Part shown: positions 1 through 64,000 of the stretch, one piece after another
Layout: every line of letters begins with the position of its first letter
How positions within the stretch are numbered: position 1 is the stretch's first letter
NCBI GenBank assembly: GCA_002456975.1
Contig: NTKA01000001.1
Location: 1-64,000, forward strand
Reading direction: 5' to 3'
Length of the DNA stretch: 64,000 nucleotides
From: Halieaceae bacterium MED-G27
Lineage (GTDB): Bacteria > Pseudomonadota > Gammaproteobacteria > Pseudomonadales > Halieaceae
Translations under genes and position numbers: made by a program
The notes under the pieces: generated by a model
Seen by the model: the letters and a program-made list of their open reading frames with translations, nothing else
Told to the model about the DNA's origin: nothing
Database searches by the model: none

Positions 1-296
1 GCTCTGCCGAGGGCTGGATGAGCGCGGGGTTTAGGCGAGCACCGCTCGACGCCGGGCGAACGACCGAGGCTCTGCCGAGGGCTGGATGAGCGCGGGGTTT
101 AGGCGAGCACCGCTCGACGCCGGGCGAAAGACCGAGGCTCTGCCGAGGGCTGGATGAGCCCGGGGTTTCGACGAGCACCGCTCGACGCCGGGCGAACGAC
201 CGAGGCTCTGCCGAGGGCTGGATGAGCCCGGGGTTTCGACGAGCACTGCTCGGCGCCGGGTGAACGACCGAGGCTCTGCCGAGAGCTGGATGAGCC
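1..296. repeat. Tandem repeat array, 68-bp unit, about 4.3 copies, truncated by the left window edge
   Basis: The motif gctctgccgag(a/g)gctggatgagc starts at 1, 69, 137, 205 and 273, an exact 68-bp period with a few substitutions between copies. Confidence 0.95.
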
Positions 297-302
297 AACT
301 AT

Positions 303-327
303 AAAGGCAGCGTAAGCTGCCTTTTTT
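303..327 (+). terminator. Rho-independent terminator-like hairpin
   Basis: aaaggcagc-gtaa-gctgccttttttat: 9-bp perfect stem, GTAA loop, T6 tail on the + strand; partly bidirectional. Confidence 0.75.
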
Positions 328-355
328 ATGGGCAACGCCTGATGGGCGAAAAGAG

Positions 356-1567
356 CTATCCAGTAATATCAAACACCGCTCGAGTCAGGGCGTTAGAGGT
401 TTGGTAGAGCTCTCGAGGCTTGTGCATGCGATTGCACAGAAACGCGTAACCAACACCCCTCTCAGGATCGCCAAAGGCTACGCTCCCGCCTATGCCGCAA
501 TGACCAAATATCCGCGCTGGGTGCTTATCGCGTCCAATCGTGGTCATACCCAAACCGAGGTCAAAGCCTACGCCGTAGCGAATGGCTTCGTTAAAAAGCA
601 CGGTATCCGGCCCCTCGGATAACGGTTGCAGGCCAAAATCCAACGTGCTCTTTGTCATCAATCGTTTCCCGTCTCGCTCACAGCCTGTGCTTAAGATACC
701 AAACAGTTTCGCTAGGGCACTCGCGGTGCTGTGCCCATTGGCAGACGGGACTTCAGCTTTGCGCCATTCATCGGAATTCACCTCATTGGCATCACTAGAA
801 CGCATGGCAAACGCTACTTTGAAGTCGTCGGTGCGCAAAAAAGCCTTGAGCTTTCGCAGCTGCTCAGAGAGTAAAAAATCGGGGGTCATGGCGATCGCCG
901 TCATCAACCAGCCACCGGGTCTAACGTCTTGAGATATATCCGCACATCGTGAGATGTCTGAGTCCTCTAATCCGATTTTTAAATCGAGACCAAAAGGTTG
1001 CGCGATTTCCTCAGCGACGTATTGACCCACCGAGCGGCCATCAACTCGTCGGATAATTTCGCCGGCCAGCCAGCCAAAGGTCAAAGCGTGGTATCCCTGA
1101 GAGGTTCCCGGCGCTCGCAACGGTGCTTGTGAAGCCAAAGCGTCGGTCCAAGCTGTCCAGTCCCTGAAGTCATAGTGCGGGACCCCACCCCGAATCCCAT
1201 GCATCCCCGCTCGGTGACAGAGAAAATCACAGACCTTAGTGTTCTCCTTGCCTTCACACCCATACTCGGGCCAGTAATCTGACACCGGTCTGTCGATATC
1301 GAGCTTGCCCTCGTCGATTAACATGAGAATACAAGTCGCGATGATGGCCTTGGTAGTGGAGTAGATATTGACGAGAGTATCTTCGACCCAAAGCTCATCC
1401 GACCCCTGCTTTTTCAATCCACCCCATAAATTGACCACCATCTCACCTTGATACTCGATAGCAACCGAGGCTCCGGTATCGAATCCGCTCGCGATCGCTT
1501 GGATGAACTGCTTCTCAACGGCACTAAAACGAGGATCGCAATAGCCCTCGATATGGGGTGTGGTCAT
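356..1567 (-). CDS. Serine hydrolase, beta-lactamase/class C (CubicO/EstB-like) family
   Basis: 403-aa ORF with an SxxK motif (STTK) and a Tyr motif (GYHALTFGW) typical of class C beta-lactamase-like hydrolases. Confidence 0.85.
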   Translation of the reverse strand: MTTPHIEGYCDPRFSAVEKQFIQAIASGFDTGASVAIEYQGEMVVNLWGGLKKQGSDELWVEDTLVNIYSTTKAIIATCILMLIDEGKLDIDRPVSDYWPEYGCEGKENTKVCDFLCHRAGMHGIRGGVPHYDFRDWTAWTDALASQAPLRAPGTSQGYHALTFGWLAGEIIRRVDGRSVGQYVAEEIAQPFGLDLKIGLEDSDISRCADISQDVRPGGWLMTAIAMTPDFLLSEQLRKLKAFLRTDDFKVAFAMRSSDANEVNSDEWRKAEVPSANGHSTASALAKLFGILSTGCERDGKRLMTKSTLDFGLQPLSEGPDTVLFNEAIRYGVGFDLGLGMTTIGRDKHPARIFGHCGIGGSVAFGDPERGVGYAFLCNRMHKPRELYQTSNALTRAVFDITG

Positions 1568-1650
1568 GGAATTTATCCGTCTGTTTTTTCTTAGGATGGG
1601 TGCGATTGAATGGGTTATTCAAAAGCCACTACCCGGTTCTACGGCAAATA

Positions 1651-2454
1651 CTAATGGCCGGTTGTATGTGGCGCTCGCTTCTCAATAAATGCAGCGATGC
1701 TTTCACGAAAATCATCACTTCTCGCCGCTAAAATCCATTGATCGGAGTCCATATGCATCACAGCATCGCTCAGCGCTAATGCATACTGGTTGATACTCCG
1801 TTTGATCATCTGAACTGCAACAGGCGGCAGAGCGGCATATTTTGCGGCCCAAGCAGCTACCGCTGTTTTCAAGTCATCGGGCGCACAGACCTCGTCAATC
1901 ATTCCCCACTCGCTCAGTATCGAAGCCTCGATGAGATCACCCGACATAATCAGTTGCTTTGCTCGCGACAATCCCAATTGCTCGACAAACAGCGGCACCG
2001 CATGCCACATAAGGTTCATACCCACCTTGACCTCGCCCAACCCAAGACGCGTGGTGGAGTCAGCAATACGGAAATCACAAGCAGCGGCAATACAGGCTCC
2101 GCCTCCCGTGGCTATCCCTTTCAATTCACAGATGGTTGGCTGATGCATCGATCTGATAGCCTGAAGCATGGTTTGACCTAACTCGGCATCACGACGAGCC
2201 CGCAACAGGGATCCATCGGTTTCCATCGAGCCCACCTCTTTGAGATCGGCACCCACCGAAAAGTCTTCACCCTCGGCAGAAAAAATAACGGCTCTTAAAT
2301 CCTCGCGATCGGACACCCTGGCAGCCACTGCCGTAAGGTCTTGCAACATTTGACGATTTAATGCGTTGCGTCGATCGGCTCTACTCAGGGCGACTTCGGC
2401 AACATCGCTATCAATGCGCACTGTGATCAGAGAGGTCCCTAGTTCCAACGCCAT
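1651..2454 (-). CDS. Enoyl-CoA hydratase/isomerase family protein
   Basis: Crotonase-fold pattern: NALNRQML, EGEDFSVGADLKE, GIATGGGACIAAACDFRIAD. Confidence 0.9.
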   Translation of the reverse strand: MALELGTSLITVRIDSDVAEVALSRADRRNALNRQMLQDLTAVAARVSDREDLRAVIFSAEGEDFSVGADLKEVGSMETDGSLLRARRDAELGQTMLQAIRSMHQPTICELKGIATGGGACIAAACDFRIADSTTRLGLGEVKVGMNLMWHAVPLFVEQLGLSRAKQLIMSGDLIEASILSEWGMIDEVCAPDDLKTAVAAWAAKYAALPPVAVQMIKRSINQYALALSDAVMHMDSDQWILAARSDDFRESIAAFIEKRAPHTTGH

Positions 2455-2520
2455 GCTGATACTCCTCCAACTTTCGAATGCACTATGCCAGATCCCTGCG
2501 TCGTAACCAGCGCGAGAGTC

Positions 2521-3273
2521 CTATTTTTGGTCAACGAGATACTGGCGTACCCGGTTGCTGATCAGGTCAAGATCGACACCGGCTTCAATGCCATGAAGGC
2601 TCGAGCAGACGTTAAACGATGCGGGCGGACTTAGTTGCGCACTCCGATAAAACATCAATAAGTCCCGATCTTCCTCCATGAGCCCCACCAATAAGTCTGT
2701 GCTCATGGCAGCAGCCTTGTGTTCAAGGTCAAAATCAGCCATCGGATGAAGTGCTTTGAGTAGTTTGGGTCCAACAACTTGGGGGGCAATGTGGTCCACG
2801 TCGATGCGCTGGATGATCGACTGCGTGGTATGGATCAAGAAATCTAAAATCGGTGAGGCTTTGGCAAACATCATGAAGGCGTTATGAGGTTGCCGTTTTA
2901 CTTCAAGCTTCCCGCGTTTATTGCGTTGCAGCCAACACTCGGCTCCGAGTAATGAGTGCTCAGGCATCGATGGCGACCAATCGCGATCAATAATCAGCGT
3001 GTCTGCATCGAGCCAGATGACAGCATCAGCCCCCTGCTCCAGCAAGTTCCGGAGGTGCAGTAAGCGAGCGAGGTCACTCAAAATAGGCCCTCTTCCGGTT
3101 AATTTCTCGCGATACCAATCCGGCAAAATATCGAAAAATCGATCGTCTAAGCAGAAATAGTCGAAGGACTTGGAGTTAGCCCAACTCTCTACACCATTGA
3201 GACAGGAGGAGACCCATGCAGGCCTCTGAGGCGAGCAAGACTGCAAAACCGTGATAGAAGGCGCGTTTATCAA
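2521..3273 (-). CDS. Glycosyltransferase-like protein (nucleotide-sugar type, DxD-like motif)
   Basis: ORF 2521..3330; AVIWLDADTLII looks like a DxD motif. Start re-proposed at a TTG (3273) overlapping the upstream TGA (TTGA), because the ORF-track start lies inside the neighbouring gene. Confidence 0.55.
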   Translation of the reverse strand: MINAPSITVLQSCSPQRPAWVSSCLNGVESWANSKSFDYFCLDDRFFDILPDWYREKLTGRGPILSDLARLLHLRNLLEQGADAVIWLDADTLIIDRDWSPSMPEHSLLGAECWLQRNKRGKLEVKRQPHNAFMMFAKASPILDFLIHTTQSIIQRIDVDHIAPQVVGPKLLKALHPMADFDLEHKAAAMSTDLLVGLMEEDRDLLMFYRSAQLSPPASFNVCSSLHGIEAGVDLDLISNRVRQYLVDQK

Positions 3274-4067
3274 TCGGCTTTGAAGCGCGAACCGGGCTCG
3301 GGAGGTGGATTGGCACCGCCGGCGAAGCACTGAGCGACCGCCATCCAGCGCTTGGCGGGTTCCCCATCGACATTAAGAGAGGTATCCAGAATATTCCGGG
3401 TTTGGGTGACAACACGCGCAAACTCGACGGCGCTCCCTCGAATGCGGTTGTCATCTTGCCGCTCCCCATACGTCCAGACCTCGCCGCTTGGCGAAAGGAG
3501 CTCAACATAGGGTGTGGGTTCTGGCGGGTTTTCGCCGCGAACCTTGAAGGTCCAGCCGTAGGTGTTGATGCCAAGCACGACGATATTTCTGATTCGATCG
3601 TCTTCCACTCGGTCGGCACCTAAAACATCAAACACCTCCTGACCATGAGCCCAAGTCTCCATTTGTCGAGCCGAAATCGCAGAGCGTGCACTCATGCTTG
3701 GCCCCGCCCAAGGCACACGACTACTGGGATCCATGGCCTGATAGGTGGCGGCTGCCTCCTTAGCAAGTTCATACCACTGCTGACCTAGAGCAGTTCCTGA
3801 GAGGCCATCAAAATACTGTTTCTCAAAACTGGGCAACGTGCCGCCCTTGCCCAAATGGTCCGCCACCGGCTGAAAAAAGGCCTGAAATGCCGACTCACCT
3901 TCGGCAGCCACTTGCACCGCCTTGTTCCAAAAATGGAGATGCCGGATGACATCGTTGATCGTCCAATCTTTGAACTGAGTGACCCGATCAAAGTCCGCGT
4001 CGCTCAAATCGTGAAGCAACGATTCCAGGGTCGCGCTCTCAGCCAGAAAGTCAGTGGCTTGTTGCAT
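3270..4067 (-). CDS. TIGR03084-like / mycothiol maleylpyruvate isomerase N-terminal domain protein
   Basis: DinB/MDMPI-like N-terminus: LLHDLSDADFDRVTQFKDWTINDVIRHLHFWNKAV. Confidence 0.7.
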   Translation of the reverse strand: MQQATDFLAESATLESLLHDLSDADFDRVTQFKDWTINDVIRHLHFWNKAVQVAAEGESAFQAFFQPVADHLGKGGTLPSFEKQYFDGLSGTALGQQWYELAKEAAATYQAMDPSSRVPWAGPSMSARSAISARQMETWAHGQEVFDVLGADRVEDDRIRNIVVLGINTYGWTFKVRGENPPEPTPYVELLSPSGEVWTYGERQDDNRIRGSAVEFARVVTQTRNILDTSLNVDGEPAKRWMAVAQCFAGGANPPPEPGSRFKAD

Positions 4068-5214
4068 CGTTCACTCCCTCCACAAAAGCTGATATGCGGC
4101 CGTAGGCCTCGACAAAGTCATTCTTGAAATCGAGCATGACATCGGCCACCGATTGCTCAGCGTTCATCAGACCTACCGCCTGCCCTACCCAATAGGTAGC
4201 CAGTGCTGCAGCGCCGTCATGACCAGCTTCTGTCATCTTATCGACCTTGCGCAGCGCAGGCTCCGATACTAAGGTTTGCAGCGGCATTGGCAGCGGCTCG
4301 GGCGCCCCATCGCTTTCCCAGGCGTCGGTCCACCCCGAACGAAGTTGCCGGGATGGTTTACCGGTTCTCAAACGCGCTCGCACAGTGTCGCTGGCGGTTG
4401 CTTCGAGCATTTTACGTTTTACCGTTGGAGTGGTCTCGGCCTCTGTAGTGGTTAACCAAACACTGCCACACCAGGCTCCAGCGGCGCCCATGGTCATCGC
4501 TGCCGCCATTTGCTCGCCGGTCGCAATACCACCAGCTGCAAGTACCGGCACCGATAAGTTGTGTTTTTGAAGCGCCCGACAGACCTCAGGCACCAGCACC
4601 ATGGTGCTTACGGCACCACAATGACCACCAGCTTCACCACCGGCCGCGATCAGTAAATCAACCCCAGCCCTTGCTTGATTCAAAGCGTGATTAACCGTAC
4701 CGACTAGGGCCCCAACCTTTATGCCATGCGCGCGCGCAAAGTCGAACATTGCGGGCGGCGGGACGCCTAGTGCATTAACCAGTAACGCTACGGGAAACTC
4801 TGCCGCCACCTCGAGCATGGCATTGGTTTTCTGGCCCTGAATATTATGCGTGAACATGAGATCATAATTGCGATCAGCGGCAAGATCTGAGATATCGATA
4901 CCTTGTGAGCTCAAAATAGAATCCGCAAATTCGAGATGGCTATCTGGAACCATGCTGATGAGTTCGGCGTCGCTGATATTTTGGTCCTTACCCACTGCGG
5001 CATTGGGAACAATGAGGTCAAGGCCAAATGGTCTGCCACCACAGTGCGCTTCAATCCATTCGAGGTCGACCCGCAGTTGTTCGGGCGTCAGCTCGACTGC
5101 TCCGAATACACCAAAACCACCATTTCGCGAGACAGCCGCCACCACATCGCGACAATGACTGAAGGCGAACAGCGGAAAATCAATATCAAAGGTGTCAGTG
5201 AGTGCCGATATCAC
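4051..5214 (-). CDS. Nitronate monooxygenase / 2-nitropropane dioxygenase-like flavoprotein
   Basis: GGFGVFGA, AAGGEAGGHCG, VPVLAAGGIATGEQMAAAMTMGAAGAWCGS are characteristic NPD-family motifs. Confidence 0.85.
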   Translation of the reverse strand: MISALTDTFDIDFPLFAFSHCRDVVAAVSRNGGFGVFGAVELTPEQLRVDLEWIEAHCGGRPFGLDLIVPNAAVGKDQNISDAELISMVPDSHLEFADSILSSQGIDISDLAADRNYDLMFTHNIQGQKTNAMLEVAAEFPVALLVNALGVPPPAMFDFARAHGIKVGALVGTVNHALNQARAGVDLLIAAGGEAGGHCGAVSTMVLVPEVCRALQKHNLSVPVLAAGGIATGEQMAAAMTMGAAGAWCGSVWLTTTEAETTPTVKRKMLEATASDTVRARLRTGKPSRQLRSGWTDAWESDGAPEPLPMPLQTLVSEPALRKVDKMTEAGHDGAAALATYWVGQAVGLMNAEQSVADVMLDFKNDFVEAYGRISAFVEGVNDATSH

Positions 5215-7199
5215 TCCTCGAGCTCCAACGTCATAATCAAGTCGCCAGCACCAATTTGTTTGCCGGCCTCTGCGCCGATATCGACCACTGTACCGTCTGC
5301 TGGTGCGGTAATTTCGTGTTGCATCTTCATGGCCTCAAGCACAGCCAATCGCTGCCCTTTAGAAACCGATTGACCCGCTTCCACTTCGATCGCCAGCAAT
5401 TGACCATGCATTGGTGCAGCGATATTGCCCCCACCTGCCGCTTCCTCGCTCTCGGGTGGCACACGTGCCGCATCGACCAGCGTGCAAGCTCTATGGTCTG
5501 ATGCAAGATGGATGGTGGCGGGTGCTTGAGCTAGAAATCGATACCGCGACGCTAGGCCGTTTATCGACAGCTGTGCATTATCCTCATCCATATCGAGCAC
5601 CTCGACATCTGCAGACTCCTCGCCCATCTGTACGCGATATTGACCTAGGCAAATCGCGTTCAGCCGAACATCGATCGTCGATTCGTCAGCCATATACTGT
5701 CGGATATCGACGGTGCCACCGTTCGATGCCCAATCCAACAACTCGGGATGCACTGAGGCCGACTGGGCATGGTGGCTTTCCATCGCGATCACATGCTGAA
5801 TAGTCGCTGCGGCAGCTAATTCAGTCGTTGCAATAGGCACTGGTGTGAAGGCGTCTCCGTAGTAATCGCCGATAAATGCTGTGGTTGCTTCGCCGCTGAC
5901 AAAATCGGGTTTGGCCAGCACGTCGATTAAGAAATCGCGATTATTGGCAGGGCCGAATAACACTGATTGCTCGAGTGCTGCTTTTAAGGTCATTCGTGCA
6001 TCTTCGCGTGTATCACCGTAGGCAATGATCTTTGCCACCATGGCGTCGTAAAACGGAGTGACCTCGTCTCCCGACTCAACCCCTGAATCCACTCTGATAC
6101 CGGGCATATCGGGGACATCGAAAAGATCGATTGCACCGGTACTCGGCAAAAAGCCGGTGGCGGGGTCTTCAGCGTATAGCCGCACTTCGATGGCGTGTCC
6201 GAATAAATCAATATCATCTTGCTCTGCGGGTAGTGTCTCCCCTCTTGCCACCCGAATCTGCCATTCCACAAGGTCGAAGCCTGTGACCAATTCTGTCACT
6301 GGGTGCTCCACCTGCAATCGGGTGTTCATCTCAAGAAAGTAAAACGCCCCTGCTGCGTCGAGTAGGAACTCCACGGTTCCAGCACCGACATAATTCACTG
6401 CTTTCGCGGCATCGATAGCAGCTTGGCCCATCGCCTCGCGAAGCTCAGGCGTCATCACGGGGCAGGGTGACTCCTCAACAACCTTTTGATGTCTGCGCTG
6501 GATAGAGCAATCCCGCTCCCCCAAGTGGACGGTGTTGCCGTGCTTGTCAGCAAACACTTGAATCTCGACGTGACGAGGTCTCAGCACAGCCTTTTCGATA
6601 ATTAATTCGCTAGATCCAAACGCGTTTTCGGCCTCCGATTGCGCGATGCCGATGGCCGATTCGAGATCTGCTACGTCATCGACTAGTCGCATCCCTCGAC
6701 CACCACCACCTGCGGCGGCCTTTACCATCACCGGCATGCCGATGGCTTGTGCCTCAGCGACCAATGTCACCACTGCCTGATCCTCACCTTGATAACCGGG
6801 AACGCATGGCACGCCCGCTGCTAGCATCGCACGCTTGGCCTTCGCCTTGTCGCCCATGACATCGATCGCTGCATTAGGCGGTCCGATAAACTCAATACCC
6901 GCCTCTTCGCAAGCAGCAGCAAAACTCTGATTTTCAGACAAGAAACCATAGCCCGGATGAATACAGTCAGCCCCGGTCTTAGCTGCAGCCGAAAGGATCG
7001 CAGCTGTCTGTAAATAGGACTCGCCCACAGGAGCGGGTCCAATACAAACCGACTGATCAGCGACACGCACATGTAGCGCATCAGCGTCAGCCTCGGAGTA
7101 GACGGCAACTGTCTTGAGGCCCATTGCCTTGGCGGTACGCATCACTCGAGCGGCGATCTCTCCGCGATTAGCAACCAACAAAGTGGTCAACGTTTTCAT
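5211..7199 (-). CDS. Acyl-CoA carboxylase biotin carboxylase/BCCP subunit (propionyl/methylcrotonyl/geranyl-CoA type)
   Basis: LLVANRGEIAARVMRTAKAMG, ATP-grasp AAGGGGRGMR, C-terminal biotinylation site VLEAMKMQHEI. Confidence 0.95.
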   Translation of the reverse strand: MKTLTTLLVANRGEIAARVMRTAKAMGLKTVAVYSEADADALHVRVADQSVCIGPAPVGESYLQTAAILSAAAKTGADCIHPGYGFLSENQSFAAACEEAGIEFIGPPNAAIDVMGDKAKAKRAMLAAGVPCVPGYQGEDQAVVTLVAEAQAIGMPVMVKAAAGGGGRGMRLVDDVADLESAIGIAQSEAENAFGSSELIIEKAVLRPRHVEIQVFADKHGNTVHLGERDCSIQRRHQKVVEESPCPVMTPELREAMGQAAIDAAKAVNYVGAGTVEFLLDAAGAFYFLEMNTRLQVEHPVTELVTGFDLVEWQIRVARGETLPAEQDDIDLFGHAIEVRLYAEDPATGFLPSTGAIDLFDVPDMPGIRVDSGVESGDEVTPFYDAMVAKIIAYGDTREDARMTLKAALEQSVLFGPANNRDFLIDVLAKPDFVSGEATTAFIGDYYGDAFTPVPIATTELAAAATIQHVIAMESHHAQSASVHPELLDWASNGGTVDIRQYMADESTIDVRLNAICLGQYRVQMGEESADVEVLDMDEDNAQLSINGLASRYRFLAQAPATIHLASDHRACTLVDAARVPPESEEAAGGGNIAAPMHGQLLAIEVEAGQSVSKGQRLAVLEAMKMQHEITAPADGTVVDIGAEAGKQIGAGDLIMTLELEE

Positions 7200-8008
7200 T
7201 ATTGTGACTCCCTAAACCAAAAAGGCCGACGTTTCTCTAAAAATGATGCCACCCCTTCCCTGCCTTCATCACTTTGTAAGCAGGCGCTAAAGTTCTCTGC
7301 GGCAAACGCCACTCGCTGGTCACCTTCGACCCCCTGCAAACCTCTTATTAAACGCTTGCACGCAGCGACTGCACCGGGCGCGCATTCGAGCACAGCACCG
7401 ATAATCTGTTGTTCGGCCTCGTTAAGCAATGATGGGTCATCCACTACCTGATCCAAGACACCGAGGGCTGCTGCCTCTGCCCCATCGAACTTTGCAGCTG
7501 TCAGCATCAAACGTCTACCGGTCGAGTAACCACATTTCTGTAACACATAAAACGCGATCTGAGCCGGTGTGATGCCGATGCGAGTCTCTGAAAATCCGAA
7601 CTTGGCGTCCGATAAGCCCACCGTGACATCGCAACAACAGGCAAGACCCAATCCGCCGGCCATAGCCGCACCCTCAATGACGGCTATGGTCACCTGTGGC
7701 AAAGCTTCCAACTGAGCCAGCACCGACCCTATGTTTGAGCTGGTCTTGATGGCATCGTCAGCAGCACCGTTGGCCAATGCCTGAAAGCCTTTGAGGTCAC
7801 CTCCGGCACAAAAGAAGCCGCCGCGTCCACGCAAGGTGACTCCGCGTATATCGGGGCGATGTGCGATTGCATCAAACACCAAAGCGAGGTCACTGATAAC
7901 TTCATCGGTCAGCGGATTTCGACGTTCGGGCTGGTTAAACCATACGGTTAACCATTTATTATTCAGCTCGGGCACGACAGAGCAGGTTATTGGAAGGGTT
8001 GTCATCAC
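7199..8008 (-). CDS. Enoyl-CoA hydratase/isomerase family protein (carboxylase-operon hydratase)
   Basis: Crotonase motifs RGGFFCAGGDLKGF, EGAAMAGGLGLACCCDVTVG; start overlaps the biotin carboxylase gene. Confidence 0.9.
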   Translation of the reverse strand: MMTTLPITCSVVPELNNKWLTVWFNQPERRNPLTDEVISDLALVFDAIAHRPDIRGVTLRGRGGFFCAGGDLKGFQALANGAADDAIKTSSNIGSVLAQLEALPQVTIAVIEGAAMAGGLGLACCCDVTVGLSDAKFGFSETRIGITPAQIAFYVLQKCGYSTGRRLMLTAAKFDGAEAAALGVLDQVVDDPSLLNEAEQQIIGAVLECAPGAVAACKRLIRGLQGVEGDQRVAFAAENFSACLQSDEGREGVASFLEKRRPFWFRESQ

Positions 8009-9631
8009 CTATATCCTCGCGATGCCAAAGGCATTAGGTCTCAGTTCACGCTGTCGTCCCTCGAGAACCGTTTCAAGGCAAAACGCCAACACTTTTCTGG
8101 TGTCTCTCGGATCGATAATACCGTGATCAAGCACCCTACCCGAGGTATAAAACGCGTCTTCCTGAGCATCGAAATGCGCTTTGATAGCATCCGCCTGCTC
8201 TGTCAACACTGTTTCCGAAATCGTCTGACCTTTTCGAGCCGCCCCGACCCTTGCCACCTCGGACATGGTGTCAGCCGCGCTTTGGCCAGCCATGACACCA
8301 GTTCTGGCATTTGGCCAAGCAAATAAGAAATCGGGTTGATACGACCAACCGCACATGCCGTAATTGCCCGCACCGAAACTCGCTCCAATGTATAGCGAGA
8401 TCTTAGGTACTCGCGCGTTGGATACGGCCTGAATCATTTTTGATCCGTGCTTAATCATCCCGGCTTGCTCATACTCAGTGCCTACCATGTAGCCGGTCGT
8501 ATTATTAAAGAACAAAATGGGCAGGTCAGCGGCGTCGCAAAGCTGGATAAACTGCGCTGCTTTGGTCGCACCATTGGGGTCGATAGGCCCGTTGTTCCCG
8601 ATGAAACCAAAGGCGATCCCCGTGATCGACGCGTACCCACAAACAGTCGACACCCCATAGCGAGCCTTGAACTCCTCTACGCTCGAGTCATCAACTAGTC
8701 GAGCCAACACCTCTCGGAAATCATAGGGCACCTTGGGGTCGGTCGGGATAGCACCTGCCAGCTCATCGCAAGGGTAGCGTGGCGGCTCAAACGCCCGGCG
8801 TTTAACTGCGCTCACTCGCTTGTTCCAATCCAGACTGCGAATAACATCTCGGGCTTTTAGACATCCGTGAGCATCGTCTTCAACCAGATACTCGACAACA
8901 CCAGACACCGAAGCATGCATCTCAGTACCCCCAAGCTCCCGATCATCCGCCTCCTCGCCAGTAGCAGCTTTCACCAGGGCGGCACCGCCCAAGGCAGCCA
9001 TACCATTGTCTTTGACGCCAATAACGTAATCGGACATGCCAGGCATATAAGCTCCACCCGCAGTGGAACCACCGTGCAAGACCACCATCGTGGGAATACC
9101 AGCGGCCGAAAGACGAGCCAATTCCCTGAACACATTGCCAAAGCGAGACCACAACTCCACCTGGTACTTGAGAAGATTCGCACCCGCACTCTCGACCAAG
9201 TGGATCAAAGGCAATTTCTGTCGCATACAGACCTCGAGAATCGACGTCGATACTAGTCCAGTTGTCTCGGTCGCTGCCCCAGCCGAGATTCCTGAGTCAT
9301 CCACCCAGATCATGCAACGGACACCCTCTACAAAACCGATGCCAACGATGACTGATGCGCCAGGAACGCTCGTTTCTCTATTCGTGTCTTCCACACAGAA
9401 ATTGGCCATCGAGTGGAGCTGGATGAATGGCATCCCTGGATCCAATAAGTGCTCTAATCGCTCTCGAGGCGACAGCTGACCACGCGCTCGGAAAGTTGCT
9501 AATCGCTTATTGGAGGCATCGATGCTGCGCTGCTCGAGCGATCGCCAGTGATCGATGAGTTCCAGCATGTCGGATCTGTTTTCCTGAAAACTGTCGGCGG
9601 TCGATGCAACAGCGGAGCTTAGGAGCGGCAT
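8009..9631 (-). CDS. Acyl-CoA carboxylase carboxyltransferase (beta) subunit
   Basis: RGQLSPRERLEHLLDPG, VHLVESAGANL-like region, HGGSTAGGAYMPGMSDYVIGV, RELGGTEMHASVSGVVEYLVEDDA. Confidence 0.93.
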   Translation of the reverse strand: MPLLSSAVASTADSFQENRSDMLELIDHWRSLEQRSIDASNKRLATFRARGQLSPRERLEHLLDPGMPFIQLHSMANFCVEDTNRETSVPGASVIVGIGFVEGVRCMIWVDDSGISAGAATETTGLVSTSILEVCMRQKLPLIHLVESAGANLLKYQVELWSRFGNVFRELARLSAAGIPTMVVLHGGSTAGGAYMPGMSDYVIGVKDNGMAALGGAALVKAATGEEADDRELGGTEMHASVSGVVEYLVEDDAHGCLKARDVIRSLDWNKRVSAVKRRAFEPPRYPCDELAGAIPTDPKVPYDFREVLARLVDDSSVEEFKARYGVSTVCGYASITGIAFGFIGNNGPIDPNGATKAAQFIQLCDAADLPILFFNNTTGYMVGTEYEQAGMIKHGSKMIQAVSNARVPKISLYIGASFGAGNYGMCGWSYQPDFLFAWPNARTGVMAGQSAADTMSEVARVGAARKGQTISETVLTEQADAIKAHFDAQEDAFYTSGRVLDHGIIDPRDTRKVLAFCLETVLEGRQRELRPNAFGIARI

Positions 9632-9710
9632 ATCAATTCCTTTTACGCTGGCGCCACATTATCTAGTTTTACGCCCTATTTATCCTACATGGAGCCACAA
9701 AAATGATTAC

Positions 9711-9729
9711 GACTCATAAATAATGAGTC
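9711..9729. promoter_or_regulatory. Perfect inverted repeat, candidate TetR-family operator
   Basis: GACTCAT-AAATA-ATGAGTC in the divergent intergenic region between the carboxylase operon (-) and the TetR gene (+). Confidence 0.6.
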
Positions 9730-9784
9730 ATACTCAGCAAAACTATAGGCGCTTAACGACTTAACGGCAAGCCGCAAGGCGGTC

Positions 9785-10489
9785 GTGAATCCACAACAGA
9801 GAACGTCAGCGAAACGAATGGCAGATACCCAACGACAGCGGCTCGAAGCGAGAGAAGAAGCGATTTTGATTGCGGCGACCAGGTTGTTTGGCGAGTCGGG
9901 TGTCGATGGCGCACGAATGGCGGAGATCGCGAAACGTGCGGCCGTTGCCGAGGGCACTGTCTACCTTTATTACAAAACGAAGCACGACCTATTGGAAGCC
10001 GTGGTCGACCGGTTTTGGCGAGAGCTCACCACCGGTGCGAGGCAAGCCATAACCCCAAGTGAAACGGTTTCAACACAGTTACGCGAGCTGGCAACCTATC
10101 ATCTCAGGTCTCTTATCGACGACTTCAAGATTGTCGACATCACCTCTCGAGCGCGGCAATGGCATAGCAAACCGAGCCGCGAATTACCGCAAATCAGGGA
10201 ATATGTCAGAGTTTTCGACGACATCATGCAGCGAGGCATCCAATCAGGCGAGTTGGAGGCAAGCACTCCGATCTGGCAAATACGAGATGTCTTTTATGGC
10301 ACGCTAGAACACTCTGCCCGAACCCTAGTCATCAGGAACCAACCCATAGACATGGGTGTGATCGATAACCTCTTAGATCTGTTTGATCAGTACCGCGTTG
10401 TCTCACTCAATGACACAGATGAACAGGGTTCAAAGCGGGCAGTGCTACAAGCACTGGAGAAAATCGAGCAACAGGTAGCGCGCTGGTGA
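9785..10489 (+). CDS. TetR/AcrR family transcriptional regulator
   Basis: HTH region ILIAATRLFGESGVDGARMAEIAKRAAVAEGTVYLYYKTKHDLLEAV. The GTG at 9785 may not be the true start; ATG at 9818 is an alternative. Confidence 0.92.
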   Translation: MNPQQRTSAKRMADTQRQRLEAREEAILIAATRLFGESGVDGARMAEIAKRAAVAEGTVYLYYKTKHDLLEAVVDRFWRELTTGARQAITPSETVSTQLRELATYHLRSLIDDFKIVDITSRARQWHSKPSRELPQIREYVRVFDDIMQRGIQSGELEASTPIWQIRDVFYGTLEHSARTLVIRNQPIDMGVIDNLLDLFDQYRVVSLNDTDEQGSKRAVLQALEKIEQQVARW

Positions 10490-10490
10490 A

Positions 10491-11447
10491 TTAACCGTAT
10501 TGCGCGCCCATCACATCGATAAAACGATTGAGCTCTGATTGTGGCAGCTTGTTGATTCCGGCTGCCGCAGACCGCCCGCCACCTGTTTCGAACTGGCGGC
10601 ATACCTCGTCCGCCCCACTGCGCCGATTCAACGGTGCTCTAACACTCACGAGATAACCACCTGAAATATCGGTGAGCACGGCGTGAGCTCTGTCTGGGAA
10701 GGCATTCGCTAAATCATTACCCAGAACTCCACTCACCCGCCGCGCCCATGGCGCATCTGGTAGCGACACAACTGCAAAATCTGGTCTCTCAACGATCCTA
10801 GGCGCTCCCGCACCTTTTTCCATATCCGACTCGTAGGCCTGGTCGAGTGTTCCAAATAAAGATGGATCATCAGCTAGTAGCCCTGAGGGAGACTCATGTT
10901 GAGACATCCGCAAATACAAATCCTCGGGCATGAAATGGAGATCGTCGGAGGTCGCGCCGTAGGCATTGTAGTTAACCAAAATACCTAGCCGCTTGAGCGT
11001 TTCTAGCCCTGTTTTCACTCCAATATTGTCGGCCAACTTAGCAGCCGTCGCATCCAAATTATCGCCGTAGCAACCGACGACAGCCCACTCAGCAAAGCGC
11101 CCCCTGAGTCGCCCATTAATCAGAGCACTAGTGCAGACCTCAGGCGCAGTACTAATCAGCGTCTCCAGCGCCTCGTTATCAGGAATCTCTCCCGCAAAGT
11201 GGTGATCACAGAAGAACACCGTGCCGCCCGCGGCGACAATACGATTGACTGAGTAACGATTCTTATCAAATGAAATATCCAGCGCTGTTACCCGGTCACC
11301 CGGCTGCACCTCTACCTTATCTAACAGTTGAATATCGCGTTTAACCCCAGTGACTAGATGAGCATCAGGTCTGGGCTCATCGAGTCGCATCTGAATCAGT
11401 GCGCAAATCCCATCGGCATCGCCGTTAAATGCATCGTAGTCTGTCAT
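10491..11447 (-). CDS. DHH family phosphoesterase
   Basis: DYDAFNGDADGICALIQ, FFCDHHFAG and a GGGRSAAAGI C-terminal motif. Confidence 0.8.
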   Translation of the reverse strand: MTDYDAFNGDADGICALIQMRLDEPRPDAHLVTGVKRDIQLLDKVEVQPGDRVTALDISFDKNRYSVNRIVAAGGTVFFCDHHFAGEIPDNEALETLISTAPEVCTSALINGRLRGRFAEWAVVGCYGDNLDATAAKLADNIGVKTGLETLKRLGILVNYNAYGATSDDLHFMPEDLYLRMSQHESPSGLLADDPSLFGTLDQAYESDMEKGAGAPRIVERPDFAVVSLPDAPWARRVSGVLGNDLANAFPDRAHAVLTDISGGYLVSVRAPLNRRSGADEVCRQFETGGGRSAAAGINKLPQSELNRFIDVMGAQYG

Positions 11448-11500
11448 CGCTCATCACCTCTTTTGCGGCGATATGAGCTTAGCAGATTTACTTTCTAAGA

Positions 11501-11520
11501 CGGCCACCCGCAGGTGGCCG
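11501..11520 (-). terminator. Hairpin just downstream of the comEA-like gene, possible terminator
   Basis: CGGCCACC-CGCA-GGTGGCCG stem-loop 6 nt past the stop at 11527; T-tail on the - strand is weak (TCTT). Confidence 0.4.
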
Positions 11521-11526
11521 CACTCG

Positions 11527-11829
11527 TTATTCAAAAACGATTCTGTTTTGGTTGGTCTCCACGATCTTTGGACCGACGCCTCTGACCTCAAGAAACTGGT
11601 CAAGTGATTCAAACGGACCATACATCTCACGAAACTCGACGATACGCCTCGCCAATGCCGGTCCGATACCCTCTAAACCGGCTTCCAGAGTGGCCTGGTC
11701 CGCAAGGTTAATGTTGATCATGTCGTCGCTTGAAAAGGCACTCAAAGATGTCATTAAGGCAATCGTCAAAACTACAAATAATGTGGCAATTCGGTAGCGC
11801 AGCTCGCGTAACCGGTAGTGATCTTCCAT
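11527..11829 (-). CDS. ComEA family helix-hairpin-helix DNA-binding protein
   Basis: Signal-like N-terminus then ININLADQATLEAGLEGIGPALARRIVEFRE...FESLDQFLEVRGVGPKIVETNQNRI. Confidence 0.9.
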   Translation of the reverse strand: MEDHYRLRELRYRIATLFVVLTIALMTSLSAFSSDDMININLADQATLEAGLEGIGPALARRIVEFREMYGPFESLDQFLEVRGVGPKIVETNQNRIVFE

Positions 11830-11945
11830 GGGCTTCCCCCTCCTTGTTTATTCGCCGGTATTGGCGATCATCAAGGTACCTGGGCTACTGGTGATCGGGC
11901 GACATCGATTCAGTGCGATGAGTAACTGTGCCGTGATATGCCGAA

Positions 11946-12653
11946 TTACGATGACATGAGATCTGCAAGAATCGACTCAACGGTCGCAGCTGGCTGCTCA
12001 GACCCGGTAATAGACCTGCCCATCACGAGATAGTTTGACCCCAGAGTCATTGCATCAGTAGGAGTCACTACTCGACGCTGGTCACCCGCACTGTCACCAG
12101 CGAGACGAATGCCGGGTGTGATCAAAGAGAAAGCATCGCCACGTTGTCGCCTGATCTGCAAGGCCTCTTGGGCAGAGCAAACAACACCGTCCATACCAGA
12201 CGCCTGTGAGAGTGACGCAAGGCCTAGCACGCGCTCGGTCAACTCGCCGGGCATATCCAGATCTATCAGATCACTTTGTTGCATGCTGGTCAGAATCGTT
12301 ACCGCGATGAGCAGCGGTTTATGCTGAGATTGTTCGACGCCCTCTCGAGCAGCCTCCATCATGCGACGACCACCCGAGGCATGAACATTTACCATCCAGA
12401 CACCGAGGTTGGCAGCCGCTTTGATAGCGCCCATAACCGTATTGGGTATGTCGTGGAACTTCAGATCAAGAAAGACCTCAAAACCTCGCTCGTGCAGTGA
12501 CGCAATGAGATGAGGACCGGTAGCCGTGAATAACTCCTTGCCCACCTTAACTCGCGTCAGCTTGGGATCTAGCTGATCCACCATCGCAAGGGCATCGGCT
12601 GCGCTGGCATAATCAAGGGCAACGATGAGAGGAGAGTCACTGTCTATGATCAT
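11946..12653 (-). CDS. pyrF: Orotidine 5'-phosphate decarboxylase
   Basis: LIVALDYASAADALAMVDQLDP, VFLDLKFHDIPNTV, TPGIRLAGDSAGDQRRVVTP. Confidence 0.96.
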   Translation of the reverse strand: MIIDSDSPLIVALDYASAADALAMVDQLDPKLTRVKVGKELFTATGPHLIASLHERGFEVFLDLKFHDIPNTVMGAIKAAANLGVWMVNVHASGGRRMMEAAREGVEQSQHKPLLIAVTILTSMQQSDLIDLDMPGELTERVLGLASLSQASGMDGVVCSAQEALQIRRQRGDAFSLITPGIRLAGDSAGDQRRVVTPTDAMTLGSNYLVMGRSITGSEQPAATVESILADLMSS

Positions 12654-12699
12654 AATGATTTGAGGCCTATTAACTAACGCGTTTTATCTATCGTTATAT

Positions 12700-13875
12700 C
12701 TATCGTTTCTTGACTCGATCCAGCGTTTCCCACTCTTTACACCCGGGACAACGCCAATAAAAACTCGGCCCATGGAATCCACAAACACCACAACGATAGG
12801 CCGACTGCTTAACCGACACGGCTGTTGCTGCCTGAGACACCAAACGCCACTCAGCAGTCGCAAACTTTTCCTCATGGATCGCCGCATAACGAGACAACAA
12901 AGGGGTGGACGGCGTTTCTTCCACACCTTCAGTCACCAGCTCCGACGCAAGTTCAATGTCGCCACTAGCGATCAGCTCGTCGATCAGTAAAACGCGTAGC
13001 GCTGGGTCTCGACTGTTTCCAGCGATGCCCCGAAGAAAGAGCAGCAACTCAGGCTGAGCATCGATCTCATCGGCATAGCTCGTAGCGTCAGGCCACAACT
13101 CGATAACAAAGCTGGGATCTTGCGCCGCCGCTGCCAGCAAGCGATCTAGCGCGGCTCGAGGCTGGCCACGTTTGCCCTCGATAGCGGCAGCAATGACCGA
13201 CGGCCAAATCGTATCGTCACTCCAGGAATACGCCTCTTTCACTAGCGTATCAGCCAATTCGAGATCACCACCTGCCAGTGCGTCTTCCGCCTCCTCGCAA
13301 CAGTAGTGTGCACCGGTCTTTTCTAGCTTAGCCTGCTTCTCAACAGACAGCGTCTCGGCACTGATTTTTTCGCGCAAAAGTTGCTTGGCCTTAGCCCAAT
13401 CCCTTTGCGCTTCAAAGACATCAATTAGCAGGATCCTGGACTCTTGCTTGTGCTCGGTTGACAGCTCCTGTAGGTCTTCCAGTAACTGCTCTGCTCTATC
13501 CATTAGCCCCGCAGCAATAAAGTCCCGAGCCAATTCGAGGTGGGCCTGATGCTTCTGTATATCCGGCAAGTTTTCTCGCGACAGTAAACTCTGATGAATT
13601 TTGATCGCGTTATCCACCTCACCGCGTTTTCTGAGCAAATTGCCAAACGTGATATGGGTTTCAAAGGTATCAGCATTAACGGCCAGTGCTTCGCTGAAAG
13701 CTTTAAGGGCAGACTCCTGTTCACCGTCTAATAAGAAATTCAAGCCCAGATAGTATTGAGCAGGCGGCGCCTCTTGCTCGGCGACATCACGCGAATTACC
13801 TCCACGGCCAAGCACCCATCCCGCAGCAACGGCGAGGAACAACAGCAACAAGAGGAGGGGATTTGGATCAGTCAT
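12700..13875 (-). CDS. lapB: Lipopolysaccharide assembly protein LapB (YciM), TPR protein with C-terminal rubredoxin-like zinc domain
   Basis: N-terminal TM, YYLGLNFLLDGEQESALKAF TPRs, C-terminal YRCGVCGFHGPSFYWRCPGCKEW. Start adjusted from 13899 to MTDPNP. Confidence 0.93.
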   Translation of the reverse strand: MTDPNPLLLLLLFLAVAAGWVLGRGGNSRDVAEQEAPPAQYYLGLNFLLDGEQESALKAFSEALAVNADTFETHITFGNLLRKRGEVDNAIKIHQSLLSRENLPDIQKHQAHLELARDFIAAGLMDRAEQLLEDLQELSTEHKQESRILLIDVFEAQRDWAKAKQLLREKISAETLSVEKQAKLEKTGAHYCCEEAEDALAGGDLELADTLVKEAYSWSDDTIWPSVIAAAIEGKRGQPRAALDRLLAAAAQDPSFVIELWPDATSYADEIDAQPELLLFLRGIAGNSRDPALRVLLIDELIASGDIELASELVTEGVEETPSTPLLSRYAAIHEEKFATAEWRLVSQAATAVSVKQSAYRCGVCGFHGPSFYWRCPGCKEWETLDRVKKR

Positions 13876-14137
13876 TAGTAGATTTACGGTTAGCGACACC
13901 CGCTACCCGCCGGCCAAATCGAGCTCTACCAATTGCCCAGGAGCTAAAGCCCAGCGCAACCGTGGCACCGACAATGAAACTAGCGATCAACCAGATACCC
14001 AAAGGCCGGGGTGTCAATGCTATAAACAACAAATCCAGCGGGACTGGCGTCGCGTTTTGGACAGTCAATACAGCGCCAGTCGCTATGGACGCAATAAGCA
14101 CCAAAGTGACCGATAAACCACGCAACCATCGCAGCAT
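13868..14137 (-). CDS. lapA: LapA domain-containing (YciS-like) inner membrane protein
   Basis: Two-TM small protein between ihfB and lapB: VLTVQNATPVPLDLLFIALTPRPLGIWLIASFIVGATVAL. Confidence 0.85.
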   Translation of the reverse strand: MLRWLRGLSVTLVLIASIATGAVLTVQNATPVPLDLLFIALTPRPLGIWLIASFIVGATVALGFSSWAIGRARFGRRVAGVANRKSTND

Positions 14138-14433
14138 TAGAAGACCGATTTAACGGCTCGATTGACCCGCTCGCGCAGCTCCTTGCCCGGCTTGAAGTGA
14201 GGAACATATTTTCCAGTCAAATCAACCGTGTCGCCTGTCTTGGGATTCCGACCTTGACGCGGCTCGCGGTAGTGCAGAGAGAAGCTACCGAAACCTCTGA
14301 TCTCAATGCGCTCGCCCGAAGACAGCGACTGCGCCATGTGATCGATCATAAGCTTAACCGCCAACTCCACATCCTTAGTAGTGAGCTGCGACTGTTGCGA
14401 TGCCATTAAATCGATAAGTTCGCTTCTAGTCAT
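14137..14433 (-). CDS. ihfB: Integration host factor subunit beta
   Basis: [68 protein letters not shown]. Start adjusted from 14466. Confidence 0.96.
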
Positions 14434-14559
14434 GTCAGGTATCCCTTTGAAGTCCCCATTGTCCACAGGGTCTCCTCACCACGCAACCGCATTTGCGAAA
14501 ACCACGCCGAATAAGATGGGAAGGCCCGAGCCAAGGATGTGACTACCTAACCTGTTTAC

Positions 14560-16431
14560 CTAACCCAGGGATTTAAGAAAGCTCGTAAGGTCTTCTATCG
14601 ATAACGGTTTGGTCAATACGCCCTGAAATCCCATTGCCTTGAATTCGGCAATTGCGTCGGTATTGGCATTGGCTGTGCAAGCGAATACGCGAGCCCCCTC
14701 GCTTTCGCCCGCGTCTTGAGTCACCCAGTCCAACAAGTCGATTCCCGAAAACTCAGGCATTTGAATATCAGTAATGAGCACATCAAAACGCTCTGATCTC
14801 AGCTTAGTAATACCCTCTGTCGCTGAACTGACAACCTCATGTGAGACACCCAGCCTGTCCAGCATTGCTGTCATCACCAATTGATTGGTGATGCTGTCTT
14901 CAACATAGAGGAAGCGACGCTGCTCAGGTGGTAATGGTGCGGCCTCCTTATCTCGAATCCCTGACAGTAAAGCCTCGGAGCGCTCAACCGCATCACTTTT
15001 AGCCAGCCGTATCGAGAAATCAAATACGCTCCCCACACCGACCTCACTGCTGACATTGAGACGGGAAAACATCGCCTCTGAGATGCGCTTCACGATATTG
15101 AGGCCCAGTCCGGTACCGGAAAACTTGCGATTTAACCCTTCCGCCGCCTGAAAGTAAGGCTCGTCGATTCGCTTTACGTCCTCGGGAGATATTCCCATAC
15201 CCGTATCGACCACAGCAAATAAAACTTCAGCATCAATAGGACTATCTTGTAAGGCACTAGCCTCGAAGGTCACCGAACCTGTGTTGGTAAACTTTCTGGC
15301 GTTGCCCAACAAATTGATGAGCACCTGTGCAAGACGATTCGGATCGACCATCACCCAAATCGGTGAAGGGAGGTCGTTCTGAATGACGAACTCAACGTCG
15401 CTATCGCCGAATAAAGTGTTGATTGTAGAGCCGATTCCAGAAACAAAATGCCGCAGCTCGATCGCCTCCTCCTTGAGAACAACCGACTCTTGCTCCCAAC
15501 GCTGGAAATCGAGAAGCTCGTTGATAAGCAGTAACAACGTCTTCGCGCCCCGTTTGGCGATGACGAGATATTCTCCGTTCTCTTTGGTTTGCTGCTCCGC
15601 TGACATCAAATCCAGAGAAGCAATAATACTGTGAAGCGGTGTTCTTAACTCGTGACTCACACTCGCGGTAAACGAGTCCTTAGCTTCCAGTGCTTTGGTT
15701 AACTCGGCAGTTCGCTCTTCAACCGTGTCTTCTAGAGACGCGAGAATTCGGCGATTTTCTCGGTTCTTCAAGCGTAGATTGGTTTTTAGTCGACGCAGAC
15801 TGGATGCCAGTTGGCCAATCTCGTCGTCACGATTGTGCTTCCGTAGCGCACCCTGATAATCCTCGCGACCCAGCCGATCAGCAATCCCCCCCGCCTCGAT
15901 AATAGGAAGCAGTACGCGGACCGATAGTTGTCGAGCATAAATAATCTGAAGCGCCAGAAAAATTAGAAATGCCGCATATAGTGGCGTGTTTAGAGCTTCA
16001 ACTCGTTGTGATATCGAGGTCGTCTCGATCATCACCACCACAGTACCCTCAAGGATCGTTGTGCTGACGGGCTGCCTCGCAACGAGGTAGCGCTCGCTAT
16101 CGATATCGGCCGTCGTAACATCTGAATCACCGGGAAAAACAGCAAAGAGCTCCGCGTCGTCTTCGAAGCCGCTGATGATGGCAACTGTAAGGTTTCGGGG
16201 GTCGTCCCTAACCGAAGAGTTTAGCCCTGCAAGTGCTTCGAGATCCTCTTGCTCGAGCGCTGACGTAACACTCACCGCATAGGCTGCGGCTAAACTGCTA
16301 AGCTCGGCCGTGGCGCTGGCTTCGAGCTCTTGGCGTTGACCATTGGGAACAACATAAATTAGGAGGGCGCCAACGATCGCGGTAACAACAGCGGTGAGAC
16401 CGACGAACTGAAAAAGTAGGGAGCGCGTCAC
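14560..16431 (-). CDS. Hybrid sensor histidine kinase/response regulator (two TM segments, HAMP-like, HisKA, HATPase_c, REC)
   Basis: FTASVSHELRTPLHSIIASLDLM (H-box), NRLAQVLINLLGNARKFTN (N-box), GTGLGLNIVKR, C-terminal REC domain FDVLITDIQMPEFSGIDLL. Confidence 0.93.
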   Translation of the reverse strand: MTRSLLFQFVGLTAVVTAIVGALLIYVVPNGQRQELEASATAELSSLAAAYAVSVTSALEQEDLEALAGLNSSVRDDPRNLTVAIISGFEDDAELFAVFPGDSDVTTADIDSERYLVARQPVSTTILEGTVVVMIETTSISQRVEALNTPLYAAFLIFLALQIIYARQLSVRVLLPIIEAGGIADRLGREDYQGALRKHNRDDEIGQLASSLRRLKTNLRLKNRENRRILASLEDTVEERTAELTKALEAKDSFTASVSHELRTPLHSIIASLDLMSAEQQTKENGEYLVIAKRGAKTLLLLINELLDFQRWEQESVVLKEEAIELRHFVSGIGSTINTLFGDSDVEFVIQNDLPSPIWVMVDPNRLAQVLINLLGNARKFTNTGSVTFEASALQDSPIDAEVLFAVVDTGMGISPEDVKRIDEPYFQAAEGLNRKFSGTGLGLNIVKRISEAMFSRLNVSSEVGVGSVFDFSIRLAKSDAVERSEALLSGIRDKEAAPLPPEQRRFLYVEDSITNQLVMTAMLDRLGVSHEVVSSATEGITKLRSERFDVLITDIQMPEFSGIDLLDWVTQDAGESEGARVFACTANANTDAIAEFKAMGFQGVLTKPLSIEDLTSFLKSLG

Positions 16432-16868
16432 GAGGTCGGAATGACTTGGACACTGCCGCTGACGTTCGGCTCCGTATCGGAAATCACCACACCGACCGCA
16501 CCCTCATACTCGTTGATCCAGCTAACAATTTGCTCGTCCGAATCAAAATATTTAGGCGCGTTCACTCGACCACCAAAAACCAACCGAAACCATGTCCGTT
16601 GCATGATGGTGCCTGATGTCTGGAAAATCATCTCTGCTGTTTTGTCGTAGTTAATGGAATTTCTAGAGGGCAATACAACAGTCGCAGCCTGACCAGAATC
16701 CCAGTTACGTCGCTGACCTCTCAACAACGCTTTTGCCGAATCCTCGGAGACTTCCGCACTCGATGGTGCGTTAACAAGGATGTAAACCTGCTCATCAGCC
16801 GCACGCGACACGCCACTCGCCCATGCGAGTGCCAGTCCTACGAGGGTGATAAGCAGATACTTCGGCAT
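16428..16868 (-). CDS. Small periplasmic PstS-like substrate-binding domain protein
   Basis: Signal peptide-like N-terminus; ALLRGQRRNWDSGQAATVVLPSRNS...MQRTWFRLVFGGR...IVSWINEYEGAVGVVISD resembles truncated phosphate-binding-like proteins. Overlaps the kinase start. Confidence 0.7.
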   Translation of the reverse strand: MPKYLLITLVGLALAWASGVSRAADEQVYILVNAPSSAEVSEDSAKALLRGQRRNWDSGQAATVVLPSRNSINYDKTAEMIFQTSGTIMQRTWFRLVFGGRVNAPKYFDSDEQIVSWINEYEGAVGVVISDTEPNVSGSVQVIPTS

Positions 16869-16869
16869 C

Positions 16870-17955
16870 TCAGAACCCGAAACTTATCTGGACCTGAATT
16901 TCGGTATCGTCGCGATGACCATCTGTGTGCGCATGACGCGATCGCAGCTCCGACTTCACGGAGATATTTTCACGGGCGAACCACTCGAGACCCACCCCCA
17001 TTCGTTTATCGATTCCAGAAGCGAAGTGAATTTCATCGTCGCCGACATTAACGTAGTAGAGCAGTAGGTATGCCATCAGCGAATCGGTTAGTCGGCGGCC
17101 AAGGTACTGAAAAGCCGACTGGTTCCAGTCGCCCGAGTCCGTTCGATTCGCAGACAATTCAGTGAGTGCCCGCCAGTCGCCCGAGTCCCAATAAGCCGAC
17201 CAGGACAGCATCTCGTAGGGGATATCCGCATTGCCATCGCCCATGGCGTCGTGCATTTCATGGTCATCATCCATGTGGCCATGCCCCATATCATCCATAC
17301 CATGATGTCCGCCATGGCTATGAAAGGGGTTATTTAAGTGATCAAGAATCTCATCGCGGTAGTAGCTCATCCTCGTCGTGAGTTCAGCATTAGGGGTCCA
17401 AGTCAGTGATGCGGTGTAAGACTTAACGCCGCGTGCAAACAAGTCATCCCCTTCAGACTGCCCTGTCCCAAGAACCACATCGTAGCCAAAGCCTGTGATA
17501 TCGGTGGGCTGGCCGCTGAGGCGTATACCCGCCTCGTGAACTGGAATAAAGCGGCCAAACACCAGTGGTCTGTTAATAGTGGGGTAGAAGAAGCGACCGT
17601 GATGGTAGCTGTCATTCCAATAGTTCACGGGCGTGTGCATCTTACCGATACTAATCGCGTGGTCACGGTTGAGCTCATAGCGGAGCCGAATGCGTTCGAG
17701 CGTTAGCTGATCCTCACGGTACTCCTGTGCCTGAAACGTACTCTCCGCCAGAAACGAGAGCTTGTCGGACAGATTACCCGTCAAAAACAGCGCAGATTCA
17801 CCCCACGCAGCTTCGCGATCAGATGCTCTCGCTGCATCAGAATTGGTGAGTTCCATGTGAGAGAAAAAATTGGCGTTGATGTCCTGCGCCTCAGTGTACC
17901 CAGCAGTAAAGCCGGCACTAAGCGCTACTAATGGCACCACTACTATTTTTTTCAT
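16870..17955 (-). CDS. Outer-membrane beta-barrel (porin-like) protein with a His/Met/Asp-rich segment
   Basis: Signal peptide MKKIVVVPLVALSAGFTAGYTEAQ, amphipathic repeats, terminal aromatic (ISFGF), segment HSHGGHHGMDDMGHGHMDDDHEMHDAMGDG. Start adjusted from 18003. Confidence 0.75.
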   Translation of the reverse strand: MKKIVVVPLVALSAGFTAGYTEAQDINANFFSHMELTNSDAARASDREAAWGESALFLTGNLSDKLSFLAESTFQAQEYREDQLTLERIRLRYELNRDHAISIGKMHTPVNYWNDSYHHGRFFYPTINRPLVFGRFIPVHEAGIRLSGQPTDITGFGYDVVLGTGQSEGDDLFARGVKSYTASLTWTPNAELTTRMSYYRDEILDHLNNPFHSHGGHHGMDDMGHGHMDDDHEMHDAMGDGNADIPYEMLSWSAYWDSGDWRALTELSANRTDSGDWNQSAFQYLGRRLTDSLMAYLLLYYVNVGDDEIHFASGIDKRMGVGLEWFARENISVKSELRSRHAHTDGHRDDTEIQVQISFGF

Positions 17956-18010
17956 GATGTCTACTGTACAGCCGTCGGATGTTTCCTCGATGGTAGCAAA
18001 CAAGTTAAAA

Positions 18011-18036
18011 AAAAAGCCGGCGAGTGCCGGCTTTTT
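18011..18036 (-). terminator. Rho-independent terminator downstream of rpsA
   Basis: aaaaagccggc-gagt-gccggcttttt: perfect stem with A/T flanks, 26 bp past the rpsA stop. Confidence 0.9.
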
Positions 18037-18061
18037 GGACTAAACGTTACAAAAGCGACAA

Positions 18062-19735
18062 TCACTGCTCATCCATCTGAGCCTTGATCAAATCACCAAT
18101 AGTACCAGGCGATGCTACGTCGTCCTGCTGCTTGAGAGACTCCACTGCTTCCTTCTCATCATCCACGTCCTTGGCTTTTATGGAGAGACCAATCGAGCGC
18201 GTCTTTCGGTCAACCGCTACGATCTTCGCTTCTACCTTGTCACCAACACTGAGGACTGAACGAGCATCCTCGGTGCGATCACGGCTGATATCAGCCACCT
18301 TCAGGTAACCCTCGGTCTCTTCATTCAACTTAATGTTGGCGCCCTTGGCATCCACCTCGGTAACCTCACCGATCACAATGGCGCCTTTGTCGTTCTCTGC
18401 GAGGTAGACAGTGAACGAATCTTCCTCAAGTTGCTTGATGCCCAAAGAGATTCGCTCGCGCTCAGGATCGATGCTGAGAATAACCGTCTCGATCTCATCG
18501 CCCTTCTTGTAATTGCGAACAGCCTCTTCGCCGGTTTCATTCCAGCTGATGTCGCTCAGGTGCACCAGGCCATCGATATTACCATCGAGACCGATGAAGA
18601 TACCGAAGTCAGTGATTGACTTAATAGATCCCGAAATCTTGTTGCCAATCGCGTGCTCCGCTGCGAATCCATCCCATGGGTTTTGCTGGCACTGCTTGAT
18701 GCCGAGCGAGATACGACGACGCTCCTGATCAATATCGAGAACCATCACCTCAACTTCGTCCCCTAGCTGAACAATTTTCGACGGGTGTACGTTCTTGTTG
18801 GTCCAATCCATTTCTGAAACGTGAACCAGACCTTCTACACCCTCTTCAATCTCAGCAAAGCAACCGTAATCGGTCAGATTGGTAATGCGAGCATTGGTTC
18901 GACTACCTTCAGGATAGCGGTTAGTAATTTCTATCCATGGGTCTTCACCCAACTGCTTGAGTCCGAGCGATACACGATTGCGCTCGCGGTCGAACTTCAG
19001 CACCTTCACATCCATTTCCTGGCCAACTTCAACCACCTCGCTTGGGTGCTTAATGCGCTTCCAAGCCATATCGGTAATGTGCAGTAGTCCGTCTACGCCA
19101 CCCAAGTCGACAAAAGCGCCGTAGTCGGTAAGGTTCTTGACCACCCCTTTGACGCTTTGGCCTTCCTGCAAATTTTGGAGCAACTCATCACGCTCAGCGC
19201 TGTTAGCTGCTTCCATTACCGCACGACGCGAAACAACGACATTGTTTCGCTTCTGGTCGAGCTTAATCACCTTGAATTCTAGCTCTTTGCCCTCGAGGTG
19301 CGCTGTCTCTCGAATGGGACGCACGTCGATCAGCGAGCCAGGCAGGAATGCGCGAATCGAATCGACATCAACAGTGAAACCGCCCTTCACCTTGCCATTG
19401 ATAACGCCCATGACCACTTCTTGCGCAACGTGTGCGGCCTCAAGCGTCTTCCATGCTTCAGCGCGCTTAGCCTTTTCCCGTGACAACTTGGTTTCACCAA
19501 AGCCATCCTCAACGGATTCCAGCGCCACCTGCACTTCGTCACCAACGCTCAGCGTGCATTCGCCACTCGCGTTAGTAAATTGATCTCTCGGAATAACTCC
19601 TTCCGACTTGAGCCCGGCGTGAACCGTGACCCACTCGTTATCGATATCGATAACAACACCAGTGACAATAGAGCCCGGCTCCATGTCGACTGTTTTCAAA
19701 CTTTCTTCGAATAGTTCGGCGAATGATTCGCTCAT
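18062..19735 (-). CDS. rpsA: 30S ribosomal protein S1
   Basis: [28 protein letters not shown] plus repeated S1 domains ([39 protein letters not shown]). Start adjusted from 19780. Confidence 0.98.
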
Positions 19736-19753
19736 AGTAGATCCTTTGATATC

Positions 19754-19789
19754 GCCACCTGAGTGGCTCCAGCATCCCAACTGTGCTGG
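19754..19789 (-). promoter_or_regulatory. Two consecutive stem-loops in the rpsA 5' leader (candidate S1 autoregulatory leader)
   Basis: On the - strand: CCAGCA-cagttggga-TGCTGG, then GCCAC-TCAG-GTGGC immediately upstream of the SD-like AAAGGAT and rpsA ATG. Confidence 0.45.
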
Positions 19790-19837
19790 ATCTGTTTTAC
19801 TTTGCGAACAGCGAGGAGTGGGCCTGTTACCGCTGTG

Positions 19838-20515
19838 TCACACAATCCCTCTGGAGGTAATGAGCGCCATGGCTCGGTCAAAGACTTGACTGGCTGACAG
19901 CTCAGTGCTGTCGATCACAACCGCGTCCTCGGCAGGTCTGAGTGGAGATGCAGATCGAGCACGATCTTTGGCGTCTCTCGCCTCTATGGCCTCCAGAAGG
20001 CGCGGCAGACTAACACTGTCGCCCTGTGCCTGCAACTGAAGCTGGCGCCGCAGTGCGCGCGCCTGCGCCGACGCCTCCAGAAACAACTTTAGATCGGCCT
20101 CGGGAAAGACCACGGAACCCATGTCTCTGCCGTCGGCAATCAATCCTGGTGCGACCGCCAATTCTCGCTGACGCGCAAGAAGTGCCTGACGTACCTTAGG
20201 AAATACAGCGACTGCAGACGCGCCTTCACCGCCGCGGACCGATCGAATGGGGATACTCACATCCGTGCCTTCATGAAAGACGCCAACGCCGTCATCAATT
20301 GGCTCAAACGTTACATCTAGCGAAGCTGCGATAGCTTCGAGCCCCAATTCATCATCCCAGGCGACACCGCGTTCACTCGCAACGTGGCCAACTACCCGAT
20401 ACAGCGCCCCACTATCTAATAGGTGAAACCCCAAGCGGTCGGCCAGCCTCCGCGCGAGACTGCCCTTACCCGCACCACTGGGGCCATCGACGCAGATGAC
20501 TGGTACTAACTGCAT
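19838..20515 (-). CDS. cmk: (d)CMP kinase
   Basis: VICVDGPSGAGKGSLARRLADRLGFHLLDSGALYRVVG. Confidence 0.96.
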   Translation of the reverse strand: MQLVPVICVDGPSGAGKGSLARRLADRLGFHLLDSGALYRVVGHVASERGVAWDDELGLEAIAASLDVTFEPIDDGVGVFHEGTDVSIPIRSVRGGEGASAVAVFPKVRQALLARQRELAVAPGLIADGRDMGSVVFPEADLKLFLEASAQARALRRQLQLQAQGDSVSLPRLLEAIEARDAKDRARSASPLRPAEDAVVIDSTELSASQVFDRAMALITSRGIV

Positions 20516-20518
20516 TAT

Positions 20519-21817
20519 TTAAAGAGCTTCGGTAATCCGAAGGCCAATACCCTTCGATAGCGACGCAAAGTTTGGGAAGGAAGTAGCGACGTGATCGCAA
20601 TCGTTGACGATGATGTCACCGTTAGCCCTCAGCGCTGCAATGGAGAAACTCATGGCGATCCGATGATCGTGATAGGTATCGATCTCGCCACCCGTCATCC
20701 GCCCACCTTGAATTCGAATACCATCGGGCATCACCTCGTTCGCAATGCCTAACCGAGTAAGCCCTTCAGCCATCGAGGCGATTCGATCGCTTTCCTTTAC
20801 CCGCAATTCTTCAGCACCCGATAGCACTGTCTCACCATCGGCGCAGGCTGCAGCGATGAACAGCACCGGAAATTCATCAATAGCAAGCGGCACGAGCTCC
20901 TCTGGAATTTCGATTCCCTTCAACTTGGCCGATCTCACACTTAAGTCAGCAACAGGTTCGCCGCCAACTGTGCGCTCATTCATTATCTCAATATCGGCAC
21001 CCATCAGCGTGAGGATAGTGATAACCCCCGAGCGCGTCGGGTTAATGCCAACGTGTTCAAGAATAAGATCTGAGCCCTCACTGATCGATGCAGCGACCAG
21101 AAAAAACGCCGCTGAAGAAATATCTGCAGGAATATCCAATTGGGCACCCTGAAGATTGCCACCGCCGCTGAGACTAATAACGCCGTTTTCCGAATCTACT
21201 GCGTAACCGAAACCCTGCAACATTCGCTCAGTGTGGTCACGTGTCGGTGCCGGCTCGATGACCGACGTTCTTCCCTCGGCATACAGCCCCGCTAGCAACA
21301 CACATGACTTCACCTGCGCACTCGCCATTGGCATTACGTAATGTATTCCTTTTAGCGATTGTCCACCTCGAACCGTCAGTGGTGGCCGCTCGTCATGGCT
21401 ATCGATGACGGCACCCATTTGTTGCAACGGGGTAATAACCCGCCCCATCGGACGTTTCGTGAGTGAAGCGTCACCCGTCATCGTGGCGTCGAAAGATTGT
21501 GCAGCAAGGAGCCCACTAATCAGACGAATACTAGTTCCCGAGTTACCCATATCAAGCGTCTCATTGGGCTCCTTGAGCCCATGAAGGCCGACACCTTGAA
21601 TCCGGACTTGGCCATCGCGCGGTCCGTCGATAGTGACGCCCATGGCCCTAAACGCATTCACTGTACACAACGCGTCTTGACCCTCAAGAAAGCCGGTCGC
21701 CTCAGTAATACCCTCCGCTATCGATCCGAGCATGATCGTTCGATGTGAAATCGATTTGTCACCCGGAGCACGCAATCGGCCAGTGATAGAGCCACCAGGC
21801 TTAACTTGAAACCGCAT
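20519..21817 (-). CDS. aroA: 3-phosphoshikimate 1-carboxyvinyltransferase
   Basis: GDKSISHRTIMLGSIAEG, LDMGNSGTSIRLISGLL, LRVKESDRIASMAEGL. Confidence 0.96.
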   Translation of the reverse strand: MRFQVKPGGSITGRLRAPGDKSISHRTIMLGSIAEGITEATGFLEGQDALCTVNAFRAMGVTIDGPRDGQVRIQGVGLHGLKEPNETLDMGNSGTSIRLISGLLAAQSFDATMTGDASLTKRPMGRVITPLQQMGAVIDSHDERPPLTVRGGQSLKGIHYVMPMASAQVKSCVLLAGLYAEGRTSVIEPAPTRDHTERMLQGFGYAVDSENGVISLSGGGNLQGAQLDIPADISSAAFFLVAASISEGSDLILEHVGINPTRSGVITILTLMGADIEIMNERTVGGEPVADLSVRSAKLKGIEIPEELVPLAIDEFPVLFIAAACADGETVLSGAEELRVKESDRIASMAEGLTRLGIANEVMPDGIRIQGGRMTGGEIDTYHDHRIAMSFSIAALRANGDIIVNDCDHVATSFPNFASLSKGIGLRITEAL

Positions 21818-22716
21818 TAGTCTGTATCCACCCCTTCAGATTGAACAGGATTTAGAATGTCATCGTGAGCTCTTCGATGCTCTCGACACGCCAAAAAATA
21901 GGCCTTTAATGCTTCATCGTCTCCGGCTTCGATTAATCCCCTTAATCGCGCCATTTGCTCGCCGAACTGGTCAATCGATGTCAGGAGTGCCGCCCGATTG
22001 GTCTCGGCAATATCGGCCCACATTGTCGGATCGGACCCTGCGATTCGGGTCATGTCCCGCAACGCGCCGCCACCGTGGATGGTCGGCTCTGCGGAATCAT
22101 CGGCAAGCGCAGCTGTCAAGGCATAGGCGACCATATGCGGCATATGCGAACTCGATGCCAACACCGCATCGTGCTGATCAACCTCCATTCGCCGTAGATA
22201 TGCCCCGGTCAGCTGCCACATCGCCTCGACTTGCTCCACGGCATCTGTATCAGTTGTCGCCAGTGGCGTCAGAATCACCTCTCGCCCCGAAAATAGTGAC
22301 GCATCGGACGCTTGTACACCGCTGTGCTCTGATCCTGCTATCGGATGAGCGGGTACGAAACGGTCGTAGGCTTGCTGCGGACCGTTAATCACAAAACCTT
22401 TGATGCTCGCCATGTCAGTCACAACGGGGGAGCGTTCGAGACGAGCGCAGCGGGTAACGATGTCAGCAAGCAAGTTCCCGGTGGCCTTAGGAGGTGCACC
22501 CACCACCACCATGTCAGCTATCGACAAAACCTCGTCCAAATCCAGGGAGTAGCGATCAATCACGCCAAGCTCAAGACCCAAGGCAAGACTCGGCTCGCGG
22601 GGTCCCCAACCAATGAGCTCTCCGTCCCAAGTCGAGGCCTTTAACGCTCTCGCCAGGGAGCCAGAGATGAGACCCAGCCCTAGCACCGCGACCGACTGAC
22701 ATGAAAAGGACACCAT
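21817..22716 (-). CDS. tyrA: Prephenate dehydrogenase (TyrA family)
   Basis: VAVLGLGLISGSLARALK (Rossmann motif), FVPAHPIAGSEHSGV, HMVAYALTAAL. Confidence 0.92.
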   Translation of the reverse strand: MVSFSCQSVAVLGLGLISGSLARALKASTWDGELIGWGPREPSLALGLELGVIDRYSLDLDEVLSIADMVVVGAPPKATGNLLADIVTRCARLERSPVVTDMASIKGFVINGPQQAYDRFVPAHPIAGSEHSGVQASDASLFSGREVILTPLATTDTDAVEQVEAMWQLTGAYLRRMEVDQHDAVLASSSHMPHMVAYALTAALADDSAEPTIHGGGALRDMTRIAGSDPTMWADIAETNRAALLTSIDQFGEQMARLRGLIEAGDDEALKAYFLACREHRRAHDDILNPVQSEGVDTD

Positions 22717-23810
22717 CAGATGGGGGCTTTAGGGTAGGAGCCCAACGGCTTCAGCAAAATCGAATTTTCCTCTAGCGCTGCGACCACCTCTCGAATAAGC
22801 GGATCCGTTAAATGTCCCTCAAATTCGATAAAGAACATGTAAGTCCACTTTTCTGTTTTGGACGGTCGAGAGTCGATACGGGTCAGACTAATTCCGCGCT
22901 CCTCGAAGGGGCGTAACAAACTGAGAAGTGCACCCGGCCGATTTCGACTCGCTATCAGAATCGACGTCTTGTCCTCGCCACTCGCCGGTACACTGTCGCG
23001 CCCGATCACAAAGAATCTTGTCGTGTTGTGAGCGATATCTTGAATAGCCTCAGATAACTTTATTAAGCGATAGTTATCGGCGGCCAAATCACCGGCAATG
23101 GCTGCGATGCCAGGCTCTGCCTGCGCTCGCACCGCCGCCTCGCCATTGCTCCGGCAGACGTCGCGCGGCACGCCCGGCAGATTGGCATCGAGCCATTCTC
23201 GACACTGTCCAAGTGCCTGCTCATGCCCACAAACGGCAGTGATTGACTCCATAGTAGTGTCAGCGCCTGCCAGCAGGTGATGAACAATTGGTAACTCGAC
23301 TTCTCCTACGATATGGAGCGCCGACTCCAAGAAGCAGTCTAACGTCTGACCAACCATACCCTCGGTTGAGTTCTCCACCGGCACTACAGCCATGTCGCAC
23401 ACCCGGTCTTCGACCTGACGAAAAACATCGCGGATTGTCGGTGCAGATTGGTGGATAGCAGATTGGCCAAAATGTTTGATGGCCGCCGCTTGTGAATAGG
23501 TGCCCGAAGGCCCCAAAAAGCCAACGGTCAGTGGGCGCTCCAGCGCCAAACAGCTCGACATGATTTCGCGGAAAATGCGCGCAGCAAAGTCAGCGGGGAG
23601 TGGTCCAGGATTGGCCTGCTGAATCGCCCGAAGAATCTGCGCTTCGCGCTCGGGCCGATAAAACAGCGCATCGCCAGACCGGGTCGTTGCCAGCTTTATC
23701 TCAGCAACACGGCGTGCACAATCCGCTCGCTGGTTAATCAGCATCAATAATTGACGATCAATATCGTCAATTTCAGCCCTGATTGCTGCTAAGTCCTCGT
23801 CACTTGCCAT
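22716..23810 (-). CDS. pheA: Bifunctional chorismate mutase/prephenate dehydratase
   Basis: N-terminal chorismate mutase; VGFLGPSGTYSQAAAIKHFG, VVPVENSTEGMVGQTLD, C-terminal ACT domain SLLRPFEERGISLTRIDSRPSKTEKWTYMFFIEFEGH. Confidence 0.96.
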   Translation of the reverse strand: MASDEDLAAIRAEIDDIDRQLLMLINQRADCARRVAEIKLATTRSGDALFYRPEREAQILRAIQQANPGPLPADFAARIFREIMSSCLALERPLTVGFLGPSGTYSQAAAIKHFGQSAIHQSAPTIRDVFRQVEDRVCDMAVVPVENSTEGMVGQTLDCFLESALHIVGEVELPIVHHLLAGADTTMESITAVCGHEQALGQCREWLDANLPGVPRDVCRSNGEAAVRAQAEPGIAAIAGDLAADNYRLIKLSEAIQDIAHNTTRFFVIGRDSVPASGEDKTSILIASRNRPGALLSLLRPFEERGISLTRIDSRPSKTEKWTYMFFIEFEGHLTDPLIREVVAALEENSILLKPLGSYPKAPI

Positions 23811-23825
23811 TAGTTAGTCTAACCA

Positions 23826-24905
23826 CTACGCCTGTTGCTGTTCGAAACGATGCATGAAATCACACAATGCTTCAACGGAGGATTTTTCAACCGCGTTGTA
23901 AATACTCGCCCGCATACCCCCGACCGAGCGATGCCCCTTCAGATTCAAGAGCGATTCTTGCTCGGCGTGCTCTAAGAACAAGGCGTCCAACTCAGGCCTC
24001 GCCAAGGTGAACGGCACGTTCATTAAAGAACGGTACCGGGGCTCTGTAGGATTACTGTAGAAATCAGATTGATCAATTAACGAGTAAAGCATCTCTGCTT
24101 TTTGACGGTTGACGGCCTCCATAGCCACTAGGCCACCCCTATGTTCCAACCACTCGAACACAAGACCAGCAAGATAAATAGCGTAAGTAGGCGGCGTGTT
24201 GTACATCGACTCATTCTCAGCCGCTAATGTCCAATTCAATGTCGACGGCGCATCCGTTCGCGCTCGCCCCAGCAAGTCATTATGGACGATTGCAATACAT
24301 AGACCGGCGGGACCGATATTTTTTTGAGCCCCTGCGTAAATGACACCAAACGCATCGACATCGATGGGCCTCGATAAAATAGTTGAGGACATGTCAGCCA
24401 CTAACGGCGCCTCGGTCACGGGAACAAAATCAAACTCCAAACCCCCGATCGTCTCGTTAGGACAGTAATGGCAGTAAGCGGCACCCGAGGACCAAGACCA
24501 CATCGCTACGTCAGGTATCGTAGTAAAATTGGATGACTCTGAGCTCGCCACCAAATTGACATCAACATAGCGCGAGGCCTCGGCTCGTGCTTTCTTGGAC
24601 CACTGCCCGGTCACTAGTTGATCGACGACGTCGCCGGGACCTGCAAGGTTGATGGGAATACTCGAGAACTGCTGTGACGCACCGCCCTGTAAAAAAAGGA
24701 CACGGTAGGAGTCAGAGATACCCAACAAACGCCGCAACGACTCCTCTGCACGCCGCTTTGTCTCGACAAAAGCCTTACTCCTGTGACTCACTTCCATGAC
24801 GGAAGCGCCAGACCCCTGCCAGTCGAGCAACTCACTTTGTGCTCTTTCTAATACCTCGGTGGGCATCGCCGCCGGGCCCGCACAAAAATTATGCGCCCGC
24901 CTCAC
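23826..24905 (-). CDS. serC: 3-phosphoserine/phosphohydroxythreonine transaminase
   Basis: [41 protein letters not shown]. Confidence 0.96.
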
Positions 24906-27511
24906 TCGTCGGTTGCGTCCGAGCCGCCCTCTTCTTCGGCATTTACTGACTCCGCGGGTGCCGCTTCAACATCGTCTTCTGCGATTCGACTGACGCTGAC
25001 TAAAGCTTCTCCATCGCGTGTTCTGATAACACGCACACCCTGGGTGTTACGACCTAGCAGACTCACCTCGTCGACTCGAGTGCGAACGGCTGTCCCTTGA
25101 TTAGAGATCAACATCATCTCGTCGCCATCCCAGACTTGAACAGCGCCCACCAACGAGCCGTTGCGGGCTGAGGTTGACATGGCGATCACACCTTTTCCGC
25201 CTCGACCCTTTGCTGGGAACTCCGCGTTTTCGGTGCGCTTGCCGTAACCATTCTCGGTAACGGTCAAAATTCGCCCATCGGTTTTCGGTACTATCAGCGA
25301 GATCAGCTTGTGGCCGGTCGGCAAATTAATACCCCGGACACCGCGCGCAGTTCTTCCCATCGCGCGAACCTGTGACTCATTAAAGCGAGTGGCCTTGCCC
25401 TCGGTAGAAAACAACATGAGGTCGCTGTCGCCATCGGTCACTGCTGTGCCTACCAACACATCATCCTCGTCGAGCTCGATAGCGCGCAGACCCACGCTTC
25501 GCTGGCGAGCAAACTGTGTCGCTGCTGTCTTCTTAACTGTCCCTTTTTCGGTGGCCATAAAGATGAACTTGTCATCATCGTAGCCATCAATCGGCAAAAT
25601 CGAAGTAATGCGCTCCCCCTCATCGAGTGGCAGCAAGTTCACCATCGGACGACCACGCGAATTACGGCTGGCCAACGGAATATGAAACACCTTCAGCCAG
25701 TAGACCTTCCCTAAATTCGAGAAACACAAGACGGTGGCGTGCGTACTCGCAATCAGCAGATGCTCGACGAAGTCCTCGTCTTTTACTGCTGTCGCACTTC
25801 GACCGGTGCCACCTCGGCGCTGTGCCTGGTAATCAGTCAGCGACTGCGTTTTCGCATAACCACCATGCGAGATAGTGACCACGCGATCCTCTTCCGTGAT
25901 CAGATCTTCCACCGTCAGATCGTGCGCCGAATCGGTGATCTCAGTGAGCCGATCATCACCAAAGTCTTCGACTAGCTCTTCAAGCTCTTCACGAATGACC
26001 AATCGCAGACGGTCTGGATCACCCAAGATGTCGAGAAGATCTGCAATTTCAGCCACCTTATCCGAGTACTCTTGGAGCAGTTTTTCGTGTTCGAGACCGG
26101 TCAAGCGATTCAATCGGAGATCGAGGATGGCTTGGGCCTGAGCCGGAGACAAGTGATATCGGCCATCAATCAGGCCGAAATCGCCCTCCAGATCGTCAGG
26201 CCGGCAAGCTGATTCACCGGCGCGCTCGAGCATCGCGCTGACATCCCCAGGGACCCAGCTCGCAGCGACCAAACGCTCTCGAGCTTCTGCCGCCGTCGGC
26301 GAGGTCTTGATCGTCTCGATAATCTCATCAATGTTGGCAAGTGCGACTGCGAGACCCTCGAGCACATGGCCACGTTCGCGTGCTTTGCGCAATAAGAAGA
26401 GTGTTCGACGGGTCACAACCTCGCGGCGATGGCGGACAAACGCCTCGATAATCTCTTTTAGGTTGAGAACCTTTGGCTGGCCGTCAACAAGGGCGACCAT
26501 ATTAATACCAACAACACTTTGCAGCTGGGTTTGGGCGTACAGATTGTTGAGGACGACATCGCCAACCTCACCCCGCCGCAACTCGATGACAACTCGCAAA
26601 CCATCCTTGTCCGACTCGTCACGCAGCTCAGTGATACCCTCAATCTTCTTCTCTTTCACCAGCTCTGCAATTCGTTCGAGCAAGCGCGCCTTGTTCAACT
26701 GATAGGGAATCTCGTGGATGATGATCGTATCTTTGCCTTTGGCATCGTCGGTAACCACTTCGGCACGGGCGCGGACATAAATTCGGCCTCGGCCTGTGCG
26801 ATAAGCCTGAACAATGCCGGCACGTCCCGTAATAATGGCGCCCGTCGGAAAATCGGGACCGGGAATGTAACGAATGAGGTCGTCTACCGTGATCTCTGGG
26901 TTTTCCAACACCGCGAGACAGCCTGCCACCACTTCGCGCATATTATGAGGAGGAATATTCGTCGCCATACCAACGGCAATACCCGCTGATCCATTAACGA
27001 GGAGATTGGGAACCCGCGTCGGCAGCACAACCGGAATGTGCTCGGTACCGTCGTAGTTCTCTGCAAAATCGACTGTTTCTTTTTCCAGGTCGGCGAGCAG
27101 GGAATGCGCTAACTTTTCCATTCGGATTTCGGTATAGCGCATCGCCGCTGCCGAATCGCCATCAATCGACCCAAAGTTTCCCTGACCATCAACTAGTGGA
27201 TATCGGAGTGAAAACGACTGAGCCATTCGGACGATTGTGTCGTAGACCGCGGAGTCGCCGTGCGGGTGATATTTACCGATAACATCGCCCACGACCCGCG
27301 CCGATTTCTTGTAAGCCTTGTTCCAGTCGTTGTTGAGCTCATTCATCGCGAATAAAACGCGTCGATGCACAGGTTTCAACCCATCTCTAACGTCTGGTAG
27401 GGCCCGCCCCACGATGACGCTCATCGCATAATCCATGTAGGACTGCTTGAGCTCGTCTTCGATATTAATGGGGTGGACTTCTTGTGCTAAGTCTTCTTGC
27501 TGATCTGCCAT
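24902..27511 (-). CDS. gyrA: DNA gyrase subunit A
   Basis: [47 protein letters not shown], GyrA-box-like QRRGGTG. Confidence 0.98.
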
Positions 27512-27554
27512 TAGGCCTACTTTTTTTCGAGCAGGAGAACCACTCGATACCTAC

Positions 27555-27582
27555 ATTTGATAGTCTGCAAATACTATCAAAT
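27555..27582. promoter_or_regulatory. Perfect 10-bp inverted repeat in the gyrA/mtaD divergent intergenic region
   Basis: ATTTGATAGT-ctgcaaat-ACTATCAAAT. Confidence 0.55.
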
Positions 27583-27635
27583 TCAGACTGTTAAGGCTAA
27601 TGCTTGTCGGTCCAAAAACCCTGTTGGAATCCACC

Positions 27636-28949
27636 ATGGAAACAGTCAATTTCGTCGTGCATCCAAGCGAGATCATCACTGTTAACTCGCACTCAGAGAT
27701 CTTGCGAGATACCAGTGTTGTGGTGCGCGATGGCAAGATCGAATCTCTTCTACCCACGACCGAAGCGCGCGCGCTTAGAGACATCGCACAAGTCGACCTC
27801 AGCGATCATGTATTGATGCCGGGCTTGATTAATGCACACGGTCACGCTGCGATGACCTTACTGCGGGGCATTGCCGATGATATGGCCCTATCTCAGTGGT
27901 TAAACGACAAAATTTGGCCGCTCGAAAACAAATGGGTAGACCAAGTATTCGTGATGGATGGCACCGAAATCGCAGCCGCCGAAATGATAATGAGCGGTGT
28001 CACCACTGCCAGTGATCAGTATTTCTTCCCGGACATCGCCGCGCAGGTTTTCCAGCAAGCGGGCCTGCGCGCGCAGTTGACTTTTCCTATCATCGATGTG
28101 GAAACGGCGTGGGGGCGAAGCGGCGCCGATTATTTGGAGAAAGGGCTCGCGCTCGGGGATACCTATCGCGACCACGATCTAGTGACCGTGGGGTTCGGAC
28201 CACATTCTAACTATGCCGTCGACGAGCCTCTGCTTGAAAGAACTGCGACACTGGCCGCCGAACTTGATGCGCCAGTGCAAATTCACCTTCACGAAACTGC
28301 ACATGAAGTACTGAGTTCGGTCGAACGTATCGGCGAGCGACCGATTGACCAGCTCGCGAGACTCGGATTGCTATCGCCGAAAACTCAATGCGTTCATATG
28401 ACCGCTCTTGGCAACCAAGACATCGACACCATCGCCGACCATGGCGCCCACGTTGTGCACTGTCCTAAATCAAACATGAAATTAGCGTCGGGGCTGTGCC
28501 CGGTTAGTAAGTTGCTAGACAGGGGTATCAATGTTGCGCTGGGCACTGACGGCGCCGCCAGCAACAACCGACTTAATGCACTGAACGAGATGCAGGCCGC
28601 CGCCCTTCTCGCCAAAATTGAAAGCGGTAGTCCGGAAGCACTTCCCGCCCACAAGGCCATTGAAATGGCTACGATCAACGGCGCGAAAGCCTTAGGTATC
28701 GACCACATCACCGGCAGTCTCGAAGTGGGCAAAGCTGCGGATATGATCGCCCTCAGCACGCGCGAGCTCGCGATGCTACCGGGTCACAATATCCTGTCCG
28801 ACGTGGTCTACGCCACTTCGGGCAATGAAGTACGCTGGAGTTGGGTGGCAGGACACAACATTTTACGTGACAGACGGTTGCAAACCTTGGACACCGAGGC
28901 AATTTTGCGCAAAGCGGCGAGCTGGCGGGTTAAACTCGCGACGGGCTAA
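27636..28949 (+). CDS. mtaD: TRZ/ATZ family amidohydrolase; 5'-methylthioadenosine/S-adenosylhomocysteine deaminase-like
   Basis: DHVLMPGLINAHGHAAMTLLRGIADDMALSQWL, LGTDGAASNNRLNALNEMQ; gyrA neighbourhood and mtaD-ubiG-mupP-yciK order match Pseudomonas. Start adjusted from 27600. Confidence 0.9.
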   Translation: METVNFVVHPSEIITVNSHSEILRDTSVVVRDGKIESLLPTTEARALRDIAQVDLSDHVLMPGLINAHGHAAMTLLRGIADDMALSQWLNDKIWPLENKWVDQVFVMDGTEIAAAEMIMSGVTTASDQYFFPDIAAQVFQQAGLRAQLTFPIIDVETAWGRSGADYLEKGLALGDTYRDHDLVTVGFGPHSNYAVDEPLLERTATLAAELDAPVQIHLHETAHEVLSSVERIGERPIDQLARLGLLSPKTQCVHMTALGNQDIDTIADHGAHVVHCPKSNMKLASGLCPVSKLLDRGINVALGTDGAASNNRLNALNEMQAAALLAKIESGSPEALPAHKAIEMATINGAKALGIDHITGSLEVGKAADMIALSTRELAMLPGHNILSDVVYATSGNEVRWSWVAGHNILRDRRLQTLDTEAILRKAASWRVKLATG

Positions 28950-28970
28950 CCCCAGCGAGTAATCAAAGTT

Positions 28971-29678
28971 ATGACATCAACCAACGTAGATCCTGAAGAA
29001 ATTGCCAAGTTCGAAGCGCTTGCATCCCGATGGTGGGACGCCAACAGCGAATTCAAACCCCTGCATGAAATCAACCCCCTGCGGGCGGGCTGGATCGATG
29101 AGTACAGCCCTATCCGAGGTAAGGCACTGATCGATGTAGGCTGTGGCGGAGGCCTACTGAGCGAGGCAATGGCGTCAAGAGGCGCCACGGTTACAGGCAT
29201 CGACATGGGTGAGGCACCGCTATCAGTAGCCAGAATTCACTTGCTGGAATCGCAATTGGATGTTGAGTATCTACAGTCAACTGCAGAGGCATTAGCCAGC
29301 GAACGACCAGAAACATACGATGTAGTGACATGCCTTGAAATGCTTGAGCATGTTCCTGACCCCTCGGCAGTCATTCAGGCCTGTGCCGATATGGCAAAGC
29401 CTGGCGCCGACTTATATTTCTCGACCATCAACCGAAATCCCAAAGCATGGCTATTCGCCATTGTTGGCGCCGAGTATGTCCTTCAACTCTTGCCCAAGGG
29501 CACCCATGAATACGAGAAACTGATCAAGCCTTCTGAGCTTGCGCGCTGGGCGAGAGCCGCAGGTCTCCAAGTAGAAGAAATGATTGGACTCACCTACAAC
29601 CCCCTGACGAAACGTTACAAGCTGGTCGAAGGCGATGTGTCAGTGAATTATATGATTAAGGCCAGCAAGTCAGCATGA
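28971..29678 (+). CDS. ubiG: Bifunctional 2-polyprenyl-6-hydroxyphenol methylase/3-demethylubiquinol 3-O-methyltransferase
   Basis: [39 protein letters not shown]. Confidence 0.95.
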
Positions 29679-30346
29679 CCCGACGGCCATTTGACGCCTT
29701 TGTTTTTGACCTTGACGGGACGCTTGTCGACACTGCCAGCGAGCTCGTTGCGGCCTACCAGCGATTATGCGTGGAATACGGCACGGGCGAGCAACCTTAT
29801 GAGACCGTTCGCAAACTGATCTCTCATGGCTCTGGGCGGCTTGTTACCGAAGCGACGGGCATTGATCAGAGTGATAGCCGCTGGGAGGCTTATCGGCAGC
29901 AATACCTCGATTGGTATGAAGAAATCCTGGGGTCAAGCGCCGTGCCTTACCCGGGCACTGTGGACATTGTCGCCGAGATTGCGAAGGCCGGTTTGGTTTG
30001 GGGTATTGTTACCAACAAGTTCCGTCGCTTCGCGGAGCCATTAATGAGTCGCTTAGATTACGAGCCAGCCCCCGCAAGTTTGGTCACCCCCTGTGACGTA
30101 TCGAAAGCCAAACCCCATCCAGAACCAATCTTGCTGTGCTGCCGCGAACTCGGAGTGAGTCCCGAACGAGCGGTTTACATCGGCGATCATCTGCGTGATA
30201 TCGAAGCTGGCAATGCCGCGGGCTGCACAACGGTGGCCGTAAAATATGGCTACATCGAGGATCATGATCATCCCACAAACTGGGGTGCCGACGTATGCCT
30301 TGACACACCCAGTGACTTGAGCGCTTGGATAAGGAGCCATCTGTAA
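29675..30346 (+). CDS. mupP: HAD-superfamily phosphatase, MupP/Gph-like
   Basis: [45 protein letters not shown]; name based on synteny with the ubiG-mupP-yciK block of Pseudomonas. Confidence 0.8.
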
Positions 30347-31098
30347 TGCCCGTAGCACCGGATAGTTGGGAGCCCGCCGCCAGCGAACTAAGCGGAAAAA
30401 CGCTGCTGATTACGGGCGCCAGCGAAGGCATTGGGCGCGCGATCTCTCTGGCTTGTGCCGAGGCGGGTGCCGAAGTGCTATTACTGGGACGCAATGAGTC
30501 TCGTCTAGAGTCGCTCTATGACACGATTATGCGAACTGGTGCTCCCACACCCGGCATTATCCCCATCGACTTGGGATCGGCGACCTACGACGATTTCGTC
30601 AACCTATCATCGACAATAGCGCAATCGATAACGAGGCTGGATGGCCTCGTGCACAACGCTAGTCTTCTTGGCGATAGAAAGCCTATCGCGCAGACTAACG
30701 CTTCAGGCTGGCATCAACTCATGCAAGTGAATGTCAATGCCACCTTCATGCTGACGCAAACGCTACTACCTCTCATGGAACTGGCACCCAAAGCATCGAT
30801 TGTATTTACCAGTTCGGGTGTGGGCAGGCGCGGTCGGGCTTATTGGGGCGGCTACGCGGTCTCAAAGTTTGCCACCGAGGGATTGATGGAAGTGTTAGCC
30901 GACGAGCTGGGAGCAACATCAAATATTCGGGTCAATAGCTTAAATCCGGGCGCAGTGAACACGGCTATGCGCCGCGCGGCATACCCTGCCGAAAATCCAG
31001 ATACCAATCCGAGCCCCGAGGCCCTAGTGAATCACTGGATCTATCTTATGAGTGACGCCAGCGAGGGTGTGCACGGCTGCGCCTTGAGTGCTCAATAG
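30346..31098 (+). CDS. YciK family SDR oxidoreductase
   Basis: KTLLITGASEGIGRAISLACAEAGA, YWGGYAVSKFATEGLMEVL; TAATG junction with the upstream gene. Start adjusted from 30325. Confidence 0.9.
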   Translation: MPVAPDSWEPAASELSGKTLLITGASEGIGRAISLACAEAGAEVLLLGRNESRLESLYDTIMRTGAPTPGIIPIDLGSATYDDFVNLSSTIAQSITRLDGLVHNASLLGDRKPIAQTNASGWHQLMQVNVNATFMLTQTLLPLMELAPKASIVFTSSGVGRRGRAYWGGYAVSKFATEGLMEVLADELGATSNIRVNSLNPGAVNTAMRRAAYPAENPDTNPSPEALVNHWIYLMSDASEGVHGCALSAQ

Positions 31099-31106
31099 GT
31101 GGTTTG

Positions 31107-31970
31107 CTATCTCGCCTTTTTGCGCACTCGCCTAGCTTGCTTTTCCTTCGCTTTCCTTGAGGGTTGATAGACTTTTTTTGGCTCCATTTGGGCCATAGTG
31201 TAGACCACATCGGCATCATGCTGCGTCAGCTCCAACCACTGCCCCTTCTTTAGCTTCGATGGGATAAAAACATCGCCGTAGCGCACCCGCTTCAGCCGGG
31301 AAACAGTGACCCCCTGAGACTCCCACAGGCGACGCACTTCACGGTTGCGACCCTCGCTCAACACAACATAAAAAAAGCGGTTGATGCCATCGCTGTCACC
31401 ACCCTCTTGCACGTCGGTAAAGCGAGCCGGCCCGTCATCGAGTTCGACGCCTGCTTTGAGTCGCTCGATCATGGCGTCATCGACGCGACCCATGACCCGC
31501 ACCAGATACTCACGCTCTACCTGCGTGGAGGGATGCATCAACGCGTTAGCTAACTCACCATCGGTGGTGAGAAGCATTAGCCCAGAAGTGTTGAAATCGA
31601 GGCGCCCTACAGACACCCAACGACCGTTCTTCAACTTTGGCATGGCATCGAAAACGGTCGCGCGCCCCTCTGGATCCTTGCGCGAACACACCTCGCCAAC
31701 TGGCTTGTGATAAAGCAGCAGCCGCGTATCGATCTCGGAGTCGACGGGTAATGCTCGGCCTTTAAATTTGATTTTGTCACCGGGATGCACTCGGGACCCC
31801 AAACGCGCCACTTCACCGTTGACTTTGACATCACCGGCGTCGATCACCTTTTCCAACTCTCTTCGAGAGCCCAGACCCAGTCTCGCCAGCACCTTCTGTA
31901 GCTTTTCACCATCTTTCGTGAGTTCAACCTTGGTCTCTACGGCCACCGATGTCGTGGCTGGCTTATTCAT
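31107..31970 (-). CDS. rluB: 23S rRNA pseudouridine synthase B
   Basis: S4 domain KLQKVLARLGLGSRRELEKVI; VGRLDFNTSGLMLLTTDGELANALMHPS. Confidence 0.93.
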   Translation of the reverse strand: MNKPATTSVAVETKVELTKDGEKLQKVLARLGLGSRRELEKVIDAGDVKVNGEVARLGSRVHPGDKIKFKGRALPVDSEIDTRLLLYHKPVGEVCSRKDPEGRATVFDAMPKLKNGRWVSVGRLDFNTSGLMLLTTDGELANALMHPSTQVEREYLVRVMGRVDDAMIERLKAGVELDDGPARFTDVQEGGDSDGINRFFYVVLSEGRNREVRRLWESQGVTVSRLKRVRYGDVFIPSKLKKGQWLELTQHDADVVYTMAQMEPKKVYQPSRKAKEKQARRVRKKAR

Positions 31971-32646
31971 GCGACGAGTCCACGTCGGTATCGGCTAAAC
32001 CCGCGTCCGTCACACTCTCTATCCCACTGTCTTGCGCCTGATCGTCTAGCTCGCTGTTTGAGGGCTCCGCTACCTGGGGATCATGAAATTCCTCAAGCGG
32101 CAGCGCACTGGTCATGGTGTCTAAATCTCGAACGTCCGTCAGTGCAGGCAATTGCTCAAGGCTTTTTAGATTAAAGTAATCGAGAAACTCACGGGTTGTT
32201 GCGAACATCTCTGGACGACCGGGCACATCCCGATGCCCGACGACCTTAATCCACTCTCGCTCAAGCAAACTCTTGATAATATTGCTTGAGACAGCCACGC
32301 CTCTAATATCCTCGATCTCACCGCGAGTAATGGGTTGCCGATAGGCGATTAGAGACAGTGTTTCCAGCAAAGCCCGCGAATATCTCACAGGACGCTCTAC
32401 CCAAAGCTTGCCGATCCAAGACGATAGGTGCTGCCGCACCTGAAAGCGGTAGCCGCTGGCCACCTCGACCAACTCAAACCCTCTACCCTCGCAACGCTCA
32501 GCAATTTGTACCAAAGCGTCGGAGATGGCTTTGGTGGAGGGACGTTCCAGATCGTCAAAAAGCTGACCCAATTGACGCTTGCTGAGTGGCTCACCCGCTG
32601 CCAACAACGCCCCCTCAATAATTTCGACTAGCTGTTCTGGCTCCAT
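31963..32646 (-). CDS. scpB: Segregation and condensation protein B
   Basis: IIEGALLAAGEPLSKRQLGQLF, ALLETLSLIAYRQPITRGEIEDIRGVAVSSNIIKSLLERE. Confidence 0.94.
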   Translation of the reverse strand: MEPEQLVEIIEGALLAAGEPLSKRQLGQLFDDLERPSTKAISDALVQIAERCEGRGFELVEVASGYRFQVRQHLSSWIGKLWVERPVRYSRALLETLSLIAYRQPITRGEIEDIRGVAVSSNIIKSLLEREWIKVVGHRDVPGRPEMFATTREFLDYFNLKSLEQLPALTDVRDLDTMTSALPLEEFHDPQVAEPSNSELDDQAQDSGIESVTDAGLADTDVDSSHE

Positions 32647-32649
32647 ACC

Positions 32650-33543
32650 CTATTCACTTCTCGCTTTAACGTGGATGGGACCAAAGCCCTCACTCTGCAC
32701 AATATCCACCAGAGACTCTTTGATAAGCTCCAGGATGGCGAGGAAGGTTACCACGACCCCGAGCCGTCCCTCTTCGACAGTAAACAGTGAATCGAAACTG
32801 CAGTAGTCACTGGATTGCAGCGTTTGCAATATGTCCGCCATGCGTTCTCTGGTTGACAGAGACTCACCCTTGATCTGATGGCTCTCGTAGAGATCGGCAC
32901 GCTTGAGAACTTCGGCAAAAGCAATCACCAAATCCTGCAACTCAACGGTCGGCAAAGGCTTGGTTCGCTCTAGCGTTGGTGGTTCAGCACTTCCCACCCA
33001 GGTATCGCGCTCGACACGCGGTAATGACGCCATATCCTCAGCCGCCTTCTTGAAGCGCTCATATTCTTGTAGGCGACGTACCAAAGTCGCTCGGGGATCT
33101 TCTTCCTCGTCTTCGCTTTCAGTCGAGCGAGGCAGTAACATTCGCGACTTAATTTCGGCCAACATGGCGGCCATCAACAAATATTCTGCAGCCAATTCAA
33201 ATTGCATCGCGTCCATCAGCTCGACGTATTGCATGTACTGCTCAGTAATGGCGGATACATCAATGTCGAGAATATCCAGGTTCTGACGACGAATCAGATA
33301 CAGCAGCAAGTCCAATGGCCCCTCAAACGCCTCGAGAAATACCTCGAGCGCTCTCGGCGGTATGTAAAGATCCTTGGGTAATTCGGTCACAGCCTCGCCC
33401 ATCACCACAGCAAAGGGCATCTCACCCTGCTGCGGCTGATTGATCCGACGCTCCACCGCCTTGGAGGCGATTAACGTGCCCGATGTAGCTTCGAGATCAT
33501 CGGCATCGATGTCGGGTGTCTCGTTATTCATTGGGCACGCCAA
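32650..33543 (-). CDS. scpA: Segregation and condensation protein A
   Basis: FEGPLDLLLYLIRRQNLDILDIDVSAITEQYMQYVELM, YLLMAAMLAEIKSRMLLP. The N-terminal ~60 aa may include an upstream start. Confidence 0.94.
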   Translation of the reverse strand: MACPMNNETPDIDADDLEATSGTLIASKAVERRINQPQQGEMPFAVVMGEAVTELPKDLYIPPRALEVFLEAFEGPLDLLLYLIRRQNLDILDIDVSAITEQYMQYVELMDAMQFELAAEYLLMAAMLAEIKSRMLLPRSTESEDEEEDPRATLVRRLQEYERFKKAAEDMASLPRVERDTWVGSAEPPTLERTKPLPTVELQDLVIAFAEVLKRADLYESHQIKGESLSTRERMADILQTLQSSDYCSFDSLFTVEEGRLGVVVTFLAILELIKESLVDIVQSEGFGPIHVKARSE

Positions 33544-33546
33544 TCG

Positions 33547-34167
33547 CTACAGAAAGTCATCACTACTACCCAATCCCTGCCTCAGCAACACGACATCATC
33601 TCTGCTCATATCGATAACCGTAGTGGGTTCAAGACCGCAGTACCCGCCATCTATTACCAAGTCTACCTGACGTTCCAGCGTGGTCCGGATGTCATAGGGG
33701 TCGCTCAGTGGATAATCATCGCCCGGCATGATCAAAGTGACCGACATCAGCGGTGCCTCGAGCTCATTGAGTAAGGCCTGCGCAATAGCGTTATCGGGCA
33801 CACGAAGACCGATGGTTTTCCGCTTAGGATTCATGATCCGGCGCGGAACCTCTCGGCTCGCTTCAAATACGAAGGTATAGGGCCCAGGCGTTGCATGTTT
33901 TATCTGCCGATACGCCGCGTTATCCACTCTAGCGTAGCGACTCAATTCAGAAAGGTCTTTGCAAATCAGGGTGAAGTTATGGGCTTCAGGTAGTTGTCGT
34001 ATTTCCTTGATTCGCTCGGCACCCGATTTATTGTCGAGTAAGCAACCGAGCGCATAAGCCGAGTCCGTCGGGTAAACAATCACCCCACCTCGATTGAGAA
34101 TCTCCACGGCTTGATGAATCAAACGTGTTTGAGGTGTTTCGGGATGAACGGAAAAAAACTGACTCAT
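33547..34167 (-). CDS. L-threonylcarbamoyladenylate synthase family (YciO/Sua5-like)
   Basis: LNRGGVIVYPTDSAYALGCLLDNKSGAERIKEIRQLP. Confidence 0.9.
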   Translation of the reverse strand: MSQFFSVHPETPQTRLIHQAVEILNRGGVIVYPTDSAYALGCLLDNKSGAERIKEIRQLPEAHNFTLICKDLSELSRYARVDNAAYRQIKHATPGPYTFVFEASREVPRRIMNPKRKTIGLRVPDNAIAQALLNELEAPLMSVTLIMPGDDYPLSDPYDIRTTLERQVDLVIDGGYCGLEPTTVIDMSRDDVVLLRQGLGSSDDFL

Positions 34168-35000
34168 TTACTAGCCAACCAAGTCTGCCACACCGAATTG
34201 TCGAGGTTTAAGGAGTCAACTGCCACCCCTACTGGCGCACCGTAGGTCAAATCTTTGTGGAAATCTGACCCAACAGACACTTTTAAACCCAATGATGACG
34301 CCAGGGTCACGAGGCGGCGACGGTCTGCATCGATCTGTCGTCCATTGAGCACCTCAAGACCGGTGCCCCCGCTGGCGACAAAGTCAGTGAGCATGGCGCG
34401 CAATTTGACACCGGTCAGCCGGTATTTTAACGGATGGGCCATGATGGCCTCACCGCCTGAGGCAACAATTACCTCCGTGACGTCGGCAAGGCTCGGCCAA
34501 TAAGCCTTAACATCGCCCACCTTGCCGTTCCCCAGATACCGATCAAACGCTTGGTTCATACCGGTAACGACACCCGCATCTACCATCCACTGCGCAAAAT
34601 GCGGTCTACCAATTTGACTGCTGGCTGCCACAGCCACCGCACCTTCGAGAGCATTGGGAATGCCGACTCCTGCGAGACGATCCGCAATCGTTTTAGCGCG
34701 TTTACGCCGAACCCTCGACAACTGCTCTACCATTGAGGTCATCTCTGGGGCGTCAGGGTCAAAGTTAAGCCCCACGATGTGGATAGTCGACTTTGCCCAA
34801 CGGCAGGAGAGCTCAACGCCCGGGACCAATCCGACGCGCTTTGCCGATGGCGACTCGCGCACCTGCAGATAACCCGCTAGTGTATCGTGATCTGTGATTG
34901 CAAAATGTTGCACCCCGGCATCAACCGCGCGCTTGAGCAGCTGCTCCGGTGATAACGCACCATCGGACGCTGAAGAGTGAGTGTGGAAGTCGACGATCAC
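34164..35000 (-). CDS. PHP domain phosphoesterase (YciV/RNase AM-like)
   Basis: MIVDFHTHSSASDGALSPEQLLKRAVDAGVQHFAITDHDTLAGY, GSDFHKD. Confidence 0.9.
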   Translation of the reverse strand: MIVDFHTHSSASDGALSPEQLLKRAVDAGVQHFAITDHDTLAGYLQVRESPSAKRVGLVPGVELSCRWAKSTIHIVGLNFDPDAPEMTSMVEQLSRVRRKRAKTIADRLAGVGIPNALEGAVAVAASSQIGRPHFAQWMVDAGVVTGMNQAFDRYLGNGKVGDVKAYWPSLADVTEVIVASGGEAIMAHPLKYRLTGVKLRAMLTDFVASGGTGLEVLNGRQIDADRRRLVTLASSLGLKVSVGSDFHKDLTYGAPVGVAVDSLNLDNSVWQTWLASK

Positions 35001-35064
35001 AATAACTACACTGGAGCCCGCATGGGCCGATAGCTCATTTCACGGTTATGGTAACAGAGCATAG

Positions 35065-35664
35065 ATGAAACAAACCCTCGAATTTTTGCCACTCATTCTT
35101 TTCTTCGCGGTCTTTCAGCTCGACGGAAGAACCCTTGAACTCGGGAGCATCAGCTATCAGTTTGACGGGATTTACAGCGCCACTTGGGCACTCATTGCGG
35201 CGACCGCCCTCCAGGTTGTACTGCTCAAAATAGTTTGGGGATCGGTAGAGCGCCGATTGCTTTGGGTGGCGGGGCTAGTCGTCGTATTTGGCGGCGCCAC
35301 TATATTACTGAGAGACCCGCTTTTTATTATCTGGAAGCCCACCATTTTGAACTTTGGGCTGTGTCTCGCCTGCGTGGGATGGCACTGGTACCGTGGCCAC
35401 TCTTTTTTCGCTGACCTGCTACCGGGGAATCCAATCATACCGCCGTCCACCCAAAAGTGGCTCACCGGTTTGTCGGCGTTTCATTTTATTCTCGTCGGTA
35501 CGCTGAACCTGATTGTCGCCTACACCTACTCGCTGGACACCTGGGTCAGTTATAAATTTTATTCGGCGTTCGCGTTCACCGTACTGTGGGCTGTCATGAT
35601 AACAGTGTTGCTATACCCCCACCTTAAAGATTTAGAAGCAGGAGAGACTGGAGAACAACAATGA
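35065..35664 (+). CDS. yciB: Inner membrane septation protein A / YciB family
   Basis: LEFLPLILFFAVFQL, RDPLFIIWKPTILNFGLC, NLIVAYTYSLDTWVSYKFYSAFAFT. Confidence 0.93.
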   Translation: MKQTLEFLPLILFFAVFQLDGRTLELGSISYQFDGIYSATWALIAATALQVVLLKIVWGSVERRLLWVAGLVVVFGGATILLRDPLFIIWKPTILNFGLCLACVGWHWYRGHSFFADLLPGNPIIPPSTQKWLTGLSAFHFILVGTLNLIVAYTYSLDTWVSYKFYSAFAFTVLWAVMITVLLYPHLKDLEAGETGEQQ

Positions 35665-36401
35665 AAAGACTCACTCGGCTTGCACAGTTTCCACGAGCTA
35701 GCGCACTCCTGATGCTGATATTGACTAACCTAAGTTACGGACAAGAGGACGGCATAGAAGCGCCTGAGTCCGAAACCTTATCGGAAGGCCAAGTCAGATA
35801 CGTCACAGATTTGATCAGGACTCCTGTAAGATCAGGAGCCGGTGCAGACTATCGAATCCTCAACCGGGGGCTGCCCTCGGGCACAGCCCTAACTTACTTC
35901 TCGACTAGCGAAGATGGTGTATGGGCGGAAGTCGAGACCGCAGGTGGAACGCGCGGCTGGGTGCGTGCTCAATACCTGCAGACAGAGATCCCGATCGCCA
36001 ACCGATTCAATGCAGTCGAGGCGGCACTTGCAGTCGCCACCGAGCGCGCTGAACTTGCAGAGAATCGCTTGTCAGAGGCCGAGGGCCTACTATCAAACTC
36101 CGATGAAGCGACAGCCGTTCTAACCCGAGACTTAGCCGCGACCGCAGAAGAGCTCAGTAACATTAAGCGAATTTCTGCCAATGCGATCGAGCTCCATCGA
36201 ATGAATCAGACAATGGCCATGGAACTCGAGGAAATCAAAGCTAGGGTCGATGTACTCAAGCTCGAAAATGCCCGACTCGAAGAACGAGCCAACAGTAACC
36301 GACTGCTGCAGGGCATATTCGCAGTCATGATCGGCGTAATAATTGCCTTGGTTGTGCCCCGCTTTACGGGTAGACGTCGACGTTTTGATACTTGGAGATA
36401 A
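35661..36401 (+). CDS. TIGR04211-like SH3 domain protein (YgiM-like), C-terminal TM
   Basis: VRYVTDLIRTPVRSGAGADYRILNRGLPSGTALTYF...GGTRGWVRAQYLQ, coiled coil, C-terminal TM with RRRR. Confidence 0.85.
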   Translation: MKRLTRLAQFPRASALLMLILTNLSYGQEDGIEAPESETLSEGQVRYVTDLIRTPVRSGAGADYRILNRGLPSGTALTYFSTSEDGVWAEVETAGGTRGWVRAQYLQTEIPIANRFNAVEAALAVATERAELAENRLSEAEGLLSNSDEATAVLTRDLAATAEELSNIKRISANAIELHRMNQTMAMELEEIKARVDVLKLENARLEERANSNRLLQGIFAVMIGVIIALVVPRFTGRRRRFDTWR

Positions 36402-36408
36402 TGGCGCT

Positions 36409-37065
36409 ATGAAACTATCACCCCATCACAACAAACGGCTAGGGCTGTTGCTTGTACTCGCCGGCTTGATCAATTTAGCCATATTCATACCCATGCTCAT
36501 CTCTGAAGCCAGAGCCAGTTCAGACTCAAGCACACCGAGCTCAACCAGCCCTATCGTCAAAATCGAGACCAGTGCGGGTGATATTGTGCTGAGGCTCAAT
36601 GGAGATAAGGCACCCAAGACTGTTAACAACTTTTTGGGCTATGTCGAGCGTGGGCATTATGATGGCACGATCTTCCACCGTGTTATTCAAGGCTTCATGA
36701 TTCAGGGCGGCGGCTTTGATGTCGACCTAAAACAAAAGGAAGCTAAGGAAACGGTCGTTAATGAGTCAAAGAACCGTTTACATAACACGCGGGGCACGAT
36801 TGCGATGGCGCGCCTCAGCGATCCTGACTCTGCGAGCGCACAGTTCTTCATCAATCACAAAGACAACGAGCGGCTAGATTGGTCCCCATTCAAGCCGGGC
36901 TACACTGTCTTTGGCAAAGTTTTGACTGGCATGCCCGTGGTTGATTTTATCGCGTCGACGCCAACCGGGACTGCCGTTGCAACATTCCAGAGCCGTGAAG
37001 TCCCGCTCAGCGATGTGCCCGTGGAACCAATCATTATTGAGCGCATATCGCTGGTCAGCCCATGA
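36409..37065 (+). CDS. Peptidyl-prolyl cis-trans isomerase, cyclophilin type
   Basis: VKIETSAGDIVLRLNGDKAPKTVNNFLGYVERGHYDGTIFHRVIQGFMIQGGGF. Start adjusted from 36343. Confidence 0.94.
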   Translation: MKLSPHHNKRLGLLLVLAGLINLAIFIPMLISEARASSDSSTPSSTSPIVKIETSAGDIVLRLNGDKAPKTVNNFLGYVERGHYDGTIFHRVIQGFMIQGGGFDVDLKQKEAKETVVNESKNRLHNTRGTIAMARLSDPDSASAQFFINHKDNERLDWSPFKPGYTVFGKVLTGMPVVDFIASTPTGTAVATFQSREVPLSDVPVEPIIIERISLVSP

Positions 37066-37820
37066 CTGTTCTCAGCGTTAATCTCAATAAAGTCGCACTG
37101 ATAAGAAACTCACGCGACACTGCCAACCCTTCACCCACCGAATTTGCCCTGATGGCAATTGCGGCAGGTGCGGGTGGCATAACCGTCCACCCAAGACCCG
37201 ATCAGCGTCACATCAGAGCCTCTGACTGCCCAATGATCGGCACCTCGATCGATGTCGAGTTCAATATCGAAGGGAATCCTTTTGCCCCGGCGGCACCCAG
37301 CCCCAGAGTGGGTATCGATCCCTATCCCGGCTTTATGTCCTTGGTGGAATCAGTAAGACCCGAGCAAGTGACACTCGTCCCTGATGGTGACGATCAACTG
37401 ACATCAGATCATGGCTTTGATCTGACAGCGGATGCGAGTCGCCTGGCGCCGATTATTCATCAGCTCAAGGATTGGGGCTGTCGCGTCAGCCTGTTTATGG
37501 ATCCGATTCCCGAGCAAATGGCTACAGCTGCGGAAATCGGAGCTGATCGGATTGAGCTCTACACAGAGACCTATGCGCGCGCCCACGAATCGGGAGCGTT
37601 TGGCGAGACGCTTGCGCGTTTTCAAGCGGCAGCGCATGCGGCTACTGCTGCCGGCCTGGGGATTAATGCCGGGCACGATTTGAACCTAGATAACTTGCCG
37701 GATTTCGATATTCCCGATCTGCTTGAAGTGTCGATTGGCCACGCGCTGACTGTGGATGCGCTGAAATATGGTTTTGGCAATGCTATCGCTCGTTATTTGG
37801 ACGTTTTGAACGGAGCGTGA
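37062..37820 (+). CDS. pdxJ: Pyridoxine 5'-phosphate synthase
   Basis: LSVNLNKVALIRNSR, AGAGGITVHPRPDQRHI, DFNIEGNP-like (VEFNIEGNPF), GLGINAGHDLNLDNL. Confidence 0.94.
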   Translation: MTVLSVNLNKVALIRNSRDTANPSPTEFALMAIAAGAGGITVHPRPDQRHIRASDCPMIGTSIDVEFNIEGNPFAPAAPSPRVGIDPYPGFMSLVESVRPEQVTLVPDGDDQLTSDHGFDLTADASRLAPIIHQLKDWGCRVSLFMDPIPEQMATAAEIGADRIELYTETYARAHESGAFGETLARFQAAAHAATAAGLGINAGHDLNLDNLPDFDIPDLLEVSIGHALTVDALKYGFGNAIARYLDVLNGA

Positions 37821-38551
37821 AAAGCACCGACATGAGCGATCTATCGGTGGACACCGACACACTGCCACCCTACGTGGTACCGCACAGCCAGGAACCCATT
37901 ACCATTCTCTACGAAGACAGCGATCTGATGGTGGTCATCAAGCCTCATCTATTGCTGAGTGTGCCCGGCCGACACCCCATTAATCGCGACAGCCTTGTGT
38001 CTCGGCTCCAGCGACGATGCCCCGAGATCAAAGCAGTCCATCGGCTAGATTTAGATACATCGGGCATCATGGTCGTACCCAAACACGCGGCAAGCCTCTC
38101 GGAACTGGCGAGACAATTTCAGCGACGCGAGGTCGAGAAAGAGTACACGGCAATTGTCTGGGGCGAGTTGCGAGACGATACAGGGACCGTGGAACTGCCG
38201 ATAGCAAACGATTGGCCAAACAGGCCGAAACAAAAAATTTGCGCCGATACCGGCAAATCAGCGATTACTCACTTCGAAGTTCTCGCGCGACATGCCAACA
38301 GCAGCCTAGTCAAACTTCGTCCCGTCACCGGGCGCTCCCACCAACTGAGGATTCATTTGGCATCCTTAGGTCATCCAATCCTCGGGTGCGACATGTATGC
38401 CCATGAAGAAGCGCTCCACGGCGCGTCGAGACTACTACTCCACGCGACCCGATTGAAATTTAGGTTACCGACCAATCTGACTTGGTTTTCAGGATTTGCA
38501 CCTATACCGTTCAGTTTGTCGCAAGATGTTTTACATCCTCAGGGAAGCTGA
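37817..38551 (+). CDS. RluA family pseudouridine synthase
   Basis: AVHRLDLDTSGIMVVPKHA, KEYTAIVWG, GRSHQLRIHLASLGHPILGCDMYA. Confidence 0.92.
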   Translation: MKSTDMSDLSVDTDTLPPYVVPHSQEPITILYEDSDLMVVIKPHLLLSVPGRHPINRDSLVSRLQRRCPEIKAVHRLDLDTSGIMVVPKHAASLSELARQFQRREVEKEYTAIVWGELRDDTGTVELPIANDWPNRPKQKICADTGKSAITHFEVLARHANSSLVKLRPVTGRSHQLRIHLASLGHPILGCDMYAHEEALHGASRLLLHATRLKFRLPTNLTWFSGFAPIPFSLSQDVLHPQGS

Positions 38552-38590
38552 GGGCGTAGACCCCATAGCAAAGGCGCAAGGAATTACGGT

Positions 38591-39094
38591 TTGGTTACTA
38601 ATCATCAGGAGGCAGAGGGCCAGGTTGTTGTATTAAAGCCCAACCACAGCGCTACATGGCGCAGTAATTTGTTCGCACTCATCCTTGTATCCATTCCCTC
38701 TTTGGGCGCGGCGATTGGGTTCACCCTGTTGGGGGCCTGGCCCATCTTGCCATTCGCTGGCGCTGAACTGATCGCACTATTTTCGGCGCTGTACTACGTT
38801 AATTGGAAGCTTGAGTACCGGCATGTGCTGACCTTGAAGCTCGATGAAATTAAGATCGACAAAGGGTACTTCGCACCTAAGCGCACTTGGGTTTGGCCGC
38901 GTGACGAGGCTCAGGTCAATATCGTTGAAGCTCGTCACGATTGGGAAGCACCCTCCGTGTCACTCAACAACCGAGACAGTCGTGTGACTATCGGGGAATT
39001 TCTCAATAAAGATGAAATGCAGGAGCTCATCAAATTACTGCGAGGTGAGTTACCGATTCGCAGTTTTGGCAGCGAACGCGATATGACGGTGTAA
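38591..39094 (+). CDS. DUF2244 domain-containing protein
   Basis: Two TM segments after KPNHSATWRSNLFALILVSIP; TTG start. Confidence 0.75.
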   Translation: MVTNHQEAEGQVVVLKPNHSATWRSNLFALILVSIPSLGAAIGFTLLGAWPILPFAGAELIALFSALYYVNWKLEYRHVLTLKLDEIKIDKGYFAPKRTWVWPRDEAQVNIVEARHDWEAPSVSLNNRDSRVTIGEFLNKDEMQELIKLLRGELPIRSFGSERDMTV

Positions 39095-39134
39095 ACTAGC
39101 GCGCATCCAGATGTAGGTGAAGAGCCGGTTTAGC

Positions 39135-40454
39135 ATGTCCACACCCCAAAAAGTAGGATTTGTATCCCTTGGCTGTCCGAAGGCGCTGGTCGACTCGGAA
39201 CGCGTCCTCACACAACTGCGTTTTGACGGTTATGAAGTGTCACCAAACTATGAAGACGCCGGTGTTGTCATCGTTAATACCTGTGGATTTATCGATAGTG
39301 CAAAAGAGGAATCTCTCGAAGCCATCGGTGAAGCGCTTAAAGAAAACGGTCGTGTTCTAGTAACCGGATGCATGGGGGCAAAGGACCAGGCTGACCTAGT
39401 GCTGCAGCGACATCCCAAAGTACTGGGAATCACGGGACCGGCCGCGTATGAGGAGGTTCTCACTGAAGTCAGGCGTGTGCTCCCCAATCAGCGAGCACCC
39501 GATCCTAAACTCGATCTCATTCCATCACAGGGCGTCAAATTAACACCCCGCCACTACGCCTACCTCAAAATCTCTGAAGGCTGTAATCATCGATGCCGCT
39601 TTTGCATCATCCCCAGTCTTCGAGGCGACCTAGTCAGCCGTCCTATCGGCGAGGTAATGACAGAGGCTGAGCAGCTCGCGCGCTCCGGGGTCAAAGAGTT
39701 ACTCGTGATATCACAGGACACCAGTGCCTACGGTGTGGACTTAAAGTACAAAACCGATTTTTGGAATGGCAAGCCACTAAAGAGCAATCTAGACAGTCTG
39801 GCTTCCGCGCTGTCGGAACTCGGAATTTGGGTGCGACTGCATTACGTCTACCCTTATCCTCATGTCGATCGGCTGATCCCGCTGATGGCTGAGAAAAAAA
39901 TTCTTCCTTACCTCGATATCCCGCTGCAACACGGTAGTCCATCGGTGCTTCAGCGTATGAAGCGTCCAGCCGCCGCTGAAAAGACGCTCGAGCGGATTGC
40001 CACTTGGCGATCTATCTGCCCAGACATCACGCTGCGATCCACGTTTATTGTCGGTTTTCCGGGAGAAACTGAAGCTGAGTTCGAAACGCTACTCGAGTTT
40101 TTGGAAGAGGCACAGCTAGACCGGGTGGGTTGCTTTAAGTACTCAGCTGTTGAAGGAGCCGCCGCAAATGAATTGGCCAACCCCGTTGATGACGACACCA
40201 AAGAAGAGCGATGGCAACGGTTGATGGAACATCAGCAGCAAATCAGTGCCCAGCGCCTGCAACAAAAGGTCGGCAACACAATCGACATTCTAATCGATGA
40301 AGTCGATTCCGAGGGTGCAATTGGCAGAAGTCATAGCGATGCACCCGAGATCGACGGCCTGGTTTATGTCAACAACGCTGAGGGCTTATCACCCGGCGAT
40401 ATGATCAAGCGAACCGTCACAGCCGCTGACGACTACGATTTGTGGTCTAAGTAA
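39135..40454 (+). CDS. rimO: Ribosomal protein S12 methylthiotransferase
   Basis: [24 protein letters not shown], radical SAM CxxxCxx[19 protein letters not shown]-terminal TRAM region. Start adjusted from 39117. Confidence 0.96.
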
Positions 40455-40462
40455 GCACTTCA

Positions 40463-41182
40463 TTGAATATCCTATTGTTTCACGCCGAAGAGCTTGGTAA
40501 TGACTCAGAGCTAATACTCGAGGACTATCGTGCTCGCCATCTAATCTCTGTTATTGGCGTGGCGGTAGGACAATCGCTGAGGGTCGGTCAAATTGGCGGG
40601 CAAACGGGTCAAGGCATCGTCCTAGACTGCGGTAACGACTCCGTGCTGTTGCGGGTAACACTCTCGGAACTGCCAATCGCACGCCACAGACTATCGCTGA
40701 TCCTGGCGCTTCCCCGACCTAAAATGCTACGTCGTGTACTGCGCACTGCAGCAGAATTTGGTGTCGGCGACATTCATCTGATTCACAGCTATCGGGTTGA
40801 AAAATCGTTTTGGCAATCGCCGTTATTACGGCCAGAGAAAATGCAGGACGCACTGATTCAAGGGCTTGAGCGATCAGGCGATACCTTACTGCCGCGTGTC
40901 ACTACGCATCAGCGCTTCAAACCCTTTATCGAAGACGTATTACCGAGCATCGCTGCCAATAAGTCCCTCTTTATTGCGCATCCCGCTGCCGACGCACAAC
41001 CACTGAGCTCAAGCGAGGATGATGGATTTGTGATAATTGGACCGGAAGGTGGGTTTATCCCTTACGAAGTAGACAAAGCAAGAGCAGCAGGTGCGATAAA
41101 GATATCGCTGGCGCCGCGCATTCTCAGTGTCGATACCGCGGTCTGTAGTGCCCTCGCACAAACAGCGCTAACCAACCGCTGA
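40463..41182 (+). CDS. rsmE: 16S rRNA (uracil(1498)-N(3))-methyltransferase
   Basis: [63 protein letters not shown]. Confidence 0.94.
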
Positions 41183-41839
41183 AATACCGGTGCCCAAGCC
41201 ACAGGCAACGCCCGTGCCGCCGATACCACAATAACCTTGCGGGTTCTTATCAAGGTACTGCTGATGATATGCCTCTGCGTAATAGAGCTCGGGCGCAGCC
41301 ACGATTTCAGTCGTAATCGCGGGAAAGCCCGCCGCAGACAGCCTAGCATCGAAGTCTTCCTTAGACTCCCGGGCTAGGGCTAGTTGCTCCTCGGAATAGG
41401 TGTAGATTCCGGAGCGATACTGGGTACCCCAATCGTTACCCTGTCGCATACCTTGAGTGGGGTTATGTCCCTCCCAAAAAGTGATGAGTAGCTGCTCGTA
41501 GCTTATGATATCGGGATCAAATACCACCAACACCACCTCGTTGTGTCCAGTCAGACCTGAACAAACTTCTTGATAGGTGGGGTTGGGCGTGCTGCCTGCC
41601 GCATACCCTACTGCTGTCGTGTAAACACCCTCAAGCTGCCAAAACAACCGCTCGGCGCCCCAGAAGCAGCCCATGCCGAACATCGCGGTCTTCAAGTGAG
41701 ATGGAAAAGGAGCCTCAAAGGAATGCCCTAATACCGTGTGCACATGCTCAATTGGCGTAGGCTCATCGCGGCCCGGAAGTGCATCCTCGGGTTTGGGAAT
41801 TGCATGCTTTTTTCGAATTTCGATTAAGTCCATTACCAA
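41168..41839 (-). CDS. msrA: Peptide-methionine (S)-S-oxide reductase
   Basis: [53 protein letters not shown]. Confidence 0.96.
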
Positions 41840-41964
41840 TACTCTGTCTTCAAGTAGTCATTATAGCGTCGCTGCGTTGTCACATAAGAGCGCTACGTTT
41901 TCATACCACTTTCTTAACGTATCAGATCCGTTAAATACGTGATTGCCGAGCAGAGTGTAGTCAA

Positions 41965-42162
41965 ATGTGTGAACTGAAACCGACCGACAACCAGGCAAAG
42001 GCCATCAATGCCGCTCAACTCTCAAGTAGGAGACTGCTTACCCTTGTGACGCGCGATCCTAGACCGCAAAATGAGATAGAAGTTCAACAAGCGGTTAATG
42101 AGCTGAAGCGGCGGCGTCATTATCTTTTCGAACTCGAGAAGGTAGGGTACAGCGTCCGCTAA
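41965..42162 (+). CDS. Small conserved-looking hypothetical protein (65 aa)
   Basis: ORF immediately upstream of the VWA gene, same strand, no overlapping better ORF. Confidence 0.5.
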   Translation: MCELKPTDNQAKAINAAQLSSRRLLTLVTRDPRPQNEIEVQQAVNELKRRRHYLFELEKVGYSVR

Positions 42163-42166
42163 AAGG

Positions 42167-42860
42167 ATGGGCAGCGATCAGCAAGCAGATTCAACAAAAA
42201 AATTCGGGGTCGGTTAGCGCCTTTGTCAGCAAAGCTCGGGCACTCAGGCAGTTCGCAGGGGCGCAATCGCGCCTTATTTTTGCCATGGATGCTACCGCGA
42301 GCCGTCAACCCACTTGGGATTACGCCAGCAAACTGCATCACACATTATTTGACGCAGCTGCAGAAGATAAGTCGCTGTCACTACAACTCTGTTTTTTTCG
42401 TGGATTAGGTGAGTTTTCGGCAAGTGCGTGGTTGAGCGACCCTGAGTCGCTGAAAGCGCAGTTGTCGCAAGTCAATTGCGTGGGTGGGGCCACTCAAATA
42501 GCCACCCTGCTTCGTCACTCCATGTATGAAGGCAGTCAGTCCAATGCCTTGAAAGCCGTAGTGTTTATTGGTGATGCCGCAGAGGAGTCATTGGATGAAC
42601 TGAGAGGACTTGCTATTCAATGTCGGCTAAAAGAGCTGCCGCTTCTGTTATTTCAAGAAGGCAGAGACGAAAGAGCTAGTGAAGCATTTAAACTCATGGC
42701 CACCCTCAGCGGCGGCGCCCATTTACAATTCGACGATGCCAGTGGTGGAAAGTTGCGAGATCTATTGCGCGCGGCGGTTAAGTTCACAACTGGCGGGCGA
42801 AAAGCATTACAAACCGGCACCACCGACAGTGATAAACTGTTGCTCAACCAATTAAAATAG
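42167..42860 (+). CDS. VWA-like domain protein with an apparent frame break at an A7 tract near the 5' end
   Basis: The ORF-track start 42285 truncates the domain (RLIFAMDATASRQPTWD...GGATQIATLLRH). The same frame is open back to 42102 but has no ATG/GTG/TTG; ATG 42167 joins it if one A of the run 42196-42202 is removed. Confidence 0.6.
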
Positions 42861-42886
42861 TTATCCAGTCCACGGAGTAACTAACG

Positions 42887-43603
42887 TTGATCAGAATTTT
42901 ATTTGTTGTCGCCATCGCGGTCCTTGCGATCACTTTACTGTGGAGAGTGCAACAACTGCCACCCCATAGACGTCGTGCCGGTGTGATTCAACTCACTGTA
43001 GTGTTGGCCGTGGTGCTCGTCATCTGGCTAACAGTCACCGGTCGTATGCACTGGGTGGGAGCTGCACTCACTGGTGCTTTTGTTTTTTTACGTCAAACAC
43101 TCCCATGGGTCCTGCGGGTGCTCCCCTTTCTCAATCGCTGGCGCCAAAGTCAAACCTCGGGTAGCGGTCAGTCCAACATTCAGACAAGCTTCCTAACAGC
43201 CACCCTCGATCACGATACCGGCAATATTTCAGGTGAGGTGATCAGCGGCTTGCATAAGGGATGGCGCCTCGACGATCTCAGTACTGAGCAGTTAGAAGAA
43301 CTACTTGCGCAATACAGCACTGAGGATAAGGAGTCCGCGGAGCTGCTGCGAGCCTACCTAGCCCAGCGCACCGACTGGGAGGACCAGGAGGCTGAACAGC
43401 AATCGCAGCAGGAGCAAGCGGCACAAGCCACGAGCTCCAAGGCCGAAGCACTGGCTACCCTAGGTCTGGACGACAAGGCCAGCGAGGAAGACATTATTGC
43501 CGCGCACCGAAGTTTGATCCAAAAACTCCATCCCGATCGTGGTGGTAATGACTTTTTGGCAGCCAAGATCAATCAGGCGAAAGACTTTTTGTTGAATGAC
43601 TGA
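42887..43603 (+). CDS. Membrane-anchored J-domain protein (C-terminal J domain, Pam18/Tim14-like layout)
   Basis: N-terminal TM segments and C-terminal LGLDDKASEEDIIAAHRSLIQKLHPDRGGNDFLAAKINQAKDFLL with the HPD motif. Confidence 0.9.
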   Translation: MIRILFVVAIAVLAITLLWRVQQLPPHRRRAGVIQLTVVLAVVLVIWLTVTGRMHWVGAALTGAFVFLRQTLPWVLRVLPFLNRWRQSQTSGSGQSNIQTSFLTATLDHDTGNISGEVISGLHKGWRLDDLSTEQLEELLAQYSTEDKESAELLRAYLAQRTDWEDQEAEQQSQQEQAAQATSSKAEALATLGLDDKASEEDIIAAHRSLIQKLHPDRGGNDFLAAKINQAKDFLLND

Positions 43604-43617
43604 GCGCTCCTAACGTC

Positions 43618-43929
43618 ATGGTCAACTGCTTCATTATCACTAATCAAGACGGACACTACTGGGGACGCAATAAAGCTTGGGTTGATGGCGCTGACACATC
43701 GAAAGTGGCTCGTTTCAGCCACCGTGACGAGGCCTGCAATACGGTATTTGAGCTGAGCTCCAAAGATTTCTCGCTCCGGGCAAGCATCCAGTCAAGCGCT
43801 CTCACAGACGGTAAGTTGCCCGAGCTAACTGTGAGCGATGTGCCGCTGCCTGAGATCGAACAAAACGAATCTGGCAGCAGCCCAGAATCTTCGGACTTTG
43901 GGGAACCAGGGGTTGAAAACCCAATCTGA
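43618..43929 (+). CDS. Hypothetical protein (103 aa)
   Basis: ORF co-directional between the J-domain gene and htpX. Confidence 0.55.
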   Translation: MVNCFIITNQDGHYWGRNKAWVDGADTSKVARFSHRDEACNTVFELSSKDFSLRASIQSSALTDGKLPELTVSDVPLPEIEQNESGSSPESSDFGEPGVENPI

Positions 43930-43975
43930 AGGCTCCACGTATGTGGTTAGAGACCAAGCAAACTAGGAGATCAGC

Positions 43976-44857
43976 GTGCGTATCTTACTGTTCATAATGA
44001 CAAACCTCGCGATACTGGTTGTTGTCGGTATTGTTTTTAATCTTTTGGGGTTTTCAGGAATCCTTGCAAGCAACGGCGTCGACCTCAACCTGAATGCGCT
44101 GCTGGTGTTTTGCTTTCTGTTTGGCATGACCGGCTCCTTTATCTCGCTGATGCTGTCCAAGTGGTCAGCGAAGCGGAGCATGCGTGCCAACGTTATCGAG
44201 ACGCCCCGCAATAGACAGGAAGAGTGGCTCGTACAAACCGTCCGACAACTAGCCGACAATGCGGGTATTGGCATGCCAGAAGTGGCCATCTTTCCATCGG
44301 CAGCACCGAATGCATTCGCTACGGGTTGGAACCGGAACAACGCATTGGTCGCGGTCAGCTCGGGCATGTTAGATAACTTCAAACCAGAAGAAGTTCGTGC
44401 CGTGATGGCGCATGAAATTGCCCACGTCGCCAATGGTGACATGATCACACTCACGCTAGTTCAAGGTGTGGTAAACACCTTTGTCATGTTCTTTGCGCGA
44501 GTCATCGGACACACCATTGATCGAGTGGTTTTCAAAAACGAGCGAGGACTGGGTCTTGGTTATTTCATCGGTACCTTTGTTGCCGAAATTTTATTGAGTA
44601 TCTTGGCTAGCACTATTGTCATGTGGTTCTCGCGTTTCCGCGAATATCGAGCAGATGCTGGCGGTGCTGATCTCGCGGGTAAGCAAAATATGATCGCCGC
44701 ACTACAGTCGCTACAGCGAAGTATGGGGGTTGAGGACGACTTGCCAGGCGAACTGACTGCCTTCGGAATTCGAAGCGGGCGAGGCTCTCTGGTGTCAGCC
44801 TTATTTTCGTCACACCCACCTTTGGACAAGCGAATCGAGGCCCTGCTCGCCCGGTGA
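43976..44857 (+). CDS. htpX: Protease HtpX
   Basis: MRILLFIMTNLAILVVVGIV, zinc motif VMAHEIAHVANGDMITLTLVQGVVNTFVMF; GTG start. Confidence 0.97.
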   Translation: MRILLFIMTNLAILVVVGIVFNLLGFSGILASNGVDLNLNALLVFCFLFGMTGSFISLMLSKWSAKRSMRANVIETPRNRQEEWLVQTVRQLADNAGIGMPEVAIFPSAAPNAFATGWNRNNALVAVSSGMLDNFKPEEVRAVMAHEIAHVANGDMITLTLVQGVVNTFVMFFARVIGHTIDRVVFKNERGLGLGYFIGTFVAEILLSILASTIVMWFSRFREYRADAGGADLAGKQNMIAALQSLQRSMGVEDDLPGELTAFGIRSGRGSLVSALFSSHPPLDKRIEALLAR

Positions 44858-45918
44858 TCAAAGTGCTACGGACTCTCGCGACGGGCGCATTCATGGCGCT
44901 TGTTGCGGGCCTCTCTCAGGCGGCTGAGCGCATCGACTACCTCAGCTTTGCGACCGAAGACGAAACCAATACCACCGAGGTTTTCAGCGGAGCGAGTCCC
45001 TCTGTGGTCTATGTCACCTCTACGGCACTGCGCCGTCAGATGTTTAGCCTCAATGTGCTCGAGATCCCACAGGGTGCAGGCTCAGGCTTTATCTGGGACG
45101 ATAGTGGGCTCATCGTAACCAACTACCACGTTGTTGCACGGGCAAATAAACTGACGGTGACACTTAGCGATCAGCGCGAATTTGAGGCACAAGTGGTCGG
45201 CCTAGCGCCCGAACGAGACCTTGCGGTCCTCCGTTTAACCGATCCACCTGAGGGGCTGATCGAACTGCCGTTGGGAGACTCCTCCGAGTTGTCTGTCGGC
45301 AGAAAAGTGCTGGCTATCGGCAATCCTTTTGGACTCGATACCACCTTGACTGTAGGCGTGGTCAGTGCGCTGGGGCGCGAAATTCAATCGCCGAGTGGTC
45401 GCAAGATTCGCGGGGTCGTCCAGACCGACGCCGCGATTAATCCGGGTAATTCGGGTGGACCTCTTTTGAACTCGCTAGGACAACTTATCGGGGTGAACAC
45501 TGCTATTTACTCACCCAGCGGCGCTAGCGCCGGTATCGGCTTTGCTATTCCGGTCAACACGGTGCGAGAGGTAGTACCTCAGCTTATCGCCTACGGCAAA
45601 ATACTGCGGCCCATACTCGGCATTGAGCGCGCCTCGGACCAATGGATTAGACGCAATCAGATAGAGGGTGTACCCATTGTCAGGACCTATCGTGGATTTC
45701 CCGCCGATGATGCCGGTATGGTCGGTGCTCGGCGAGGCCAGCGCGGAGACATTTTACTGGGCGACATTATCGTCGAGGTCGACGGACAATCCATTAGCAA
45801 CAACGATGACTTTTTATCCGCGATGGAGAGACACCGGGTCGGAGATACTGTTGAAATCACCACTATCAGAGGTTCGAGTAAGCAGCGCTTCGCTGTACGA
45901 CTAACCGAGTCTGAGTAG
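44854..45918 (+). CDS. Trypsin-like serine protease with PDZ domain (HtrA/DegS-like)
   Basis: Triad motifs GLIVTNYHVV, ERDLAVLRL, TDAAINPGNSGGPLLNSLGQLIGVNTAI; one C-terminal PDZ; ATGA-type overlap with htpX. Confidence 0.93.
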   Translation: MIKVLRTLATGAFMALVAGLSQAAERIDYLSFATEDETNTTEVFSGASPSVVYVTSTALRRQMFSLNVLEIPQGAGSGFIWDDSGLIVTNYHVVARANKLTVTLSDQREFEAQVVGLAPERDLAVLRLTDPPEGLIELPLGDSSELSVGRKVLAIGNPFGLDTTLTVGVVSALGREIQSPSGRKIRGVVQTDAAINPGNSGGPLLNSLGQLIGVNTAIYSPSGASAGIGFAIPVNTVREVVPQLIAYGKILRPILGIERASDQWIRRNQIEGVPIVRTYRGFPADDAGMVGARRGQRGDILLGDIIVEVDGQSISNNDDFLSAMERHRVGDTVEITTIRGSSKQRFAVRLTESE

Positions 45919-46017
45919 CCCCAAAGATAGCTCGTGTGCGACACCGCCAACGTCTGGCAGGGCCTATTAAGATCTCGAACCGATCGCTATGAGCAAAGCC
46001 ATCCACTGGTGATCGAC

Positions 46018-47406
46018 CTAGTGTTCCCAGCTGTTGCTATCGAGATTCTCATCAGGAAGGCTCGAGCGCCGAAAGACGGGCATCTTGCCTTCGCGCAACT
46101 GCGCTTCGAAATCTTTCAATAACCGGAAGCAGAGTGGCGTCAGGTACCAGAGCGCAAGCAGGTTAGTGATCGCCAGTAGTGCCATCGTCAGATCCGAGAA
46201 GCTGAAGACAGTACCCAGATCCTGAACCGACGCCCAGGCAATCATGACCAGAACCGAGACGCGAAAGGCGGGCACAGCCCAAGTGGGACGCTTTTCGAAA
46301 TAAGTAATACTGTTCTCGCCGAGATAGCAATTGTAGGCGATGGTTGTTGTGGCAAACAGCACTAAAAAAATGCTCACCAGGGACTCACCCCACCCACCGA
46401 TCTGCTCTGCCACGGCAAGCTGAGTAAGTGTCACCCCCTGCGGATTGATCGCATCCGGCTGGTAGGCTGAAGACAGTAAGATGATCAACGCGGTACAGGT
46501 GCACAGAACTATCGTGTCGATGAATACACTGAGCGCCTGCACCAAGCCCTGACTGACGGGATGTTTAACATCGGCCGTCGCTGCGACGTTGGGCACGGTA
46601 CCAAGGCCCGCCTCGTTGGAGAACAAGCCACGGCGAGCTCCCTGCATGATCGCAGCGGCAATACCGCCACCAACCACCTGCTCCAAGCCAAATGCGGACT
46701 TAATAATGGTGGCAAAGGCTGCCGGCACCTCGGATAGGTTGAGGATCAAAATAGTTATCGCGAGCAGGAAATAGCCCATTACCATGACTGGAACAATCAC
46801 CTGTGACACCGCTGCCAATCGACGAATACCACCAAATAAAATGACCGCCATGACCGCAGTCAAGGCGACACCGCTCTGCCAAGTCGGAATATCGAATGCC
46901 GAGGCAATCGAGTTAGTCACCGAATAAGTCTGTACGGCATTAAAACCAAAGCCAATCGTTACCAGTAATAAAGCCGAGTAAATAACGGGTAGCACCTTCC
47001 AACCCAGGCCATACCGCATCACATAGGCAGGTCCACCTCGATAGGTATCGGAGCCGTCACTTCGCTTGTAAAGCTGGGCCAGGGCGCATTCAAAAAGGCT
47101 GGTAGCCATTCCGAACAACGCAATCAGCCACATCCAAAACAGAGCACCCGGACCGCCAAGCGTGATCGCAACTGCGACACCAGCGATATTGCCGCCACCC
47201 ACTCGGCCAGCGACGCTAACCACCAGCGCCTGAAAACTCGATAGGCCGCGCGAAGTGCCTGACAAGCCACCCGCAAGCCCACGGAACATCTCCCTGAATA
47301 AGCGCAACTGAACAAATGACGCGCCCAAGGAAAAGCGAAGCCCCACGGCCAGCAGCGCAATGATTAAAACGTAGGTGTATAACCAATCAGTAATGCTAGC
47401 GAGCAT
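46018..47406 (-). CDS. Alanine/glycine:cation symporter (AGCS) family protein
   Basis: GRVGGGNIAGVAVAITLGGPGALFWMWLIALFGMATSLFECALAQLYK, GARRGLFSNEAGLGTVPNVAATA. Confidence 0.94.
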   Translation of the reverse strand: MLASITDWLYTYVLIIALLAVGLRFSLGASFVQLRLFREMFRGLAGGLSGTSRGLSSFQALVVSVAGRVGGGNIAGVAVAITLGGPGALFWMWLIALFGMATSLFECALAQLYKRSDGSDTYRGGPAYVMRYGLGWKVLPVIYSALLLVTIGFGFNAVQTYSVTNSIASAFDIPTWQSGVALTAVMAVILFGGIRRLAAVSQVIVPVMVMGYFLLAITILILNLSEVPAAFATIIKSAFGLEQVVGGGIAAAIMQGARRGLFSNEAGLGTVPNVAATADVKHPVSQGLVQALSVFIDTIVLCTCTALIILLSSAYQPDAINPQGVTLTQLAVAEQIGGWGESLVSIFLVLFATTTIAYNCYLGENSITYFEKRPTWAVPAFRVSVLVMIAWASVQDLGTVFSFSDLTMALLAITNLLALWYLTPLCFRLLKDFEAQLREGKMPVFRRSSLPDENLDSNSWEH

Positions 47407-47409
47407 GGA

Positions 47410-48753
47410 TCAAATCAACCCCATAATTAAGATGATGCCGATGGCGGGCACAGCCACAAACCGAAGCAACAATTGCCATAGCGCGAAGGTTTGCTCGCTG
47501 GTCGCGAGCTCAGAGGCACTGTGCTCACGCTTCATAAACCAGCCCACGAACAGAGCGATCAACAATCCACCCAGTGGCAATGTGATCTTGTCATAAAGCC
47601 CCTCTGAGGCTGCATTAAAGTTCATACCGAAGAAAATCGTTTGGTCTTGCCAGACATTGTAGGAGAGTACAGAGGCAACACTGCAAACCGTGACCGACCC
47701 GATCACTACTACCGCACTCATTTCGCGACCCAAGTTACTTCTCTGATCAGTCCAATTGGTCACCGACTCGAGCAATCCAACCAGCGACGTGATACCCGCG
47801 ACTGATAACATGACGAAAAACAAAATGCCGAATAGATAACCACCAGGCATCTGGGCAAATGCCAGCGGGAGCGTCTGGAAAATCAAGCCCGGCCCGCTAG
47901 CCATATCGAGGCCGTAGTTGAAGACCATAGGGAACACCACAAATCCTGCCAATAAAGCCACCATGGTATCGGCCAAGACAATCATCATGGCGCCGCGAGT
48001 AATCGAAAAATTTGCAGGTAGGTAAGAGCCGTAAGTCATCATGCCCCCCATGCCCACACCGATTGAAAAGAAAACCTGACCGATCGCAGCGAGCAGAACC
48101 GGACCATCGATCTTGCTGAAGTCGGGGGTAAACAACCAGCGGAGCGTTTCGCCGAAGCCGCCAGCGAACACGTTGTAGATACTCAAGCCAACGAGCAGTG
48201 CAAACAGCATAGGCATCATCACGGTGACCGCACGCTCAATACCGCCCGTGACACCTGCGTAGATAATACCGCCAACAATAAGATTGCCCACTACAGTCAT
48301 AATCAGCATGGTCGACCCGTCGGCTAGTAGCGCATTGAACCGCGCAGTCGATGCGGCGGCATCGATACCGGCAAAGCCTGTCATAGCCGCCTGTATCAGA
48401 TACCAAAGCACCCAGCCAACAACCACTGCGTAGGTAATCGATATTGTGTAAGCGGTGAATACACCAAGTCCACCCACGCCGCCCCAAACACGACTGCGTC
48501 CACTCTCTTGAGCCACCGCTGCCATTGACTTTGAGGGACTCGACTGGCCACGTCGACCCACGAGCAACTCAGCCATGACACAGGGCACGCCGATAGCAAA
48601 CACACAGAGTAGGTAGATAATGACAAAGGCACCACCACCGTTTTCTCCGGTAACGTAAGGGAAGCGCCAGATATTGCCCAACCCCACAGCAAATCCCACT
48701 GATGCCATAATGAAGGCGAAACGACTGGTCCAAACTGGGGTTCCTGCTGCCAT
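47410..48753 (-). CDS. Neurotransmitter:sodium symporter (NSS/SNF) family transporter
   Basis: SRFAFIMASVGFAVGLGNIWRFPYVTGENGGGAFVIIYLLCVFAIGVPCVMAELLVGR. Confidence 0.95.
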   Translation of the reverse strand: MAAGTPVWTSRFAFIMASVGFAVGLGNIWRFPYVTGENGGGAFVIIYLLCVFAIGVPCVMAELLVGRRGQSSPSKSMAAVAQESGRSRVWGGVGGLGVFTAYTISITYAVVVGWVLWYLIQAAMTGFAGIDAAASTARFNALLADGSTMLIMTVVGNLIVGGIIYAGVTGGIERAVTVMMPMLFALLVGLSIYNVFAGGFGETLRWLFTPDFSKIDGPVLLAAIGQVFFSIGVGMGGMMTYGSYLPANFSITRGAMMIVLADTMVALLAGFVVFPMVFNYGLDMASGPGLIFQTLPLAFAQMPGGYLFGILFFVMLSVAGITSLVGLLESVTNWTDQRSNLGREMSAVVVIGSVTVCSVASVLSYNVWQDQTIFFGMNFNAASEGLYDKITLPLGGLLIALFVGWFMKREHSASELATSEQTFALWQLLLRFVAVPAIGIILIMGLI

Positions 48754-48759
48754 AGCTTA

Positions 48760-50043
48760 TTACTCCGCTAAAAATTGTGCCGCCGCTCTCGCCGCGTTGA
48801 GTTTGACCGGAAATTCGGGTGCTAACGTAGATGCCGCATCACGCTGGCTCGAGAACCAGACCATGACCGTATTGGCACTGCGATTGATGTAGATCACCTG
48901 ACCGTGGATCCCAACCGCGCAAAACTCACCAGTCTCGTCATCCAAAATCCACCACATATCTCGATAGGCGATCCAATCGGCTTGCGAGTAGTTTTCGTTT
49001 CTTGTCATCGCTTGCCTATCGGCATCCGACACTTCAAGCATCTGCTCCAACCACTTGGCAGGCAGTATCCGCTCACCACCAAACACACCTTTGTCTCGAA
49101 TCATCATGCCAAAACGCGCAGCATCGCGAGCAGTGGCGTTGAAGCCACCGGTCGCGACCGGAATATAAGCACGATCGACCGCGACAAAAGCGTCGTGTTC
49201 GGCGCCCAGCTTAGACCAAACAGACTCATGAATGATGGTATTCAAAGGCTTATTCATCAGCCGAGAGATCAACCAGCCTAGTACATCGGCATTGGCCGAG
49301 TTGTACTCAAACTTGTGCCCCGGTACTAACGCGTCATTGGGTTCGACGAAACGAGTCAAAAAGTCGTAAACGCCATAGATATCGCTATCGCCGGGTTGCA
49401 GGTCTGCCGCGCCGGGGAGATATCCAAGATTCAAGGCTGGAGCGTAATACAGGAAGAAATCACTGGTGGGGTCAACATAGTTTTCCTCAAATGCCAGCGC
49501 AGTCGCGTGGTTCAGCACCTGCTGTACAGTCACACGCTCGAAAGTACTGCCTTTCAGCTCCGTAATATAATCAGCTGGACTTTTTTCCAAATCTAATTGA
49601 TCACTCTCTACCAGCAAGCCCACGATGCTGCTCATAAGAGACTTGGTCATCGAGTACCAGATGTGTTGCTGATGGGCATCCATCCCGTTGTAGTAAGACT
49701 CATGAACGACAGTGTCGCCCTTGATCACCAGCAGCGCATCAGCGGCATTGCTCTCAAAGATGGCCGCTAACGTGTCGCCATCGAGTTCAAAACTATCGAG
49801 GGCATCCTCAGAGCGGTCGAAGTGCGCAATTTCACCCGCGCGCGGCACCATCACGACATTATTCGGCGCCCCAAAATTTCTAAAAGCCCACTGACTGTAG
49901 GGCCAGTCGCGATGATTTTTCTTGGTCACCTGGGAGTCGACGCTGGGTGGAAAGCCATCCATCACGGGCTTGCCACTGTTCGCAGATATAGACATAGAAC
50001 CCCCCGCCAGACAGATAGCCAGAATACAACAGACTAGTCTCAT
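48760..50043 (-). CDS. Serine hydrolase, beta-lactamase-like, with signal peptide
   Basis: SxxK IWYSMTKSLMSSIVG; YNSANADVLGWLISR; N-terminal signal peptide. Confidence 0.88.
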   Translation of the reverse strand: MRLVCCILAICLAGGSMSISANSGKPVMDGFPPSVDSQVTKKNHRDWPYSQWAFRNFGAPNNVVMVPRAGEIAHFDRSEDALDSFELDGDTLAAIFESNAADALLVIKGDTVVHESYYNGMDAHQQHIWYSMTKSLMSSIVGLLVESDQLDLEKSPADYITELKGSTFERVTVQQVLNHATALAFEENYVDPTSDFFLYYAPALNLGYLPGAADLQPGDSDIYGVYDFLTRFVEPNDALVPGHKFEYNSANADVLGWLISRLMNKPLNTIIHESVWSKLGAEHDAFVAVDRAYIPVATGGFNATARDAARFGMMIRDKGVFGGERILPAKWLEQMLEVSDADRQAMTRNENYSQADWIAYRDMWWILDDETGEFCAVGIHGQVIYINRSANTVMVWFSSQRDAASTLAPEFPVKLNAARAAAQFLAE

Positions 50044-50053
50044 ATTGTCGCTG

Positions 50054-50099
50054 CACTCTTATTAGTCGAGTGGACGCCCCCCGTCCACTGCTTAGAGTG
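50054..50099. other. Nested inverted repeat at the 3' end of the T2SS operon
   Basis: CACTCT...AGTGGAC-gcccccc-GTCCACT...AGAGTG, overlapping the gspN stop codon; no good T-tract. Confidence 0.5.
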
Positions 50100-50880
50100 T
50101 ACCTGTTAACGCGATCTGGTAACCAGCACCAGAGGGTGTCGCCATTAAAGCAATAGACTGCTGAAAAGCCTCGTTGCGAACGGCGGGCCCAGTCAGATCG
50201 AGAGAAAGCTCGTATTCAGAGTCCTTAATCTGAACACTGCCAGTGACGTTAAGCGCACCCTTTAATGTGATGACCTCTCCCAAAACACCATCGTCCGAGG
50301 TACTCATATCGACCGCATAAGTCCCCAAGAGAATGTCTCCGCCATTCGAGCGCCAGGCAGCGTCCGTCCATACGAGACGACCTGTAACGTCGTTGACTGC
50401 GTTTGAAGAAAACGTCATGCGCTCGATGTCCGCATCGATCACGCCGGCCACATAGAGTGGGATAACCCGACGCAACCACCCCACGTCTAGCTTTAGCGAG
50501 CTATCAGTGATGGTAAGGCTACCATCCAATCCCAGATCAATGGTGGCCTGCGCCCGCTGGCTGCCCCAGCCGGTGGTCAGCTTGATTGCGCCCCCAGTCA
50601 GCAACTTCAGAGGGTTGATCTGCCAACGGGTTTGACCAAGAGCCAAGCGCTGATCGCCCAATGACACGCTTAGATTGGCAGTTTGACCCGACCAGATCGT
50701 GCCGCTGACACCCGCTATCGTTAGGGTCGGGGGCAGCACAGACACCACCAGAGCGGCCGGTGCTCTGACAATAGATATTATTATGAATAACACTGCAGCG
50801 AGTGCGGCGAGCCGTCCCCAACGCATACTAGTCGCCTCGTACCCGAAGCGTCGCGTTGACACCCCCTGATCGACCACCAT
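50092..50880 (-). CDS. gspN: Type II secretion system protein N
   Basis: Last gene of the gsp operon; single N-terminal TM; LTIAGVSGTIWSGQTANL. Confidence 0.85.
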   Translation of the reverse strand: MVVDQGVSTRRFGYEATSMRWGRLAALAAVLFIIISIVRAPAALVVSVLPPTLTIAGVSGTIWSGQTANLSVSLGDQRLALGQTRWQINPLKLLTGGAIKLTTGWGSQRAQATIDLGLDGSLTITDSSLKLDVGWLRRVIPLYVAGVIDADIERMTFSSNAVNDVTGRLVWTDAAWRSNGGDILLGTYAVDMSTSDDGVLGEVITLKGALNVTGSVQIKDSEYELSLDLTGPAVRNEAFQQSIALMATPSGAGYQIALTGTL

Positions 50881-51298
50881 CGCTTAAGGAAGCATCGACG
50901 ATTCTCAGTCCTTCACTACCTTCGACAGTTTGTAACCATTGAAGTAACGCATCGAACTCGACTGACTCGAACCGAACCTGAACCTCTCCGCGGCTGTTGG
51001 GCTGAAGCCGTTTAATGGTCAAGCCCGTATTCTGAGCGACCGCGCTCAGTGTCGATGACAAATTTCGACTTTGTTGTGAGCCCTCTGTTTGACGCAAGGC
51101 GAGCAAACGACTCACCTTCTGGTCAACCCTCGCTAGCGTCTGCACCGCAGTGGCATTGTTAAGAGCCATTTGCTGACGGGATTCACTCGCGGGTAAGAGC
51201 GCCCAGCGGTAGGATGCAAAAACAATGACAACGCCACCGAGAATAATAAGGGCAAGCTGATCGCGTGGCGGTAGTGTGAAGAACCAATCTCGCATCAA
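50828..51298 (-). CDS. gspM: Type II secretion system protein M
   Basis: N-terminal RDQLALIILGGVVIVFASYRW, position after gspL. Confidence 0.88.
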   Translation of the reverse strand: MMRDWFFTLPPRDQLALIILGGVVIVFASYRWALLPASESRQQMALNNATAVQTLARVDQKVSRLLALRQTEGSQQSRNLSSTLSAVAQNTGLTIKRLQPNSRGEVQVRFESVEFDALLQWLQTVEGSEGLRIVDASLSDGGRSGGVNATLRVRGD

Positions 51299-52449
51299 GA
51301 TGCCTCCACCCTCAATCGCGCACGCACCTCGTTTCCACGAGCCGTCGATGTCTCGAGCGTTGCCTCAAAACCCTCGGTACTGAGCCGCTGGCGTATACGC
51401 TCGATCGCCGCAAAGTTCCCTGCAGTTAAGTTGAGTCTGAGCTGACCTGAGGCGTAGTTGAGCGAGTTCACCACCCCCTCTTCAGCCACGGTTGCGGAAA
51501 TCACGGCCACCAATCGTGGGGTAAACGCCATGGTGGTGTCGGCGCCACCGAATTCACCGATTTGACGATCGAGCTGCTTTTCGACGTCGACCATAGCACC
51601 ACGCGGATTAGCCTTGCGATACGATTGCTGTATGGCGGTCCGCAACTCGATATTTTCCGATTTCAAGCGCTGATATTGGCCGATATCGGCTAGCAACTGT
51701 ATGACGACCGCAATAGCGACAACAACCGCCACCCGTTGCCAAACACCCCACCAGTGCATCAGAGGCAGCTTAGGGATAAAGGCGCCAACCCGAAAATTTA
51801 GGAGTTTGCTCTGCTCCGACAGCATAAGAGCCGCGCCCCAACTGCCTTGCCGCCACTCCACAATCGCCTGCCAGGCCTCATCAAGGCACGCAGCGACCAC
51901 GGACTGGTCAACACCATACATGACAAGCTTCGCGGGCTTCCCCGGCAGCGACTCGAGCAGGGTTTGCAATAACGACAGTTCGATGCGACATCCAGCACTT
52001 GGAGACCACCGAAGGACCCCCTGATCACCATCAATAAGGACGGAAACTGTGTCATCAGTAATCGGTAAGCAGAGGGCCTCAGGGGTAAATACAGCAAGGT
52101 CATCATGGCCCGGTAATTGCTCTAGCCAACCTGCCATTAACTCGCGCTGAACCAGACCCACTAAAAAGCGCCCGTCCCCGAGCTCTTCATGAACAAAGTG
52201 CAACTCGTCGACATCGTCGGCGACCCGCTCCTCCATGGTAAACGGAAGCGACTTCCGCAGGTGCTTCACCTCGTCCGCAGGTACTTCAATTTCAGTCAAG
52301 CGAACAGAGTCACTCGGCACGCCAACCACCGTGCCTTCAGGTAAATCAACAGTATTATCAAGATCGACTGCGCTACTGGCACCCGCGCGCCACAGCACGG
52401 GCAAGCCGTTTTGCCAAACGATGAGACTTGGATTGTTAGTAACCATCAA
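51295..52449 (-). CDS. gspL: Type II secretion system protein L
   Basis: TM region plus C-terminal ferredoxin-like domain, position between gspK and gspM. Confidence 0.88.
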   Translation of the reverse strand: MMVTNNPSLIVWQNGLPVLWRAGASSAVDLDNTVDLPEGTVVGVPSDSVRLTEIEVPADEVKHLRKSLPFTMEERVADDVDELHFVHEELGDGRFLVGLVQRELMAGWLEQLPGHDDLAVFTPEALCLPITDDTVSVLIDGDQGVLRWSPSAGCRIELSLLQTLLESLPGKPAKLVMYGVDQSVVAACLDEAWQAIVEWRQGSWGAALMLSEQSKLLNFRVGAFIPKLPLMHWWGVWQRVAVVVAIAVVIQLLADIGQYQRLKSENIELRTAIQQSYRKANPRGAMVDVEKQLDRQIGEFGGADTTMAFTPRLVAVISATVAEEGVVNSLNYASGQLRLNLTAGNFAAIERIRQRLSTEGFEATLETSTARGNEVRARLRVEAS

Positions 52450-52515
52450 AGAAGACTAACCTCAATTGGCTCTGCGCAGTCGCAATACATAGCTTTCATC
52501 GCTCCGAATGCGCTC

Positions 52516-53637
52516 TCATAGCTCACCTTCAGTACGATGTACAACGGCGATGCGGCTCCCCTCGCGATGGAGCACACTGTACAGGCGCCGCTCCCGGTCA
52601 GCAATCTCAACGCGGGCATCGAGTAAAAACCATTGGCTTTGAACAGTAATTATATTAGCCAGCCCACTGCCCTCAGAGTTGGCAAACGCTGGATCGTCGA
52701 GAAACGTCTGAGTATCGGGAATCATGTCGGCCTCGCGCATTTCGAGAAAACGCGCAACCTCGTTGGCTGAGAGCGGTGATAGCGAGTCATCACGCCCAAG
52801 CGCAGCCAAGACTTGTGGCGAGGCTGTTAGCACATTAATGTCACTCCCCTCTTTGGGCCAGACGCTCAAGAATGGGGCGAGCAAGGTATATCGCTCAGGT
52901 GTCATACCTGCCACGGCTCGCAGTTCACTGACACTGGCTAAAGCCCGATTGGCGGGTCGGTATGGAAAGTCACCCGACAGGTAAATCTCATTTTCCGCGC
53001 CATCGAGTCGTCGCTCAGAGTCGGCATCAATGAAATCGGTAATTCGCTCGACCAAGCGAACTGCCTCGATCTGGTCGAGCTCGAGCTCCGGGATAGCCAA
53101 CATAAGGCGCACTAGTATCTTTTGCTGCTCATTCAACCGCGCTCTCGGCTGACCAGAAGCGGCAGGTGGATTATCGGGCTCGGACTGCAGGGTTCCGTCC
53201 GCCTCTGTAGCATTGTTAGCGGGCGTCGTGCCCGACCTTCCTCCCGCACCCTGGCTCTCGACTAAGCCATTGAGATTAAATCTGCCTTGGAGGTCATACA
53301 GCGCCCCGATTAACACGCCAATTTCATCAAGCGGGTAGGGTTGCGGCGGTTGCGCCCACGCTTCATTGAGACTATCCACCTTTACTTCGTTCTGAGAATC
53401 CAGCTTAGAATCAAACGATAGGGCAAGAATTCCAAGCTCTTCGGCGCCAATCAAAAAAGCCCAGCCCTGCTCGGCGAAAAACGTATTGGTTGAGCGTTGC
53501 AATTGGAGCGAAAAGTCGCGCTGCACTCCGACCATCAGAGCCGCCGCGAGCGCAAACACCAGAAGGGCGATGACAAGTGCTGCGCCCCGCTGGTGGTATT
53601 TAGAGCGATGGCATGACATACAGTCGCTCCAGCTCAC
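52516..53637 (-). CDS. gspK: Type II secretion system minor pseudopilin K
   Basis: QRGAALVIALLVFALAAALMVGVQRDF, AEELGILAL, DFIDADSERRLDGAENEIYL. Confidence 0.94.
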   Translation of the reverse strand: MSWSDCMSCHRSKYHQRGAALVIALLVFALAAALMVGVQRDFSLQLQRSTNTFFAEQGWAFLIGAEELGILALSFDSKLDSQNEVKVDSLNEAWAQPPQPYPLDEIGVLIGALYDLQGRFNLNGLVESQGAGGRSGTTPANNATEADGTLQSEPDNPPAASGQPRARLNEQQKILVRLMLAIPELELDQIEAVRLVERITDFIDADSERRLDGAENEIYLSGDFPYRPANRALASVSELRAVAGMTPERYTLLAPFLSVWPKEGSDINVLTASPQVLAALGRDDSLSPLSANEVARFLEMREADMIPDTQTFLDDPAFANSEGSGLANIITVQSQWFLLDARVEIADRERRLYSVLHREGSRIAVVHRTEGEL

Positions 53638-54256
53638 CCCAATCAGTCAGCGATAATCGCACCTCGATCGCAAGCGGTGGCTCGATTAACTGGCTGGTAA
53701 AACCGACCTCAGAGATCCAGTTTTCCTGCCAGAATCGTCGATCGATGCTGAGATTGCGGTCCACCTCTAAGCTGTTGAGATCCGGTAAAAATCGTACTTC
53801 GAAGACTTCAACACCATCGAGCAATACGGTTTCGGTAGGTTCAATCGCCGTGGTTCGATCGAGTACCGGGTAAGACAGCCTAATCAGTTTTTCGTCCTCT
53901 AGCTTGTAAGCTACCCGCTGTAAGGTGCTCCTAGGAGCGCCCGCGGTGTTGTGCCAACCCGCACGAGTAAAACGCAAGGTATCGCGCGCTAAAGGACCAC
54001 CAGTCAGGGCGGAAGCTAGCTGACCAAACTCATCGAGCACAGGCCGATTGGTCAATTGTCTGAGATCTCTGGACAATATGGTCAGTGAGCGATTGATTTC
54101 GTAGAGGCGATCGGCCTGCTCGCGGGACCGCTCGATACCCACCAATGCGGTCGATAATGTCTGGTATGACAATATCGCCACGAAAGCCGTGATTGCCATG
54201 GCAATCAACACTTCAATCAGTGTAAAGCCCGAGGAGCGTCTAGCCGCGGGGAGCAT
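53600..54256 (-). CDS. gspJ: Type II secretion system minor pseudopilin J
   Basis: Prepilin peptide RRSSGFTLIEVLIAMAITAF; the ORF-track start 54457 runs into gspI, so start adjusted. Confidence 0.93.
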   Translation of the reverse strand: MLPAARRSSGFTLIEVLIAMAITAFVAILSYQTLSTALVGIERSREQADRLYEINRSLTILSRDLRQLTNRPVLDEFGQLASALTGGPLARDTLRFTRAGWHNTAGAPRSTLQRVAYKLEDEKLIRLSYPVLDRTTAIEPTETVLLDGVEVFEVRFLPDLNSLEVDRNLSIDRRFWQENWISEVGFTSQLIEPPLAIEVRLSLTDWGELERLYVMPSL

Positions 54257-54656
54257 TGTTGGTCTCCACATGGAAAAACGCATCCATGGTGTGCAGAGGA
54301 GAATCTGGCGAATTCTCCGTCTTAAACACGGTGACGGTAAGGCGCAGAAAGCCCGGCAGTGGGGTCTCCTGAATTTCACTCTGCCAGTACCAGACTTGAC
54401 CAGCGCGCTCCGATTCGCCCGCAATGACACCCTTGTTGGCGCGCTGCTGCTTCGCAACTGCTAACTGAACTTCTGCCACACGATCAGCAGCGACCCATTG
54501 CGCCACCGAGCGATCCCGCAGGTAGGCCGTTCCGTCTATTTGTTGTGAGAGTAAAAACAGCAAGGCGGGCAATGTTACTGCCACGACAGTCAAAGCCACC
54601 ATCACTTCGATGAGGGTGAATCCACGCTGGCGATAACGCTTAGTCGTCGAAATCAT
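54240..54656 (-). CDS. gspI: Type II secretion system minor pseudopilin I
   Basis: QRGFTLIEVMVALTVVAVTLPALL, SQQIDGTAYLRDRSVAQWVA. Confidence 0.93.
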   Translation of the reverse strand: MISTTKRYRQRGFTLIEVMVALTVVAVTLPALLFLLSQQIDGTAYLRDRSVAQWVAADRVAEVQLAVAKQQRANKGVIAGESERAGQVWYWQSEIQETPLPGFLRLTVTVFKTENSPDSPLHTMDAFFHVETNNAPRG

Positions 54657-55242
54657 CGGGTTCCTGACCCTTGGGCATTAGGGTCATGCGCCCTAACAAA
54701 TCCCAGCGCAATCGATATAGCAGTTGCCCGGATCGTTGATCGATCCAATCGAGCTCTCCCGGCGTCATTTCACCACCAGCAAACAAAATGATTTGAGGGG
54801 GCGGATTGGTGTCGGGTTCCAGTGGCAGAAAATCAACAGCAGGTTGCTCGTCAAGCCTGAGTTCAAGCTCTATATCAGCCTCGAAATCTAGAGTTTCCAG
54901 CGCCGTATTGACCTGAACTGGGGCAGACCAGCCCTGGTCAAACCGTCTGAGCCACTGCCCCTTGAGAGCAACGTCATCGAAACCATCAGTGGCATAAATG
55001 AGTAAGCCATAATCTGCCCCACTCATTTCAGCCTCTGTTAGCGCGTAACTCAATAGTGAAGAGACCTGGCGCACTTGATTGTCGCGACTGATATCAGCAC
55101 CGCCCGATCCAACGTTCAGGCTGACCAGAGACGTCAGCATCACAACAACAAAAACAACAGCGAGCATCTCGATCAGACTAAAGCCCGATGATCGTCTCCC
55201 CCCGGGTGACAGCTTTCTCATCCGTTGGCGTCTGATCCCCAA
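54640..55242 (-). CDS. gspH: Type II secretion system minor pseudopilin H
   Basis: RRSSGFSLIEMLAVVFVVVMLTSLVSLNVG. Confidence 0.92.
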   Translation of the reverse strand: MGIRRQRMRKLSPGGRRSSGFSLIEMLAVVFVVVMLTSLVSLNVGSGGADISRDNQVRQVSSLLSYALTEAEMSGADYGLLIYATDGFDDVALKGQWLRRFDQGWSAPVQVNTALETLDFEADIELELRLDEQPAVDFLPLEPDTNPPPQIILFAGGEMTPGELDWIDQRSGQLLYRLRWDLLGRMTLMPKGQEPDDFDD

Positions 55243-55652
55243 TTGCCGATATCAGCACTCTGTCCATCACCGCCGGGCAAACCATCAGCGCCGAGCGAGT
55301 AGATATCAACCTCACCATATTCGCCAGGCGATAGGTAAAGATACTCGCGGCCCCACGGATCGAGGGGCACTTCCGACAGATAACCGCCGGTCTTGAAATT
55401 GCGCGGCTCAGGTTCCAGCGTCGATGCCTCTACCAGAGCCACCAAGCCCTGCTCGGTAGATGGATACACATAGTTATCCAGGCGATAAATTTTCAGCGCT
55501 GTTTCGATTGCCTTGAAGTCAGCTTCGACTTTCTGAATTCTTGCATCGTCAGCTCTATTCAAAACCGTAGGCGCCACCACACTAATCAACAAACCCATGA
55601 TCACAAGGACCACAAGTATCTCGATTAAGCTAAATCCTTTTTGCGACTTCAC
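55218..55652 (-). CDS. gspG: Type II secretion system major pseudopilin G
   Basis: QKGFSLIEILVVLVIMGLLISVVAP, LDNYVYPSTEQGLVALV, GYLSEVPLDPWGREYLYLSPG. Confidence 0.97.
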   Translation of the reverse strand: MKSQKGFSLIEILVVLVIMGLLISVVAPTVLNRADDARIQKVEADFKAIETALKIYRLDNYVYPSTEQGLVALVEASTLEPEPRNFKTGGYLSEVPLDPWGREYLYLSPGEYGEVDIYSLGADGLPGGDGQSADIGNWGSDANG

Positions 55653-55657
55653 TTTTC

Positions 55658-56881
55658 CTACCTCACCATCGTGTTCAAATCGAATATCGGCAACAGAATT
55701 GCCATAACTATTGTCAGCACCAAACCACCCATGACTACCACCATAATAGGCTCAAATAGCCCCATAACGGTGCCTAGCGTCATCTCCAGCTCACGCTCCT
55801 GATTCGTGGCAGAGCGCTCCAACATTGTTTCTAACTCACCGCTGGTTTCACCAGACGCTACCATGTGAACCATCATGGGTGGAAAAAAGGGTTCTTGACT
55901 CAGCGCCCGGTTAAGACTTGAGCCTTCCTGAACCTTCAGCGCCACGTCAGCACTCGCATCGCGAAGCACCAAGTTATTCATCACAGCACCGGCGATCTTG
56001 AGTGCATCGAGTAGCGGTACACCTGACGCCATCAGGATACTCAGTGTGGATGAAAAGCGTGCGGTATCCATGCCGATTAGCACGCCATTGATACCAGGCA
56101 CCCGCAACAAAACCGCATCCCAGATTCGTTTGTTCGACGGTTTTTTCAGCAACCGTTGGAATGCAATAAGCGTGACGATGATGGTCGCGAGTAAAACCAA
56201 ACCAAATTCGGTCAAAAAATCACTGGTTGCGATTAAGGCAACCGTCAATGGCGGTAAGTCCGTCTTAGTCTGGGCAAAGATCCCCACCAACTCTGGAACC
56301 ACAAATACCATCAACGCAGTCACTACGGCGATGGCAACACCGATTAGCACGAAGGGGTAAATCAATGCCATCTGCAGTTTCTGCGCCGTATGCTGCCGCG
56401 ACTCGGTATATTCGGCGAGCTGCTCTAACACGGGACCCAACTGCCCTGCCTGCTCTCCCGCATTTACCATGGCTCTATACATATCGCCGAAGGTCTGCGG
56501 AAACTGGCCCATGGCATGAGCCAGAGTATGCCCCTCGGCCACCTTCGATCTCACCTGCAATAGCAGTGCCTTCGTCGATGACTTGCGCGTTTGTTCAGCC
56601 GCTGCCTGCAAGCACTCATCGAGCGGTAAGGCCGATGCCACCAGAGTCGATAACTGTCGGGTCACTAATGACACTTCGGCTGCACTCAGTCGAGGGCTAA
56701 ATAGCCCAGCACGCGCAACAGAGCCTGATATGAGTGGCCGTTTGGACGCGGTTGCCACCTCAAGTGGTCGTAATTTCTTCGATCGAAGTTGCGCTCTAAT
56801 CTGACGCTCCGAGTCTCCCTCGAGGACGCCTTTGACAACTTTGCCACTGCTATCGAGAGCCTTGTACTTAAAAGCAGGCAT
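55658..56881 (-). CDS. gspF: Type II secretion system inner membrane protein F
   Basis: FKYKALDSSGKVVKGVLEGDSERQIRAQLRSKKLRPLEV, multiple TM segments, GEQAGQLGPVLEQLAEY. Confidence 0.96.
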   Translation of the reverse strand: MPAFKYKALDSSGKVVKGVLEGDSERQIRAQLRSKKLRPLEVATASKRPLISGSVARAGLFSPRLSAAEVSLVTRQLSTLVASALPLDECLQAAAEQTRKSSTKALLLQVRSKVAEGHTLAHAMGQFPQTFGDMYRAMVNAGEQAGQLGPVLEQLAEYTESRQHTAQKLQMALIYPFVLIGVAIAVVTALMVFVVPELVGIFAQTKTDLPPLTVALIATSDFLTEFGLVLLATIIVTLIAFQRLLKKPSNKRIWDAVLLRVPGINGVLIGMDTARFSSTLSILMASGVPLLDALKIAGAVMNNLVLRDASADVALKVQEGSSLNRALSQEPFFPPMMVHMVASGETSGELETMLERSATNQERELEMTLGTVMGLFEPIMVVVMGGLVLTIVMAILLPIFDLNTMVR

Positions 56882-56882
56882 G

Positions 56883-58424
56883 CTATTTCACCGACGTGAC
56901 GCGGAGCACCTCTTCGAGTGTCGTTTCCCCCGCGAGGATTCGTCGGCGACCATCAGCCTGAATGCCAGGGTATTGTTGTCGCGCCACCGCTAGCATAGCC
57001 TGCTCGCTCTCAGCCTCGTGGATAGCAGTCCTCAAGGTTTCATCAACTTCGATCAACTCGTAAATACCTGTCCTGCCGCGATAGCCCGTCATGTTGCAAC
57101 GAGCACAACCCTTGGCATGATGAATCTCACGGTGCTCGTCGACTGAAAGACCCAACAACTCGAGCTCTCCCGCTGTCGCGGGTGCCGATTCTCGACAATC
57201 GACACATAACAGCCGCACTAATCGTTGAGCCATGACTGCGACCAAGCTCGAAGACAACAAAAACGGCTCAACACCCATGTCCTGAAGACGCGTCACCGCG
57301 CCGATCGCCGTATTCGTGTGAAGCGTGGACAACACCAAGTGCCCCGTCAGTGAGGCTTGCACGGCAATTTCTGCTGTTTCTAAGTCTCGAATCTCACCGA
57401 CCATCACCACGTCGGGATCCTGACGCAATATCGCGCGCAAACCCCTCGCGAATGTCATATCCACCTTGGTATTCACCTGAGTCTGACCGACCCCGGGCAG
57501 CATATACTCGACAGGGTCTTCAATAGTCAGGATATTTCGGGAGCTCTGGTTGATACTGGACAAACCTGCATACAAGGTCGTGGTCTTACCCGAACCTGTG
57601 GGACCGGTCACCAAAATAATACCGTGAGGTCTTGCAAGCGCGTTACGGTAGCCCGACTCCACCTGCTCATTCATCCTAAGCTGCTGTAACTCGAGCTGAC
57701 CCGCCTGCTTGTCTAGCAATCGCAGTACAACACGCTCACCGTGAGCTGAGGGAATCGTCGACATCCGAATATCAATCGCGTGCCCGGCAATCCTGACAGA
57801 GATACGTCCGTCTTGCGGAACGCGCTTCTCCGCAATATCGAGCTTGGCCATCACTTTGAGACGTGACACCAACAGGGGCGCGAGCATGCGCTTGGGTGAC
57901 AACACCTCGGCTAGGACACCGTCAATCCGATAACGCACTGAAAGACGATCTTCAAACGTCTCGATGTGGATATCAGATGCCTGCTCTTTAACTGCCTGAG
58001 ACAAAATAGCATTGATCAATCGAATAATCGGGGCGTCGTCCTCGGCATCCATCAAGTCCCCGAGGTCGGGAATCTCATCGACTAATCGGGCTAGATCAAC
58101 ATCAGAAGAGAGATCCTCAGCCATTTGCGCTGCCTGATTTTGGCTGCGCTGGTAAGCACCTGTCAGTCTAGACTGAAACATCGACTCATCGACTGCTTCC
58201 AAACTAAAAGCTCGACCAGCACACCGCCTCACCTCGAGCAGGGTTTCGGTCGCTAATGGCGCCACGTAAACGAGAGTGAGTAATTCGTTGCTATATTCAA
58301 GTACCGCTTGATTCGCTTTGGCATAGGCGAAGGGTAATCGACCGGGGAGATTCGCCTCGGTGAGTACCTCGTCCTCGACAACTAAGCTGTCCAGTTCGTC
58401 GATGGCATCGACCGCGGTATTCAC
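56883..58424 (-). CDS. gspE: Type II secretion system ATPase E
   Basis: Walker A VTGPTGSGKTTTLYAGL, EDPVEYMLPGVGQTQVN, four-Cys zinc motif LLCVDCRE...CARCNMTGYRGRTGIYELI. Confidence 0.97.
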   Translation of the reverse strand: MNTAVDAIDELDSLVVEDEVLTEANLPGRLPFAYAKANQAVLEYSNELLTLVYVAPLATETLLEVRRCAGRAFSLEAVDESMFQSRLTGAYQRSQNQAAQMAEDLSSDVDLARLVDEIPDLGDLMDAEDDAPIIRLINAILSQAVKEQASDIHIETFEDRLSVRYRIDGVLAEVLSPKRMLAPLLVSRLKVMAKLDIAEKRVPQDGRISVRIAGHAIDIRMSTIPSAHGERVVLRLLDKQAGQLELQQLRMNEQVESGYRNALARPHGIILVTGPTGSGKTTTLYAGLSSINQSSRNILTIEDPVEYMLPGVGQTQVNTKVDMTFARGLRAILRQDPDVVMVGEIRDLETAEIAVQASLTGHLVLSTLHTNTAIGAVTRLQDMGVEPFLLSSSLVAVMAQRLVRLLCVDCRESAPATAGELELLGLSVDEHREIHHAKGCARCNMTGYRGRTGIYELIEVDETLRTAIHEAESEQAMLAVARQQYPGIQADGRRRILAGETTLEEVLRVTSVK

Positions 58425-60430
58425 TGGCTTGCGTCCTCAAGGCTCTCGGGAGAGACCTCTCTGAGCGTGTTAATGCGCTCTTCCCACGTGGGTAACAACG
58501 GCATAGCGTCGTCGTCTAAAAACATCAAACCTTGGTCACGGCGCAGTCGCTGCTGATCCCGAATGTATCGATATTTCTCAGCTGTTGCACCGGCGAGATC
58601 GGCATCGTCACGAATAATCGTGGAGCGGATAAACACCAACAAATTCGATTTCGTTACCGATACCACGTCGCTTCGGAATAGACGGCCAAAAAAGGGAATA
58701 TCCGACAACACCGGTACGCCTTGCTGAGAGTCCTGTATGTCGTCTTTGACCAAGCCACCGAGCACGACAATATCCCCGTCTTTGGCAAGCACTTTGGTCT
58801 CGATTTTTCGTTCATTGGTAATCACGTCGGAGGCGGACAACACTTGCTGCGATATACTCGACACCTCCTGCACGATATCCATAACAACCGAATCGCCCTC
58901 GTTGATCTGAGGTGTCACCTCGAGGGTGACACCCACATTCTCACGCTGAATGGTCTGGAAAGGATTAGCCACGCCATTGGACGCGCCGGTATTGGTGTAA
59001 CTACCGGTGACGAACGGAACTTGCTGGCCCACCGTGATGAATGCTTCCTCGTTATCGAGGGTAAGCAAGCTTGGTGTCGACAGGATGTTGGCATTGCCTT
59101 GCGATTCGAGCGCGCTCAAAATAGTGGTCATGGTCAATGAATCGTCAACCACGCCCCAACCGAACGTGGTCCCGGGTACCCCCGCGAGCGCACCCGCCAC
59201 ATTGCGGATGCTAATGTCGTTCGATGTACCGTCTGCAGGCAATAGCGCTGCGCCCAAAGTGCCATTTCGCCCTTGCTGCGCCGAGCTTGTGCTGATATTG
59301 GAGCCAAAAGCACCGCTACTGTTAGCAAATAGCCACTGCAGACCTAGCTCGCGACCCTCCACGACTTCCATTTCAACAATGATCGCCTCTACGAGAACCT
59401 GCGCTCTCCGGATATCAAGGCGCGCAATGACCGCCTCTAGAGCTGCCATCTCATCGGCTTCGGCTGTGATAATCAGGCTGTTAGTACCTGCGTCGGCCTC
59501 GATTGTTGATTTGGCGGAGTTGCTATTTCTATTTCGATCTCCGCCCTCATCGAGTCGGGAGATATTTTGCATTACACGAGTGAGCACTTCGGCGACTTCG
59601 GTAGCGTCGGCGTATTCGAGGTACATCACTCGCACATTGCCACTTTGCTCTAGAGGAATATCCAGATAAGCGATGAGGGTAAGGATTCGTTCGATACTCA
59701 CTTCATCGGCTGTAATGATGACGCTATTGGAACGCTTATCGGCCACCAGCGTTGCCTCTTCGTTTGCATCGCCGTCACGCGCCCGCGACTTCTCAAGGGT
59801 TTTCAGCATTTCTACGACATCAGTCGCCACGCCGTACTTGAGTGTTACCAATTCCGTCTTTTTGACGGCCGATTGATCCATGTTGTCAATAATCTCAGCG
59901 ATTCGCTGAATGTTGGCTCTGATATCCGAAATGATAATGGCATTACTCGGGGTGTATGCCGCCATGTGTGCTTGCTGCGGTACAAGCGGCCTAAGTACCG
60001 GGATCAGCTTTGCAGCGGACACGTTCTCCAAGCGGATAACCTGTGTAACGTATTCGTCGTTTATCAGGGAGGCAGTGCCAGACACGACATCGACCGGTGC
60101 TGATCGTGCGTTCTTATTAGGGATGACGCGAACAATCCCACCACTGCGCACCGCGGTGTAGCCATGAACATCGAGAATAGACAGGAACAAGTCGTACAGC
60201 TCTGCCTTGGTCACAGGCTTACTAGAGACAACTTTCACCTTACCCTTCACCGAGGGGTCTACTACGATCGTAGTGCCAGTAACATCGGACACAAATTGGA
60301 TGAGCTCCTGAATGTCGGTGTCTTTTAAGTTAACTGTGAACTCTTGAGCAACTGCGACTTTCGTCGCTACCACACCCGACGCCACAAGAAGTGCGAGAGT
60401 AAGCGCTCTAATTACTGACTTAATGCGCAT
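58421..60430 (-). CDS. gspD: Type II secretion system secretin D
   Basis: N-domains FTVNLKDTDIQELIQFVSDVTG; secretin core VGQQVPFVTGSYTNTG, VTPQINEGDSVVMDIVQEVSS. Confidence 0.97.
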   Translation of the reverse strand: MRIKSVIRALTLALLVASGVVATKVAVAQEFTVNLKDTDIQELIQFVSDVTGTTIVVDPSVKGKVKVVSSKPVTKAELYDLFLSILDVHGYTAVRSGGIVRVIPNKNARSAPVDVVSGTASLINDEYVTQVIRLENVSAAKLIPVLRPLVPQQAHMAAYTPSNAIIISDIRANIQRIAEIIDNMDQSAVKKTELVTLKYGVATDVVEMLKTLEKSRARDGDANEEATLVADKRSNSVIITADEVSIERILTLIAYLDIPLEQSGNVRVMYLEYADATEVAEVLTRVMQNISRLDEGGDRNRNSNSAKSTIEADAGTNSLIITAEADEMAALEAVIARLDIRRAQVLVEAIIVEMEVVEGRELGLQWLFANSSGAFGSNISTSSAQQGRNGTLGAALLPADGTSNDISIRNVAGALAGVPGTTFGWGVVDDSLTMTTILSALESQGNANILSTPSLLTLDNEEAFITVGQQVPFVTGSYTNTGASNGVANPFQTIQRENVGVTLEVTPQINEGDSVVMDIVQEVSSISQQVLSASDVITNERKIETKVLAKDGDIVVLGGLVKDDIQDSQQGVPVLSDIPFFGRLFRSDVVSVTKSNLLVFIRSTIIRDDADLAGATAEKYRYIRDQQRLRRDQGLMFLDDDAMPLLPTWEERINTLREVSPESLEDASQ

Positions 60431-60450
60431 GAATTCAGTTGCTCCTAATC

Positions 60451-61470
60451 CTAGTTGCTCAAGCTTACGCTTATTGTGAGCGCGCTGCCCCCGCGCTCGA
60501 TATCAAAGGTGGCCCCAGTGGCCTCTCGCATTAACTGGTAGAGACGAACTGTATTGCTGGGATCACTCAGAGAATACCCATTCACCGCCGTAACGATATC
60601 ACCCGGCTCAAATCCCAAGGCCGCAAACTTACCTCGATCCCGACCGGGAGTAATCCGGTACCCGCGAAGGCCATTGTCGCCCTGCACTGCACTGATCGAT
60701 ACCAGTGATGCCAACGATTGTGGATCATCATAAAGCTGCTGGCGATAACCGGAAGCCAATTGATTCGCCTCACCCTGATCTACTTGCCGCGCCTGCACTG
60801 CTGGTCGACTGCTGCTCGTCTGAGCACGTGGCGTCACGGTGGGTGTGGCAGGTGTAGGCAGTATTCCAACGATGCCGTTGTCATCAAATAAGGTGAGTAA
60901 CTCATAGGTTCCATTGTTATCGATCACTACCTGCTTCGCCAAAATTTTGGCAAGTGTCACCTTACCGTTGGCCGGCAGGGCATCCCCCACCGAGTAGAGC
61001 GCCTGTCGCTTTTTGGCTTCTATCATCGCGCTACCGAGACCATCGTCGGTCGATGACACAATCCCGGTCAATACCAGTGCCAACGACGTTTCTTTGGCAC
61101 CGTCCTCAATCCCCTCTCGCGGGTTGCTAACGGTCGACGTTGGAGAGGTAGTCGAAAGTGCCGACCCATCAACCGACCCAAAGATGTTGAGGCCCATGAT
61201 CGACGACACATCGATAACTTCGAGTTCCGCCGGAGAAGCGCTCGTAATTTCGGGTGGGTTAATGATTGCAGTGGGCGACACGGTTACAGCTGGAGCGCGG
61301 TAAAACGACCACAGTAGCGACGACGCGCTGCTGATCACCCAAAGCGAAGCCAACATAATCATTCCAAGCTGCAATCGAGCAAGACGCTCGGGATCCGCCA
61401 GCCAGCGGATGGCGGCTCGACTTCGTTGCTCCAAATTCGCCGAAGCGGCAAGGTTAGCCCAATCGGTCAT
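60451..61470 (-). CDS. gspC: Type II secretion system protein C
   Basis: N-terminal TM, HR-like region LALVLTGIVSSTDDGLGSAMIEAKKRQALYSVGDAL, C-terminal PDZ-like domain. Confidence 0.92.
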   Translation of the reverse strand: MTDWANLAASANLEQRSRAAIRWLADPERLARLQLGMIMLASLWVISSASSLLWSFYRAPAVTVSPTAIINPPEITSASPAELEVIDVSSIMGLNIFGSVDGSALSTTSPTSTVSNPREGIEDGAKETSLALVLTGIVSSTDDGLGSAMIEAKKRQALYSVGDALPANGKVTLAKILAKQVVIDNNGTYELLTLFDDNGIVGILPTPATPTVTPRAQTSSSRPAVQARQVDQGEANQLASGYRQQLYDDPQSLASLVSISAVQGDNGLRGYRITPGRDRGKFAALGFEPGDIVTAVNGYSLSDPSNTVRLYQLMREATGATFDIERGGSALTISVSLSN

Positions 61471-61552
61471 CGATTTACTCGACCTATTACTCAGTAGTTA
61501 AGTGTAACGGATACCAGACCTTTTCTGATGACGTTGCGATGAACAACGTCGC

Positions 61553-62629
61553 TTATTCATCCGCTTCTGTCGCGACCGAGGGGTCTCCCGCCGCCACATC
61601 GTTATCGGCTTCCTGTAATAACTCAGCGGCAATCTCCACGGCATCACCCGACCCCAACTGCTCCACTGAGCACAGGCGGAAACCACGCTGAACATTGAGT
61701 TCCACCATGCCGCCGGCACCATCATCGATCATTTTGCCGTTCAGCCCCTGATGCCAGCGAGTGACGATCGCCGGAACACTCTCCTCGGGCGCATCAACGA
61801 CCATGATGCCAAAGGAATTGAGGCCAATACGTCCAACCGAGTCCGTATCACGCAACCCTGCCGCGATTTGACTCGCAGCACCACGTAATACCCGGCTTTG
61901 AATATGCCGTTGAGATAGATTATTCATGTGCTCCAGCCCCGATAGTCGCAGCACCACGACCAATGGCGGACGCTTATTGCGCCTTGCGCGATTTATCTCT
62001 CGCTCCAGATCTCGAATCAGTCCGGCTCGGTTGGCCACGTTGGTGACGGGATCAAGTAGTACAAAATCACCGATGCGATTCATTTCGATGAGTCGATTTA
62101 TGAGCAGCGGGACCTTAGCGACAAAGCTCTGCAAGGCTTCAAGTTGTCGCTCGTCGGTCATCACCAGTGTTCGCGGATTTGCGACATGGATACTGCCGAC
62201 CAACACGCCCTGATCCTCCACGGGTATCAGCATCGACTGCTCAACCGTCTCGGCGTTCTCGAACAATTCAATATCTTTGTAAACACCGCCCGGAGTTCGA
62301 TCCCAAGAAGGCTCTTCCGAATAGAGATTCATCAGGTCAAAACTGTCGGTAAGCAACCTCACCTTGCCAGATACGACTCCGACAGGATCGAAATGTCGAT
62401 CGAGTTCATCGACAGGGTCATGGAGCCAAAACTCCACAAAGCTTCCGCTCGCTAACTGACGAACACCCGATAGAGCGAGATCGAGTAAATCATATAGCTC
62501 CGTGGCGGTGATCATTTGGTGCTCTATCTTCGCCAGCTGCACCGTCGCGGCATCGGCTACGGGAGCCAGAGTGCCAGCGTCTTCGACGTACATTGTGCTG
62601 TCAGCCATCGCGCTTTCGGCATGAATCAT
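61553..62629 (-). CDS. GAF-like plus degenerate GGDEF domain protein
   Basis: DPVTNVANRAGLIRDLEREINRARRNKRPPLVVV...DSVGRIGLNSFGIMVV: GGDEF fold with the signature replaced by GLNSF. Confidence 0.85.
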   Translation of the reverse strand: MIHAESAMADSTMYVEDAGTLAPVADAATVQLAKIEHQMITATELYDLLDLALSGVRQLASGSFVEFWLHDPVDELDRHFDPVGVVSGKVRLLTDSFDLMNLYSEEPSWDRTPGGVYKDIELFENAETVEQSMLIPVEDQGVLVGSIHVANPRTLVMTDERQLEALQSFVAKVPLLINRLIEMNRIGDFVLLDPVTNVANRAGLIRDLEREINRARRNKRPPLVVVLRLSGLEHMNNLSQRHIQSRVLRGAASQIAAGLRDTDSVGRIGLNSFGIMVVDAPEESVPAIVTRWHQGLNGKMIDDGAGGMVELNVQRGFRLCSVEQLGSGDAVEIAAELLQEADNDVAAGDPSVATEADE

Positions 62630-62730
62630 GCCGCCCCAATGTTGGTAGAGAGTTTTACAAAGCCAAGATGCCGCTGAACTCGCATCAGGTGCTCACCACA
62701 AGAGTTTAGATCTGTTAAACTTAGATTTAA

Positions 62731-62812
62731 ACCTGCGGGGTGGCATTAGCCTGAGATACGTTGTCGTAAACCCGTTGCACCTGAACCGGATAATGCCGGC
62801 GTAGGAACAGGT
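62731..62812 (+). ncRNA. TPP riboswitch (THI element) aptamer
   Basis: ACCTGcGGGGTGGCATTAGCCTGAGAT...AACCCGTTGCACCTGAACCGGATAATGCCGGCGTAGGAACAGGT matches the conserved THI-box core; P1 pairing ACCTG/CAGGT. Confidence 0.96.
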
Positions 62813-62836
62813 CAGCTCGTCAGAGCGTTACTCCTT

Positions 62837-62868
62837 ATCCTTGCTGTCTGATTCCCTATCGCAAGGAT
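62837..62868 (+). promoter_or_regulatory. Putative riboswitch expression platform: SD-sequestering hairpin
   Basis: ATCCTTGC-(16 nt)-GCAAGGAT perfect 8-bp stem; right arm contains AAGGA upstream of the ATG at 62879. Confidence 0.65.
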
Positions 62869-62878
62869 TGAAAGCCCA

Positions 62879-64000
62879 ATGCGTCCATATCAACAACTCA
62901 TGGTCGTGACCGCCATCAGCACAAGCGCTGTGTGGGTCACAGCATCGCCCTTAGAGGAAGTCATCGTCGAGGCCACACTGCTCGCATCGGATACCCAGAC
63001 TATCAGTCTCACCACCCTCGACAAGGAGGTATTGGATCAGCGCGGGACTACCCATCTAGAGGATGCGCTGACCCTCGCGGCAAATACTAATGCATCAGCT
63101 GGCGCGTCTCGCCAGCGTTTTTTTCAGATCAGAGGTATCGGTGAGCGAAGCCAGTTCATCGAGCCCAATAACCCCTCGGTCGTGGTGATGCTAGATGGCA
63201 TCGATATCAGTGGACTTGGGGGCGCCTTAACGAGCTATGACCTAAAGAAAATTGACGTACTACGAGGCCCTCAGGGGTCGAGAATGGGCGCTGGTGCGCT
63301 CGCTGGTCTAATAAATTTGACGACACAAAAACCCAGCGAAGCATCGGGAGTTAGCGCCAGCTTCGGAGCCGAGAGCTATGGTGGTAGCCGCGCCTCGGCT
63401 GCCATCAACGGCGCTATTGGTGGTGGCATTAACGCAAGGCTCGCACACCAGCAATATCGGTCTGATGGCTGGTCAAAAAACACCCATCTCAATCGAGAAG
63501 ACACCAACGCGCGCGATGAGCAAACAACCCGCTTGGGACTGCAATATCAAAAAGATCAGCAACAGCTTGACCTTGGGATTCATCATCTCGATATCGACAA
63601 CGGCTACGACGCGTTCTCGCTCGACAACACTCGCACGACACTCAGCGATGAACCCGGTGAGGATTCTCTTGATTTGACTGCCGCACGACTCGCCTGGCAA
63701 TACTCAGGAGTTGTTCTCGACCACACGATGCAACTCAGTAGCGTGTCAGCGGACAGCGTTTACAGCTACGACGAGGACTGGAGTTTCGTCGGCATCGCAC
63801 CGGGCTGGGAATACAGCTCTTTCGACGCCTATCTTAGATCTAACGATCGCTCAGCATTCGAATGGCGCAGTTCGCAAAGTAGCGATAGCAGAGACTGGGT
63901 GGCCGGTATTTATCTTCGGCAGGACGAAGAGCAACTGACTCGAAACTACACCTATCTCAGTGCACCGTTTTATAGCCGCAATAAGGTAGAAACAAGGGCC
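62879..64000 (+). CDS. TonB-dependent receptor (3' truncated by the window edge); candidate thiamine or thiamine-precursor outer membrane transporter
   Basis: 374 codons open to 64000, so absent from the ORF track: MRPYQQLMVVTAISTSAVWVTASPLEEVIVEATLLA...FFQIRGIGERSQFIEPNNPSVVVMLDGIDISG...KIDVLRGPQGSRMGAGALAGLINLTTQKP (plug domain). Confidence 0.93.
   Translation, partial: MRPYQQLMVVTAISTSAVWVTASPLEEVIVEATLLASDTQTISLTTLDKEVLDQRGTTHLEDALTLAANTNASAGASRQRFFQIRGIGERSQFIEPNNPSVVVMLDGIDISGLGGALTSYDLKKIDVLRGPQGSRMGAGALAGLINLTTQKPSEASGVSASFGAESYGGSRASAAINGAIGGGINARLAHQQYRSDGWSKNTHLNREDTNARDEQTTRLGLQYQKDQQQLDLGIHHLDIDNGYDAFSLDNTRTTLSDEPGEDSLDLTAARLAWQYSGVVLDHTMQLSSVSADSVYSYDEDWSFVGIAPGWEYSSFDAYLRSNDRSAFEWRSSQSSDSRDWVAGIYLRQDEEQLTRNYTYLSAPFYSRNKVETRA

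Follow-up and report, generated by a model that had tools for sequence, protein, structure and literature searches.

A TPP riboswitch-linked TonB-dependent receptor heads a predicted thiamine uptake and activation operon in a Halieaceae bacterium

Described thiamine receptors and the present locus

TonB-dependent receptors that are encoded behind TPP riboswitches and co-localised with PnuT have been predicted by comparative genomics as putative thiamin TBDTs (PMC2771747, after Rodionov et al. 2002), and these form several unrelated sequence clusters (PMC2771747). Such a receptor is part of the OMthi-pnuT-tnr3 system of Bacteroides thetaiotaomicron (BT2390, BT2396-2397), where deletion of OMthi or pnuT in a biosynthesis-minus background increases the thiamine requirement roughly tenfold (PMC5613172). 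The predicted B1 receptors of marine bacteria designated omr1 likewise are TonB-type receptors near a TDP riboswitch (PMC10881298, PMC12442306), and omr1 with a nearby riboswitch has been found by a marine survey in SAR86 (PMC10881298). The sections of these surveys that deal with omr1 call its specificity unclear (PMC10881298), a view still held in PMC12442306, and they do not describe the operon and the expression platform presented here.

The locus reported here lies at the end of a 64,000-nucleotide stretch of DNA from Halieaceae bacterium MED-G27, which we refer to as the window. The combination of a TPP riboswitch, a TonB receptor and PnuT has been described before, and the locus is a well-supported further example of it. 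With the B. thetaiotaomicron system it shares the TPP riboswitch, the TonB-dependent receptor, a PnuT carrier and a downstream, here predicted, thiamine-phosphorylating enzyme, a likeness of gene content. It differs in that it comes from another phylum, carries an APH-fold kinase in place of Tnr3, contains an extra YkoF-like protein and belongs to organisms whose biosynthesis genes are mostly gone. The features by which OMthi and omr1 receptors are recognised, a TPP riboswitch upstream and PnuT in the operon, are both present, and the assignment has the same basis as that of the putative thiamin TBDTs, namely PnuT neighbourhood and riboswitch control. The YkoF-like protein belongs by profile to the same small fold family as the thiamin/HMP-binding protein YkoF of Bacillus subtilis, but is a single short domain beside PnuT and not a component of a YkoEDC transporter. 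Our work adds the structure of the operon with its YkoF-like partner, a near-complete linkage within the family, a substrate prediction narrowed to intact thiamine, and a sequestor hairpin that is conserved. In the sea vitamin B1 is in short supply, and many bacteria are unable to synthesise it; the locus is probably the way by which B1 enters the cells of an entire bacterial family, and it comes with a clear substrate prediction, which is testable in culturable relatives (Pseudidiomarina is among the named matches).

Gene content and gene context make it very likely that the locus is a TPP-repressed operon for thiamine uptake and activation. Substrate, direction of control, the part played by each protein and the change from one hairpin state to the other are all inferred. 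In this model, plentiful TPP would be bound by the aptamer, and a downstream hairpin would hide the ribosome-binding site, so that translation of the operon stays low. Under TPP shortage the hairpin would open, the TonB-dependent receptor would be made and thiamine would cross the outer membrane. The PnuT-type carrier would then take it across the inner membrane, the YkoF-like small protein would hold it inside the cell, and the operon kinase would trap it as thiamine phosphate, from which ThiL would produce TPP. It is conceivable, if rather doubtful, that the fixed trio of receptor, YkoF-like protein and PnuT makes up a thiamine route of its own in gammaproteobacteria. The YkoF-like protein would then serve as a cytoplasmic thiamine trap or hand-over factor, which gives the PnuT facilitator its direction and delivers thiamine to the kinase.

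Aptamer, receptor and downstream genes

The initial annotation placed a THI-box aptamer at 62731-62812, which falls inside a complete TPP riboswitch aptamer (THI element) at 62726-62824 on the plus strand. The proposed Infernal search bore this out, as cmscan matched RF00059 over its full length (model positions 1-105 of 105) with 72.7 bits (E 2.2e-12 for the window), well above the gathering score of 54.3 bits, and a search of the source assembly with RF00059 found this TPP aptamer only. The ATG at 62879, 66 nt past position 62812 and 54 nt past the end of the Rfam match, opens the gene of a TonB-dependent receptor, whose 5' part occupies 62879-64000 of the plus strand. It had been stated that no thi gene intervenes and that the receptor gene has no stop within the window; indeed no gene at all lies in between, and the reading frame is open at 64000 and ends on the 123.5-kb contig at position 64960, to give a protein of 693 amino acids (coordinates beyond 64000 are those of the contig and continue the numbering of the window). 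The assignment as a TonB-dependent receptor holds, with Plug (PF07715, 51.9 bits) and TonB_dep_Rec barrel (PF00593, 96.8 bits) domains both above the Pfam cut-offs.

The receptor is followed by four genes, which lie on the same strand and almost touch one another in what is a tight operon. The first (64965-65225) encodes an 86-residue Thiamine_BP/YkoF-like protein, which passes the cut-offs of PF01910 (25.5 versus 24.9 bits) and PF07615 (22.0 versus 21) narrowly; a profile built from 17 relatives finds structures of YkoF with an E value near 1e-9, and 13 of 17 relatives match Thiamine_BP/YkoF at E<=0.001. The second (65231-65791) answers the suggestion that inner-membrane thiamine transporters be sought past position 64000, since it encodes a 186-residue membrane protein of the PnuC/PnuT transporter family (PF04973, NMN_transporter family, 151 bits; TIGR01528 above cut-off; 4qtn matched). 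Its NCBIfam match TIGR01528, PnuC, is a nicotinamide riboside model, and it is the gene context that suggests thiamine. The third gene, 65761 (or 65779)-66603, encodes a kinase of the APH fold (PF01636 above cut-off), which retains the motifs H-x-D and DW(D/E)(Y/F) and bears a weak, distant likeness to ThiK and choline kinase. It is not a ThiK equivalog, as its score with the NCBIfam model TIGR02721 (23.1 bits) is far below the cut-off of 299.45; all 16 relatives match TIGR02721 below equivalog level or weakly, and likewise GntI. The run is closed by an ApbA/PanE-type reductase (66600-67502; PF02558/PF08546 and TIGR00745 above cut-off), all five genes being on the plus strand. A pantothenate-type ApbA/PanE enzyme accompanies the predicted thiamine uptake genes; in 22 of 40 family loci it is encoded on the receptor's strand and at a distance of no more than a few kb.

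The pairing of carrier and kinase bears on the form in which the vitamin would arrive. Free thiamine is small enough for porins, and a TonB receptor is most sensible for very dilute or bulky ligands, so that the receptor might import thiamine phosphates (TMP/TPP), or thiamine that is mainly phosphorylated or bound, from which sequence does not separate the free vitamin. A PnuT-type carrier and a kinase in one operon, however, fit an unphosphorylated molecule that is trapped by phosphorylation, and the operon showed no phosphatase gene; we therefore consider import of the phosphorylated or bound form unlikely and prefer that of free thiamine.

Conservation of the locus and the predicted substrate

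The linkage of aptamer and receptor was followed in 51 genomes, comprising the source assembly and 50 further genomes of its own family. In 49 of them a TPP aptamer precedes the receptor homologue by 55-268 bp (median 115); of the two exceptions, one has a receptor fragment and the aptamer on different contigs and in the other no aptamer was found. Five family aptamers do not adjoin a receptor, and three of these lie just upstream of thiC. In the 40 family loci that were read, the receptor is followed by PnuT in 37, by the kinase in 30, by ApbA in 22 and by Thiamine_BP in 18. The pairing of aptamer and receptor in the family is not due to chance. A receptor scan of named genomes gave 27 loci, the closest being those of Halieaceae MED611 (52%) and Luminiphilus (47%), followed by Pseudidiomarina, Thalassolituus, Bacterioplanes and others, and the same arrangement extends beyond the family to these latter genera and others. 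When 22 of the named-genome loci were scanned, 20 had a TPP aptamer, which in 18 lies upstream of the receptor on the same strand. The remaining two are from Pseudoalteromonas, where the aptamer precedes the neighbouring gene, which encodes ThiC in the one that was read (L017); in these P. luteoviolacea loci (L017, 2708-4933; L020, 2650-4876) the receptor is near a riboswitch-thiC unit and no aptamer was found before the receptor itself.

This regularity also speaks to the nature of the ligand. The named models and sequences nearest to the receptor are heme, siderophore and B12 receptors, which are not diagnostic of substrate and would at face value allow for a receptor that takes up an iron or other metal chelate and stands behind a TPP riboswitch by chance. 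Yet the receptor is linked to the aptamer in 49 of 51 family genomes, and the linkage recurs in further orders of the gammaproteobacteria, while PnuT comes next in 37 of 40 loci. This is far too regular for chance, and makes a metal chelate an exceedingly improbable ligand.

What, then, would be the substrate? The initial annotation had left it at thiamine or a precursor. Precursor transporters are also under TPP riboswitches, and the ligand described for YkoF-type proteins is thiamine or HMP (ykoF being listed as B1/HMP-binding); the receptor could thus be thought to import not intact thiamine but one of its precursors or a product of salvage (HMP, thiazole, amino-HMP). However, without the joining enzyme ThiE organisms cannot use HMP or thiazole, and those with ThiL can convert thiamine phosphate to TPP. 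Among the 51 family genomes thiC is present in three and ThiG at genuine scores (> 330 bits) in the same three; TMP-TENI (thiE-type) is above cut-off in six, half of which are the thiC/thiG bearers, whereas ThiL is above cut-off in 43. Many weak ThiG matches (19-25 bits) were set aside, by inference, as other TIM-barrel enzymes. In addition, the Cellvibrionales are stated, in the part of the survey that concerns them, to express omr1 and to be obligate B1 auxotrophs through lack of thiE (PMC12442306). Import of a precursor is thus very unlikely. Since thiC, thiG and thiE are mostly gone, thiL is kept and a kinase is in the operon, the predicted substrate is intact thiamine (or a phosphate ester of it) in preference to HMP or thiazole, which narrows the original proposal to thiamine, in line with the downstream Thiamine_BP/YkoF-like, PnuC/PnuT and kinase genes. 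Neither a missing RF00059 match nor downstream genes that indicate some other ligand, both named beforehand as grounds for rejection, turned up.

As to the proposed check of the source genome for thiC and thiG, these two genes, thiE and thiL were not found in the source assembly, but this is only 75% complete and the absences could be gaps, and it is the near-absence of thiC and thiG across the family that carries the point. Two ThiL matches in the source assembly were read as SelD-like and PurM-like proteins and not as ThiL. Genomes of the same genus that are 98-100% complete are without thiC and with thiL, and the source organism probably cannot make vitamin B1.

Two variants of the arrangement were seen. 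Nine family genomes (L094-L102) have receptor and PnuT together with no kinase of this type following, and there thiamine would therefore be phosphorylated by an enzyme encoded elsewhere. In two genomes, one of Bacteriovorax and one of an unclassified bacterium (L029, L031), the gene immediately behind an aptamer encodes a distant homologue of the receptor (29% and 25% identity, respectively), with no PnuT beside it.

The leader hairpin

The likely Shine-Dalgarno sequence (SD) of the receptor gene, AAGGA, 11 nt before the ATG, is contained in the arm GCAAGGAU (62861-62868, plus strand), which folding pairs with the anti-Shine-Dalgarno arm AUCCUUGC (62837-62844, plus strand) in a perfect 8-bp hairpin. 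The mean pairing probability of the SD in the window is 1.00 as compared to 0.66 in shuffled upstream sequence, with none of 100 shuffles as high; over all 51 loci it is 0.90 versus 0.78 in shuffles (Wilcoxon p 7e-5, an optimistic value as the leaders are related). The hairpins of relatives have different sequences in which the pairing is kept (GGUUCUC/GGAGAACC, GGGUCUC/GGAGACUC and GGAUUAUUUC/GGAAAUGAUCC). Conservation of the sequestor hairpin despite sequence change suggests that the operon is probably controlled at the level of translation, by sequestration of the SD. Translational control is an established mode of riboswitch action (PMC2258182).

A pairing that would compete with the hairpin was also looked for. 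UUAUCC (62835-62840), which overlaps the anti-SD arm, is complementary to GGAUAA of the aptamer (62788-62793), a match of 6 bp that is not significant alone, and in about nine relatives a match of 8-9 bp is seen (CCGGUUCU with AGAACCGG). The longest aptamer-leader complement has a mean of 6.42 over all loci as compared to 5.80 in shuffles (6 bp in the window). That aptamer and leader generally form an anti-sequestor pairing is therefore a suggestion, convincing in a subset of relatives only. The modelled fold has the SD hairpin closed with or without the aptamer formed and no switching was seen; unconstrained folding of aptamer plus leader did not recover the aptamer and was no better than that of shuffles.

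On its other side the leader borders on a divergent gene run on the minus strand of the window (55658-62629), which consists of GspF-, GspE-, GspD- and GspC-like type II secretion genes, then a gene for a GGDEF-domain protein. Genes of a similar kind also precede the receptor in L005 and L007, which are loci of Halieaceae and Luminiphilus.
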